Assembly: GCF_019112545.1 (NCBI RefSeq)
Contig: NW_025064883.1
Span: 1,500,100 to 1,564,099 of the forward strand
Length of the DNA: 64,000 nucleotides
DNA from: Guyanagaster necrorhizus
Lineage: Eukaryota > Basidiomycota > Agaricomycetes > Agaricales > Physalacriaceae
Direction of reading: 5' to 3'
Shown: piece by piece, positions 1 to 64,000 of the stretch
Layout: every line of letters starts with the position of its first letter
Numbering within the stretch: position 1 is the first letter of the stretch
The notes under the pieces: generated by a model
What the model saw: the letters and a program-made list of their open reading frames with translations, nothing else
Told to the model about the DNA's origin: nothing
The model's database searches: none
Position numbers and translations under genes: made by a program

Positions 1-1213
1 AAGTTGGATTGGTCACTGTCCGTCGGTCGTTCCTGGGGAGCTCATCTCCCCGAGAAACAGGGAACTGCGGCCATTCTGAATGTTTCTCCCGAGATTCCAT
101 GGCGCGACTGAACGAAGACCGTGGCGACGTCTGAGATATGTGCGCAAGATCAAGCGCAGCCGATGACGTTGAAACCTGCGGGTATTGAGTGATAGGCTTG
201 GAAACTTTGCAATAGAACGGCGCACCTTGGAAAAATGGTTATACTTGTCATCGTCGGAAGTGGGAAGATTTCGCATGGCATCTACAGAAGCGGGACTTAG
301 AGAGGGCCTTGAAGACGCTGACAGGGACTCACTATGCATCTCCTGGTCTAGCTGCTCATCCAACATCATGCCAGCATTAAAATTTCCACCGTAGCGAACC
401 TCGTCTTCCCCATAGCGTGAGCCCCGATTCAAGATGGAAGCCGAAATAGGATTCGGTGAGGGAGAAGCCCTGTTGGAACGGTCTCCGGCCAGAGCCAAAC
501 CTTGGAAATGACCCGCGAGCTCTTCATCATGACTGCTGGCAGACGTACGGCGGCTAGCGGGCATGCTTTTGGCACCAGCAGAGCGCGGTCCACCCTGAGT
601 CGCGGCAGCGTTACTGGGATCAGGAGAGAGGTTGACGTTGTGAGCGTAGGTGACAGATTTTCGCTTGTCGGCAGCGCCGACAGCCTTTGACAAGGAGTCG
701 GCATCGACAGGAAGATGTGAACGATTGTTGCGCATGCCAGGGATAAACTCGCCGTTGAGAACGGCATTCACTCGAGGGGGGGTAGTGGGGGCCGAGACCG
801 CAAGGTGTTGGATACCGGTACCATTGGGGACGTTGGGATCATAGGGAATGCTAAGCAGCTCCTGGGCCTGCTGCTGCTCGAGTACACGCATTTGATCTTC
901 GAACATTTTGCGCTGAAGAGCACGCTGCCTTTCGTGCTCGAGTCGCTTGAGCTCGACACGCTGCAGTCAGAATATGTCAATCAGACATAAAAAGAGAAGA
1001 ACTAAGATGCGCACAGCAGACATATCCGGCATATTACTTCCCAATCTTGCGGCCTAGAAGAAAAGAAGTTGGGAAAAGTCGGCCGAAATGGAAAGGAGAG
1101 ACGAGACATACGGAGTCAGCAAGGTCCAAGAAAGCCGGCGGACTCTGCTTTCTCTCGTCGGAGGGCGAGATATTATCAGTAGATATAGTAGAATTTTCCG
1201 AAGAGATATTCAT
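1..1213 (-). CDS. Unrecognised Ser/Pro-rich protein, 5' part only
   Basis: I do not recognise this protein. It runs off the left edge, so only the N-terminal part is visible. The ATG at 1213 opens a 34-codon exon ending at 1112 on GTATGT. The next exon starts at 960 after CTGCAG and stays in frame. That exon begins with a charged, Glu/Arg/Gln-rich stretch likely to form a coiled coil (VELKRLEHERQRALQRK, then a QQQ run). It continues into low-complexity Ser/Pro/Asn-rich sequence typical of a disordered region. The conceptual frame degrades near 185; a 50-nt GTGCGC..CAG intron there restores a good Ser-rich frame (VSTSSAALDLAHISQ) to the window edge. No catalytic motif is visible. The composition resembles N-termini of fungal RNA-binding or signalling proteins, but this is only an impression. 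Sure that it is a gene, not what it does. Confidence 0.6.
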
Positions 1214-2464
1214 TTTGGAGGATAGAGACCGGCAACCGTTCGAAGGAGGTGAACGAGAGAAAACAAAGCGAAGAATGAGTAAATAAAGAAAAGCGTAATT
1301 GCACAAGGACGATGCTGGATGAACGGGAGTAGGAATGCATTGAAAAGGAGAGAACAGTGATAGACGGCGATGACGACTGACCTGAAGCCAAGTTTTGGGC
1401 CTCTATAAAGGTATTGATGTTACAACGGCTGATGCTGGACGACGGCGATGGTGATGAACAAAGCAGCAGGGAGGCAAGAGCTGCAGCAAAGGGACGTACC
1501 CTTTTTAATGCTCCAGAATCCAAGCAGAGACGGGAGAAGGATGAGTGAGAGAGTCAAGTAATATGGTCGCTGAACACCGTGCTGGGGACCCTGAACTCTA
1601 ATACCCCGGCAATCCCCTTCAAAAATAAAACTCCGTCACTTTCCGATTTCCGTCGTCCCTTGAAAAAAAAAAAAAGTTGTCTACTGATCCAATTTGATGG
1701 CTTTCTGTCTCTTCACATATCACTACGCCTCCCTGACCGCCAGCTCGCTGCAAGAGGAGTTCTCAGTAGTGATCGCCGTTCTAAATATTCCTTGCCTTTT
1801 TCTTAGCTATCTCTTTCCCATTTTTCTATCTCTTTAGCCTGGGCACCGCTGGGGCGGGCCACAGTCGGTATATTTTATCCAATTCGCATCTGGGCCCCGT
1901 ACGCAGTCCCCCTGCTGACCAAGCGAGAGGATCATATGCATCACAGTCGCTAAGCTCGTTGCCATACGAAGAAAAATCCGCTTTCCCCCCAAGCATTCGA
2001 TGCATTGTCCATCCTTCTCATTGCCTTATTCTGCGCTAGTTGCATCCATGGAATTCCAAGAAGTGCGCCCCCGTCATATTTAATGTTTTAGCATCCTATA
2101 TTTCCTTTTGTTTCCTATCTTTTGGTGATCGTACCTTGCTCTACCGAGATCCAGATCTTTTTGCACGCGATTCATTCGGTATGTATGTGTCGGTGTAGGT
2201 CCAAGCGAGCCCAAAGCCCACATATTCATGGGCCGCATACCTTTCATCCTAGAGCGTGGTACTTGAGTGGCCTGTGACACCCGATCTCTGTGTCAGACAA
2301 ATAGTCTAGTCTCCATTTGTACGTGTTCATAATTTCGGGGAGACTTCGATTTCGAACCATACACAGGATTAATGGATGGCATCATAGGTATATCCGTGGT
2401 ACGTCTCGCACCATGAGATGTACATAAACTAAAGTCCCCGTTCGAGTAGATCGAAAAGTCAACC
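1214..2464. other. Intergenic, 1.25 kb, no gene seen
   Basis: This stretch lies between the start of the left-edge gene and the 3' end of VPS38, both on the minus strand. It holds a 13-A run near 1663-1675 and CT-rich sequence around 1700-1840. It probably carries the promoter and leader of the left-edge gene. I see no coding frame worth calling. Confidence 0.5.
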
Positions 2465-5400
2465 TCACTTATGTGCTACTACCGGAGGCGGCGGTGTGGG
2501 GAGCGCTGGGGACAGACGATCCGCATCCACATTAATTTTCTCCGGTCCCGGAGAGCCAGACGACTCGCCTCCATGCCAGTACCCGTTGGATGCGCGCTTA
2601 TCCTCATCGGAGTCTGCCCTCTCACCCTCGTTTTCACAACGGATAATCCGGCGATCATCCTCCTCCGTCACGCCACTGCTTTCCTCTTGTGTATCCTCCG
2701 ATGATACTTCGGGGGTATTTCCATTTGCATGAGCTCCTTCGCCGTCGGACGGACTTTTGGATATCAGAGACGTAGGGTACCGAGAACGCAGACTCAGGAA
2801 ACCTGCTAGCTGGTTTAGGTTTATAAATGTCCGTCCTTTCTTAATTGCATCAACGGTAGTCGGTGTTGTCGAGCCGCTGGCAGGAGGTGTTGAATTCTCG
2901 AAGGGCAGCTCGCGGTCGGTTGGCTTGGGTGTTGCAGGGCTCTCACCCATCGGAGATTCCGGGCGGGGTGACTCTAATCCGGAGATAGACAATGTAGGTG
3001 AGTTAAACGGTCGGGAGCGACTAGAATCAGAATTCAAAACACGTCCGTGTGAAGAAGAATGCGAGACACTAACCCTTCGGGCAATCCCTCGCCATTAGTT
3101 AGCGTTAAAAGTAAATTCTTGAGGTTAGGAAGTGTATGGCGCATGTCCAGAGCACGAAGGTCGTAATCAGACATTAACTAGAATGCGAAACGTGAGAGCT
3201 GCGCTTGTCATAGGCCGCGATGTGTGAATACCAATTCGATGTCTTTGTTAAGCAGGAAAACACCATACTCGAAACGGTATGTATCGACCCCTTTGGAGAA
3301 AAGGGGGAACCTAGGACAATTATAAGTGCCAAACAAGATCTAAAGATATGATACTCACATTCTCGGCCCCACCATCGCAGAAATCCCGTCACGGATTAGA
3401 CTACGACTGCCCACAAAGGTTACAGGATATACTAGGCCTTTGCCCAAGTAAACCGCTATGAATTGAACGAGTTGAGCAGCGTAACCTAGTGCTGTAGCAA
3501 CAGTATCTTCGTTCACATCATTGTGGGAAGCCAGGGATAGGGGAGGTCCTGGGTCGTTTGAGGCAAATGGTATAGGAAGCGGTACATCGAGGACGGTGTA
3601 CAACAGGTCCGGAGGTGAGCGCAGTTCAATCGGAAAGATCCAAGATAACGTCGAAAGGAGTGTTGTCCGTGTTGGTTTAATTCGATTTCGTAGAACATCA
3701 AGACGAGATCTTGAATAAGAGGCATGTTACAACTGTAGCATACAGTAGAAAGAAAAGCTTACCGTTCCTCAGTCACAGATTGCGATATAATATTCAAGTA
3801 ATTCGACCTCTGTAAAAGCTGCTTCCTCGCCAGCCCAAGTGTTTCCCGGCGTTGTCTTAGCCGATCCCGATGAGTTTTGATTTCCCACTCTCCTAGAAAA
3901 AAAATACATCAGGCACGCCAGTAAATGCAATGATTATAAACTCTTACGCTCTTGCCGCAGGGTTTGGAGGTGCTGAAAATTGGATTGAAGTTCATCCAAG
4001 CGAGCTTCACATTCATTGATTCGGCGCCTCTACCAAAAGAAATCAACTTTGAGGTCACATCAGAATGGAAAACGTAAGGGCAATGCCCTTGGGTGTTCCG
4101 GAGGAAGGAGAACGTAAACACACCAATTTGAAAGCGCTGTTGTCTTTTACGAACTTGTCAATACTATGAGCCACATCATCCAGTGAAGAATGTGTGTCGT
4201 GAATACATGTCTGGAGTGTCACCAATCTAGCAAGTGATGAGTACGTCGTTTACTTTCATACGAATATTATAAATTCACTGACTTGAAGAGGTCTTGCCAG
4301 CTGGCTGTTCGTACGTAGTCTTCAGACAATCGGGACTTACGCCTAGAACCGCGCTTATACCGTTTCGGAGTAGAAACAAATGCATCAATCGAGTTCTCGG
4401 AGGGAAATATATCCTCGATATGGCGGACTCTCCTTGTGTCAGTCTGTGGGTCAGATGCATATCCCACAGAAGGAGACGGCGTCCTGCTTCGAGGAATCTT
4501 GGTGGACAAGAGATAACAAGAATGGCCTGGCGGATCTAAGGTAACAAGCAGAGTATTTGAAGGCAGCTGTGATGCGTGAGAGAACTGGAAAAAAGTCAGC
4601 GTGAAGAAGCTCTGGCTCATTGGATCTTACATCTTCTGGAACTGGTACCAGCTCTTCCAGATTGAAATCCCATTTCTCCAGCAGCTTCCATTCAGTCTCG
4701 CTAGGGAACAGGCGACCTTTCCCTTTACCGCTGGGGTCATTCTGCCCCTCAACCGTGCTCTTGGCCCAAACTTGAACAGTAAGGTCTCCACCAGTAATAT
4801 CAGTCAAAGAGGAAAAGTCGGTTCGAGGATCTATCCGAAATGTGGGGTTTGTGGAAGGAGGATGTATAGGGGATAGGAAATCTGGTACGGGAGAGGAGCG
4901 ACTTTCTGATTGTGACCGAGGGGAAGGGCTGGGGCATTTAGTTACGGTCGAAGACGCCTGTCCGTTGGTTCGCAGCACCGACGTCGAGGCAGATTTCAAG
5001 TGTGTAGAGGACAAAGACTTGGGAGTAGCTACACGCGATGCACGTGTTGTTCTCTCCACACTACTGACGGTTGGCTTGTGGCCCTTGACATTATCAGTAC
5101 CATTGGGTTTCTTAGTCTTCGAACCAGGGGAACTGTGAGGCACAGATAAGCGAGAGGCGCTAGCTGGTCTATGAGGGGAGGGGAAGGGAGTAGTGTCTTC
5201 AGGTATGTTATTACAAGGAGAATGTACTGTGATGGATAGGAATGTTTCAACCAGACGTGTTCGAATGACACCTTCCAGTTCAGTTTGTGTATGGTGATGA
5301 AAGAGCGTGTTATAAGGAGCAGCTGAAGTTGACGCCAGTGCTGAGACATCAGGACCAGATAAGGTGGCTGCAAGCGACGAAGCATTGGAGCTGGCTCGAT

Positions 5401-5877
5401 GTCGGCGAATAGTAGGAGCAGAACCAGATGCAAATTTACTGGAAACACCAGCACTGCTAGCGCGAGAACCTGCTCTCAATCTTCCTCTGGATATTGCCGC
5501 GCTGTCCCCTGTCCCCTGGCCTTCACCTCCAGCTATGTCTTCGGACTTCTTGCTGCGGAAAGTCACCACCGAATTAATCGACACCCGACGGCTTCGTTTC
5601 AACGTCAAGGAAATGTCCAAATCGTCAGTTAGATGACCGTGGGTGCTGAACTGCGGCTGCTCTGAAGGCTGAGAGAGAGCGGATGCAAAGGCATCTCGGA
5701 CAGGGAACGGGGTCAGATTGCGGATTTGGATAGATGTTATGTGACGAACGCGCTTCTATGACAGAATATCAGAATGAGCCCAATGGTGGTAGAGACGGAA
5801 GTAAACGCAACTTGTGGGAGAACATCATAGATGTCGTCGAATGTCACTTCTGATTCCGCATGCACGGTGTTCAACAT
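2465..5877 (-). CDS. VPS38: VPS38/UVRAG-family subunit of the Vps34 PI3-kinase complex II
   Basis: This is a UVRAG/Vps38-type scaffold of the class III phosphatidylinositol 3-kinase complex that acts in endosomal sorting. The sequence shows, in order: an N-terminal HITSIQIRNLTPFPVRDAF block; a long Ser/Thr/Pro-rich linker; a C2-like stretch (LTVQVWAK, then WKLLEKWDFNLEELVPVPED); a heptad-rich middle with Glu/Arg/Gln; and the conserved distal block (LLYTVLDVPLPIPFA, ATALGYAAQLVQ, GKGLVYPVTFVGSRSLIRD) followed by the FSKGVDTYRFEYGVFLLNKDIE and ALDMRHTLPNLKNLLLTL segments. It ends in an acidic Ser-rich tail. There are about nine exons with introns near 50 nt; the last intron runs from GTTAGT (about 3078) to TTCTAG. 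The ATG at 5877 (MLNTVHAESEVTFDD) is the nearest start that joins the conserved frame through an intron ending at TCATAG. Further upstream exons are possible. Family assignment is firm; exact exon ends in the coiled-coil part are not. Confidence 0.85.
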
Positions 5878-6770
5878 TGAAAAGTATTATGCCAAGGATA
5901 CGACGCAGTGAGTAGTACAATCAAACGACTGTACCAAAGGTTCAGAGAGCTCGACGTCTCGGCGAGATGAGGCTGAAGGATGGTGCAATATGCGCTGTCG
6001 TCAGTCAAGACCAATTATCGCTCGTCGTTATCAACCTCGGACTCAAGGCCTGCCAGTTGGAGGGGTAACGCGGTCGACGAGCCAGACCTAGAACGGCGTA
6101 GAAGCGAAAGCAACCATAGCCCTAATCTAGGGTTGGAAACAGATAGCACGTGTTGCTCACACCATTGAAGGTTGACGCTCAAAATCGACATGGAGGGCAG
6201 TTATTCTCTCGAATTAGGAGAAGCTACCTGCCTTAGCTTCATTTAAAAGTTTGGTTGGGGTAACACTTGCACGTACTCCAACTTGCAATTACTACGGCAC
6301 TACAGTACTCAGTGCTCAGTGTTGCGACCTTACGTCTAATGTGGAACGTACTAAAACACCCTCATGGTCAGCCAACAATCAATCCACTGGAACTTGCTTT
6401 GTCCAGGGGCCTCCCGTAATAGTGGGATCAAAGTATGCGGCAGAACACCCTCCTTCTCAGATTGAACAGATTTTTCCATCTCCGTCTTCCACGCGTCTAC
6501 ATGGATACCATATTTTCTACGACATTCGGTCGCTCATATTATATCATGCCCCACATAAGGTCGCGTGTAATCCAAACAAAAGACCATCGAGGAAAGGTTT
6601 GACTTCACCAAGTGGCCACACATTTCTTTGCTGAGGACACTAAGCCGGATGAGGGCGAAGCCAGCAATTTCGAATTGTGGGCCATCTTGGCGAGAACAGT
6701 GAGGCAGCCCCTTAGTCGTTCATGTAGTATTGGAGCAAGGAGCTCACAGAACGGCGCCATAAGGTTCTTA
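5878..6770. other. Intergenic; possible extra 5' exons of VPS38 at 5,900-6,191
   Basis: Most of this stretch shows no supported gene. On the minus strand an ATG at 6191 opens a 59-codon frame (MSILSVNLQWCEQ) that could splice through a short GTTGATAA..GACAG intron into a second open stretch (RRDVELSEPLVQSFD) and then into the VPS38 frame. The intron signals are weak, so I left these out of the gene. The rest, 6,200-6,770, holds only short open frames with no pattern I trust. Confidence 0.3.
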
Positions 6771-7323
6771 TCAATCATGTAGTTTGCGCATCGTCAGGCT
6801 GATTGGAAGCCATTCCGGCTGCAGTTTCTCGAGGCCTTCGATCCATAGTTCAAAGAGGTAAGGAAGCGTCGAGGGTGACAAAGAGACGAGAGTTCTGTTG
6901 GATAATAGTTTACCGGAGTGATAGTAAAGTAAGTCGAAGGCAATATCGACCGCTTGGTCTCTCAGAGAGGACTGTGAGGGAAGATAGTTTTTGAAAAGGT
7001 GAGTGCACCATCTGTGTACGGGCGGAGAAAGTCGTATAACGCCAGTGACAATCGGTAGAAGATATGCTCGTAAATTTGACGAGCGGCTTGGGACATTGGA
7101 TTGCGACGATGACCGAATTTGGCGAGTCAACTTGAGACGTCGGTGGAATAGTAAGGAGCGGAAGGTAGCTGGAGACAGTCTTCACGGATGTACTTTTCGT
7201 AATGTGGTCGAAGATGTGAGCCTATGATTTGTCGACTGAAGAGATAAAGTATAATATTAGTAAATCACGTACGAAGGTGTGTTCGTCGACCTTGTCGACT
7301 TCAAATTTCTTGAAGTCCAGCAT
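6771..7323 (-). pseudogene. Broken coding fragment of unknown family
   Basis: I cannot name this fragment. Three minus-strand frames alternate in looking protein-like. One carries RPHYEKYIREDCLQLPSAPY and then, after an in-frame TGA, QIYEHIFYRLSLALYDFLRP. A shifted frame continues with DQAVDIAFDLLYYHSGKLL and FELWIEGLEKLQPEWLP before a stop at 6771. Upstream, an ATG at 7323 starts MLDFKKFEVDKVDEHTF and meets a good GTACGT donor. Such frame hopping in 550 nt is best read as a decayed gene, although unrecognised introns could explain part of it. No catalytic motif is visible. Confidence 0.35.
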
Positions 7324-8376
7324 CAAGGGAAGAGGAGAGAGTAAAACAAGTGAGAAGAGCTTTTACGACAAGGTGAAATTAAACGGCAACTAGAATGTGG
7401 CGAATAGGTTGTCCTGCCGCCAGCAACATTGTTCACTTGTAACGATAAATGTTGGCTTGTTTGGTAAGCAGCGGATTTCATTGTATCACGCAAAGAATCA
7501 TATTTGGGTAATCATCCTGAACTTGAAGCAACCTGATCAAATTGCGGCAAGAGAATAATTACGAACTTGTTCCTAAGATAGACTACCAGTGCTGAGAAAG
7601 TGCGAAGATCATCGATGGAGAGTCGAGAATCGAACAGAGATGAATCAGAACCTGAGGTTTATACGTTCAATTATTTTCATGTTCCGCGACTACGAATCAT
7701 CGCCTCGCAAAGCTAGGAAGTTCCAGAAAACCCATTGAGCGCGCACTACAGAGGTGAAGCCGAGTCAGACGGATGTATTGAGGCGCGAGAGTGTTGCGAC
7801 CAACGCGATATTTGTCCCCACATTGTCTGGGTATCGCAGTATGCCGCAGTAGCGCCTCTTCTAGACTGATTGCAGGTATTACATCTTCGGTTTGGAGGAC
7901 TTAGTATCTGAATAGGGTTATTGAAACCAGTGTACAGTCGCCCTTTGACTACTGCGGATTTTTTAACAACTGGGATGATAATAGAGTTGTCGCAAGGAAT
8001 CCAAGTCTACTAGTATATCGTTTACAATGTGATCTCGAGTTCGGCATGAAGATGTTAGAAATTATGCGATTTGGAACTCCGCTGCAGCGCTGACGAAGGA
8101 GTTATCCTTTACAAGGCCGGCCATCACAAAAGTATATCCTATATCGTCGTCTGCCTGCCTGGTTGTGTTTTTGATTCGGCACTCCTCGCACTGTTGGCTA
8201 AACAACTTTCCAAGTTGCTGCTCAATACGGCATACAACGACAGCAGTAAGTTGACATGGTATATTTTACATGGTCCATATAAACAAGCAGTTGACTATTG
8301 ATACAACCTTTTGGACGGCCTAACCGTGATGAATGAATGCAATAATGGTCATAGTAAACCAGACGGGGAAGACGTT
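7324..8376. other. Intergenic, about 1 kb, nothing recognised
   Basis: This stretch lies downstream of CDC6. It holds only short open frames (for example a 76-codon plus-strand frame at 8,071-8,301) without recognisable motifs or splice support. I see no repeat or RNA gene here. Confidence 0.5.
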
Positions 8377-10344
8377 TTATTTATCTTCCATCGCATCTGA
8401 AAAATGAGCCGGATTACGTCGCTCCTGTGATCTGGCCTCATTCATAGCCTTCATCTCCCTACTCATCCGAGCCGCCTCTCGATGCCATAGGGTAGACACC
8501 TCCTCTTCCATCACATCATCCGACACCTCTGCATCGGCATTTTTGACGCCCAAACCCCTTAAGACTTCGTCAGGTCGAACCCCTGAGGCAATTTGTACAT
8601 GCCCGGTCATGATTCCCGACGATGTCCTGGTGAGAGAACGCTTGCCACCTTTGCCACGAGGGGATTCAATGGTAGATGTAGCAGATACCAGACCAACCCC
8701 ATCTAGCATACCAATCAAGTCCACGAATTCACTATATGAGATGGGCGTGAACACATCGCTATCACCACGCTGCAACACCGCTGAGTAAAAGATGAACAGG
8801 TGTGATGTCTCTACTCCTGTGGATTTTGATGGGGACTTCGCTGCAGTGGTCAAGGTGAGTGGTAAGCCGGCTTCAATTCGCTTGGAGGATAGCAAGATCA
8901 GGAGAAGAACAAGGCGTGCTTGAAGGCCCAAGGACTTGACATTTGATACGATTTCACTGTCGCTTGAACTCGGATTGGAGGGCGTGGAAGAGTGTGCTAA
9001 AGATTTCTGGTGCAATGGTCCATGGGTTTTAAGAGCGGCGAGAACATGGGCAGGCGTAATGGAAGGACATCCGTTGCCCTTGCGAGACGTGACAGCGGCA
9101 TCGATTGTCCTACGTAAAGCTTCGAAGAGACTTCTAACGTCTCCGGTCATAGCCGCGACCTTCTTTGTCAACAATGTCAAGGCAGGAGCAGGAAGGAGCT
9201 TTTTGACCTGTTCCGCCTCAGCTTCATCATTACGCAAAGTGACCAACCTTGCTTCGATAATTTGCAGCAACTGAGCCGGTGTGTAAGGAGAGAAGTGAAG
9301 AGTCTGTACGGATGACGAGAACGAAGCGGCAAATGATGTCAAGGTATGAGTGTTAGCGATGCCAATGATACGTATAACGGAGGGGTTGGCGATCGGAAGA
9401 GAGAACAGAGTCGTCAGTGACTGGGATGTGGTAGTTATAAGGTCCAATTCATCCAATACCAAGAGACTGTGGTAGAGATGAGCGCTATTCAAAATAATTG
9501 AAGAGATTCGTACCGTTTGGTTTTTAGATTATGGAACAAGGCTTCCACGGGATCTTTCCCTCTTGCAGCCTTCTTTGTTCGACCAGATGGCTTCTTCGTC
9601 TCCTCGAACTTCTCATACAGCCGTTCCCACAACGCCTCAATACTACTTAGCGCCATGCAATTGATTGTGATGACCTCGACGTCATTCAAAGCGTCCAGAG
9701 AACGCAGAATTGAATTGATGAGGGCTGTCTTCCCGGTCCCCGGTGCCCCAGAAATGTAGAGGCTAGCAGAACGATCTACATCATCGGAGTCCAGAGACGA
9801 AGCAGCCACGAAACTCGCGATAAAGGCGCTAATGATCGCGCGCTCATCATCACGTGCCGGCATATCTACTGCATCATCACATGTCGCACGAAGTAGCGCG
9901 CGTGCCCTGACATGGACAGGTAAGACTATAGTAGGCATAGGAGGTGTGCTTATCGCAGCTTGTGACACAGGTGTAGGTGACGTCGGGGGAGAAGGAATCA
10001 AAGAAGAGGCAGAGGTATGACGCTCTGGAACCAGCAATCAGAACACGCAAAAGTCAATTGAGCATAGCAGACGTACGCGCGCGTCGACGAGATGGTGTAA
10101 CTTCAATCTCTGTCGTCGTTCTCCTGAGCGCTCGCGTTGCTCTTGCTGAAATTGGCGAAGGGGCATCCGCATTCACAGCGCGAATGAGACAGGGAGGGAT
10201 ATTCTCCTTGTTATCGTCGCCATCGAGGACGGTGATTGTCGTCTTTGGTCGCTTATAGCTAGGCGTTGGATCTGGCGATGGCAGTTCACTGCAGTGAGTG
10301 CGTTTGCCGAGAGTCGAAGAGCGTGTCGACCGTGGTGTCTGCAT
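8377..10344 (-). CDS. CDC6: CDC6/Cdc18 DNA replication licensing ATPase
   Basis: Cdc6 binds ORC at replication origins and uses ATP to load the MCM helicase in G1. Three exons (10344-10077, 10024-9514, 9466-8377) sum to 1,869 nt, giving 622 residues with every junction in phase. The N-terminus is basic, with SP/TP sites (MQTPRSTRSS, LPSPDPTPSYKRPK, EVTPSRRR) that look like cyclin-dependent-kinase targets and nuclear signals. The AAA+ core shows Walker A GAPGTGKT and Walker B LLVLDELD, the latter assembled across the second intron, followed by sensor-1-like IIGIANT. The C-terminal third fits the winged-helix region (KSLGLQARLVLLLILLSS, YSEFVDLIGMLDGVGLV). The promoter carries ACGCGT-type boxes, consistent with G1/S control as known for yeast cdc18. 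I see nothing broken. Alternative ORC1/ORC5-type ATPases are less likely given length and N-terminus. Confidence 0.93.
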
Positions 10345-10474
10345 TACCAGTAACGATGAAGATATTGCGACTGACCAGGTGGTGGTACTAGGGTAAAGAG
10401 CGTCCAGCCAAACAACCGATTTTGATGACGGACTTTTGAATCTCGGCCATCAAATTGTACGTTAACAAACAGCG

Positions 10475-10512
10475 ACGCGGCACTCGACGCGTCAGTCACG
10501 TGGAAGACGCGA
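10475..10512. promoter_or_regulatory. Cluster of MluI-cell-cycle-box-like sites upstream of CDC6
   Basis: Three ACGCG cores lie within 38 bp, starting at 10475 (ACGCGG), 10487 (ACGCGT, a perfect box) and 10507 (ACGCGA). They sit about 130-165 bp upstream of the CDC6 ATG. ACGCGT is the binding site of the MBF/Mbp1-type G1/S factor in yeasts, and cdc18 is a classical target. Function here is inferred from sequence alone. Confidence 0.5.
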
Positions 10513-10842
10513 CGGTCACGCCTATCCCGTTTATAGAGTTTAAGAGTTTAGATAACCGGCATATAGTATGATTGAAGATTACTGTATACTACATTCATCA
10601 GCAGCATTTTCCTGTTTTCAGTCCGTTTAAAACCAGGAAAGGACTCGTCCTAAAACCGAAAGGAAGCAATGCAATGACGGCCGAGTGGAAGAATATAAAC
10701 GCAAGCTACAATCCCCTTTCTATCAAAAGAACAAGACACTGTATTTCAAACCTGAAGGTTGGTGTCATCATCAAAAAGGACGTTCAACCTTTCACATGGA
10801 GAGTCAATAGATTGTATGACAGGTAGGGTCGATCGGCGCTCC
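10513..10842. other. Intergenic, nothing recognised
   Basis: About 330 nt between the CDC6 promoter boxes and the 3' end of the nuclease pseudogene. A plus-strand open frame crosses it but shows no family features. Confidence 0.4.
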
Positions 10843-11830
10843 TTATCGAGCAGCCAAGCGATAGCCTTGCGTCGCGATCTGAACTTCAATCTGCCAGAAA
10901 CATATCACCTTGTGGAGAAGAAAGCCGACGCACTTGGCCTACTAGGTATAACGTCACCATAGTAGCTGGACAAGCAGAAGTCAGAGAGTTTATGATAGGT
11001 AAACACAAACTAAAAAACTATCAATGTCGGCAAACAAGGGAGGATGGAAGTCTGTACGCAATCTAATCTTGTTCGATTCTGTTGCCCAAGTATACGGACA
11101 TTGGAAAGGAGTGGTATCTCGTGCGGCCAGATAGTTCTTGACGTCCGTTTCAATAGTATACAACCCATTATTTTGCCAGATCAGTGATAGAAGAGTACGA
11201 TAACCAGCCCGACCTCAGTGAACTTCTGCATGCTTGGCTGTGCATAGACGTAGATATAGTACAAAAAGCAATGCAACTTTCATCCGCCCAACAAGCTCGC
11301 CAACCCAGTCTGATACATATCTATCCAGATGTTTCGACACGGAGAAGGTGACCGACGTCACCAATAAACCGTCATTGATATTCAATGATCATATGGGCGT
11401 AAGCGAAAGCTAAGCGATCTGACTAGGAATCGTAAGCAAGAGTCAGAAAGGACAGCGGAAGAACTGGACGGATATACCGAGAAACTCGAGCGCCTCCGGT
11501 ATCTGTTCACTGGAAAGAGGATCATAGATAACACGACACTTGCAATTTGTCTCTTACTGGTGCATTAGATCTTCTATCAAACCGACGAGACGATTCCGGG
11601 TATAATCTCAGCGACCAAAGAAGTCGCCTCAGAGTATCAAGGGGAAGGACAACTTGTGGCTTTAGAATGTCTGATCTGTAGTGATGCAGGCATGCTTTTG
11701 GTACTGTTTAACGGGTGAGAGATACTAAGTAGGAGTCGTCGTGACAATTAGCAGTGAGATTGGGAGGTGTGCCTATAGATAAGAACACCCAAATTCTCGA
11801 CGCCCTGCCCGTCAAATGACCCATTCTTGA
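10843..11830 (-). pseudogene. S1/P1-type nuclease pseudogene
   Basis: Read on the minus strand, this is a decayed second copy of the nuclease at 23.8-25.5 kb. Matching blocks appear in family order: PLSSEQIPEALEFLG (aligns with SLSHEQIYEALKFLG), DWVGELVGRMK (WANTLVTRIK), IETDVKNYLAARDTTPFQCPYTW (11,150-11,040; VETDIKGHLASRSTTPLECPHIW), a damaged YYGDVIP, and VQIATQGYRLAA near 10,850-10,890. The blocks lie in different frames with stops between them. The last runs into TAA because about five bases that would complete the Ala-Trp-Leu segment are missing. I could not find a convincing signal peptide or the Trp-Gly start. Relic introns are visible, for example a GTAGGCC..GGCAG intron just before VQIATQ. 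It can make no full nuclease. Confidence 0.75.
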
Positions 11831-11941
11831 ATGTAGGCTATCAACGCAACCAAAGCGAAGAGTGGTATGGCCACGACAAAACAGCAACGCGACAAGACAA
11901 TGCGGCGACGATGATAAAAAGATACAGACACTTAAATTTCA

Positions 11942-13817
11942 CTACGAGGTTTTGACATCGAATGTCTGAGCCTTCTGGGTATCCTCATGCGCAGTACCTT
12001 TGTGTTGAGTTGACGATATATGACTCCGAGCATACTCAACAACAGTGTTGTGCCGGTGAATAGAATCAAAGGCCCCTACATCGTAACTGTTAATTGCTTC
12101 GAGAAAGATATTTTCATAACTCACATATCCCTTCAATGCGTATGGATACTGAGACTTTCCAGTGAGCGCCCATGGATGTAACAATCCAGATGAAATAGGT
12201 GCAGATAAAGTGTTACCGACGCCTCTCCCGGCAATGAAGATACACATCAACATTGATGACAAGTGGGGATCGTCACCCCCTACTGTTGATGCAAACTTGG
12301 TCCACAGTGCAGACCAGCTGGGCGCAAGGAAGCCGTAGACGGCCGCGAATACAAGCAGAGTAGCGAGGTGGGTAGTGAAGCCCCATATACATAGAACAGC
12401 GAAGGAAGAACCGAGCGCGGACAGGAAGATGGATATACGCAAATCAAACCTGTCGGAAAGATAGCCAAGGAAAACACAACCCGGCGCAGAAGTACCTGCA
12501 GAGCGGCGTTGCATATCAATAACTAGGTCATTAGAAAAAGGAATCAGCGCACCGTTCATCAATGACAGTGCCCAGGTTCCTGCGGAGGCTGCGTTATTTA
12601 ATCCTAGATCTGTTGCAAAAGCTACGAGCCGATCAAATGAGTGCAGCTCAATATGCCACAAAGACGGACAACCTACTTGGCAGATACAATGTAGGAAGGA
12701 ATGTACCCAATCCTTGAGTTAAATTCGCAGTGAGCAAAATCCAAAAGGGTTTGTACTTGAGAAATTGGGTATCGATGGGTCTATGGTGGACAACTTGGGA
12801 AGGTGGGACTCGCGACTTGATATACGGCAGTGCAGGGAGGGTAAAAACGGTGAAGGCAGCTCCTAGAGCTAGCATAGTAGTCCTGAAGCCATATTTATAC
12901 AGGAGACTCTTGATGACCATTGGCATCACGACACCTCCAATGCCTGAAAATATGAGTTGTGAGCTATCCGATAAACTTAGGCATCGAGGACACACCAGAG
13001 CCCGAGAAGATGATGCCGTTCGCCTTTGAATGGATCGAGAAAGTCAGACCATTTGCGAATCAACCAAATATGTGCGACGACCCACCAATCCTTTTCTTTC
13101 AGAAAACCACTCAAACGTATATGTCATGGTAGGAAAATATAACAAACCTGTGCAAGAGTCACCTTCACTGCATGTCATCAACATGAGCTAAATACCACTT
13201 ACTGCCACCAACTGAATAAAGAATTCCTTGCGTTGATAGTAAAACACCGGGTGTTCTTGCAAAAGCTGCTCCAAATAAACCTGCGACACATAGTACCAGC
13301 CCTATGTACATTCCCTTCTTCTTATGCACTGGAAATCGCGAGAATACGGGAAGGATGATAAGTGAGGCGAAATACATTAATCCTGTAGATAGAGACCCGA
13401 CAAGGGCGAGGAGCGACGAAGAAGTGCCCTGAAAAGGCTCGTGGGAAGTGTAGTAGTTGAGAAAGACACCATAAGAGAAGGGATAAGACCAGACAAGGAA
13501 CTCGAGAAGCCATGCACTGAAAAGGTATGCCCAGGCATGGAACCCACGGTCCTGTGAGGGATGCTTTGAATTTTGGCAAAGCCATTGAAGGTAACGACTA
13601 ACCATGGGAGGTAACGATGATATGTTTAACGGCGTTTCATCGATATCGTGAGCTCCTTTGGTTGTTTGTGCGTCTACGATCATATCTTCAAGGTCAATCG
13701 TTCGTTGGTCCAAATCATCAGTGTTCCTGAAGTAATATTAACTTTCACAGACCATGAAATAGAAAGGAACGCATACCGTGTCTGATTCAAACTAACCAGC
13801 TCGACGTCAGTGGACAT
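11942..13817 (-). CDS. MFS transporter, monocarboxylate-permease (MCT/MCH) type
   Basis: This is a predicted plasma-membrane transporter of the major facilitator superfamily, resembling fungal monocarboxylate-permease homologues; the substrate is unknown. The ATG at 13817 gives a short soluble N-terminus (MSTDVELVSLNQTR). A GTATGC intron follows, then the membrane part starting with RGFHAWAYLFSAWLLEFLVWSYPFSYGVFL. Further helices follow (LVGSLSTGLMYFASLIILPVF, GMYIGLVLCVAGLFGAAFA), the YFPTMTYTFEWFSERKGL and ANGIIFSGSGIGGVVMP segments typical of the MCT branch, and the cytoplasmic-loop motif GYLSDRFDLR in the second half. There are about five to six introns of 50-60 nt. One candidate intron at about 12,500-12,560 (GTGCGC..TGCAG) is a multiple of three and could be retained. 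No break seen. Confidence 0.82.
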
Positions 13818-14681
13818 GGTGGGCTTTTTTGGAAGAAGACGAGTCATTATCATATTTTAATGTCGGTGGACTTTTTTCCGACGGATAGCCGCACCGATGA
13901 TCAGTCATCAAAACATGACAAATCCGACACTCGGTGACTCCCCATCTGGCATACAGAACGTCGATCGAAGAGTACATATGAGCCTGAAGCAACGTACAAG
14001 TTTTCGTTACTGAGCAAACAGAAGACGTGCATGTGTAACAACAGGGTGTTTCATTCCGGCTGCATTCCGAAAAGAACTAGTCACCGAAATTGTGTTGTGT
14101 AGGCTACCTCAGCAGTGCTGCAAGTTCGCGAGCTTTGTCGTGGTCACAGCATCAACAAGCGTGAACTGCGAGACTGTAAGTACTCATTTTAGGTGGAATT
14201 ATACACAACTTAACAATTTACCAAAGGGATAAATCAGAGGTCCGGCCTTCCACCACAAAGACCTATAAGACGGTTCGGCCATGGCTACATATTCCGAAAG
14301 CCATTTGGGGTGGACGGTATCACCGTATACTAAACAACGCCATCATCGCCAACGTCCGGATATTGCTGTCTTTCAATATCGAAAAGATATCTATCTTGTA
14401 GTCGTCTTGTATACATAGATACCGATCGAAGGCCTATCTTCTACCCTGAATTCTCGCAACAATCATAAAGCATGGGCTCGGACGAGATCACCAGATAGGG
14501 AGACTAGTGCCGTCTCCGACAGGCAGACTAACTTCGATGTGCTGTTTCACACGGCGCAATACAGTGGTATTATGAATGAGATGCCTGAAGGGAGGATGGA
14601 TATCAAATTGCGCGACTTGATAGGATTAATCATAGACTACAAACTTACACAGTAATACACAACAGTACCAGATGCATATGA
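13818..14681. other. Intergenic, about 0.86 kb, nothing recognised
   Basis: This lies between the start of the MFS transporter and the 3' end of Trs31. No open frame with family features, no repeat and no RNA gene was recognised on either strand. Confidence 0.5.
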
Positions 14682-15558
14682 CTATTGCTTCAGCAGTTCT
14701 TCCCGTTCCAGAACCGACTTTTCGAGTTTAATTAGAATCGTTGTCCGGGTAGGAAATTGGGCTGTAGGTGTATTGTGCGCGGTGACGCGAGCGGGCTATA
14801 TCAGATAAGATAAGTGACAGGTATTGTCCGAAGACGGTCTGGACGTACGAAGCCTAGCCCATCCAATACGGCTTCAACAATACCCGCAGTGAAGGACGAA
14901 CAGCTTAATTGACTCATGTCCTTGGGAACGGAGATATGACGCTCAATAGATGGGTCGTTGTCAATGATCATATCTATAAACATGAGAGTAAGAAGACGAC
15001 ATGTGTTGTGATGGCATACATTCATCTGCATTCTCGACGCTCTTTTCGATCGCATCCGCTGGCTTTCCAAAGACGGCCCGCCAGACTTGGGTATGAATGG
15101 ACATCAAGGAAGGTAGGAGCCGTATTTCTCGTTTCGGAGTCTTGGAGGATGATTCTGCACGCCATACCATGAGCTCAAGGACTCGGGTGCCGATACGATA
15201 GCCGAGAGTATTCAGTCTTGCGGTAATTGTTAACAAATACAAGAACTGTACGGCAGGGGACGAACCGGCGTTCGAGATCATTGATACCGCTCACGCGTTT
15301 CTGGGTGTACTGCACAATTTCTGAGAACAGAAAGCTAAAAGCGGCGCCAGAGACATCAGTTACGCGAGGTTTGTTAAGGTTCCTGTCGTATATGTTTGGT
15401 CGAGAGAGGGCTTGCTTATTGGTGCCGAGAGCTGTGTTTATCGATGGGGCCGAAGGAATAGAATAACGAGAACTGGTAGTTGGTGAGAGATGCTCTACAG
15501 ATGAAAGAGAAGAATTTGAGAGAACAGAGAGCCTGGGATGGGGCTGGGAGTATGCCAT
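14682..15558 (-). CDS. TRS31: TRAPP complex subunit Trs31/TRAPPC5
   Basis: Trs31 is a core subunit of the TRAPP tethering complexes that activate Ypt1/Rab1 in ER-Golgi traffic. The ATG at 15558 starts a Ser/Pro-rich extension of about 45 residues. The conserved domain follows: PNIYDRNLNKPRVTDVSGAA, FLFSEIVQYTQKRVSGINDLE, then LNTLGYRIGTRVLELMVWR after the first intron, SIHTQVWRAVFGKPADAIEKS, and MSQLSCSSFTAGIVEAVLDGLGF. The last exon, reached through GTACGT..ATATAG, gives PARVTAHNTPTAQFPTRTTI and LIKLEKSVLEREE before TAG at 14684-14682. Four exons are seen. An in-frame start further upstream is possible. The next gene lies head to head only about 80 bp away, so the two probably share a promoter. 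Confidence 0.9.
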
Positions 15559-15638
15559 GGGAAGGTAGGTGGTGGCCGTCAGGGTGGAAAGGGTATACTG
15601 GCTCCGACCAAATATGTAAGGCACGGGGGCATGCTTCG

Positions 15639-18507
15639 ATGTCAGCAGCAAGCGTCACCGATGAATCGTTGGGCCTATCATCCGCTAATGTCGCCCTTGG
15701 CGCACTTCCCTTTCCGTCCCTGCCTTCCAGGCGCCGTCGTCGCATGAATTCTCCTCTGCCGTCACCTCAAGACCTCCAATCTCATCTCTATCACGCTTTC
15801 CTCGACGGCAAGACCGCGGATGTCGCCCTGCGCATCTCGGGCTCTTGGCACGCCGTATATCATCTTCACAGAGTCGTCTTGATCCAGTCGGTAGGCATGC
15901 GAGGCCCCTATCGTTGCCAGCAATTGACTATTTTCAGGAATTTTTTCGCTCGCTCTTCACTGCAGGCTTTGTGGAAGCATCGCCTAGGCTGCCGAGCCAT
16001 TATGCAGGCCCGGACGAAATTAACATTGTATTTGATGATCACAACATAACTCGTGCAGGTCCGTGTAATGTATATCTGTCTGCAGCCTTGTCTCATTATT
16101 GATGGTGTAGCATTCGAGTGAGTATCCTTACTAGTCTTCGTTCAGTGAACCGACCCTTGGCTACAGAGTCTGTGTTTCTCGCCTATATGGAGGTGGCCCG
16201 CCGCTGCATGTTTGTCCATGTCTGCGGCCAACTTTTTCCCGCCCATTAACCCCAGGTTTCCCGTATCAGTCCAAGCATGAGACACCTCCTGGTCACCAGG
16301 CCGCAACACCCCAGTTCTTGCTGTCACTTCTTGCCACATCCATTTACCTATCTATCCCTTCTTTAGCTTCTCAAGCGCTTTCATCTATATGCGGCACCCT
16401 CGGTCCCTATACCGTCATCCAGTATCTTAACTTCTCTCTCGGAAAGTGCACCCGTTCGGAGGGTGCCGCTGAGGGTGCGGTGGGGCTGGAGAGTGTAGCA
16501 GAGCTCCTGAAAGACCAAGATTCCGACAATGACAAATCTATTTTACCGTCACTTTCGAGGAACAACCGTCCAAATTCGGTTCCTACTTCTTCTTTCGAGC
16601 CGACTGAAGATGGCATGTCGCTCAAATCTCATCCGGCTTCTACCCAGTCGCGTAGTCAGACTCCGCCAGAGCCTGTGACTTTTCATTACGGCGCAGTGTC
16701 GGACAAGATTGGCGAGGCTGCTGCAGCCTGGCTATCTCGTTGGGGTCCTGATATTCTCAGTTACGAAGAGAAAGTTGTCGAGGGCGTGTTGGACAAGGAC
16801 GTTCCTCCCTTACCTTCTCACCCAAAGACAATTCGACGCCGAGCAAAAACCCTGGACTCCGCCATTCGTGCGGAAGTCGTAGATGCGGCCAGTACTTCTG
16901 TCACGATACCAACTATCCCAGTGATATGGAGGCGCGGTGGTCTAAGCCCTCATTGGGTCAAAGCCCTCATCTCGTCGGATTCTTTTTTCGCAAGGGATGA
17001 GATGGAACGATACGACTTCGCGAAGCGAGCCGTTAAACTGCGGAGGAAGCAGGGTGGAATAGATTCAGGTGAGGAGGCGATTTGGAAAGAGATGTTTGAA
17101 ACTGGAATATACTATGCTAACATGGTGAGCCCATATTTTCAATGACTTCTTGTGTGTGCTTCACTGCGTATGCAGGTGCCAGAAGATATTATCAAGATAT
17201 CATCCGATGTGTGTCCCACAACAGAACAACCCTACGTGTCCCTGTCCGTACTCCAGGCGGCGAATTGGTCTCAAACCCTTCTTCGACACGACCTTACATT
17301 CCGTCCTACTTCTTCTACACCAACACTGGCTTCCGTTAAAGGCAAAGAAAAGGACATTGGCATAACATTTTCGAGAGACTATTTCCTCAATGGAGGCATC
17401 AAGCATAAAGACGGCCCATTCTATCTTGTTCCCGTCGACCAGGCTTTACGAATTGGCGAAAATGGTGGGCCATCGTCCGAAGTCAAGGAAATATCGATGG
17501 AGCAGTTGTTCGCGCACTCTCACTCTCCTTATTCGCTCTCCTCTGAAGAAAATTTAAATGCCAAGTTCCAGTCCGACAAGGTCTCAAGCTATCCTATCAC
17601 ATTTAACCAGTCAAGTTTCTTTGGTCTTCTACCAAATTATTACACACCGACTTCGATACGAGACGCCTCCACCGATCCGAAAGCCATCTACTCTCCTTAC
17701 CCTCCGTTCCGATTTTCAGTCGAATTCTGGGATACCGATCACTTGAAGGAGAAGAAAAAATTACACTCCCAAACCATCTGGTATGCTGGTAGCCTGTTCA
17801 ACGTCTACATCCAAGTTATGAAGAAGGAATCCACGGTTTCGGGCAAGGACAGCCAGACTAGTCAATTAGGCATATACTTATGTCGACAGAGCACTGTGGA
17901 AGCAATTCCCGCCCGAAGTGCGCCAAATCCATTGGTAGTACGACAGAGCAACGACAGAGACTTGACGTCTAGTCCGTCTGACCACAGTCAAAGCACAAGT
18001 GCCGGACGCAGTCGGGTAATATCGTCATCAAGCGCTACATCTCAACCCGCACCGCCCGTTAACCCTAGTCCTCTGACTCCAACGCATAGCACGACACCGT
18101 CGTTGAGTCCTTCTTTGTCGTCATCTTTACCCTCATATCACTCCTTCCCGGATCGGCCTGGTACTAATAGCTCGACCGCACCGAGTTACCGAGATACGCA
18201 TGGGTATCCATACAGCCTTCCGTATACCCTCCCGGGTACCGCGCCTTCTCAGCCATACCGAGATCCTCGATCGAGTGTTTCCGCCTACTTCATGATCTAC
18301 TGCGCAAATCCTATAGGTAGCTCACAGACACGGTATAAGAGCAGCCCAGATGTGTTCAAGATTAGTCAGAGTTGGGGATGGAAGAGCAGTTCGTTGAAGG
18401 GGGAGGATAAACCGGTTGGAGATGATGCCGATGACGAAGGTAACATTATCAACCTTCAGGGATCTAAGGTTAGTTTGAGGGCGACGGTTGTTCTTGGGAT
18501 CGTGTAG
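15639..18507 (+). CDS. BTB/POZ domain protein with a 7-nt micro-exon
   Basis: This is an 889-residue protein from five exons (15639-15890, 15938-16058, 16111-16117, 16167-17124, 17176-18507), total 2,670 nt and in phase. The BTB/POZ fold is split over the first exons: LQSHLYHAFLDGKTADVALRI, LHRVVLIQS, EFFRSLFTAGFVEA, then AFEVCVSRLYGGGPPL and FLLSLLATSIYLSIPSLASQ. The third exon is only seven bases (CATTCGA). The remainder has conserved-looking blocks (ILSYEEKVVEGVLD, WSQTLLRHDLTFRP, FPYPPFRFSVEF-like, AYFMIYCANPIG) separated by Ser/Pro-rich stretches. Fungal BTB proteins of this long type are common; most act in protein-protein contacts and some as E3 adaptors, but no partner can be read here. 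A shorter start at 15744 (MNSPLPSPQDLQ) is equally possible. Confidence 0.8.
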
Positions 18508-18590
18508 TCCGAATCGTATTGTAGCACCTTGCATAGAATAATACAGCATGATCGTGGGTAGAGTAAGACAATTGGAAAGTATATGATATG

Positions 18591-19593
18591 TTAAGATGTT
18601 ACCGTTCCTTTCTCGATGTTGATCTTTTGAATATTCTGGACAGAGATCTTGAAAATGGAAGTCCCATTTTCTCCTCCTGCTGGTGCTTCCCCTAGCGAGC
18701 CGCCCGAACCGCTGTGTGGTGTACTGCCCGACGTATCAGAATAAGAGTCGTCAATACTATCCGTCGAATTTGAGCCTGATGCTGCTGTCCCATTTACAGC
18801 ACCTGATCTGAGATATAAGCTGTCCGAACTGGTATCCGTATCCGACTCATCATCCCCGTCTGAGTCACCCTGAACCGCCGAATCGAAAAATTTTGTGTCC
18901 ATGTCACCGTCGTCGTCGTCATCTGCGGCATCAGACCCAGGGTTGCTCGTGGACGACGGCAAGCCATTTCCTGTCGTGCTAGGAACACTAGGCACAGTAG
19001 CGTCATCGCCGAAACCATCAGCATCGCCTGTTTCCTCCGGTGGACTAGTATCATCGCCGCCTGACGCTGTGTCACCGAAAGTATCGGTTGTGGCATCAGA
19101 TCCCGCCCCGCCCGATGGATTAGTGTCGCTGGCTGCGTCAGACAGTAAAGAACCCAGGTTTTTGTCACCAACGTTGACATTGATAACGGTAGTTCCGGAG
19201 GCCAGCTTGGCTACTTCCTTGAACAAAGAAGACAGTTCACTGTTACCAGAGATCGAACTCGTGATTGGGCCACTTGGAGCAGCGACGTTCTCGAGCGCTG
19301 GTAATAATCCTGGAAGCTCAGAGACAGAATCTTTGTTGGAACCATCGATATAGAAAGGAACTAGAAGGAGACATAAGACTGACCAGGATTCTCATTGTTA
19401 GCTGCCTGCCTCTTGACGGTCTTGACTTCGCCGTCAGCAAGACGCTTTGTGTAGTTCCTATTGCGAAAAGGTGATTATCTAGAGAAAAGAATTACGTAGG
19501 CTCTCACCTAACAGGAGCTGCAGATACTAAAAATGCGGCGTGGGATATCACAAAAAGGGGCAAGACGTATGTTTTGGGATCGCAGTGGAGCAT
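18591..19593 (-). CDS. Secreted acidic Ser/Asp-rich protein with dibasic processing sites
   Basis: I do not recognise a family. Three exons (19593-19508, 19457-19384, 19330-18591) sum to 900 nt, giving 299 residues in phase. The first exon encodes a hydrophobic signal peptide (KTYVLPLFVISHAAFLVSAAP). Two Lys-Arg sites follow (NYTKR, KTVKR) of the kind cut by Kex2 in the Golgi. The rest is disordered: long Asp/Ser/Gly/Thr repeats with an unbroken Asp run (AADDDDDGD), and potential N-glycosylation at NGT and NST. A short, more ordered C-terminal block closes it (SIFKISVQNIQKINIEKGT). It is probably a cell-wall or extracellular protein with prepro processing. It is convergent with the BTB gene, with 83 bp between them. 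Confidence 0.7.
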
Positions 19594-19913
19594 GTTTAAG
19601 GTTTTGGAAATGTACAACAAGCCAGCTTGTGTGCGACCTCTCAAAGTTAGCCAGTAACTCGAGGAAACGGAAGTGAGCGCAGCTGAAGAGTCCCTTGGTT
19701 ATCTGTGGATTTTATATACCTGGAACAGAAGATCCATGATGAGGTTGCATCACGATGGAGAATGGTGACCCAGAACACCGCCGTATATTTAAGGATATCA
19801 ACCGGTATCGAAGCACAGATAGCAGTTCGTTATGATCAGAAGGAGAGCGCCTTTTTAGGCAATGGGGAACGATCATCGTATTTGCTCTAGTTATTTTTCA
19901 AAGTCGGACGACC
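19594..19913. other. Divergent promoter region
   Basis: A 320-bp gap between the starts of the secreted-protein gene and the cullin-like gene. TATATA-like sequence occurs at 19,714-19,720 and GTATATTTAAGG at about 19,781-19,793. No open frame of interest. Confidence 0.4.
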
Positions 19914-20950
19914 ATGGCAACGTCGAAAGGAAAACAGCCCGAAAGACAGGCTCTCGTGCCTCCTCTCCCTAATCCTGCCACTGGTAGCGCCAATCCAGCA
20001 GCGTCCTTGTCGTCTCTGTGGGCTTATCTGCTGCCAGCCTTGAATCACATCATAAAGTCTCCCACCAACAATATCTCTAAAGCCCCAGCAATTGATGTCG
20101 AATTCTATTCGGGAATCCATTCAGCTTGTTACAACTAGTATGTCAACTATTTCTATCTGTCACAAAAAAGTCTAAGTCCTGTTTTAGTATTACAGCCCAG
20201 ACTGAAAACTACAATTCTCGAAAAAACGAAGATACCACACTTACCACTGGGACAGACCTTTACGGACAACTAGACAAATTTTTCGCCGATACAGCCCGCG
20301 AGTTACTCCTTGGTGCCCCTCAGGATGATTCCTCCTTGATTGACTACATTATTCCCTGTTTCAATCGCTATTCTGCCGGCGCTCAATCCGTTAATCGTCT
20401 TCTCAACTACGTCAATCGCCATTACGTAAAACGAGCCGTTGACGAAGATAAAGGCTGGCTGTCCATTAACGACGTTCTCGAGCATGTTGCCAGAACCGTC
20501 ACTGTCAGTGACACGCGAGAGAAGTTATCTAACAAGCTGAAGGAGAAGCGGTTGGACGAATTAAAAAAATGGGGGTACAGTGATGGGGATCCTGCAGAGG
20601 CTTTGATTTTAGCGGAGTCGTGTGCAGAGGCTGCTAGTTCCCTAGACCGCATTATTCCGATCGCATCTCTCGCACTTCGGAGGTTTAGGGTGGAATTCGT
20701 GGAGCCCCTCTTAGCCGTTCCAAAAGTGAAGCGAAAGGGTAAAAACAAGCCTATGAAAACGCCCAATGGTACTACTCCGAAAGGGCGCCTGGCTCGAGCG
20801 GTCAAGGAGTTGTTGGAATCCAAGGAGATGGTTGAGGATGAACGGAGAAGGATCGCGGGAGAGCTTGCCCTTATTCTGCGCAAGATTGGCGTCATTGGAC
20901 CCTTGCGCAAGAGGCTCGACAAGTATTCTTCGTCTCTCTCGGAGGGTTGA
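19914..20950 (+). CDS. Cullin-N-terminal-like protein lacking the cullin homology domain
   Basis: Two exons (19914-20137, 20188-20950) around a 50-nt GTATGT..TTTTAG intron give 328 residues. Residues 20-170 follow the first cullin repeats: SLWAYLLPALNHIIKSP, VEFYSGIHSACYNYITAQTE, DLYGQLDKFFADTARELL, then NRYSAGAQSVNRLLNYVNRHYVKR and DEDKGW. These resemble the Cul1 segments around its 'RYTTGAKYVN' and 'YLNRHWVKRE' elements that contact the Skp1/F-box side. After that the protein leaves the cullin pattern, becomes helical and Lys-rich (KVKRKGKNKPMK), and stops. Cullins are about 750-800 residues and end with the Rbx1-binding domain and the Nedd8 lysine; both are absent. It could bind substrate adaptors without ligase activity. 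No frame break is seen, so this is not obviously a truncated pseudogene. Confidence 0.65.
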
Positions 20951-21045
20951 ATCCATGCTAGCTTGTTCTGGGGCAGTTGTCTTGCTACACATTCAAACTA
21001 GGCTGCCTTTCGTTATATACTAACTAAGGCGTGGCTTAGGGCCCC

Positions 21046-23314
21046 TTATACTAGCCGGTCTCTTGGTACGTGTCTTCTTCTGAAACCTGGCCCACCATCT
21101 GGCCCATATATCTGATTGTCTGGCACCGGACGATTTGCGGCGCGCAGTGTACCCCCTACTCGGTCGTGGACCCATCCATCGTTCTTTGCAACAATGTCCC
21201 GAAAATATGTCGCCCCGCGCCTGTCTACATACGCAAATGTCTGCTCAGTCTTACCAGTCCCGTTGATCGCGTGTCTCGGTCCAGGGCAATCGTCCATACC
21301 TACCCAACCCTTGGCATGCTGCACGGAATGAATGGATTTATAAGGGCCGGTTGGGAACTGGATAGCCCGAATATGCGTCTGGTTAACTTCGGATCCGTAT
21401 CCACCTGAATTTCAATATAATTAGCTGCTCGACGCCCAAGAGATTAACGCGGTCTCGATCTCACCAAACTGTAATTCATACAAGGAATAGTTCGAGAACA
21501 CAGATAACGGATACTCGAATGCATTTAGAAGGACCTGACTTCCTCCGTGCCTAGATTCGGTGATTCTAGTCGTAGTTTGGTTGCCCCACTATTAGTGAGT
21601 ATTTTAAAGGCGTCTCAAAGACTCGAGCAGTATCTCATACTTGGATCCAGCCTATCATTGATGTAATTCAGCGACTGAGTGAAAGTGACAGTCTTGGTTC
21701 CTTCCGACGTGTATATTTCGCTTTGAATATCCAGGTCACGATGAACAATAACTCTCGTCCAAACGGTTTCATTTTCTTCGCTGGCTCCACCAAGAGTTTG
21801 AATGTCTAGATCGGGGACCTCGTAAACCTTGATGGACCTGGATGTTTTTGAGCATCTTGTCCTGACATGCACACTCTGAAACAAACCAGTTTGAATTGAT
21901 AGAGTGATTAGTCCCTTGGCCCAGAACACCGAGGGGTGTTATGTCCCTCGCCGTCTAAGAGAACCGGGAGGACGGGGGTTGTGTCAATCCAATACGATGG
22001 TGCATTGTATGCGCCGTATGAAGTCAACAGGCGCCAGTTTGAAGGTGTGATGCCGCCGGTGTATATCGTGGCGTATAGCTATACAACGCCGACAAGTTTG
22101 GCATCAACTAAGACTTGGACCTCGCGAAAAGGCCCCTTGCCAATCAATCCTGTCGAGTCCGGGAAGTATTGAGTGAATTTATCAGGTGTGTCTGAAATCG
22201 GTGGTCGGTCATTCCAGAGAAGCGGGAATCCACCATCAAACGCACTCAGATACCAGAATTTCTCCGCTGAATTTCCCGAGCAAAAGATTTTGACGTAGGC
22301 CTCTACGGTGTTACCTGGCAGTGACACCAGGGTGGTACCTCCCGTATCAGTATCCAAGGTAAAGTAATTGGCTAGCATGGGAGATAGATTGGAGAGTGGA
22401 ATAATGAAATCGGATGTCCTTGGGGTTGGGAAGTCTGGCGTAGGAGCGTAAAATGTTGCCGTTATAATCACTGTCGGTCATGGCCCGTCGTCAGGAATTA
22501 TTTTAGTGATAGGGCCTCGGGATCTACCATTTAAGACACCGTCAAGTAAGCTGGAAAACCACGTCGTCAATTCAATTGGTATTATTGCGACTTCGAGTTG
22601 AACTCAGAGAATCGAATGAACGCACAGTTCTTTAGAGATGATGTTGCCGAAATCCATCATGAAATCACCATCCTCAGCAAAAAGCGGAGTAAAATGAGTG
22701 ACATCCTTAATTCTGAGAGCGGTTCAGTCACCACAACGACTTTCAGTATTTGAAGACGCACGTATTCCATATTGTTCCTGTCTCGGTGGGTTCCGCACTT
22801 GAAGTACACCAAACTATAATTCCAGGTTCATATAAGTATGTATCAAATTGGTTCTACGTGGGAATGACTTGCTTTCAACGTGAAACAGGTAGATGGACTG
22901 TACATCAATAGAATCATTAAAATCTTGTGCTAAGGCACACAGTAGTACCTACACCCAGACGATCGTATTATGTGCCGTCGCTTAACGAGACAAATAAAGT
23001 AAGAAAGACAGTAGTACACGCGGCGCGTCAAAAGCTTACGAAGAGACTGAAATGTTTAAGCTGATAGCAGCCCATTGTCCAATATTTCCGCATTCAGAGT
23101 TGGTGGGAGAGGAATAGGTAACCACGGCATTGTTGTAAGAGCCGTCGCCTATATAGATATTAATCCCGATGAGAAGTAAAAGATTACATGTTTCAAATGT
23201 ACCAAAACTATGGGTCAATAACTCGACTTGACAACTTTGTCCTCCCTGAGGAACTACGGGAGGAGCAAAGACTTGGAGATCAACCAGGGGAGTAACGGTG
23301 GAATCATCGGTCAT
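21046..23314 (-). pseudogene. PNGase A (peptide-N-glycanase A) family pseudogene
   Basis: The family removes N-glycans from secreted glycoproteins. Recognisable blocks run in order on the minus strand: LVDLQVFAPPVVPQGGQSC, ELLTHSFG, ECGNIGQWAAISLNI, SSAEPTETGTIW, DVTHFTPLFAEDGDFMMDF, VIITATFYAPTPDFPTP, FREVQVLVDAKLVGVV, IYTGGITPSNWRLL, GQGTNHSINSNWFVS, and a C-terminal EQTFAYVDRRGATYFRD. Most introns can still be placed. However, a TAG at 22081-22079 falls inside the GVV-x-LYATIYTGG block with the surrounding frame unchanged on both sides. A shift is then needed between DGEGHN and GVLGQGTNHS, and another just after NSNWFVS. No signal peptide was found upstream of 23,314. I read this as a recently decayed secreted PNGase A. 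A sequencing error cannot be excluded from one read-through of the sequence. Confidence 0.7.
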
Positions 23315-23816
23315 TAACGGCACTCACTTCGTCAATGAACTTTCTGCAGAGAATTCTGCAAAGCCTTCGACCAAAGGAACTAACTCTTCCTCGGTCAACT
23401 GAGCAAAGGTAACGGACAAAGTGCACGGAATTCGGAAAAGCGACATCGCGCCAAAACGATGTCCGATACTTCAAAGCCTGATCATGATGGTGAGGAATTG
23501 ACAACTCCTCACAGAAGCGTTGTGCCAAACTTGTATCTTTTACTCGACCGAACCCCTAGTCCATATCTATTGGTTCCATGTGCAACATGCGTCGAAGTCC
23601 ACATGGTACCCTCTCGCAATACATGTTCGGGCCGAAGAGCATCTTCTACTTGCTCCGATAACAGTAGAAGCCATATTTCACCAGGTAAAACAGCAAGTAC
23701 GAAACGCGACAGTATTGCCATACGAGCATCCGGCTTCTCTTTATATGTCAAAGATTAGGACTGCCGTCAAAAAGGACGTTCTGAAAAGTGATCGAGAGAA
23801 ATTAGAACCAGTACGT
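23315..23816. other. Intergenic; possible lost 5' end of the PNGase A copy
   Basis: The minus strand shows an open stretch (FAQLTEEELVPLVEGFAEF) running into a GTGAGT donor at about 23,325. It could be an upstream exon of the PNGase A copy, but I could not link it to a start or signal peptide. A plus-strand 124-codon frame overlaps and is not supported. Confidence 0.3.
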
Positions 23817-25549
23817 TCATATGTGAATAAGAGTACGAACCAGCCAAGCAGCCAAACGGAATCCTTGTTTCGCAAGTTGAAGTTCAATCTATAAACGTTT
23901 GTGAAATCAAGACGGAGAAACTACAGCTGAATTGGGAAACAAGACTTGCCAAAGGAATAGCACCGTCATAGTAGCTAGTCGAACAAAGGTCCGAGAATTG
24001 AGTGTAAGTAAAGACAAATTCCTTGAAAGGCCTTAAGCATGAGGCAAAGAAGAGAATGGGATAGCATACACAGTTCAGTTCGTTGGCTTCCACGGCCCAG
24101 ATGTGGGGACATTCCAAAGGGGTTGTTGACCGAGAAGCCAGATGGCCCTTAATGTCAGTCTCAACGTTCCTCAATTCCCTACGTGAAACTTGCTCTGTAG
24201 TCGAAGAGCACGAAATCCAATCTGATGTCAGATTTGCGTATTCACCGGACTGGATAAGATGAGTGACATGTTGGCACTGTGATAATAAAAGCCCACCTTG
24301 ATTCGAGTAACAAGAGTGTTCGCCCACGTTGCGACGGAGCTGCCAAAATCTGCTTTCAAACGCTTATTGATCAGGCCGGAATCTTGGGTTTGTCAGGAGT
24401 CACTGGCGTGAAGAATGCGAGATGCGTACCCCAGACCTAAAGGGACAGATTAGTACTTAGAAAGTCTGATGAAGTTAAGTCTCACAGCGTGACTGTCAGA
24501 GAAAGGTGGGTATTTATGTCGTATCTCGATTTGAACGTGAAAAGAATGTGCACTCACAGGTTGGTACTGGAACCGCCGCATTTCGCCTTGATATCGTTGC
24601 CACCGAGTTCGAAGGCTTCGACATGAAGGGGCTGCCCGATGTCGCCAATAAACTATACGAAATACTTAGTCTGATCGCAGTGGAAGTGAAAAATGCAAGA
24701 GACACACGTGGTCTATGGAATAAAACCTCGTCAGAAACAATACGATAGAATTGCTTGAGAAAAGAAATATTCACCCAGGAATTTGAGTGCCTCGTAAATT
24801 TGCTCGTGAGATAGTGAGTCGTCGACTACTCTGCTGGTATAATTTGCTAAGACAACTGAATACATAGTGATGGAGGAGAACATGTTGACAGGAACGAACC
24901 AATGGCCGTGACTAACACCAGACATCAGCGGCAATTCCAAAAAGCGAGCAGTAGTAGTGCCACTTACGAATACATTCTCCGTCCGAGCAGTCTCGCGACT
25001 CAGATACCGAGCAAGAACTAGGAGGGTCATCTAACAAAAATGCTTAGTACCGGAGATGCGGAACGAATGTCGTTGAAATACCTTCCGCATCCACGAAATG
25101 CAAAGGCGCGGACCTATTGTTGTGTAGGGAGTGAGATAATATGTTGCGCGGGGGCTAGGATAAAGATTGCCGACCACGCAAATGCAGACTCAGATCGAAC
25201 ATCATCGGCCCACTTCGATGCAGTGTCAGTGCAGTAGACGTCTGGCTACAAGTAGTCAAAAGTACCGGTGCTGCAGAACTGAGCGTTTCCCCGCTGTCAA
25301 GTGTAGACGCTACAAATGAGGACGCTTCGGATGCAAGGAACTAAGTCGGATGTCATTTATGTCGTGCACCCTTCAGTGAGATTGATGCAAACCTGTTGGG
25401 CAATTGCGCTGTGACATAAATATGAGACCAAGGACGATGTGAGAGGAAGAGAATGTTACATACCCGACGGCCTCATGTCCGCTAGCTCCCCAGCCGTGAA
25501 CCTTGGGGAGGAGGGAGACGAAAACGGCAGTAAGAGTAGCGCACCACAT
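23817..25549 (-). CDS. S1/P1-type zinc nuclease, secreted
   Basis: S1/P1 nucleases are secreted trinuclear-zinc enzymes that cut single-stranded nucleic acids and remove 3'-phosphates. The ATG at 25549 gives a signal peptide (WCATLTAVFVSLLPKVHG) and a mature start WGASGHEAVG; the N-terminal Trp and the His are zinc ligands in this family. Further ligand motifs are read across several introns: KWADDVRSES, PLHFVDAEDDPPSSC, HFIGDIGQPLHVEAFELGGND, NLHAVWD (its Asp codon split by an intron), WANTLVTRIK, ETDIKGHLASRSTTPLECPH, and CSTSYYDGAIPL. The last intron (23949-23889) begins GCAAGT, a GC-AG intron. It joins IELQLAKQGFRLAAWLV and a stop at 23819-23817. About eight introns are needed; two donors are weak (near W-S in KWADDVRSESAFAWS). 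I see no nonsense change, so the gene looks usable. Confidence 0.78.
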
Positions 25550-26118
25550 AGTGAAGAAGGGCAGGCAGATCCAAATAGACAAACTCAAAAGTCGCGAATT
25601 TATAGTCCTCTTAGGCTGAAATTAGACACGAGGGCCAAGGCAATGGACCACCACTGGCAGCATGTGGAGGGCGTCGTAAATATAGATGTCCTATAAATGA
25701 AAAAGGACATTGAGGGTCCATGCTCGTTCGTAAGGGTAGATTATGTGAAGGGGAATTTTGGATCGACGAATGGAAGAATGTTTGACGTTGATTGTCAAGT
25801 CGCCAAGTAAAGAGAAAATATTTTGTTGCCGAGCAGTATAACAAGAGCAATGGGAATCCACAGACTTGTTTGGAATTTCCCAGGCGCATATGAGTGCACC
25901 AGTAAAATAAGCGACTGGCTGACTAGGGGGATACAAACGAACGTGCCTCTGAACGAAAGTAAAGAGCTTGGCATGTGAATGTAGCGAGGTTGCCCGGTAG
26001 CGGCTGTGGCTGTACAACCGGTCCGATATTTGCCACCGGCAATCTTATCTTTGCCTCTTATCATTCTCTCCGGTTTACACACGTTTCGGTCACTTCTGAA
26101 GGCTTTGACAACGCCGAC
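25550..26118. other. Divergent promoter region, 0.57 kb
   Basis: This lies between the starts of the nuclease (minus) and the DHODH-like gene (plus). Open frames on both strands cross it but lack family features. No motif recognised. Confidence 0.45.
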
Positions 26119-27184
26119 ATGACAAAAATCAATACTATCACAGTATTTCCACCGTTGATCAACTCGTCCTGTGCTTGGGCAGGCGATTTCAACCAGCTAG
26201 AAGCCCTCTACAATTGCCCATTTACTGGTGCAGTTACTACCCGTACCGCTTCCTTGCATGGATACAAAGATAATGAGAACGGCGCAGTCAGTAATTACGT
26301 CTCCTTATATAGTTTCGCTCTCACTAATGGTTCTGTAGGTCGCATTCTCAATAACGTCCATCACCTCACTCAACTCTTATGGTTACTCCCCCTATCCTCT
26401 ATCGTACTATATCTCTTGGATAGAAACCATCCTCAAGGCTGCATCATCCAATTCACACAAAGCCTTCATCATAAGCGTGACCGCCACTACTTGGCCAGAG
26501 CTTGAATCTGCTATTGCCGCCATCCAATCTCTTCGGACAAATATTGGGGACCGTCAACTTGGTGTTACCTCCAGAATCGCCGTCGAGCTCAATACAAGCT
26601 GCCCAAACATCCCAGGGTCGCCACCGAAAGGATACATATTCGATGACCTCCGAGAGCTGCTGAACGGACTCGAGATGGAGAACCGTCGAGACCCTACTTT
26701 GACCATCGGCCTCAAGCTCCCGCCGTACGTGCATCAACAGCAGTTCAAGGACGTGCTAAATGTCCTGACCGACTTCTCCACCGCTACGATGGGTGCGGGG
26801 GGCGTGATGAAGAAACGCAGCCCGTTTGCCTTTTTGACGTGCACGAATACGTTGGGGAACTCGTTGCTGTACCCGGATCAGGTGGCACATAACGAGAGTA
26901 CGAGTGGTAGCGACTTTGCGGTTCCGACTGGACTGGGTGGGTTGGCCGGCGAGTCACTGCATGCTCTTTCGTTGGGGAATGTGTTTACATTCCACAAACT
27001 GCTGCATGTAAACAGGCCGAAGGAGTACGATGGGCTTGAGAAGATGGTGATCATTGGTGTAGGTGGCGTGACAAGCAGGCAGGCTGTGGAGAGAATGAAT
27101 AGAGCTGGCGCTCAAGTCGTTGGGTGTGCAACGTTCCTCGGAAAGGAGGGCATCAAAGCCTTTCAGATATTGTCGAGGGAGTGA
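26119..27184 (+). CDS. Class-1A dihydroorotate dehydrogenase-like flavoprotein
   Basis: Two exons (26119-26286, 26339-27184) sum to 1,014 nt, giving 337 residues; the intron uses GTCAGT..CTGTAG. The protein aligns along its whole length with cytosolic class-1A DHODH (bacterial PyrD-A, yeast Ura1): TITVFPPLINSSCAWA, TGAVTTRTASL, SLNSYGYSPYPLS, VELNTSCPNIPGSPP (the Cys is the class-1A catalytic base), LTIGLKLPPYV, FLTCTNTLGNSL, GGLAGESLHALSLGNV, and the phosphate-binding MVIIGVGGVTSRQAVERMNRAGAQVVG. The class-1A active-site Lys in the 'TKS' motif is Arg here (TTRTAS), and the 'EREGNP' segment is replaced. The enzyme may therefore be a paralogue with another substrate rather than the pyrimidine-pathway enzyme. 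No targeting peptide or membrane helix is present, unlike the mitochondrial class-2 enzyme. Confidence 0.85.
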
Positions 27185-27407
27185 TCGTGGTATCAAATCG
27201 GTGTACATACTTGTGTGTTATGAATAAATTGTACATGAGTTATTAATATGATAAGTTGAACAGTTTGTGTGTATTGCGCTGAAAAAAAGTTTCCAAAGAG
27301 CATAAATGGGGTGTAATACAATAGACACTGAAGAAAAGACAAGTAAATCGTTAGCGTAGTCGTTACAATACCGATATATTTTGTGACAAAGCATACGTGA
27401 TGAACGA

Positions 27408-28580
27408 TCAAGGGTAAGGCCACGAATCCGAGACCAGACGGTATATACCATCGTATGAATCGACTTCGGTCTGGAAGGGAGTGATTGAGCACATATACCA
27501 ATGACAGCGCGTAGAGGTACTTACGAAGTCGCTTGAATTTGTATATGTAGCGAGAAGATTCTGAAATCCAGCGACCGTTGAACATTCGAACCCGCTAAAT
27601 AGCAAAATATGTTCACCTCAAGTTCGGCGCTTGCATCGTAATACCCAGTATTGAGAATACAGGGGTTGGTCTGAGACTTAACACTGGGCAAAAAAGAAAA
27701 GACAACAAATGTAAAGGCTCACCATATGTTCCGACTCGAAGGAAGCGGGAGAGAAGGCGCTTTCGTCGAGAGAGCTCGTAGATGGAATAGTGGTCTCGAC
27801 CTGATGCGTCACATCATCTGCCTCCCACCCCTGAGGTCCGGGAGGACTTTGAGCAGGCGGAGGAACGCGCTTTTCAGAAACGCGCTTCTTCTGAGGTTCG
27901 ACCTCAGCCTGAGGTTGAGGTTGGGGTTGAGGAGTCGCAGACATTTGCTTCACAGCGCCCTCCAGATCCGAGCCTGTCTTGCCGGCAGATAACAAATGCG
28001 CAACGCCTTTGGACCTGTTTATATCTTCTGGCGAGTTCCGTTTAGCGTTCCTCTTCTTGGGGGGAGTGGTACGCTTCCGTGGTTGGTAGACATAGTTGGG
28101 ATAGCGATCCTGATGTTTAATCTTTTCGTCCTCTGCGCGACGGTCATAGCATTCCTTCTCCTCGGACGACAGGTTATTCCACAACTCTCCAATGATTCTA
28201 GAAAGGTGACGACTGTCGTTCTCTGTGTCCTTGGTAATAATCTTCTTGTCGATGATGTCTTTGCGGAAGATGAAGTAGGAGTTTAGAGGTCGGGGAATAT
28301 GGTTCTTCCTACGAGAAGAGCCCTTGACGGCAGTGGGTTCGTCGTATTGAGAAGAAGATGGAGATGGAGTGTCGATGGAATCGGGTGACAGAGACGCGAC
28401 GTCAGGGTATGGAGATGTGTCGTTAGGAATGACATTGAAGACATACTGCCTAGGTTGAAGACCTTGGCCATCAGGGACGTATGCTGGAAACGGAGCGTCA
28501 GTGGAGAGTCCAACACGTAGTAACCAAATCCACGTACAGTGCTCGGTAGGGAACTGGAGAGAGGAGGGAAAACTGGACAT
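27408..28580 (-). CDS. HMG-box (MATA_HMG type) transcription factor
   Basis: This is a sequence-specific HMG-box protein of the fungal mating/sexual-development type. The box starts HIPRPLNSYFIFRKDIIDKK and continues SRIIGELWNNLSSEEKECYD, RRAEDEKIKHQDRYPNYVYQ and PRKR. A Lys/Arg-rich nuclear signal follows (KRTTPPKKRNAKR), then a Gln/Pro-rich stretch (QPQPQPQAEVEPQ) and Ser-rich sequence. The N-terminus before the box is Ser/Pro-rich. Three short terminal exons are joined through GTGAGC, GTGAAC and GTAAGT donors and end in YDGIYRLVSDSWPYP. The ATG at 28580 is preceded by an in-frame ATG at 28613, so the start is uncertain. It is not linked to homeodomain or pheromone genes here, so it is not evidence of a mating locus. 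It is convergent with the DHODH-like gene and divergent from PARP. Confidence 0.78.
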
Positions 28581-29016
28581 GCTGAGGGAGATGAGGGTGA
28601 CAAAGGAAGACAAAGAAAAGAGCAGTCGGGTCCCCCCGCTTTATATTTGTGAACATAGGCATTCTCGACATGACGATCACAGCAAGAGGTAGAATGCGAT
28701 CAAAAACTATCGAGTAACAGCACATCGTGGCAAATGTGAAAGGGCACCCTCTGAAAATTTCCTTTTCCAGCGGAATTCCACCCTTTCGTTCCACTAGCGA
28801 GTGGTATGTGAAATTGGTGTGAAGGATTGTGAAAGGGCATACAGAAATAGCTCTGCACAAAATCAAATCGACAACGTGATTTTACTCCCAAATGTAGCTG
28901 TCGTCGGGTCGGGTCCGCGCTCCCGACGATCGCTCTTTTGGATGTGACTCGGGACCCCTGTTTGATTACTTAAACAGACCATCAGATGCCTTTACCTCTT
29001 ACCTCCCTCCATCACC
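28581..29016. promoter_or_regulatory. HMG-factor/PARP divergent promoter with ACAAAG repeats
   Basis: A 436-bp gap between two starts. On the plus strand ACAAAGG occurs at 28600 and ACAAAGA at 28610, just upstream of the HMG-factor ATG. ACAAAGG is the core recognised by fungal HMG factors of the Prf1/Ste11 class, so self-regulation is conceivable. Sites this short also occur by chance. Confidence 0.3.
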
Positions 29017-31534
29017 ATGCCTCCTCGCAAGAAAGTTGTTGCTGACGGTACTGCTCCTGCTTCGACACGCTCCAGTATGCGTATCCAGGCCAATAGCAAA
29101 GACGACGCAGCAGTACCAGCCAAGCCTGCGTCCAAAGCCAAAACCAAACGTGCGCATAGCCCTGTGGACGAGGAGAACGAGGAGGATGCCCCACCTGCAA
29201 AGAAACCTGCCAGTAAAAAAGCGAAAAAGGCAAAACAGGATGATGATGACGAGACTGTTGCGGATGCTGAGCCTGAGAAGATCGTTACGGTGCGTGTCTT
29301 CCAACACTGTTCAGCCAAGATGACGCTCAAGGTCCTCCCAGGTACTGAAAAGGGGTGCAGCTCCTGTTGATCCCCAGTCGGGGAGAGTTCGTACGTATAT
29401 ACCTACAGTCTATACCTTCACGCACATAATACCAACAACGAAAAGATTCGCATCAAGTATATGCAAATGATGAGGGTGTGTGGGACGCCATGCTCAACCA
29501 GACTAATATCAGTGGTGGTTCTAACAAGAACAAGTATTATCCTCCATCCAAGTTATCCTCAAGGGTCTTGATGAGTTCGCCAGGTTCTATGTTCTCCAGT
29601 TGCTGCACCCTATAAGCTCCAATTCTTCCTGCGTGCTGTACACTCGTTGGGGACGCGTGGGAGAGAACGGCCAATCCCAATGTAAAGGTCCCTTTCCTCC
29701 TGCAACGGCCGTCCATGAGTTCAAGAAACAATTCAAGTCCAAAGCCGGCGTCGCCTGGGAAGCCCGAGTCGGCATGCTTCCTAAGAGAGGTATCGTGGTT
29801 GTACACAGCATGAAGTTATCTTGACTGTTTCTTCAGGGAAATATATCTGGCTGGAACGCGACTTTGCTGAAGACGACGAGAATAAAGAAGACGAGAAGGG
29901 TGGGAGTAGCAAGGTTCCTGCGGAGAAGGAAAACCAACCTATTCCTGATTCTGTCCTCGCGCCTCAGGTTCAAGACTTCTGCAGGCTCATTTTCTCCACC
30001 AGCATTATTGACGCAACATTGTCATCCATGAATTATGATGCTAGGAAACTTCCTCTCGGAAAATTGTCCAAGGCGACTATTTTGAGTGGATTCAATGCTC
30101 TGAAGACACTCTCTGAGGTCCTAGGTGACCCTAGTTGTGATGTCGTAAAGCAAAATGGCGGTAACCAGCGTACAGCGATTGAACAGCTAACTAGCGCCTA
30201 TTACTCGTACGTAATGTAACCCAAGTGACTTCAACCAACTCCTGCTCGTGTGTAGTATTATTCCTCACGACTTTGGCCGACAGAGGCCAATGATTATTGA
30301 CACCAAACAAAGACTTCAAAGAGTTCATTCTTTTCGTTTGGTTTCTCAGGCTGACTGACGGGATGAGTTAGGAATTAGAAATCGTGGATGCTCTCGGCGA
30401 CATGGAAATCGTGTCTAAGCTCATCGCCTCCTCTACCAATGCTGACATCGATGGGGTGCCTATTAATCCTCTCGACGCGCAGTTCAACTCGCTCCGTCTT
30501 TCCAAGATGGAACCTCTCGCCAGGGATAGCCAGGAATTCATAACCCTCGAGGCATATGCCCGGGACACACACGGTGCCACCCACAGTCATATTCATGTCA
30601 AGGTGCAGCATATCTACAGAATTGAAAGGTCTGTTGAAGTCAATGTATTTTACACCATGCTAAACTGCTGTTAGACCCGGAGAGCAGGAACGCTGGGAGC
30701 AAGGAGGGTTCCACGAGGTGGAAGATGGAGAACGCTTGCTGCTGTGGCATGGGTCGAGGACGACAAACTTTGCAGGCATACTTTCGCAGGGACTTCGCAT
30801 TGCCCCTCCAGAGGCACCGGTAAATGGCTATATGTTCGGTAAAGGTGTTTACTTTGCAGATGTAAGTTCTTTAGTCGCGATCCTTTGGACCCACTCACTT
30901 CTTTGGTCCAGATGATGTCGAAGGTTGGTCCGGGAATCTATCATTGCTGCCCTTCGGTGCTTATCTGGAGCCTAGTCTGCTGGATATTGCTATCCAGGGT
31001 CGGTCAACTTCTCTTATTAAGGAACGTTTTCTGAATGATTACATCACAGCTTGAGTAACAGCACCGGTATTTTACTTCTTTGTGAAGTCGCAGCGAAACC
31101 GTTCTATGAGCGAAATGATGCGGTACGCATGCTTTCCGTAATCCAAACATATTTTGCTGATCAACTCACTACGCTCAGGAGTACAATGCAGATCAGACCT
31201 GCAAACAGAATAACAAAAGGTGATTTCAATCGTTCCGGTCCTTGAGCGTTCTGTCGAATTGCTTTGGCAGGGCTACGAAAGGTTTGGGTAGAACTCAGCC
31301 GACGAAATGGAAGGACGCTGGCAAGTCTTTGGGTTACGATGAACTCATCGGCTGCCATATGCCTGACGGAGGAGGGTCCGACGTTGCTACGGGTGGCTAT
31401 CTCCAGTATAACGAGGTACGCGTCCCTTTTGATCTACTCCAAAAACTGGTGTTGAAAACAAATACTTCGTGCAGTACATCGTGTACGATGTTGCTCAGAT
31501 ACGTACGAAGTATTTGTTGATGGTGAAGATGTGA
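29017..31534 (+). CDS. Poly(ADP-ribose) polymerase (WGR-PRD-catalytic)
   Basis: PARP makes poly(ADP-ribose) on proteins at DNA breaks. The N-terminus is short, basic and Lys/Ala-rich ([18 protein letters not shown]), probably a nuclear and DNA-binding tail; there are no zinc fingers or BRCT domain. The WGR domain follows: [68 protein letters not shown]. The helical regulatory domain runs from [19 protein letters not shown] to LTSAYYS. The catalytic domain shows the H-Y-E triad: [27 protein letters not shown], and the Glu in [19 protein letters not shown]. About eleven short introns are needed, including small exons such as the one carrying SAGYCYPG between 30,970 and 31,000. The reading ends in LLMVKM. 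No break seen; the WGR-PRD-catalytic layout is standard for fungal PARPs. Confidence 0.88.
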
Positions 31535-31795
31535 AGGTTGGTTATTAACTGCTTTGAACTGTTCAATCGGACTGGTGCAAACTTGCTTATGATCACGTGT
31601 TCTTGGTCAAATTGATTCGTTAAATGGATGTTCCGCACCGGTGCGCCTGTTCTAGGGTTCCGAATCATGTATGCGCATAACTACCGGCCTCTCGAGATGT
31701 CTGCTCGCAGCAATTGACGTTCCTAATTACATGACGATAAGGTATAAAGCGGTAGTACACCACTAGTAAAATTCTACAACCATGTTTAACCTATG

Positions 31796-33583
31796 TCACC
31801 AAGGCGGATGCTTCGGCCGTACGCCTTCAGACTTGTATAATCCCCGCTCCACAACAAGCCTGGCACTAACAACGCATCCCTCCAGCAGCGGAATCCCAGG
31901 ATACGCAAACGAGCCGCATATCCATATGCCTGGACCGCTATCTCGGAGTCTCCCTGCACCCTGCAACCTTCCCAGAGCCTCTTCGCAGGGTCCCGGCCAC
32001 CATTTTCTATCCTTCGCACAGTAAAATTCCTTCAAAGCTTGTTTCGACTCTAGCGTTAAAACGGCTCGTTCCAATTTCGCCACACTCAATATCCGTCCCT
32101 CTCTAGGTTCGACGATTGGATCTGTGGTTTGGAAAACCGAGGGTAGATGAGCGGGAAATCCTTGTGGTCGGGGGAGGATGTGAGTCGCCATGGTGTATGA
32201 GGATGGTAGACATTGCGGTGATACTGTTTTCGTGGTTATTAAAGCGCCTGCACGGGTATAAATTAGATTCAAGTCCCGGTGATCTCGTGTATCGTCCGGG
32301 AGAAGGGTTTCGTCCGTGTGATTGATAACAAGGGTAGAGCGGTATGTGAATTTCTCCAAGCAGCGCATCTGCTCTTCGGCTGCTTCCCGCCGGATACGCT
32401 TTTCATGCGGTAGTGAAGACGCGTAGGACGACAAAAGTGGGACTGCGCGGTTTGCTTGGGTGGCAAAAATGATATGATGAAAGCCGGAGTATGTCTTGAG
32501 ACCGTCAGCGTTGGTGCAATGCACGGATACCAGATCCGGGTCATCCGGGTCGGCTTGGATGGAGGAAATCAGGTGTGATAGATGGACATTTCGGACGGTG
32601 GAGACGAGTCTCCCGACGACATCCCGGACACCATCGACCACTACATAATGATGTGTTCCCAGGGTAAGCCAGATATAATCTGAAGAAATCGTGAATCACA
32701 ACGATGATGCAAAGTAGGAACAATTCCATGCCTAGAAATTCCTCGACGGGATGGTCAAGAATCTCCTGCTCCGGTGCGGTACATACAGCAGAGAACAATG
32801 GCACCATAATGGCATGAGTGAATTCCGTCCAAACATCGTCGAATCCTGTCCATCTAGCGAGGAGACCAGTAGGATGTGTCTGCTTGACCCAGGCTTTGTA
32901 AGTCATGGTTTCGATTCCCGCTGATCGCACCACAGGAATCGAGAGCCACAGCAGTCTCAGATAGCAGAAAAGGACATGGATAGACCAAAGGACAAACAAC
33001 CCGGTTGTCCAAGCTTTCGAGGCCGCCCGCAGTGTTAACCCCAGGTCCGCCTTGCTGTTGTCCAGAGTCGAGGGCATGCTCACACCGCCAAGTCCTGAGG
33101 AGCCGTTGTATATGATTTCTGCTGTTATATGTCGGCCCTTTTCTGACGTGGAAAGGAGCGAGAAAGAGTAGGAAAAATCCCGTGGTGCGAACTTGACCCC
33201 AAGGTGTTTGTAGAGTGTTATTAGTTGTCTGTAGTATCCTGAAATGGTACGATATGGTCAGCACGTCGGCGGACAATACACTAGCTCGGATAGTCACCTC
33301 CTTGAAAAGAGCGCATCGGAACATCTACTCTCCAGTCTTGGTCCTGGCCCGGTAGAGGTAAGGATATGGAGAAACTGTCCATCCCAAAGGTCGACGTCTG
33401 GAGCAGAATAGTGAGATTTTTATGTACACGTCGTATGGTGCTGGTGCTGGCCTTTTCAAACAAGTGAACATCGAAGCCTGGATCTTCGTCCTCGGAGGGC
33501 TTGGTTAAAAGGTAGGCAGCGGTAAGACCAGCCAAGCCACTGCCTATTATTGCGACTTTTACCGTCCTCGGCATCGTTTGCAT
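31796..33583 (-). CDS. FAD/NAD(P)-binding amine-oxidase-fold oxidoreductase
   Basis: The ATG at 33583 (or 33574) starts a Rossmann fold with the dinucleotide motif VAIIGSGLAGLTAAYLL. FDVHLFEKA and the conserved WRVDVPMRSFQGG follow. After an intron come GYYRQLITLYKHLGVKFAPRDFSYSF, a putative membrane or hydrophobic segment (WTTGLFVLWSIHVLFCYLRLL) and the substrate-side region. The intron at 32731-32680 begins GCATGG, a GC-AG intron, and joins EEFL to DYIWLTLGTHHYV. The last exon has FHHIIFATQANRAVPLLSSY and the C-terminal FAD contact GSFAYPGIPLLEGCVVSA. It matches the predicted FAD-dependent amine-oxidase-like proteins common in mushrooms, whose substrate is unknown. It is convergent with PARP. 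Confidence 0.8.
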
Positions 33584-33802
33584 GCAACGTCAGTGTAAAG
33601 TAAGTCGATGTCGATGTCGACCCATCGCGGTAATATTTTATCAGTTTTTGTAATACGATGATTTGACTTCCGCGTCACGATCAAGAATTTCCCACGCAAT
33701 CAATCATGACATTCTGACTGTACCCGAGAGAGATCGGCTATCGCGGCCTTCCGAATGCAACAAAAGATAAGTGTTAACCTGTATTAACTGCAATCTACGC
33801 TT

Positions 33803-35223
33803 CTAACTCATCCGTCTTCGCTTCTCTTTATCATCTCGGTAATCAAGACGGTCTCGGGAACGCTGCCGTTCCCTGTGTCGATAATCTCTCGGGCGCGCGA
33901 CGTGGGTATCGGGACCTGCGCCTCGAGTCCCGAGAATCGTAATCGTAGCGGTCACCCGGTTTACTTCTGTCATGGCGGAGATAACCACCATCCCCTCGAC
34001 GTGTGCTCATAGTCGTCATGTCCACGGTCTTTGCTTCGGCTACCATCATCTCGGACATCGTCATTCGATCGCCATGACTGTCCATTTCGCAGTGGGGGAG
34101 GTGCACCCCATGAACGCGACACTCCCGAAACATACTGAAGTGATATATGTACCCGATAGAAGGCGCCTTTGTGCCAATACTTTTGAAGAAACTTCTGCTG
34201 GCCCTTGGGCTTCTCGTCCTGAAGCTTTTGAGCGTGTTCGAGGTCTTCCTTCAAGCGCTGTGCTTCAGGCAAGGCCCTATGACGTTCAATTTCTTCTCGC
34301 TCCTTTTCTCTGCGGATCTCCTCCTCCTTCTCCTTCTTGATTCGCCCAAGTTCGCGCAGTCGCCAAGCTTCGAATTCGCCAGAAGGGTCCAAGCCATCGG
34401 TGTCATCAACATGGGGAATATCATCCTCCTTCTCCTCTGAATGCCCGATAAGTACAAAAAAGATTAGCATGAAATGCTCACTTTCTGCTAGTTTACGCCT
34501 AATGCTTTCTGCTACGAGGTCGTGGCTCTGCTTTTTCCGTTCCTCAAGCTCCAGCTCTTTCCTCCTAAGATCCTCTTTCTCAGCAATCGTGAGTCGATTG
34601 CGCCTGTACTTGATCGTGTTAGACCGTACGCAGGATGTTTAGATTAATACACATATTTGGGAACGAATACAGGCCTCAGCTGAAGCTTTGGCTTTCCATC
34701 TTCCGAGTCTGTTTCATATTCACTAGACTAAAGGTCAATCTGTAAGAACGCTGCGAGTAGACGATAGACCTCGTCGGATTCCTCCTTCAGTTGTCTAGGC
34801 TTCGTTTCCTCGTCAGACTCCTCTCCTTCAGATCCCGCAAGTCGTAGGGTCAGCAAAAGGTAAAAGCAAGTACACAGTTGGCAAGCGCACTTTGCTCGTC
34901 TTCTAGCGCTGTTCGACGTGACTCGTCTCTGCCTGCAACGATGATCTTTCCGTCTTTCGATACATCGACGTCCCTCAAGGACACATTCATGGACTTGATC
35001 CTGGCCTTTGAAACATTTTGAGCAGTTGGTAGGTCTTCATCGTCTTCCTGAATGATGTCTCGCTCTCTTCTCCAATAAGGACATCTCCGTTCTCCTCAAC
35101 TTGGGGTGCCTCCTCGTCAGAGTCGGACTCGATCTCAGCAACACCCTTTTGAGCCTTTCCTTTCCAATATCATGCAGCGGGACGTGCAAGTCGTGGGGCT
35201 TGTTTACGGGGAACAGAAGGCAT
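33803..35223 (-). pseudogene. MFAP1-like spliceosomal protein pseudogene
   Basis: MFAP1 is a conserved component of the spliceosome. Starting at the ATG at 35223, the frame reads PRLARPAA, then TGA (35172-35170), then YWKGKAQKGVAEIESDSDEE in the same frame. The family has Arg at that place, so CGA to TGA is the simplest change. Downstream the typical acidic and charged blocks are intact: MNVSLRDVDVSKDGKIIVAG, SSEYETDSEDGKPKLQLRPV, ELELEERKKQSHDLVAES, DDTDGLDPSGEFEAWRLREL, EKPKGQQKFLQKYWHKGAF. Then the core that should follow (the 'DDEIL..H' and 'STVDVSLLP' region and the cysteine knuckle) is missing. The sequence jumps to the Arg/Asp/Ser-rich tail, which itself continues only by hopping through three frames to RSRDRLDYRDDKEKRRR. 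An intact copy should exist elsewhere in the genome. Confidence 0.7.
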
Positions 35224-35304
35224 GATGTTGGACGGAGGACTGAGCGCGTTGTTTGTTTCAAAGGCTGCCAGTATAGTAACCAACAGTGCCGCAGTTTCGT
35301 TCTC

Positions 35305-35968
35305 AAGAGTACATCCGTCCCAGTAAATTATGGCATCATCGTCTTCCCAGCCTTCCAGGCGCTCGATGTCTTTGGTCCCCTTGACGCCCTAAATATGCTC
35401 TCCTTTGCATACTCACCCAACCTCTCCATCATTGCCGAAACCCTTGACCCCGTCATCACTGAGCCGCAGTCCAAGGTGATGAACACCATGAATTCCAACT
35501 TCTCTGAATTCATCGTACCCACCCATACCTACGACTCTCTGCCGGAATCGCTTGATGTGCTCATCGTACCGGGGGGTCTTGGCACTCGCGCGACAAATCT
35601 CAATGCCACCATCGATTTTATTGCTGCTACCTACCCATCTCTGTAATATCTGAATCATGGTTTGTACTGGAGCGACCCTTGCGGACAGAGCTGGTGTACT
35701 CGATGGGCAGAATGTTACTACCAATATAAAGTCATGCGAGTAGGCGACGTCGCAAGAGCCCAACATTCACTGGATCACACATGCTCGATGGGTGGTTGAT
35801 TGCAATATCTACACTACATCCGACGTCAGTGCAGGTATTGACGGGACGCTTGCTTTCACGAAGGCCGTATATGATGCCAACGCAACGGAAACTGTCGCCA
35901 ATTCCATGGAATATGCGATGGAGACTAATTCTAGCTGGGACCCTTGTGCAGAATTATACGGTTTGTAA
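35305..35968 (+). pseudogene. DJ-1/PfpI-family (class I glutamine-amidotransferase-like) pseudogene
   Basis: The family comprises small hydrolase/chaperone-like proteins with a nucleophilic Cys. The frame reads VPVNYGIIVFPAFQALDVFG, PLDALNMLSFAYSPNLSIIA, NSNFSEFIVPTHTYDSLPES and VLIVPGGLGTRATNLNATID, then stops at TAA in YPSL-stop, where the family has Gln. After a shift of frame it resumes with VCTGATLADRAGVLDGQNVT (the Cys is the expected nucleophile), meets a TAG, and continues HWITHARWVVDCNIYTTSDV, AGIDGTLAFTKAVYD and SSWDPCAELYG. Two stops and one shift in about 660 nt make it non-functional. Both stops can be explained by C-to-T or G-to-A transitions (CAA to TAA, TGG to TAG). It lies head to head with the MFAP1 pseudogene. 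Confidence 0.78.
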
Positions 35969-36042
35969 GAAAATGTTACTACATACTTATACATCTGTGA
36001 AAAGAGTCGCTAGCTAATCTACACGAAGGAATTCTCATACCA

Positions 36043-39000
36043 TCAAAGCCCTCTTGCATCTCTGTGAAGACTCGTGAGCATCGACAATATGCACTTATCA
36101 GTGGAACGCACGTACATATCTTTCGTTTGAAACGATTCAGCCGTTAACAAGTGACCATGGAGTATCTTTCCAAGATCAGTGGCTAGGTAAGGATGCCCTT
36201 TTCGTCGCGACCCCAATAGCGCTTTCAAGAAAGGCACCGGGCTCTCTTTGAAAGGTGAGATATCTCCATGAATGCGGTGTTCAGGCTTGATGAATCCATC
36301 ACTCATTGGGACACTGGCATTCGCAGATTGCTGTCCCTGGTACAGTCCTAGAAACGAGCATAGCTGCTGGTATTTATCGTAATCCTGCATGTATAGTTGA
36401 CCAGCGAAGATGTTCAGCTGGATTATTAAGAGGTCATCATTGATCTGGATGCTAGGTCCTGGGATACAGTGGAACTGAAGATCATCGAAAGCCTTTGTGG
36501 ACACGCTGACTTTGGGCGAATAGATGTGGAGATGTACTTTGGTGCTGGTGCGTATATCTGGCAATAACTCGTTGATTTCGAAGGGGCTGAATACAACGAG
36601 GATAGTATTCTCGTTTCGTTTCGCGGAAACGACCCAATTAATGGACCTCAGGTAGTCAGAAACATTACTATGGTTGGATGTCCTGATCGTCGTAGCAAAG
36701 TCCTCAGTGCAAAGTAGATTTGGTGTCCATATATTTTCACCGTTTCGAAGCATAGAGGAGATTCCTTCGAATGCACGAAACAGCGGCTTGAACGCAGGAG
36801 ACATATTCCGTACGATGCCTGTCCAAACGAACGCGCGAACATCAGGATGAAGCGAATGGCGAGCAGGTGAAGCCTTTGCAGGCCTTTCAACATGCCGCTC
36901 TCTCTCGATCTCGTGGCTGACTTCCCTTTCCTGCTCTTCATCCATATTTGTCTCAGAAACGAAGGAAAGGCCGAGCATTTCACAACGTTCGCGAAGATCA
37001 CCGACTTGCCAAATTGCTGAACCGGGAGCGGGACCATCCGAAAGACCGTATAATTCCTGAAGAGAGCGGCCTTCCGGCTGAAGCCACGGATTGAGGACCG
37101 CCGGTGATATGTCAGAAGAAATGCATGCCTCCCATGCTTCTTTTCTTCGTTGATAGTCATAACCCTGTTGCGCCCATTGAGGTACACGACGGGTGATTTC
37201 ATCGCAAGTTTCAAGCATGCTCCACCTCAAGATATCGACAGCCTTAATTTTGGCGGAGTCTGACTTCTGAGCCGCCTTTCTGATCTTCTGGTCTATCTCC
37301 CGAGGCGCAAAAAACATGACCGACTGCCCTTGACCAAGCTGTCGCATGCGCATAGCACCTAGAGCTTTAATGAGAAATTGTATATAACACAGTGTTCCGA
37401 GATGACTGACCTTGAACAAGCCTATCCTTTGTTACGTTCACGCCGAGGGTGACTGCTGCTCTGAAGTGAACAGGTAACTTCAAGTCTGTTCCTCTGGTAT
37501 GGGCTTCGTCCAGATAAACAACGCACTTGTCTAGCTGATACTTGAATGGAGATAGAAACAGTGGTTCCGCAACGCCCTGACGATTGAGGACCATCAGCTC
37601 ATCGGCATCATCGAAGTAAATGGCCGCGGAGAGCACTGAGGTAGGTCGCAAACCAAGCCAAGCCTTCGCCAATTGCTCGTTACGAAGCTCAAGCATCTGT
37701 GCCCCTACATCCAACAGGACACGAATCTCCGGCTTCTGGCGGACTAGAAGATCCAGGAACTTCTCCGTTGTCAGACTGCTGTTGGTCGATGGATCACAGA
37801 TACACTCATAATGATCGTTTTCCGGACGAAGGAGGCAATTCAACACTTTGGCATTGGTACTTCTCTGTTCAACAGGGTCGTACTGTTGAATGGATAAAGG
37901 AAGAAGATGGTGGTTGTCGTTTGTACCACTGAAACCTGTGGTGTGCTTGGATCTTCTTGCTGCCAAATCCCACCCTGACGTCGAAATCTTCTGGGGGAAC
38001 TCCTTTGCGTGTTTGGGAAATACGACATGGGATAAAAAGAAATCAACGACAGCACGGTGTCGGTGAAAGAGAGGTATCAAATATTGCGAACGTTGTTCCA
38101 TGTCTTTCAAGTTAATGCCAGCGATATGGAGCAGCTGTGACGGAACCTTCTCGTTGCCCTTGATCCAGGAGCAGTATTCGATGTTCGGATCGTCCTCTTT
38201 GAAAAGGAGCTCGAAACAGATGTCCACCTGTTCTTCGGTCAAGCCTGCATAATAATACGACAAACAAGTGAGGGTGATGGCGACGTCTGGATGGCCGAAC
38301 TCTGCTGCTAAAGAGGGAACATCCTTTGCACGATATGGAACGGCAAGCAGCGTTCGGCTAAGGTCCAATCCGTAGTCCACTCGATAGCGGCGCGCTTTCA
38401 AGACATAGACAAGGATACCATGCGCAAAGAGTCCACGGAGCAATAGCAGCAGGTTCCATGCATCCGTCCCGAGGTAAAGATCCTGGATGGACCTGGCTAC
38501 GTCTGACTTAACAGTAACTTCGGAGATGAAGTGTCTGACCTGTTGACGAAGGTCATCAGATAGTCGTGCAAAAATAGGATAGTTATCAAGTCTTCCGTTG
38601 AGAATCTGTGTGCATACGGAATCAACAAGCTCTATACCAGGATCGATCTTGTCGTCATTCGAATACAAGAAAATGAAGGGAAATGTGCCATCTTGCTTTT
38701 CAGAAAGACGGATTTCTACTGAACGAGGAGCTTTCGACTCCACGGACGAGATGACGTCGGTTACAAGTGTGAAAATTTGTTGAATGGTGGTCCAGCGCTC
38801 TGGGTGACCTTCCAGTGAGCGCTGTGTGCCTACTGTGTAGATAAGTTGGTAGCGGACATGGAGAATTTCGTCGCTTTCATCCAAAATATCCTTGACATGA
38901 CCATCAAGCCATTTTTGCAATTCTAAGAGCTGGGCAGCCTCAACATCTCGACCAATCCCATCTCCGCCATTGCCATCCAGGAGCCTGTTTACGCACATCA

Positions 39001-42000
39001 ACTTGAACGATAGAATGTGCTCCGGCTGAATAACCAACACACCGCCGTCATCCATGCATTGGCGATAGAGTTTCCAAATAGCTTCGATCTCTTTAGATCC
39101 CATGGCAAGGCGACGGGAGAATGGCATGTAAAATACACGACGATTTGTCAGTCCTGAGATACGCTGCACAAGTAATTGGAACATCTGTCTGGCCAAAGAC
39201 TTCAGAACCACAACTCGAACAATAGAGTGGCCATCGGCAGCAACGACAGCAGTCATGGGAACAATGACTGATGACTTCCCCTCCCCCATATTCAGCTGCA
39301 GAACAGAGTTTTCCTTCGACGACGGAGAAATTATTTCGTGTGCAACTGAGGTCTGAATAGAACGGCTGATAAAATTATTATCCACCTATTTCAAGTTCTA
39401 GTTAGTGGTGCAATCGAGAGACAAGAAGCACAGCTTACCTGAAGCAGGAGCCATTCCGGGCATATTGCAGTCACTCGGCCGTTACTCATCTCTCTGTAGA
39501 ATTCGATAGAATTCTCATTGACCACTGAAAGTAATAGTCGCTGCGCTCGTTGATGCTGGATGAATAGTAGTGCAAATTTTTCAATCATAGATTTCCACTC
39601 GATTCCAATGTCCTGAGTGATTTGGCAGAGGATGGAACGGGTATTGATGCATGGCCACAACCCTCCGAGCTGTAATGCTGATTCGTGAGAATTGGAGGCT
39701 TGCAGCAAAGCAGTGATCTGTGCCAACACACATGTCAGGACCTCCTGGCATGTAAATCGGTAGTTCTCCATCACAGACACAGGAATGGAGGGCAAAGCAT
39801 TATCGGAGGGTGAGGCCACAGAGACCAAATGTTGCAGACTTTCGTCGAGTTCTGCGCCATATAACTGCTTTAGTTTACTGTTACTGTTCTTGAACTTAAA
39901 TATCAAAGAAGCAAGCAGCCCGGTATCTGATACATTGCCCATACCCGAAGGTGATGAAGTAGGCAGATCATGTTCAATTGGCCAGAACATAGTTGTGACA
40001 TCATGAGCCGCTGCTATACAGACAGTGTTGCGAGAAACCAAGAGTTGTTTCAGGGTCGTGGCGATGGAGCGTGATTTAGACCGAGTCGAACATGCCATAA
40101 AGTTGTACTGAGTCATCTGTGGATGTGTTGTAAGAATGCTGGCGACGGCACCTTGTACGGTGTCAGTGACATGTCGCAACTGCCCGTTGTGGAAACAATG
40201 CTGAAAGTATGACATAACTGTGTCCAACAGCATGTCAATTTTGAACATTGATGAGAATTGGGTAAACTGAGATCTGTGGATGGGAGCTGGCTCAGTTTCC
40301 GGAGACCATGAGGCAAAAAGTTGTCGGCACACTGCAGGAGCTTGCTCACTGTCAAGACTATCATATGCTGCTTTTTTCCGATGAAGGAAAGATGAGTAGC
40401 TTTCCAAATCAAGCTGCACCATGGATGCAACAGGACTATCATCTAAGGAAACACGAGCATTTGAAACCATTTCAGCCAGTTTTCTTTCTTCTGGAGTGTC
40501 TCTGATAGATAGATCAAAGGATCTATGAGAATTGGTTGAACACCATAGAAGGTTCAAATTTCCTGATATGTGTTGCCAAGAGCATACAGTGAGAGCAAGC
40601 AATGAGGGGATCATGGTTTGGATGCTAGAATCATTATATGCCATAGCTGACATACTAAACAAGGCCTGCCACTGCCTAGTAGCAGCACTCAGACTATTGC
40701 AGTTTAGCAGCAGGAATGACAGCCAGTTTCTTTGGAGATGCTTAGAGCTGAGCCATAATCGCTTGTAAGACAGTGAAAAATCCACATCTGCAGGACCAAT
40801 GCTTCCCCAATCTGAGAGCTTCTCTGTTAGAGAAAAGCCTGGAATTCTGCAGAAGGATTCATGCTTAATCATCTGAGAAGTATTTGCAGCAATCCCATTA
40901 ATATCCTGTTCCTGATCATGAGAGTGGTATGCATTATCATAATCTTTTTCTTGGTGGTTGAATAATGAAAAATCAGCAGGATAAAGATGTGAAAGCCGGA
41001 AACTAGATCGATGCAACAAATGTGATGAAGTTGCATTACTGTTGAAGTCCAAAGTGCAATTAGAACTAATGCTAAAGACTTTAATAAGCCTTGCATAATC
41101 TATGATTGCTCCAACAAGCTTATGGAAAGCATGGTGTTGACCCTGGGATGAACAATAGTGATAATGCCACTGAATACTCTGCATGCTTTTCTTGTGTTTA
41201 GGATACCAAGTGTGATGGGGAGTAAGAGAACTGATATTGTGTAGTAACTTCAGATCTGTGTTTGAGATATTCTGGAATGAATAACAGATTGCAGATTGCA
41301 ATAAATGAATGGCTTCTTCAGTGCCAGTCTGTCCAGTGAGAGGATCAGGAAGGGAGTGACTGGATAGTGCATGCAAAAAGACCTGATATAGATTGCTGGT
41401 CAGATCAGGACTACTGACAAGATGACCAATATTACTATCAATAGTATAGTCATAGAACTTTACAGATCGAGCAGAGCCTGTCTGAATCACAATCTGAACA
41501 TGATCTTTTTGTTGCACAACCTGGACTTCTCCAAAAGGAATCAGAATATGCCGGCATTGAGGTAGCTTGAGACTATGTTTGGAGCATAAGACAAGCCGGC
41601 TCTCAAGACCCAACAATGATCCAGCACTCTGATTTTCATCAATCAACATATTAGGAAAATTGTAACATTCAAGTTTAGCATCCTTATTGAGAAAGAAGGA
41701 CAGTTGAAAGCGGGGTAAATCAATATGTAGGCTAGTATCAGAAGGAGCATAGGTTATATGAATGTAATGACATTGCTCAAAAATCTGAAGGCAGGCTGAT
41801 ACCATGTTAAATGTTTGACTATGAAGATCAATCATTTCATGGTCATCAAGAGACATCTTCCACTTAGAAGCATTGCAAATCATTCTCCAGTTCTGCTGAG
41901 ATGGCTTCCAAAGAGAAACAAGTGGCCGAAGTTCAACTTCAGAAGTGTTCAAGTTGATCCAATGTGTATATTCCTTGACAAACAGTTGTGGGAGATCACA

Positions 42001-45000
42001 TTCAAAAGTTGTATGTGGTATAAGCTCAAAAACAATATCATCCTTTTTGGCTTGTATAATAAGAGTATCATTTTTTAAGCCTAAATATATCTGCAATATT
42101 ATAAGTATCTGCCATCTGAAGTTTGAACAGTAACAACAAACCTGCCATCCTGAAATTAGACAGTGACTTGCATATTCAATGCCAGGTCTGTCAGAAGGAA
42201 TGACATCAAGGATTTTCTGTTCAGATATTAGCAATGAGTATATTAAAAGACAAACTGAAGACCCACTGTGCCAAAGATTCTACCATATGTTGCATGACTA
42301 GTAATATTCCATGGAAGCCGACTAAGTGGCTTGCCACTGATAAGGAGCAGCCCTGTCAGCAAGTTGAGATGCACTTGCTGAGACTGTTGGTCAGCATCCA
42401 CAGCTGTTGAAGTGCTGATCCATCGGTGATTGGGAGAATCCAACACTGTCCAATGAGTAGCATGATAGGCTGGCCATATAGATGTCACAGCAAGATTTAC
42501 ACCCTGCTGATAAGCACTGTTTAACTTCATATCCCACATGTATGGCTCAATGAAATGAGCAAGCCTCTCACTCCGGCGTAAAAGCCTCCATATTTCTGGT
42601 GATATGAATGCTTGTTTGACTGGAGTATTATCATGCATGATAATAGTACTTTCAACTAGAATTCTGATATCTTCATCAGACTGCAACAGAGCTGGAAGAT
42701 GCTCTGGTTCAACATCATATGTTGCTTGAATAGTAGTTGCTAATTTAAAGATATGGCATTGCAAATCCTGCATGACATTCTCTTTAACTGTCTTCTGAAG
42801 TTCATCAACAAGCATTTGCACCCATAAAAATACAGTAATCCGTGCTTTGCGCAGAATATCATATGCAGAGCAGCTATCTGTGTTATTGTTGACCATAAAA
42901 TGCAAGTGCTCAGTCAGAGTTGTTGTTACTAACAGCCGGCTTGTCAATAAGATGATTGACCTGAGAGTTACTCCCTCAAGCCAATTGCCTTCCACACTCA
43001 GCAAAAGATTCCATAGCTCTCTCAAAAGAACCTGACGAAAGGAAAGATCATAAAGGTCGATATGCCACTCCAGATCACCATTCTCAGCTACAACACCAAC
43101 CTGACATACACTTTGAGTCAAGAGTGTATGAACTGCTTCATGATTGAAAGTGAGCATTCGGGCTCTCAACTCTCTAACAATATTCAGCCACTGTAATCTT
43201 TCTCCCATCCGTAATCCAGTGAATGCTGCATATTCATGAAGCGTCAAACCAGTCAAGCAGTCAGACTGGTTAGCAATCATCTCATTTGATGTATGACTGG
43301 TATTACGAACTGCATGTGTCAAGTTATCATATATTCCATCTGGCATGAATCGAAGGGTGCATTGATCATGAATATCACAGTTTATGAAGGGGTTGGAAAT
43401 CCAGATGTCATTCTTAGAGTCATACAGCTCATATTTCAGGCCACTACAGAGACACACCTGCACCTCAGTAGTGGGAACTTTTTGCTCCTTGTAATGAGCT
43501 TGCAAGAATGACTTAGTTGATGATGCTATCATCACTCGGCCTAGATCTCTAGAAATATATCTTTGAAGAGGAGAGTAAGAAGCCAATGTCATAGGTGGAG
43601 AAGCAGAAGAGGTATTGTGAGCAGAAGATGGTGTGCAAAGGTCATGAAGAATGGTATAAGTTGCCACTCTCCAATGTTCAATGACAATTGGGCATTTAAC
43701 CTCAAAGACAACCATTTTTGCCATCTCCACATTATCAGGTAAAGGATGTTCATGGACAGCAATAGTCATGGATGTGTACTGTTTGTCAAGCCTGCACTTC
43801 CTGCATGCCTTGTCATGAACCCGCCTATAATCTCCATGCCGGCGCTGCCATCTCATAGTATATTCATGCTCCAAATGCTGTGCTTCTGCTTTGACAGCAT
43901 GATAATGATCATTTGCTCTCTGTAGCTCCTCAACTTTTCTCGCTCGTTCCAAAGCAGCATCATGTTCAATCCTCTGTTTGAGGTGCTGAAGTTCAGTGGA
44001 GGAATCGAAGTAACGGACAGCAAAGCTGCCATGACTGGCAGTTTCATCAAATAAGGACTCCCTGCACATTGCCGAATAATGACGATCACGAATGTACTGA
44101 GTGATTAGGACCATTCGTTTTAGAGATTTGGAATGTCGCAGCAGAAGAGGCTTCAAAAGGTCAATCGGAACCTCAGGCGAGTAATCGTGCAACAAGGGAT
44201 ACTGCGCTACTGCAACCTTATCCAATGCCACCCACAGACCTATGATTGTAAGGAGCATAAGCGACTCATCCTCCGCATTTGACAAATAGGCATTTTCAGC
44301 CTCCTTCATATATTCGAATAAGCAGACAGATAGAATGCCCGAAGTTGCACTTTCGTGAAGAACTCCTGAAAGCCAGGCATCTAGATGGTTCTCGACGCAG
44401 TATTCGAAGTCTGCTAGAGCAATGAATTTGTCTTCCCTAAAAGCCATGGTGAGGCGGTCTTTTGTAAGCGAAGAGAAATCTGGATTGTCTCTCAGACGAC
44501 TGACATGGTTGGGGGAAAAGGGAGATGTCGGTTGCGGAGAGGGGGCACGCCGCAGAACTTCTTCAATGTAAGCGCTCGAATTGGGAAGGGTAATGGTGGT
44601 GTCAGCAGCGATGTTCAGTTCTGAGGGATTCCAATAAGAAGATTTCTGCTGTTGAATCTCGAGGTCCCTGCCTCTCTCCTCGATAACAGCATTAACCTCC
44701 TTCCCTACAGAGTGCACTTTCTCTGTCAAAAACACGGGAGCAGATGAACTAAGTTTTGCGAGCCGACGACACATTTTCTTCTTCATGACGTCAATCAAGT
44801 CACTGTTCCATCTCTTCTGCCTTGCTTTATCTAAGATGGAGGCAATGAAATAGGTAAGGAAGAATTTGTAATCAGTATGGTCAACACCTTAGCAGGAGGT
44901 GAATATCTTCCATATGCCAGATGCAGAGCGACGAACCTTCAAAAAGCGAGGACTGCAGGGCTACGCGAAGTACGAGCCAAATCGGAGATCGCCTCCAGGG

Positions 45001-45760
45001 AAGCTTTGCATTCAACCACAGAACATCATCATTGATTCGCTTTGAAAAACGCTTGACATCAGCCGCCCGCCCTCCTTGACCGTACAAAATACCCGTGAGA
45101 AGCTGTGTGATAAAGCGAGGATGCGCAGGTTCCCGCTCTTCAATGACATTGTGACCGGCTTTTCGGCTTGTTGGTGATGCCTCCTCCAGAAAATCGTTAT
45201 GCATCTCCACCAAAAACGAGGCCAGTTCTTTACGAAAGGCGGGTGTTCTGAATGTCGCGCTAGGAAACGCTATGGCGGGGCCAGGAAAAGAAGAGATGAG
45301 TTTTCCGATGGCGCCCATGACCTTTTCGTTCGGAAACATGACCTCGAAGGCCTCGTAGATGACTTCTTCAGGCTGCCTTCGAAAGACGACGCATGCGTTC
45401 TGGGCATTGATGTGGTAGACAAGTATATCTAGACGCATCACGTTGGTATTGTTTCTCACAGGAAATAAGAAAAATATCACTCTTACCTCCAATATTCATC
45501 GATGACAGCTGTCGTTCTACTTCCGCAGACCCAAGGGTGGCGGTCAGAGTCGCTTTGAAATTCTGAAGCATATCGATAATGATATTCCACTTCTGTAGCT
45601 TGTGGACATCATTCTGAAGATACGCTCGATAGCAACGAGCACACTCCAAAACAGCATCGCATAACGCTGCGTCGTTGGATATATCCCGGTCGTCTTGCTG
45701 GGGCAGAACCGGTGGCATGAAAACATGATTGACGATGTAGGTGAGCACGGAGTCGTCCAT
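36043..45760 (-). CDS. Giant DUF6606-DUF3638-DUF3645 protein, intact copy
   Basis: Seven exons (45760-45487, 45428-44937, 44887-42267, 42216-42142, 42090-39439, 39385-37411, 37358-36043) sum to 9,405 nt, giving 3,134 residues with all phases consistent. The N-terminus is DUF6606-like: LTYIVNHVFMPPVLPQQDD, VYHINAQNACVVFRRQPEEV, FPGPAIAFPSATF, DVLWLNAKLPWRRSPIWLV. Around residues 2040-2260 is the DUF3638 block with a P-loop-like NMGEGKSSVIVPM (GEGKSS at 39286-39269), RRVFYMPFSRRL and VLVIQPEHILSFKLM. DUF3645-like sequence follows (DYGLDLSRTLLAVPYRAKDV). Near residue 2664 is a DEAH box, VVYLDEAHTRGTDL, and beyond it MRMRQLGQGQSVMFFA. The pairing of GKS and DEAH suggests an ATPase of helicase-like fold; this is inference. 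The family is widespread in fungi and has no settled function; some databases label it a ubiquitin hydrolase, but I see no clear protease triad. Bases 40.2-43.9 kb are strongly CpG-poor. Confidence 0.88.
40200..43900. other. CpG-depleted tract inside the giant gene
   Basis: By hand count, 40,801-42,300 contains about seven or eight CG dinucleotides in 1.5 kb, with most 60-base lines having none. The same gene has three or four per line at 38,101-38,220. TG and CA are correspondingly common. The change is abrupt: five CG in the line at 40,141, none at 40,201; at the other end CG returns between 43,800 and 44,000. The tract crosses two introns and parts of two long exons yet has no in-frame stop. 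The matching part of the broken paralogue is not depleted (for example eight CG in the line at 62,221). Confidence 0.75.
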
Positions 45761-46051
45761 GGTGGGGGAAACGAGGGGGGGGCACTCGAGGCATTCCCAC
45801 GATGTATATATATTCTCCTTTGCCCCTTCACAGGTAATCCACGAGGCAGGGCCTTATCGATGGATGGTAGATAGACGCTCGCGGTGGAGTCAACACAGAC
45901 CGGAACTTGCCGAGGACGAGGACGCGTTCGCGTTTCTCATTTATTATTTTATGCAAATCTTACTGGTAGACTAAAGACATGATTCATGTTAAATAATACA
46001 CTACACTAAGGCTATTTCTACAGCTACAAGTACATTTCACCTGATTTCGGT

Positions 46052-47253
46052 TTATCTATATACATATCGGTACCGTGCATCCCCAACAAGATCAAGAGCG
46101 TTCTCCCTTCCTTGACGTCGTAACTCCATCGCCGACACCAATTGCTGCTCTCCCCTCACCTTTGCAAAGCTCGAAATAGCTCGTACCCGCTCGAGCATTC
46201 TCTGGTTTGCCGCCTCTGGCAATACACTCCGCGGCATGTCCCCCCGTCCACGGAACGGCTCTAGCTCGTACGCTCTCAACACGCGTGAGAGGTTCCCCCA
46301 GGCTCTCGATGGGTCAGAGAGGACCTCGACGGTTGTTATGTCGATGAAACCCTTCCGTGTAAGGAGGGGCATCTGAGAACTCAAAGTCTGGAGGGGAGCG
46401 GAACTCATCATTGCCGGATTAAATGCGTTCCCGAATAGACCCTGTAGCTGGGTTGTTACGGAGGGAGTTGTGGATCCCGGTGGGTTGTGTCTATGCTTGA
46501 GGACGTGCTCGATGGAAAAGAGGTCGTAGGCGTTTCTCAGTGCCTTGTCCGCCATGTTCTCCTCGGAACCACCGTACATAGTATCCACAACGAGGTTTGA
46601 TTTCCCTATGATGTGCGTTAGCAACTTCTTTGAAGCGAAGAGAAATAAAAATACTTGCAGACGTTCTCGTGAAGTAGGTACCCTTGATCATCCAAGAACC
46701 GCGAGTATGCTTCGGGGGTGAGATACCCAGTATACGACGGGTCTAGAAATGTGAAGATCGTGTTGAAGAACACGTCGCCGACGGCAGTGACATTCATGTA
46801 ATCGTCGAACAACGGGCCCCAAGCTAGCATCTCGCTACGATCGGCGGTGACGTTTGGTGGATCAGTGGGGGGAATACGTGGAGATGGTGGGACTGCGCTA
46901 GGACTTTCTGATGCACTGCTACCAGAGTTGGGCCTCGGTGGTAATGGGGGCGGTGGGCCTGATGATTGCCTACGCGGTGGGAGAGGCGGAGGACTGCTGG
47001 AAGTTGGAGAGAGACGAACAGGAACAGTATAGGTCAAGGATACAGTCTCTGACAATGAGGGCGGCAAGTCGCCTCCTCCACTGAACCTGTATATCTGGGT
47101 GCGATGAGACGAGTCGTGTTGGCGTGTAAATCGTTCGCCGAGAGCACAATCAGCACACAAGTCGTAGTCGGCACAGGTGAGGCAGTGAACCCGTGGCTTG
47201 GACGGTAAGATGGCCTGAGAACAGGAATCACAGTTGATATGGCTGGGAATCAT
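46052..47253 (-). CDS. ZZ zinc-finger protein with DUF7514-type C-terminal domain
   Basis: Two exons (47253-46659, 46605-46052) sum to 1,149 nt, giving 382 residues. The N-terminus is a ZZ-type zinc finger: INCDSCSQAILPSKPRVHCL, TCADYDLCADCALGERF, then HDSSH. A proline-rich linker follows (SSPPPLPPRRQ, GPPPPLPPRPN), of a kind that binds SH3 or WW domains. The C-terminal domain starts AWGPLFDDYMNVTAVGDVFF and continues FTFLDPSYTGYLTPEAYSRF, GKSNLVV-like NLVVDTMYGG and KGFIDITTVEVLSDPSRAWG. The intron at 46658-46606 begins GCAAGT. Only this GC-AG intron keeps both halves in frame; the nearest GT gives a wrong frame. Function unknown; similar proteins are common in basidiomycetes. Confidence 0.8.
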
Positions 47254-47575
47254 GAGTGATGATGGCCGACCTAGAAAATCCAGCTTTGTATCTTTATTCT
47301 GGTGATAACCGTCAAGGGGCAAGGGGCAATCTTCAATCCCCGCACGCCAAGGACGTTCATGTCAAGTTGGCGGTCAACAACTGGCCTTAATGCACTACGA
47401 GTACCTGATTCCAGTCTTAGTAGGAAAATTGTGGTTACAATCATTGTGCATACCAGCCAAGTGTTGTTATTAGTATATGCTCGTCGACGGTAGAGCAAAA
47501 TAGATTCCGAGTATTCGTGAAAATGCTGATCAAGGTCGACGAGCTGCAACCAGTCAAATCAAGAGGATCGGCAAA
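47254..47575. other. Divergent promoter region, 322 bp
   Basis: A gap between the starts of the ZZ protein and ASA1. A short plus-strand open frame at 47,302-47,493 has no family features. No motif recognised. Confidence 0.4.
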
Positions 47576-49046
47576 ATGTCCGAACCTTCACCACCACCAC
47601 CATCACCACGCCATGTCCTTCGGACCCAATCTTCTGGTGTGACTTCCCTCTTCATCTCCCTGGACAACGAGCGAATTTACTCTGGAGACGGTTCTGGATT
47701 CATTGTATTGACGTCGACGCGTACATTGCGTCCTATATCCTCTTGGAAGGCCCACAACGACGGAGTACTCGGTGTACAGGAGTGGGGAGCAAATATCATC
47801 ACGTACGTCACTTTCGGTAGCATTGGAGGCACGATTTACACCGGGAAATATTAGACAAGGTCGAGACAATAAGCTTCACGTATGGCGTCCCGTCGAAGAG
47901 CTGCCAGGAATCGGAGGATCAGCAGCTCTATCTGAATCACTCGTTCCCGTCCTTCGATACTCGATGGAGGTGAATGCCTTGAACTATTGCAGGTTTTCGT
48001 TGATGCCCTTGCCGCCGGACGACAGCGAAACAGGCTCATCGTCCAAGGACCAATCCGACGCGGCTCTTATTGCAATCCCGAATTTAATCAAATCTTCAGA
48101 GGTATTGGGGCACTACTGTTTTCTGGGAACATATCCTTACAGTTGCCTAGGCCGATATTTGGTCTCTTCCGTCTTGCAGTCGAGTCCATGCTGCAATAGG
48201 GAAGCAAGAAAGCAACGGTCCCATCCTTTCCACGGACGGGCGCGGGAATCAGGCGACCGGTAATTAGAGTTTTCGACTTTTGCTTCTGTTCTACTCATTT
48301 ATATCAAGGTATTATCATGGCCCTCCATCTATTCGAGCATGATTGTGCTCTCCGGATACCCATAGCGTATGAGAGTGGAAATGTGACATTGCGGAAATTT
48401 GCCAAGTCGGATAGGATGACATCCGTTGAAGGGTTGGGATGGAAAGTGCTGTGGAAAGTGAAACTACATGCTGAGGCCGGTACGTGCGCTTTCATCACCT
48501 TCGTTGACATCTCTAATGGTAAACAGTAATGGCGATGAGCGTAACAAACGACAATTCCATGGCATTAACAGTGTCTGCCGATCATCTGATTGGACGATAC
48601 GACTTGTCAGTATGTTGCTGAGTAAATGAAAGCCCGCCCGATTTTTTAATGACACAGAAAGTCGTACGTAGCTGAGAAACATCGAACGAATCATCCGGGA
48701 AACGGGGCTGTCGCGATCCGTGGCGACGGCAGGGTTTGCGCTGTAGGTGGATGGGACGGACGGTATGTCGTCTTTTCCTCGGCCGCCGTTTCTTGCTTAC
48801 GGTTTCAGCAGAATTCGTCTCTATTCTACGAAATCATTTAAACCGCTGGGAACGCTAAAATGTCGCAAGAATGGATGCCAGGCTGTCGTATTTGCACGAT
48901 CACTATCCGCATACCAGATCGACGTAAATGAAGACGAGGATGGCATGAGTAAACAGGAAAGGGAAGAGCGGTCTCGGTGGCTTATCGGAGGTGCCAAGGA
49001 TAAACTCGTCACAATCTGGTCTTTGATGGCATCCAATAAAACTTGA
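47576..49046 (+). CDS. ASA1: ASTRA-associated protein 1 (WD40 repeats)
   Basis: Asa1 is a WD-repeat partner of the Tel2/Tra1-linked ASTRA assembly, which helps fold and assemble PIKK-family proteins. The ATG at 47576 gives a short Pro-rich start, then WD repeats: GVTSLFISLDNERIYSGDGS, SSWKAHNDGVLGVQEW, ITQGRDNKLHVWRP, later ADIWSLPSCSRVHAAIG, MALHLFEHDCALRIPIAYES, VTNDNSMALTVSADHLIGRY, VAIRGDGRVCAVGGWDG, IRLYSTKSFKPLGTLKC, and the final IGGAKDKLVTIWSLM. The early exon ends check out in phase (47576-47802, 47855-48101, 48151-48259, then an exon after ATATCAAG). About six introns. The Asp/Glu-rich insertion before the last repeat (VNEDEDG) is usual for the family. No break seen. Confidence 0.82.
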
Positions 49047-49251
49047 GAAAGGGGACATTCTTTGACCATAATCCATACACTGTACACTAGTTGACACACG
49101 TAAATTTACACACAGATACCATTTAATAAAACCATGCAAAGCGTGACATAGAACAGAAGGCAGCTCATAGCATAAAGGACAGCCCGTCCTCAAATGTCAA
49201 TGAATTCGCGCTTCATGTCAACAAACGGTGCTGCACTCACGCCCATGAGAG

Positions 49252-51745
49252 CTAGCTGCTGAAGACAGACAGTTGTGTGGCGATACAACGTCTCCAGCGC
49301 TGGATGTGGAGGACGTCCTTGGGATTCTGTTGTACTCTCAGTATTGGATCAATCAAATGCATGAAGGACTTACTCAGGATAGCTTGGTTGAGCTCATTCG
49401 CGAGTGCAATCCTAGCTTCAATCCCAGCGACTTCGGTCGCCGACCCCCCAACTTCCAAAGGGTCATCCCACGCAAGGATCACAGAAGTCTTCTTGAACAT
49501 CTCTTTTACCTCTGGTCTTTGATCCGATTTGTAGTCCGTCAGTAAGGACTGCCCATATGCAATCGCCTCACCGAGAGACTTTTCACATCGAGCCACAGAC
49601 TTCTCTGCTGCCATCATAGAAACACCATTACTGACACCATCGTCGATATCCATGCTCATGTCGTCTCCAAGGTCCATTCCATCCACCATCTCCGAGTCAC
49701 TGTCGCTGACGTCAGGAAGAGCGTGCGGCTTTGGTCTCATGGCCTTTTTCATCTCTGAAGCCTTTAAGACTAGCTCGACAAACTCGCGACAGCGTAGCTT
49801 GAACAACATCAAGCCCTCCTCCGCGTCTAATGCCGATGGGTGGCATTTTTGCGTCTCCGAAAGAGCGGCGTCGATATCACCAGTCATTACCGAGTTCACT
49901 ATACGAGTACGAGACTCAACATCCCCTTCGTAACTTGGCCGTGGAGGTACGTCGGTGTCCATATCCACGTCTCCATCGGGAACAATCTCAGCATGTTCAC
50001 CTAGTTTATTCTGCTGCCTTTGAAGAGCATTCGCAGTTCGCGTGTATCCGTGATGGACTAGATAAGCTATGACTAGTTTGTTGATGGAAGTTTTTGACTC
50101 GTCTTCCAAAAGCGGCGTCGACTCTTCGCGAGACGCAAGCGCTCCATCCTTGGCCCCAGATGAAGTTGTTCTACGGCTCTCGTCAAAAAGACAAAGGTCC
50201 AGAGGCGTAGTGAGGATGTTAGCCCACGACTGACTTCGCTGTTGCTGCACGTGGTATTCGATATCGAATTTGAACGGCTCATGACCAAAATTGGCTCGGA
50301 TCATCTCGTTTGAGTGCTGTAAGCCAACAGAAGGAAAAAGGTCAATGTTTTTCCCAACGTTTTCGAAAACAGGTCCTGAGAACAACACGTAAGCTTCGCC
50401 TTTGCGAAATATTTGCCTCCGTACCGATCAGTGTGCCATTTTTAGTGAAGAAGGCCCGATCCGTGGTGAAATCAATTCCGCAACCTATGACGTCACCTAC
50501 TGTAGAGCCCATTCAATATGTTTTTCCGAGGAACAGAAAAGAATGTACGAACAGCCATAGGTAGGACCGTAGGCCGTACCGTTCCTTTCTGTTGCGAAAG
50601 AGCAGCCATCATCGCCGTGGTAACCCCACGAATTGGGTTCCCAGCCTGGAAGCCTAGACACCTTAACATCACGTCCAGTAAATCTGGAGGAATTATTAAT
50701 GCGACATCCGTGATGAGAACAGGACACTCGTACCCAATGCTTATGTGCCTACCATTCCATGTGGTGATCAGTTTCGTCAAACAAACGGGAACTGAGAGAC
50801 AACTCACGCCTTCTGTTCTTTGCTACCAACATAAACTTCATAGTAGTAGATACCGCAGGCTCGGGGGATAGGGTGGTCCGTTCGAGCTGCGGCGGCGTGA
50901 GCAGTGTCTCTGTCTCCGTTACAGTTTGACCCTGATACTGAACATTCAATAAAAGTTGAGAAGCACAATTAATCAAACGAACCTTGGTACAATAACTCCC
51001 GACCATCCGCGGACACATTTAACGATTGATGCCGAACTTCGTCACACCAGCGAGTAGGCAAACGAAGTACTTGATCCACGGCAGGAAGGGAAATAGTTGG
51101 ATTCTCACGCGGAGAAGGACTTGCGGTACTGTCATCGTCACTGTCTGTCGATGGCGACACAGCTCCGGAATAAGACCGGTCGTTGGTCGAGTCTTTGCAG
51201 GAAGGAGGTAGAAGTATTGGAGACTCTGTTAGAAGAAGGTGCCTAAGCGCAGCATGTTCGAGATATGCTGGACGAGCAAATGACACTGGAACAGTAGGGG
51301 CCGCCTGGGCGATACTTGCAGCTGAATGTCGCCGGGTGCTGGGCGCTCTGCCGGTCGCACTGGGTCTGCGAGTACGTATTGACGATGGCAAACACGCCGG
51401 ATCGACATTCCGTGAGGAGTCGGCACGTATGACTCGCGGTTCAAAGACGTTTGATCGGGGAGCACTTCTCGACGGTAAACCGAGAGAATGCGGGTAGGAA
51501 CGCGCAGTAGACCTGACGGAAGAGGTGCTCGCAGCACTACTGGCACCTCTGACTCCAAGTGCTCCGCTGCTTCTGTGGTCATCTCCGCTGGCTCGAGTAG
51601 CATGAGCCTGGGATGGATATGGGTGCGATCTGCTTGATACGGGGAAGGGAATGGAGAGAATAGACTCGATATTCCGGGGTTGGGAGGTAGAAGAAGTGCT
51701 CCTAGGAATGGGGATGCTAGAGGATCTTGAAGGTCTGGTGGCCAT
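49252..51745 (-). CDS. VID30: VID30/Gid1 (RanBPM-type) subunit of the GID/CTLH ubiquitin ligase
   Basis: Gid1 is the scaffold of the GID E3 ligase, which in yeast marks gluconeogenic enzymes for destruction. From the ATG at 51745 the N-terminus is a Ser/Pro/Arg-rich disordered region of about 190 residues. The SPRY domain follows over several exons: ADGRELLYQG, CGIYYYEVYVGSKEQKA, HISIGYE, LFSGPVFENVGKNIDLFPSV. Then comes the LisH/CTLH part: INKLVIAYLVHHGYTRTANA, SRTRIVNSVMTGDIDAALSE and LMLFKLRCREFVELVLKA. The CRA region closes with EKSLGEAIAYGQSLLTDYKS and NELNQAILSKSFMHLIDPIL. An acidic insert (DSDSEMVDGMDLGDDMSMDI) sits in the C-terminal half. The promoter is shared with UMP1, 293 bp away. 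Convergent with ASA1. Confidence 0.88.
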
Positions 51746-51997
51746 TGTGACGATGCCAGACCAATTCTGTCCAGGTTCCGATGTTGAGAGATGAAGTCGA
51801 CTGCCGGGTGTTGAGCAATAAACGAGTATGCACCAGAGATCCAAGGTAAAAGAAATCAACAGGACAGCAGAAAATGGAGCTAGAATATCGCAAAGATGGG
51901 AGAAGGAGCGAACACTTGGTAGACACTGGTCAACTGGGTGTTGGAAATCCTTGTAAGTCCTGTCACATATGTCACAGAGTCTGGAACTTATTGTGTC

Positions 51998-52012
51998 ACG
52001 CGTCTGACGCGT
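51998..52012. promoter_or_regulatory. Paired ACGCGT sites between VID30 and UMP1
   Basis: Two perfect ACGCGT hexamers start at 51998 and 52007, nine bases apart, about 27-41 bp upstream of the UMP1 ATG and about 260 bp from the VID30 ATG. The hexamer is palindromic, so it reads on both strands. It matches the MBF/Mbp1 site and could act on both genes. The yeast proteasome-element GGTGGCAAA is not present in this gap. Confidence 0.45.
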
Positions 52013-52038
52013 TCACCTCTCTTCTCATTACCACAGTC

Positions 52039-52661
52039 ATGGTAGGCTTTATTTTACTACGAAAGCCACTTGATTGCTGATCAAACGATAAGGAGTCTTC
52101 ATATCGTATTGTACCCTCAGGCGCCAACAAATCCGCCTCCGTACAAGCTACAGCAGGCACTCTAGGCCTCCATGACACTCTACAGTACGGTCCCCGTACT
52201 ATTGCAACCGAAATCAAGACGGAAGGGGAGCTGAGAGGAAGACTTGAATCGGTAAGCTCTCTTTTCTTACTGCCTCACGGTCGTTCTCATCGCGTTCAGT
52301 GGGAAGAGACGCAAGACAACCTGAAGCTTACAATACAGCGAAACGTATACGGCTTGCATGCACCCATGCGACTTCTCATGGAGCGCAAGATCGTAGCTGA
52401 TGTAAGAGATACCACCCTCTCAACAACAACTTTCCTCATGTGCTGTTAGTCTCCCCATATGCCTGCCCTACCCCAGTCGAACCTACACTTGGACATTCTC
52501 ATGGGTCGGGACGAGACCATAGCACCCGCAGACGTGTTTGGTGGTAAGAACGTTATTGATTCATAGAGTTTGCGGAAAGCTGATCTATCCCTGTTGTAGG
52601 CGTGGAGACCGCGTCATCGCTGGATATTCATAGAGATATGGAGAAAAAACGACAGATGTAA
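52039..52661 (+). CDS. UMP1: Proteasome maturation factor UMP1
   Basis: Ump1 is the chaperone enclosed in half-proteasomes that times 20S assembly and is then degraded. The best model has five coding exons (52039-52041, 52093-52251, 52300-52401, 52450-52543, 52600-52661), total 420 nt, 139 residues, close to the usual length. The first exon is the ATG codon alone, followed by GTAGGC..GATAAG. The protein starts MESSYRIVPSG and continues LGLHDTLQYGPRTIATEIKT, WEETQDNLKLTIQRNVYGLH, APMRLLMERKIVADSPHMP, SNLHLDILMGRDETIAPADV, and ends in DIHRDMEKKRQM. All these blocks match the family. No other ATG lies in frame between the intron end and the conserved region, which supports the split start. Divergent from VID30. 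Confidence 0.9.
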
Positions 52662-52976
52662 ATCATGTATATCCTCAATGACCTGCACATTCTTGTAAAT
52701 CTTCGGATGGATTATCAGCTGGCAAACGTCAAAATACGTGCGGGGAATTTGGCCAAGTGTTTCGACCGAGAAGACGGTAGTAATTGTGAAACGATCGACG
52801 ACGCCAAGTGAGCGTACATACTTCGTATCGTCAATGGTGTTTATCACCAATCGATTTGATTCCTTGCAAACAACTACAAAAGTTTTTAAGTTATGCCTTC
52901 TTATGAGGCCATGTTCCGTGCAGTCCTCCGCCTACAAACGTAATAATACAAGTTAGACATATTCTCCTTACATCCA
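52662..52976. other. Convergent 3' gap, 315 bp
   Basis: Lies between the stops of UMP1 and the TMEM135-like gene. An AT-rich stretch near 52,860-52,900 is probably 3' untranslated sequence. No gene seen. Confidence 0.45.
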
Positions 52977-55089
52977 TCAATTCGGCCCAATGAACTGGTA
53001 TAAAATCCGTCTTACTAGCCCCGACAGGTGCTGAGGATCATTTTGGTATGTGCACTAAAAAAAGATCAGCACTACACCAGTTCACACGCGACCAAATCCA
53101 CATACCATAACCATAGCCATCCCAATCGACGTCAACTAACAAACGAATAAGAAAGCCGGAATGCGCCCACGCAAAAAAAGCGACGTACCAAAGCCTCTCC
53201 AGTCTTGCCAGTCTTAACACCTCCGGGGACTTTCCCAGTGACAACGCGCCAAAAACTCTCCAGAGCCTTTGGCAAAACATACATCGAGAGCTCCGCGCGC
53301 CTCCTCTTCTCCTCAACAAACAAACTCAGGCCGCTCGCCAAGCCCGGTATGAAATACGCCGCTCGTGATACGAACATGGCGTCCACGAGCCACTGGGGTA
53401 GCTTGAGCGTCGAATTGACTGGCAGGGTCGAGAAGAACTCGTGGAAGAAGCTTCGTAGGCATATGGCAGCTAGAGTAGATGGTCAACGGTAGCCGTCCTT
53501 ACATCCAAAGTGATACATACTTTGGTATATGATGACGAAGACCCCAAGGAATGTGCAGCTCCTTGCAGTTCCCAATGCAGACTTGATGAGGATCTTAAGA
53601 GGGTTCTTCATGAATGCCTTGGTTCTGAATAGAACTGGAGGCAAGAAATGCAGTGCCCCATATACAGGGAGCATGAATCTGGCTACGTAGAGGAAACGCG
53701 CCGCAGGGACGTGCCAGCAGGATGTCTGACCGGGATGGAGAGCCTTGCAAGGGCATTGTGAGTCGGCGATGTATTTTGTAGGATCGGAGGTACGGTTGAA
53801 GAAAGCGTCCTTATGAGCTAGGAGTGTAGTGACGTTTTGGGGAGTGATTTTATATGTCTTTGGGAATTCCAGTCAGCGATGGGAGGCAAAGAAGTGATTA
53901 GGAATAGCTTACAGGGTTAGCAATAAGTTTATCCAGATCGTTAGGGTTATATGTATGGTTGCGCATCAAGTCGTGATTTATTTTGTAGGCCTCTGAAGGA
54001 ACTTGAGATACTCTTATAAACCTGAAAGATGGTCAGAAGAAGAATTAAAGCGTTCAGTACCCTCGTACCAGTTGCGGTATCCTCGGTTCAAGCTGTCAGG
54101 GCGCAAGAAGTTGGCATACAAGATTTGTCCGTTACTGGAAAAAAAAAAAAAAAGTCGAATCAGTTTGGACAGCATCACCGAAGACATTTTTTCTCACATA
54201 AGAGCGAAAAGAACAACATCGCCATGGGGTATCCTGATATTCTTGGCTGTTGTGTACGCATTGAAACATCCTTGGAGACCCCGAACGAACAGCTGCTGGG
54301 CGATGGTCACCCTCCTTCCTGAGGTTTCGAACAAGACTGCTATACCGCCGGCGACGGCACCGGCGAAAGCGGCATGCCATCGCCGTGTTTTCTTTCGGAC
54401 CCAAGCTGTCTGAGCATTAACGCTGAGGGACAGCCTAGCTGTATGACGGCGGCGTGTATCGGATGTAATGGCGAGTTGGAGAGATTTTTTCTCGAGGTGC
54501 TGTTCTTGTTCGCAGAATGCATTGGATAAGAGGTGGCTCGAGGATCGTCCCGTCTCGGGAAGTAGTATTGGGAGAGCATTGAGAAGGAACTTGTAAATTG
54601 AAGTGAAAGAGCCGAGCATAGCAGCAAATCGCCATGTATCGGTCCCAAAAATGGCATGCACGAGTAACGGTAGCCATTTCTTTCTGGAAAACATGTTAGT
54701 TACGGGCATGGGAAAGCCAGAGCGCATACTTGGGAAGTGATCGAAGGCGCATAGAGGCCATTACAAGGTTGAAGGCAGCTCTGATATTGAACGCAAGAGT
54801 GGCAGAGCCTGTTGAACGACAACGACAACGACGACTAAGTTCGTTTTTTTCTTTTTTTTGACAAAGAACAGCAGTACTCACGTAACCCCCCGACGGCAGC
54901 ATGCTTCAGACACGACTCGAGATCATCCAGCTCAACAACTGGCTGCCCTTTGACTCTCCAAATCATCTGCCGCGCCTCTTTGATCCTTTCCTGATCATTT
55001 GCCAACGCGACGAGGTTTTCAAAGGACATCATCGACATTGCCCTGTGCAGGCCCGGAGACGAGGGCGGTGGCGACAACGCTTTCACCAT
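52977..55089 (-). CDS. TMEM135/Tim17-like multi-pass membrane protein
   Basis: This resembles fungal TMEM135-type proteins, which in animals act at peroxisomes, mitochondria and lipid droplets. The ATG at 55089 leads to MMSFENLVALANDQERIKEA and PVVELDDLESCLKHAAVGG. Membrane segments follow through several exons: ATLAFNIRAAFNLVMASMRL, TDTWRFAAMLGSFTSIYKFL. The signature block is AFAGAVAGGIAVLFETSGRR, LFVRGLQGCFNAYTTAKNIR, IPHGDVVLFAL. After an intron with a 15-T pyrimidine tract comes GQILYANFLRPDSLNRGYRN. Cysteine-rich IADSQCPCKALHPGQTSCWH and the late block MLPVYGALHFLPPVLFRTKA, KSALGTARSCTFLGVFVIIY and GLASGLSLFVEEKRRRAELS follow. It ends in GLVRRILYQFIGPN with TGA at 52979-52977. About eight introns. 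No break seen. Confidence 0.78.
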
Positions 55090-55828
55090 TATGGGAGATA
55101 ACACGCCGAGGAGGACGTATCAAGGCTTGGAAAGTGTCCCTGGAGTCCATGGTATGATATTTATACAAAGTAATTGGGGAATTGGGGTAAGAAAAGAACA
55201 CGGCATGTGAATGTACGTAATCCCCGGATGTGCGCCGGAAACACTAAAGGACGGAAATTACCACGCGTAACCTACACCGAGCCTGGAGCAAGGTAACGAA
55301 CGGTGGAGATAACGAGGGTTCGCATCCTAATCCTGATTTCGAACGTCTGCTAAGCGCGTAGGCAGGCGTAGGCCCTCTGCGTGTACGAGTTACGGCAATG
55401 GCAACTGGTGCCAGCGACAGTCGAAGCTGATGGAGATATGGACTTCGAGGGCTAGGACAGCAGTCCACCGACTCGGAGCATTCAGAATGCACATTGCACA
55501 TTGCACATGTACTACAAGGGGGTGTTCCAACTATAATGCGATAACAAGGGAAAAAGTACCAAACCAACAAGCGAACACTGCGAATCATCAGTTCGGAACA
55601 TCGGCCCGATTGTCACCGACGACATCACGGTCCCGGCCCCGTACATGCTCAACAAGTAGTAATATTCTTATTCTATCTTTCTCCGCAGCCCCCCACCTTC
55701 ATGCTGCGGGATATCTCTAGACGTAGCTATAAGGTCCAACCACTGTTTATGCTCAGAATGACTTCTTTCCAAAAATGCCGCTTTTTCACAGGCATCCTCC
55801 TGCTTCGGATCTTTTTCCTCCATTCGCC
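55090..55828. other. Divergent promoter region, 0.74 kb
   Basis: Lies between the starts of the TMEM135-like gene and the aminotransferase. At 55,487-55,509 the octamer-like unit ATTGCACA is repeated (TGCACATTGCACATTGCACATG). Otherwise nothing recognised; short open frames have no support. Confidence 0.45.
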
Positions 55829-57268
55829 ATGACTCTCGACATCGACAAAGCCCGTAGCCAGTTCCCGGCCCTCAATTCTAGCTTCATCTTTGCTGACAAT
55901 GCAGGAGGTTCCCAAACTGCCGTGGGAGTTGCGGATAGAGTATACGACTACCTGCTGAATTCAAACGTTCAGCTGGGTGCCGATTACTCCGTATCAGTAC
56001 TCAGCACCCAAAAAGTGACTGTTGAGGCGCCTGCAGATGCCGCGAAGCTTATCAATGCAGCATCCCCGGACGAGATCGTCTTTGGATCCAGCTCCTCGGC
56101 TAATATCGAGAATCTTGCTCGCAGTCTTGATGGTGATATCCACCAAGGCGACGAGTTCATCTTGACAGGGGAGCATGAAGGTGCTAATGATGATCACTGA
56201 TAGTGATAGCCCCATGGGTTCTGACTTTCAAATTTAGCGAACAATGGGCCATTCAAGAAACTTGCAGGGCGGACGGGGGCTGTCGTCAAGTATTGGACTC
56301 CCACACCCACGAGTCCCAATAACCCATATTCTGTCACCCTCAAAGTCGAAGACCTCCTGCCCCTGATTACCTCTCGTACTCGGATAATCGCATTCACTGC
56401 GTGCTCCAATATTCTAGGCTCTATTGTCCCCGTTAAAGCGATAGTCAAAGCCGCTCGTCTGACCGCCCAAGAAGCGGGTGCCGACAAGGTCGAGATATCT
56501 ATCGATTGCGTCGCGTACGCCCCACATAGATTGATTGATGTCCAAGATTGGGATATCGACTATTGTGTCTTTTCGTACTACAAAGTACGAAACTAATTGA
56601 TTAAAAATTCCCTCCCCTGACCTCACATCAGGTATACGGCCCACATACATCCGTCCTATACACCCGCTCCCCAGCGCTCCAGCATTCGCTCTCATCCATC
56701 GTCCATCATTTCCTTGACGTGAAACACTCGGCCGCGAAACTCCAGATCGGCGGTCCTGGTTATGAGCTGGTCTATGGGACCACGGGGGTGATACCCTACC
56801 TGCTTTCACTGACCCCAGAGAACAACTTGAAGGCTTCATTTGCGGCCATAGCCCAGCATGAACAGACTCTGGTCGAGCCCCTCCTCGCTTATCTGACCCA
56901 CCCTAATCAAGTAGCTAGAGGCGTCCTCGTAGTAGGTGAGGAATACCCGGGGCTGATGAGGGTGCCAACTATCAGCTTTGTCGTCGTCGGTGAAAGACCG
57001 ATGAAGAGCAAAGATGTCGTGAAGTTCTTTGACCAGAAAGGCGGAGTACGTTGAACCGTAACTATTTGCAGAAGTTTTTTTTTTTTTGCTGATAAGTGTT
57101 TTGCAGATTGGCATTCGTTATGGCCACTTTTATGCATACGACCTGGTAGACGGACTTCAGCCCAAGCTTGATATCAATGATGGTGTTGTTCGCATATCCT
57201 TGGTTCATTACAATACAGTGGAAGAAGTGCAGAGAATCATTGACATCTTGAAGGAAGCTTTGGTGTAG
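55829..57268 (+). CDS. Class V aminotransferase / cysteine-desulfurase-like PLP enzyme
   Basis: Four exons (55829-56180, 56238-56584, 56632-57045, 57107-57268) sum to 1,275 nt, giving 424 residues in phase. It belongs to the SufS/CsdA-like branch of fold-type I PLP enzymes: FPALNSSFIFADNAGGSQTA, DEIVFGSSSSANIENLARSL, EHEANNGPFKKLAG, RIIAFTACSNILGSIVPVKA, VEISIDCVAYAPHRLIDVQD, and Y-C-V-F-S-Y-Y-K, where the Lys is at the PLP Schiff-base place, directly before VYGPHTSVLYTR. The C-terminal domain ends in IGIRYGHFYAYDLVDGL and VRISLVHYNTVEEVQRIIDI. The usual His before the Lys is replaced by Tyr (SYYK, not SGHK), and the usual active-site Asp-x-His is D-C-V, so the substrate may differ from cysteine. 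Convergent with the broken giant paralogue. Confidence 0.83.
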
Positions 57269-57539
57269 AGATATGGTGAAGGAGGAACAGAATTTAATGA
57301 TGTATTCTTTATGCGAAAGCTTACTGAGAGGCATAAAGAATTCCGTCAGAACAGTTCGCTAGCGCTTTAGATATTGCGCATTCTATTACTTCTAGTATTA
57401 CATGTAGAACAGGTTGGAAATGAAAAATTATAACACCGCTAGTATATAGCAGTCTAAACCTAGACGCAGATTCTAGCATGCACTGCGAAAATTCGTCAGT
57501 AAGTTTTCCCTCTGAACACAAATAGACAACTCACGAAAA

Positions 57540-60500
57540 TGCAGGAAAATGATTCTGGTGTCAATGAATGTCCGTGTAGCAACTTTCCAATACGTGTTGC
57601 CCTTCCTCCGCAGCCCAAACAACTCCTTCAAGAATGGAACAGGGCTCTTCGTAAAAAGAGGAATGTCTTGTCGACCACCTTGTGAACGGTATTGCTTCGT
57701 GATGAATCCATCGCTTTGGAATGGAAGACCGGGGCGGTTTCACCGGCCAAGTGAAGACCCAAAAACAAACAAAGCGTACGATAGGCACCGTAATCCGTCA
57801 CGTATAACTGGCCTGCGAAGATATTGAGCCGCGTCGCTATATGGCTATCGACAGAGAAGACATCGAGCGGACCGAGGAGTCGTGGGAAGTAATGGAACTG
57901 AAGGTCGTCGAATGGTTTTGTCGTCGAAGTCACCCTTGGTGCATAAACATGAAGACGTACGACTTTGCTGGTTCGTATGATAGGCAATAGCTCATTGACT
58001 TCGAATGGGCTGAGGACAACCAGTCGCAGTTCATCGCCCTTCGTGGAAGAGATGATCCAGTTGACAGATCTCAGGAATTGCGAAGAGGGATCCTGGAACC
58101 TTCCCCGTACGGACACATAGTCCTCACGCAAGTCGGTTTTCGTGAAGTCACTGGTGCATAGTAGCCGAGAAGCCCATGCGTCTCCATTGTATGATTCGAG
58201 ACCTCTTGAGACGACAGAATAACGGCACGAGGGTAGAGTTTGAGCGAATGGTGCCTGTTTCAAGGAGACTACGGATGTGACGGAGTATGGAATGCGTCGC
58301 GGGTTCGCACTTTGCTGGCCTTTCGATCCGCTGTTCCCGCTCTATTTCCTGGCTCACTTCCCTCTCCTGCTTTTCATCCATGTTACTGCCAGATACAAAT
58401 GTGACGCCAATCTTTCGACAACGGTCTCGAAGCCCCGGAATGCTCATAAGAGATTCATTTATGGTGGCGGTGCTTGTATTCACCCCGTATAAATCCACGA
58501 GAGAGCGTCCTTCTGGCTGAATCCAAGGGTGGAGAAGATGATCGGCCAATTCCGAATCAATGAAAGCGTCCCAGGCATCCCTTCTCCGGAAATAGTCTAG
58601 TCCTTGCTGTGCCCAGTGAGGAACATGATAGGTGATACCATCGCACGTTTCAATCATGACCCAACGCAGAACATCGATGGTTTCCAACGCGGCCGATTCG
58701 GATTTTTTCGCTGCGATCCTGATCCTTTGGTCTATCTCGAGCGGTGCGAAGAACATCACTGACTGTCCTTGGCCTAGCTGTCGCATTCTCATGGCGCCTA
58801 TGAAGTCCCATTAGCACACGACAAAGTTCAAATAAACACAAGCTGACCTTGCACAAGAGGATCTTTCGTATGCTGCTCTGAATGTAAGGGCAACTTAAGA
58901 TCCGTGCCTCTCGTATGGGCTTGATCAAGATAGACCAGACACTTGTCCAGCTGGTACTTCAAGGGAGGCAACAGCAGTGGCTCCGTGCTATCGCGTTGAT
59001 TCAGTACCATCAATTCGTCCGACTCACTGAAATACACAACTGCCGACAAGTCCGGACGTAAAGAGAGCCAATGCTTGACCAGTTGCTCTTTGCGAAGTTC
59101 GAGCATCTGCGCCCCAACATCTAGCAGTACTCGGACTTCAGGTTGTTCTTGGACGAGAAGACCAAGGAACTCTTGAGCGGTTGGGCTATTTCCGTTATGG
59201 AAATTGTGCAGACACGAATAGTGATTGTTCTCAGGCTGCAGAAGATAAGTCAAGACTTTAGCATTCGTGCTTTGCTGATTGAGGGGATCGCATTGCTGGA
59301 TAGAAGTAGGGAGAAGGTACTGATTATCGTTAGTGCCGCTGAAGCCTGTCGTTACGTTGGGGTTGCTCTCTGCAAGATCCCATCCTGACGAAGAGAGCTT
59401 TGACGGGAACTCCTTTGCTTCTTTTGGGAAGACAACCTGTGACAAGAAGAAATCGATAACAAAGTGGTTTTGGCGGAACAGAGGAACAAGGTAGGTCGAC
59501 CATTGCTCCTTGTCCTTGATGTTGACTCCGCAACTGCGCTGGTATGGCACGACTGATCTTGATCCAGGTTTCATATTCCGAAAATGGATCGTCTTGTTTG
59601 AAGAGAAGCTGGAAACAAGTTTCGAGCTGACCTTCGGTCAATCCATTGTAGTAGTAGGATAGGCAAGTTAAGAGAAATGGCAACATCTGGATGGCCAAAT
59701 TCCGCCAACAGTGAAGGGACATCCTTGGCCCTGTATGGCACTGCTAGAAGACTTCGGCTAAGGTCCAAACCATAATCGACTCTCCAGTGGCGTGAGGATA
59801 GAACGTAGTGAAGAATTCCATGTGCAAATACTCCCCTAAGTATAAGGAGACGCCATGTATTCGTCCCAAAGCATTGATCCTGGATTGCACGAGCTACATC
59901 CTTGCCAATGTGAAGTTGGGTGATGAACGTCTGTACGACATCGATGGGAAGTCGTGAGAAAAATGGATAATTTGGGAGTTGCCCATTGAGAATTTTTTCA
60001 CAAAAGCGTCGCCAGCTTCGCGTTGAGTAATGCGGAAGAATGGGAAAGAACCATCCCGTGGACGAACTTCGACTCCTAGAGGAAACTCTTGCTGAATGGC
60101 TGGAGCACAACTTGCGAGGAGGGTGAAAATCTGTTGTATTGTCGTCCAACGGTCTGGATAACCTTCCAAAGATCTTTGTTGTCCGATAATGTAGATAAGC
60201 TGATACCGGCAATGGAGGATTTCGTCGCTGTCATCCAATATGTCCCTGGAATGTGCGGTTATCCATTCTTGTAATTCCAACAGACAGTAGATGGGGTTTC
60301 CGCATCCTCTTCATCGGGGTCAACCGGCGCATGTATTAGGCGGTCGATGCACATCAGGCGGAACGGTAGAATATGTTCAGGCTGGATGACCAGAATACCA
60401 CGCACTCCCATACACTTCGTATACAGGTTGCGAATGAGCCTGACTCGCTCAGCAGTAACGTCAAGCTGCCGAGAGAAGGGCATGTAGAAAATGCGTCGAT

Positions 60501-63500
60501 CCAAAAGTCCTCCTAGATGTTGCACAAGCATCTGAAACATTTGTTTGCAAGAGGCTTGAGCACCACCACTCTGACAATAGCCTCTCCCGCTGCCAAAGCG
60601 GCAGCAGCCATGGGAACAATGACCGAAGAATTTTCTTCTCCCATATTGAGTTGGAGGACAGAGTTCTCGTTTGACGAGGGTGAGATAATTTCTTCGGCGA
60701 CATTAGTCTGAATAGGCCGACAGATGAAGTCGTTCTCCACCTAGCGTTTTGAAGAAAAGATATTATCAATAAGACGTCGATAAGATGAGGATAACAACCT
60801 GGAGTAAGATCCACTCGGGATAACTCACGGCCGTAACAATGTTATTACGCTCTTCCTTGTAAAATTCCGTAGTATTTCCCTTGATGACTGCACGAAGTAG
60901 CCGTTGGGACCGTTGGTACTCCAAGTACAGAAATGCGTACACCGTTATACTACTTGTCAGAATATCTTCAACCTTCAGAATGCGACACAGAATGGACCTA
61001 GGAATAAGACGAGGCCATTTCCCAGCAAGCTGGAGGACGCGTTTATTACGAGAAGAGCAATGTATCAATGTCTTATCGATATTTTCGGGTGCTTCCTCCG
61101 TAGATTGTCGACATTCATCACGGTATATTTCGGCGTCCTCAACTGTCCAAAGAATTGAGGCAGGGAGAGATGGCGAGGGAGATTGAGAGAGCAGTGACAA
61201 CTGACTTTGCTCCAGATCTGTACCGTAGAGCTTCTTACACATGTCGGAGCTTTGTTGGAATTCTTTGACGAGCGATCCAAGCTCGGTGGTGTTTGGTGGT
61301 GCGCGTGCAGAGTTGGAAAGATCAAGCGAGCGGAATGGGACCATGAAAGTATTGGTGGTGGCCAGATCTCTTTGGATGAATAACCGAGAGAGAGATAGTG
61401 GAAAGCAGAGACGTGTGGCTTTCGGCGCAGGGGTTGAAGCGATAACGGGGCACCGTTTCTATCATGGCATTTAGCAGTGCATCGTTGATAACGGCTTGTG
61501 CTGCGCTCATGACATTCACCACACGGTCATTATGGTAACAAGCTCTGAAATATCACCATGGCTGTAGCAATGTCAAACATGATGAAATCAGCCGCCTGAC
61601 GTGCAGTCATGGTCGGCTCTTCACAAGGCCAGTCGCGGAAGGGACGCCGCAATAGCTGTTGCGCTTGCTGAGTCTGAAGATTCTCGTACGCCAACCGCCT
61701 CCTAGTACGAAACGCATCATACTATTCCGTAGCACGCTGCCTGAGCTCTCCAGCAGGACTGTCTTGCAAAGACACAGTCATCTCCAAAATTATTTCCTTC
61801 ACTTTTATCTGGCTAGGCTTGGTTTCAACCGAAAGGTCAAGATGAAGTGATGAGGCTGATCATCACAATATGTCAAAGCGGAGAAAGTGAAGATCGACTG
61901 CCAATGGCGCCTCTGGAGAGATGCGGGATTTTGCGGACTTGAGTGTACTGCGTAGATGAACGAAATCCAGTTGCGCTACAAATAAGATGCGCTGAGCCAA
62001 TGTCTCTTATAAGAGAAGGAAAAGTCCTCTCCACTGTCACAGGGTCCAATGGCGTTCCATTCGTAGAACCTAGTCAGTAGATTCGGGGATGAGTCAGTGC
62101 GGACGGGCCGATCTGCACCATGCGTGACATGTTCGATGAGATATTCTCATACTCGCGCTCAAGATCCCGAGACTGATGAACTGCACCCCGCTTCTTTGAT
62201 GAAAGAGCAAAGGAAAACTCCTCAGGGTAGAACGCGGCTAGACGGAACGTTGCACGGAGCGAAAGGCGGGACGGTGTAGGATCTTTACTATCAATGTCAC
62301 CATCTGGCTTATCTGCAAAGACTTGCATTTCAAGGGCATGCTGCAAAACAGAACCGACAAGCTTAGAAAAATAGTAGTGCTGAGATAGAGTCGACACGCC
62401 AATTTGCCAGTGAACACAGTGGCTGGTTTGCGATTTGGTGGTCCAGGAGCGGCGCGGAGTCAAGGTACTGATCTTATTCAACAGTGCAATTTCGTGCTTC
62501 TGGATCGATTGGAACGAAAAGCATGTCGCGGACTGAAGTTCACGAAGAGCTTCTTCTGTACCCGTCTGCATCGTCAAAGGGTCAGGGAGACAGTAACTGC
62601 TCAGTACAAGGAGGTAAATTTGGTACAGATTTCCGGCCAAGCTCGTATGGCTGACCAGACAACCCATGTCGCTGTCGATCATGTACTCGTGGTAGAGAAC
62701 CTTTCGGGAAGAACCATGTTCAATGGAAATGCTGACTTGATACTGCTGATAGCGAACTTCTCCGTAAGGTATAAGGATGCGCCTACAACAAGGAAGCCCA
62801 TAATGGTCCTTGGAGAGAAGGATTAGATAACCGACTTATTGAACCAAAAACACCTGTATACATCGCATGTATAGTTATAGACCGCAGAAGACGACCAAGT
62901 GGTTTTCCATTGATGAGCAGCGAGCCCGACAGCAGATTCAAATGCACATTTTGTGCCTGTTGGGCTGCATCGGCAACGGTCTTCGTGGTAATACAACGTT
63001 CACTGGGCTCTTCTAGCAGGCACCACTGAAGGTTTGATCGATACCCTGGCCATATAGACTTGATAGCATCGTCCAAACCCTCCGTTCCTACAGCCAATCT
63101 ATTGGATAACCATGGCTCGATATAGCAAGCAAGACGTTCATTCTGTAAATCGTGTGACATAGCCTGTGGTTTAGCAGGGGAGTTGTCATAGATCGTGATC
63201 GCGCATTCGATCAGAATAGAATTGTCCTCGCGAGATTGTAGGAGTTTTGGCAAAGTGTATAGGATCGACGTCGAAGGTAGAACGACACGTCGCAGTTATC
63301 TCGAAAACGCGTCGCTGAAATCGTGGATAACATCCTCCTCTGCTCGTTGGAGTTTGCTGACAAGTTGGCACATCCAAGCAAAGGTTATCTCTCTGGCCCG
63401 ACGGAGCAACTGGTACGCCATGTCGACGGCAGGCAACGACGTGGATGCTGCGGATGCTAACATTCGACTAGCCAGCAAAATGATTGTCCGGACAGTGACC

Positions 63501-64000
63501 CCTTCAAGCCAGTTGGCTTCAACACTCCCAAACAGATCGTTTAACTCTCAAAAGGAGCTCGCAGAAGTCGGGAGACTCCAACTCCTGGTGCGACGGCAAG
63601 GTACTGTCCTCAGAGACCACGCCCACCTGCCATGCGCTTTGAGTCAAAAGTGTATGCACTGGGTCACGGCTGAAAGTGAGTATGCGAGATCTCAACTCTC
63701 TAGCAATATTCATCCATTGTAGTCTGGGCCCGGCCCGTTAACTACCGAATGCCTCGTACTCGTGCAAGGTTAGCCCTTGCGGGCAATCTGATTGGTTTGC
63801 GATGACCTCGTTTGAAGTATGAGTCATATTCCGGATTGCGTATGTTAGACCATCGTAAACGCCGTCCAGAGTGATTCGAAGAGTGCAGAGATCCCGGATA
63901 TCGCAACTCTCGAAGGGATCATCAATCCAAGCATCCCCAGCTGCATCGTAAAGACGATAAGTCAATGCATTAGGTAGGCAGACATCAGACTCTGAATATG
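57540..64000 (-). pseudogene. DUF6606/DUF3638/DUF3645 giant-gene pseudogene (partial, runs off right edge)
   Basis: A second copy of the 36.0-45.8 kb gene on the same strand, aligned throughout but broken many times. Seen directly: the P-loop is NMGEENSSVIVPM (60641-60624), so the GKS Lys is gone; the DEAH box is YLDQAHTRGTDL (58,915-58,940). A one-base loss after VVVLKPLA near 60,550 shifts the frame until QMLVQHLGGLLDRRIFYMPF. Between VFGS (about 62,860) and MIDSDMGCLVS (about 62,680) only some 180 nt remain where the intact gene has about 900. A TAA at 63740-63738 replaces a codon of the LTLHEYEAFG block. There is another shift near 63,545 and others close to the C-terminus (57,570-57,690). 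It still ends at the same GKLLHGHSLTPESF-type block. It cannot make the full protein. The DUF6606 end lies beyond the window. Confidence 0.85.

What the first reader, a model, noticed from the sequence alone, without database searches (positions are those of the whole stretch)
40200..43900. Sharp 3.7-kb CpG-poor block inside an intact gene
Seen: about seven or eight CG in 1.5 kb against three to four per 60 bases a few kb away in the same gene, with abrupt borders near 40,200 and 43,900. The frame stays open and the tract ignores exon-intron borders. TG/CA are raised. Known: CpG methylation occurs in basidiomycetes and deamination turns CG into TG/CA; duplicated DNA is methylated in Coprinopsis-type premeiotic methylation. 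Inference: the block was either long methylated (perhaps because of its paralogue) while selection kept the frame, or it was swapped in by gene conversion or introgression from a CpG-poor source.
Basis: partly seen in the sequence, partly recalled or inferred. Interest (0 to 1): 0.75.

Follow-up and report, generated by a model that had tools for sequence, protein, structure and literature searches.

The report
CpG-stripped stretch inside a working gene
A 3.7-kb stretch in the middle of one large mushroom gene has lost almost every silent CpG site while keeping its protein readable, as if only that part of the gene had been DNA-methylated for a very long time, although fungi are thought largely to lack methylation inside genes.

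Summary
CpG o/e falls from about 0.97 to 0.10-0.32, with change points at 40,186-40,336 and 43,899-44,073, both inside exons of a 9.7-kb DUF6606/DUF3638/DUF3645 gene (minus strand, about 45,760-36,043).

Codons show how it arose. At silent CpG-capable sites the block keeps 4 of 280 CpGs, against 31-51% in neighbouring segments. Given the same protein, 135 CpGs are expected at codon positions 2-3 and 3-1, and 4 are seen; Arg CGN codons number 28 against 40 expected. Non-CpG sites change much less. Slow CpG-only decay, screened by selection on the protein, fits; a burst, a decayed donor or amino-acid constraint does not.

The genome also holds depleted tracts (o/e 0-0.3), some with retroelement domains, but no other low bin lies in the 73.9 kb examined here. 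The tandem paralogue is not depleted. Armillaria orthologue proteins hint at the same decay.

Best reading: a long-lived, sharply bounded intragenic 5mC domain in a functional basidiomycete gene. Methylation was not measured; the trigger is unknown.

The parts
40186..43950 (-). CpG-depleted block inside the coding sequence (core by silent sites 40,309-43,932)
   Evidence: CpG o/e 0.10-0.32 per 500 bp; segment score 126 nats against at most 13.9 simulated; silent CpG 2 of 267 in the best segment, 4 of 280 in 40,190-43,990
40186..40336 (.). left change-point interval (towards the 3' end of the gene)
   Evidence: two-change-point likelihood at silent sites, 2 log-likelihood units
43899..44073 (.). 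right change-point interval (towards the 5' end of the gene)
   Evidence: same test
36043..45760 (-). host gene; ATG at 45,760 matches the start of Armillaria gallica P0001; end at 36,043 is the end of the last ORF (inferred)
   Evidence: tblastn of homologues, ORFs, both ends translated
44881..45492 (-). ORF with DUF6606 (PF20255)
   Evidence: 213.7 bits, cut-off 27
37367..39385 (-). ORF with DUF3638 (PF12340) and DUF3645 (PF12359)
   Evidence: 285.1 and 64.5 bits, cut-offs 31 and 25
42217..42266 (-). 50-nt intron inside the block, no CG
   Evidence: GT...AG; removing it joins the conserved GTKILDV reading
42091..42141 (-). 51-nt intron inside the block, no CG
   Evidence: GT...AG; removing it joins SGWQIYLGL as in orthologues
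38750..40190 (-). weak shoulder of lower silent CpG
   Evidence: 38/123 against 106/240, p = 0.017
57547..64000 (-). tandem paralogue, same strand, continuing in L011 to about 66,240; not CpG-depleted
   Evidence: tblastn; CpG ratio 0.98; silent CpG 0.44-0.55 in 4 ORFs

Best explanation
The middle of this functional gene has carried symmetric CpG methylation in the inherited genome over a very long time. Deamination of methyl-C removed nearly every CpG whose loss is silent; purifying selection on the protein kept many of the CpGs that encode Arg. The domain is intragenic, sharply bounded, independent of exon borders and not explained by a neighbouring transposon or a close duplicate. I infer that it is copied through replication by the usual basidiomycete maintenance enzymes (DNMT1-RFD, perhaps DNMT5) and does not reach either gene end. 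Shown here: the CpG-specific loss, its borders, the selection filter, and the absence of loss in the paralogue. Inferred: 5mC as the cause, maintenance copying, and persistence across Armillaria species.
For: Silent CpG 4/280 in the block against 0.31-0.51 in neighbouring segments. Same-protein expectation 40/54/82 CpG at codon positions 1-2/2-3/3-1, observed 28/3/1. TG and CA rise equally: 88 and 91 per kb against 69 and 72 in the flanks. G/A third positions outside CpG nearly unchanged. At 58 columns with outgroup-majority Arg, 18 CGN codons remain where 1.3 are expected without selection. The same kind of CpG loss occurs in other tracts of the genome: 29.7% of 380 sampled bins are below 0.35. 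Two DNMT1-RFD loci and six DNA_methylase matches in the genome. Of Arg losses at outgroup-Arg columns in the block, H/Q/C/W make up 19/31 in this gene, 15/25 in P0042, 7/10 in P0041, 8/18 in P0001.
Against: No methylation data. C/T third positions outside CpG also lose some C (for example 0.66 to 0.47 before A, 0.40 to 0.26 before C), so the tract is not purely CpG-changed. Plain pairwise Arg exchanges with A. gallica are not more CpG-like in the block (7 of 20) than in the N flank (8 of 18), so sharing of the decay among species is only moderately supported. The few outgroup-Arg columns 3' of the block also have 2 of 3 losses to H/Q/C/W. No trigger identified. Reviews report no or little CG gene-body methylation in fungi.
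Confidence: 0.75

Rival explanations
1. Past rather than present methylation: a heterochromatic patch (for example from a transposon or small-RNA source now gone) covered this exon region for a long time and has since been lost; the block is a fossil footprint.
For: Sampled depleted tracts carry retroelement domains in 4 of 10 open frames scanned; weak left shoulder; the A. novae-zelandiae protein suggests a different extent there.
Against: No other 500-bp bin below o/e 0.5 in 73.9 kb; longest + strand frame across 40,001-44,200 is 92 codons; no Rfam match in 36-48 kb. The near-absence of silent CpG suggests that the pressure has not long ceased.
Confidence: 0.15
2. A duplicate-triggered premeiotic process (RIP- or MIP-like) set off by the tandem paralogue.
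For: A tandem same-strand paralogue exists, and related species also have two copies on one contig (P0041 and P0043).
Against: The paralogue is not depleted and is homologous well beyond the block. DNA matches to the block are only 67-68% identical. A burst would remove Arg CpGs like silent ones: 18 CGN kept against 1.3 expected, and about 6 CGA-to-TGA stops expected against none.
Confidence: 0.04
3. Gene conversion or introgression from a CpG-poor source.
For: Sharp borders inside exons.
Against: Block and flanks are closest to the same orthologue group; introns are present; the donor would itself need long methylation under protein selection; DNA search of the own genome finds no close second copy (which scores best candidates only).
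Confidence: 0.03
4. Selection against CpG or amino-acid constraint rather than mutation.
For: None specific; Arg uses AGR more in the block (28 of 56, against 30 of 106 in the flanks), which both models allow.
Against: Same protein with flank codon usage gives 175 CpG on average, minimum 143 in 2,000 draws, against 32; Arg losses go to H/Q/C/W (19/31), as expected of deamination; the paralogue and ten other window ORFs are normal.
Confidence: 0.03

Closest known systems
CG gene-body methylation (animals, plants)
   Same: Exon interior of an apparently functional gene, both gene ends free; CpG loss with TG/CA gain
   Different: Reviews report none or little in fungi (passages); here it is sharply bounded and is not seen in the paralogue or in two other large-gene stretches
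Transposon-targeted CpG methylation and decay of basidiomycetes
   Same: Same CpG loss as the depleted tracts of this genome
   Different: A host coding sequence under purifying selection, with no other depleted bin in 73.9 kb
RIP / MIP
   Same: C:G to T:A change at a locus with a tandem paralogue
   Different: CpG-specific, gradual, screened by selection, one copy only, paralogue diverged
Maintenance-only DNMT5 methylation of Cryptococcus (passage in PMC9246332; its persistence over millions of years is recalled)
   Same: Would account for a stable, sharply bounded domain without a present trigger
   Different: [quoted passage not shown] here it is inside a gene, and the genome also has DNMT1-RFD loci

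Membership tests
5mC-driven CpG decay | CpG loss with TG and CA gain on both strands | tested here: met
   CG 8.5 against 53.5 per kb; TG 88 and CA 91 against 69 and 72
5mC-driven CpG decay | Other contexts little changed | tested here: inconclusive
   G/A third positions nearly unchanged; C/T third positions lose C moderately outside CpG
5mC-driven CpG decay | Cytosines methylated | not testable with these tools
   No methylome
CG gene-body methylation | Interior of a functional gene, start and end free | tested here: met
   Block 1.8 kb from the ATG and 4.1 kb from the gene end; frame open; Arg CpGs kept
CG gene-body methylation | Present on many genes | tested here: inconclusive
   Not seen in the paralogue, ten other window ORFs or two large-gene stretches; genome-wide survey not possible
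RIP/MIP (duplicate-triggered) | All copies of a close duplicate are hit | tested here: not met
   Paralogue CpG ratio 0.98; 67-68% DNA identity where it matches the block
RIP/MIP (duplicate-triggered) | Change limited to the duplicated length | tested here: not met
   Paralogue matches far beyond the block on both sides
Heterochromatin spread from transposons | Depleted or transposon-bearing DNA next to the tract | tested here: not met
   No other bin below 0.5 in 73.9 kb; transposon domains were not searched for across the window
DUF6606/DUF3638/DUF3645 proteins | The three Pfam domains in order in one gene | tested here: met
   All over cut-off; order as in homologues

The most novel reading that the evidence does not exclude
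A single-gene, intragenic 5mC island copied by maintenance methylation through speciation in the Armillaria lineage, with borders that move between species (in A. novae-zelandiae it reaches the 3' part of the gene), kept in a functional gene at the price of a steady Arg-to-His/Gln/Cys/Trp load. It would be a gene-specific heritable epigenetic state that can be read from DNA sequence.
Probability: 0.35. Interest if true: 0.82.

Novelty: new variant of a known kind. Interest (0 to 1): 0.66.

Why it matters
One review passage suggests that fungi lost gene-body methylation because methylated exons mutate. Here a coding region seems to have paid that cost long enough to come near saturation at silent sites. 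It gives a built-in measure of methylation-driven mutation against protein selection within one gene, with the flanks and the tandem paralogue as controls. If the domain is inherited without a trigger, it would make long-term epigenetic inheritance at a single fungal gene directly testable.

Tried and rejected
Amino-acid constraint: rejected by the same-protein codon simulation. Chance: 126 nats against a maximum of 13.9 in 200 simulations. TCG-preferring context: residual TCG is not specially low (21 TCG: 188 TTG, against 8 ACG: 226 ATG, both strands), though confounded by Arg selection. Antisense gene or known structured RNA: no + strand frame above 92 codons in 40,001-44,200, no Rfam match in 36-48 kb. 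General long-gene effect: not seen in a 7-kb dynein heavy chain stretch (o/e 0.90, two of its 14 bins at 0.4 and 0.6) or a 6-kb FAT-domain gene stretch (0.95). The pairwise test of Arg exchanges between close orthologues did not separate block from N flank for A. gallica; I therefore rest the orthologue claim on outgroup-Arg columns and Arg content and call it moderate. Retained CGN Args in the block are not more conserved among homologues than those in the flanks (mean 0.62 against 0.61). Orthologue DNA could not be reached. Literature: ten searches were counted; in their listings (titles and starts of abstracts) I saw no report of a CpG-stripped tract inside a functional basidiomycete gene, but most subscription papers are not held and three look-ups failed. 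Of papers I saw only passages found by term in PMC7862722, PMC13297926, PMC9246332, PMC12774611 and PMC12470499; the last gave nothing useful.
Full report
WHAT IS THERE. The window is C4:1,500,100-1,564,099 of a 53.3-Mb genome in 109 contigs. Its closest named protein relatives are from Armillaria (A. gallica P0001 74%; A. novae-zelandiae P0033 and P0046), so it is probably a relative of that genus; the species was not identified. The minus-strand gene starts at ATG 45,760, matched to A. gallica P0001, and ends near 36,043 (end of the last ORF; inferred). It carries DUF6606, DUF3638 and DUF3645. The block lies between DUF6606 and DUF3638.

THE BLOCK IS REAL. CpG o/e is 0.10-0.32 in 500-bp bins from 40,501 to 44,000; the 120 bins outside 40,001-44,000 average 0.97 (sd 0.17, minimum 0.59). 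The best CpG-poor segment scores 126 nats; 200 Markov sequences reach 13.9 at most. The two change points lie in exons, with intervals of 150 and 174 bp. Inside the block are two small introns. A mild shoulder lies on the left (silent CpG 38/123 against 106/240 further out, p = 0.017); the right one is not significant (28/78, p = 0.24).

THE CODONS TELL HOW IT AROSE. I split CpGs by codon position. In 1,227 block codons there are 28 CpGs at positions 1-2 (Arg CGN), 3 at 2-3 and 1 at 3-1. Drawing codons for the same protein from flank usage gives 40, 54 and 82 (2,000 draws). At silent sites that could be CpG, 4 of 280 are, against 0.31-0.51 in neighbouring segments and 0.31-0.55 in 14 other window ORFs presumed coding, four of them in the paralogue. 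Outside CpG, G/A third positions hardly change (for example 0.63 and 0.63 after T), while C/T third positions lose some C (0.66 to 0.47 before A; 0.49 to 0.41 before T). TG and CA rise equally. So the loss is mainly CpG-specific, hits both strands, and has been screened change by change by selection on the protein. A one-generation burst would have removed Arg CpGs at the same rate: at 58 columns where at least half of the outgroup has Arg, 18 CGN remain where 1.3 are expected (P about 1e-14), and about 6 CGA-to-TGA stops are expected where none is seen (the expectations assume flank codon shares). Remaining Arg CpGs are mostly CGA/CGG (21 of 28, against 30 of 76 in the flanks, p = 0.002). Those codons can be regenerated silently from AGA/AGG, so I infer a mutation-selection balance.

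GENOMIC BACKGROUND. In 19 sampled 10-kb stretches, 29.7% of 380 bins are below o/e 0.35; some stretches are at 0-0.3 nearly throughout and some have abrupt edges (L027 contains 1,420 masked bases). In 56.5 kb of depleted sample the longest open frame is 277 codons. Of ten of its 29 open frames of at least 120 codons scanned with Pfam, four hit retroelement families and six hit nothing. So a like CpG loss operates on transposon-bearing tracts here. In the 73.9 contiguous kb around this gene no bin outside the block is below 0.5. A 7-kb dynein heavy chain stretch and a 6-kb FAT-domain gene stretch are near normal (0.90 and 0.95; single bins of the first fall to 0.4 and 0.6). The genome has two DNMT1-RFD loci and six DNA_methylase matches; [quoted passage not shown]

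NOT THE PARALOGUE. All four DUF3638 matches in the genome lie in this gene and the tandem paralogue. The paralogue matches along the whole gene; its two DNA matches to the block are 67-68% identical, and it is not depleted (0.98).

ORTHOLOGUES. From the hits I took six as orthologues (P0001, P0002, P0033, P0041, P0042, P0046) and ten others as outgroup; these are proteins, no DNA. At outgroup-Arg columns this gene keeps 27 of 58 in the block, against 17 of 23 in the N flank and 4 of 7 in the 3' flank and 19 of 29 in the DUF3638 exon with 16 outgroup proteins (its columns may overlap the seven). Pooled, 27/58 against 40/59, p = 0.025; losses to H/Q/C/W are 19 of 31 against 5 of 19 (1/6, 2/3, 2/10), p = 0.02. 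In the block P0042 shows 15 of 25 such losses, P0041 7 of 10, P0001 8 of 18 (0 of 6 in its N flank), P0002 2 of 5 (2 of 5 in its N flank), P0046 2 of 5, P0033 1 of 1 (3 of 8 in its N flank). Lineages differ at the same Arg, for example H/R/C at 42,755 and Q/W/Q at 42,728 in this gene, P0001 and P0042, which suggests that the process ran separately in several species. Arg content in 42.2-40.2 kb is 3.2% here, 3.9% in P0041, 3.0% in P0042 and 3.6% in P0046, against 5.1-7.7% in seven outgroup proteins with more than 400 aligned residues there. Against this, plain pairwise counts with A. gallica show no excess in the block (7 of 20, against 8 of 18 in the N flank). In A. novae-zelandiae (P0046) the flank 3' of the block has H/Q/C/W at 21 places where this gene has Arg, against 1 in reverse (p = 1e-5), so the tract may be longer there. 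A general CpG decline in that gene or species cannot be excluded; for the N flank its protein P0033 gives 4 against 1.

CONCLUSION. The best explanation is a long-standing, sharply bounded 5mC domain inside a functional gene. Its cause is unknown. Reviews, read in passages, state that no CG gene-body methylation was found across 40 fungal genomes (PMC9246332), or that most fungi lack it, with exceptions such as Uncinocarpus reesii and Metarhizium robertsii (PMC7862722; PMC13297926). That makes this an unusual case that a methylome could settle.

Noticed in passing
window 57,547-64,000, continuing in L011 to about 66,240: The tandem paralogue matches in short pieces in several frames, with in-frame stops in its matches: many introns or a degenerating copy. 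Its nearest named relative is Desarmillaria tabescens P0050.
   Followed up: partly
L015 about 7,000; L018 about 3,200; L024 about 3,200: Abrupt edges between CpG-normal and CpG-depleted DNA in sampled stretches. L024 beyond its edge stays at an intermediate 0.5-0.8.
   Followed up: no
P0041, P0043 and P0113: All three come from a contig of the same length (337,442 bases), so a related species seems to have two gene copies close together as well.
   Followed up: partly
window 46,618-47,322: An ORF with a ZZ zinc finger just upstream on the same strand, probably a separate gene.
   Followed up: no
P0046, part matching window 40,120-36,000: The A. novae-zelandiae protein is Arg-poor 3' of the block: 21 Arg-to-H/Q/C/W differences against 1 in reverse, as if its decayed tract were longer.
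   Followed up: partly
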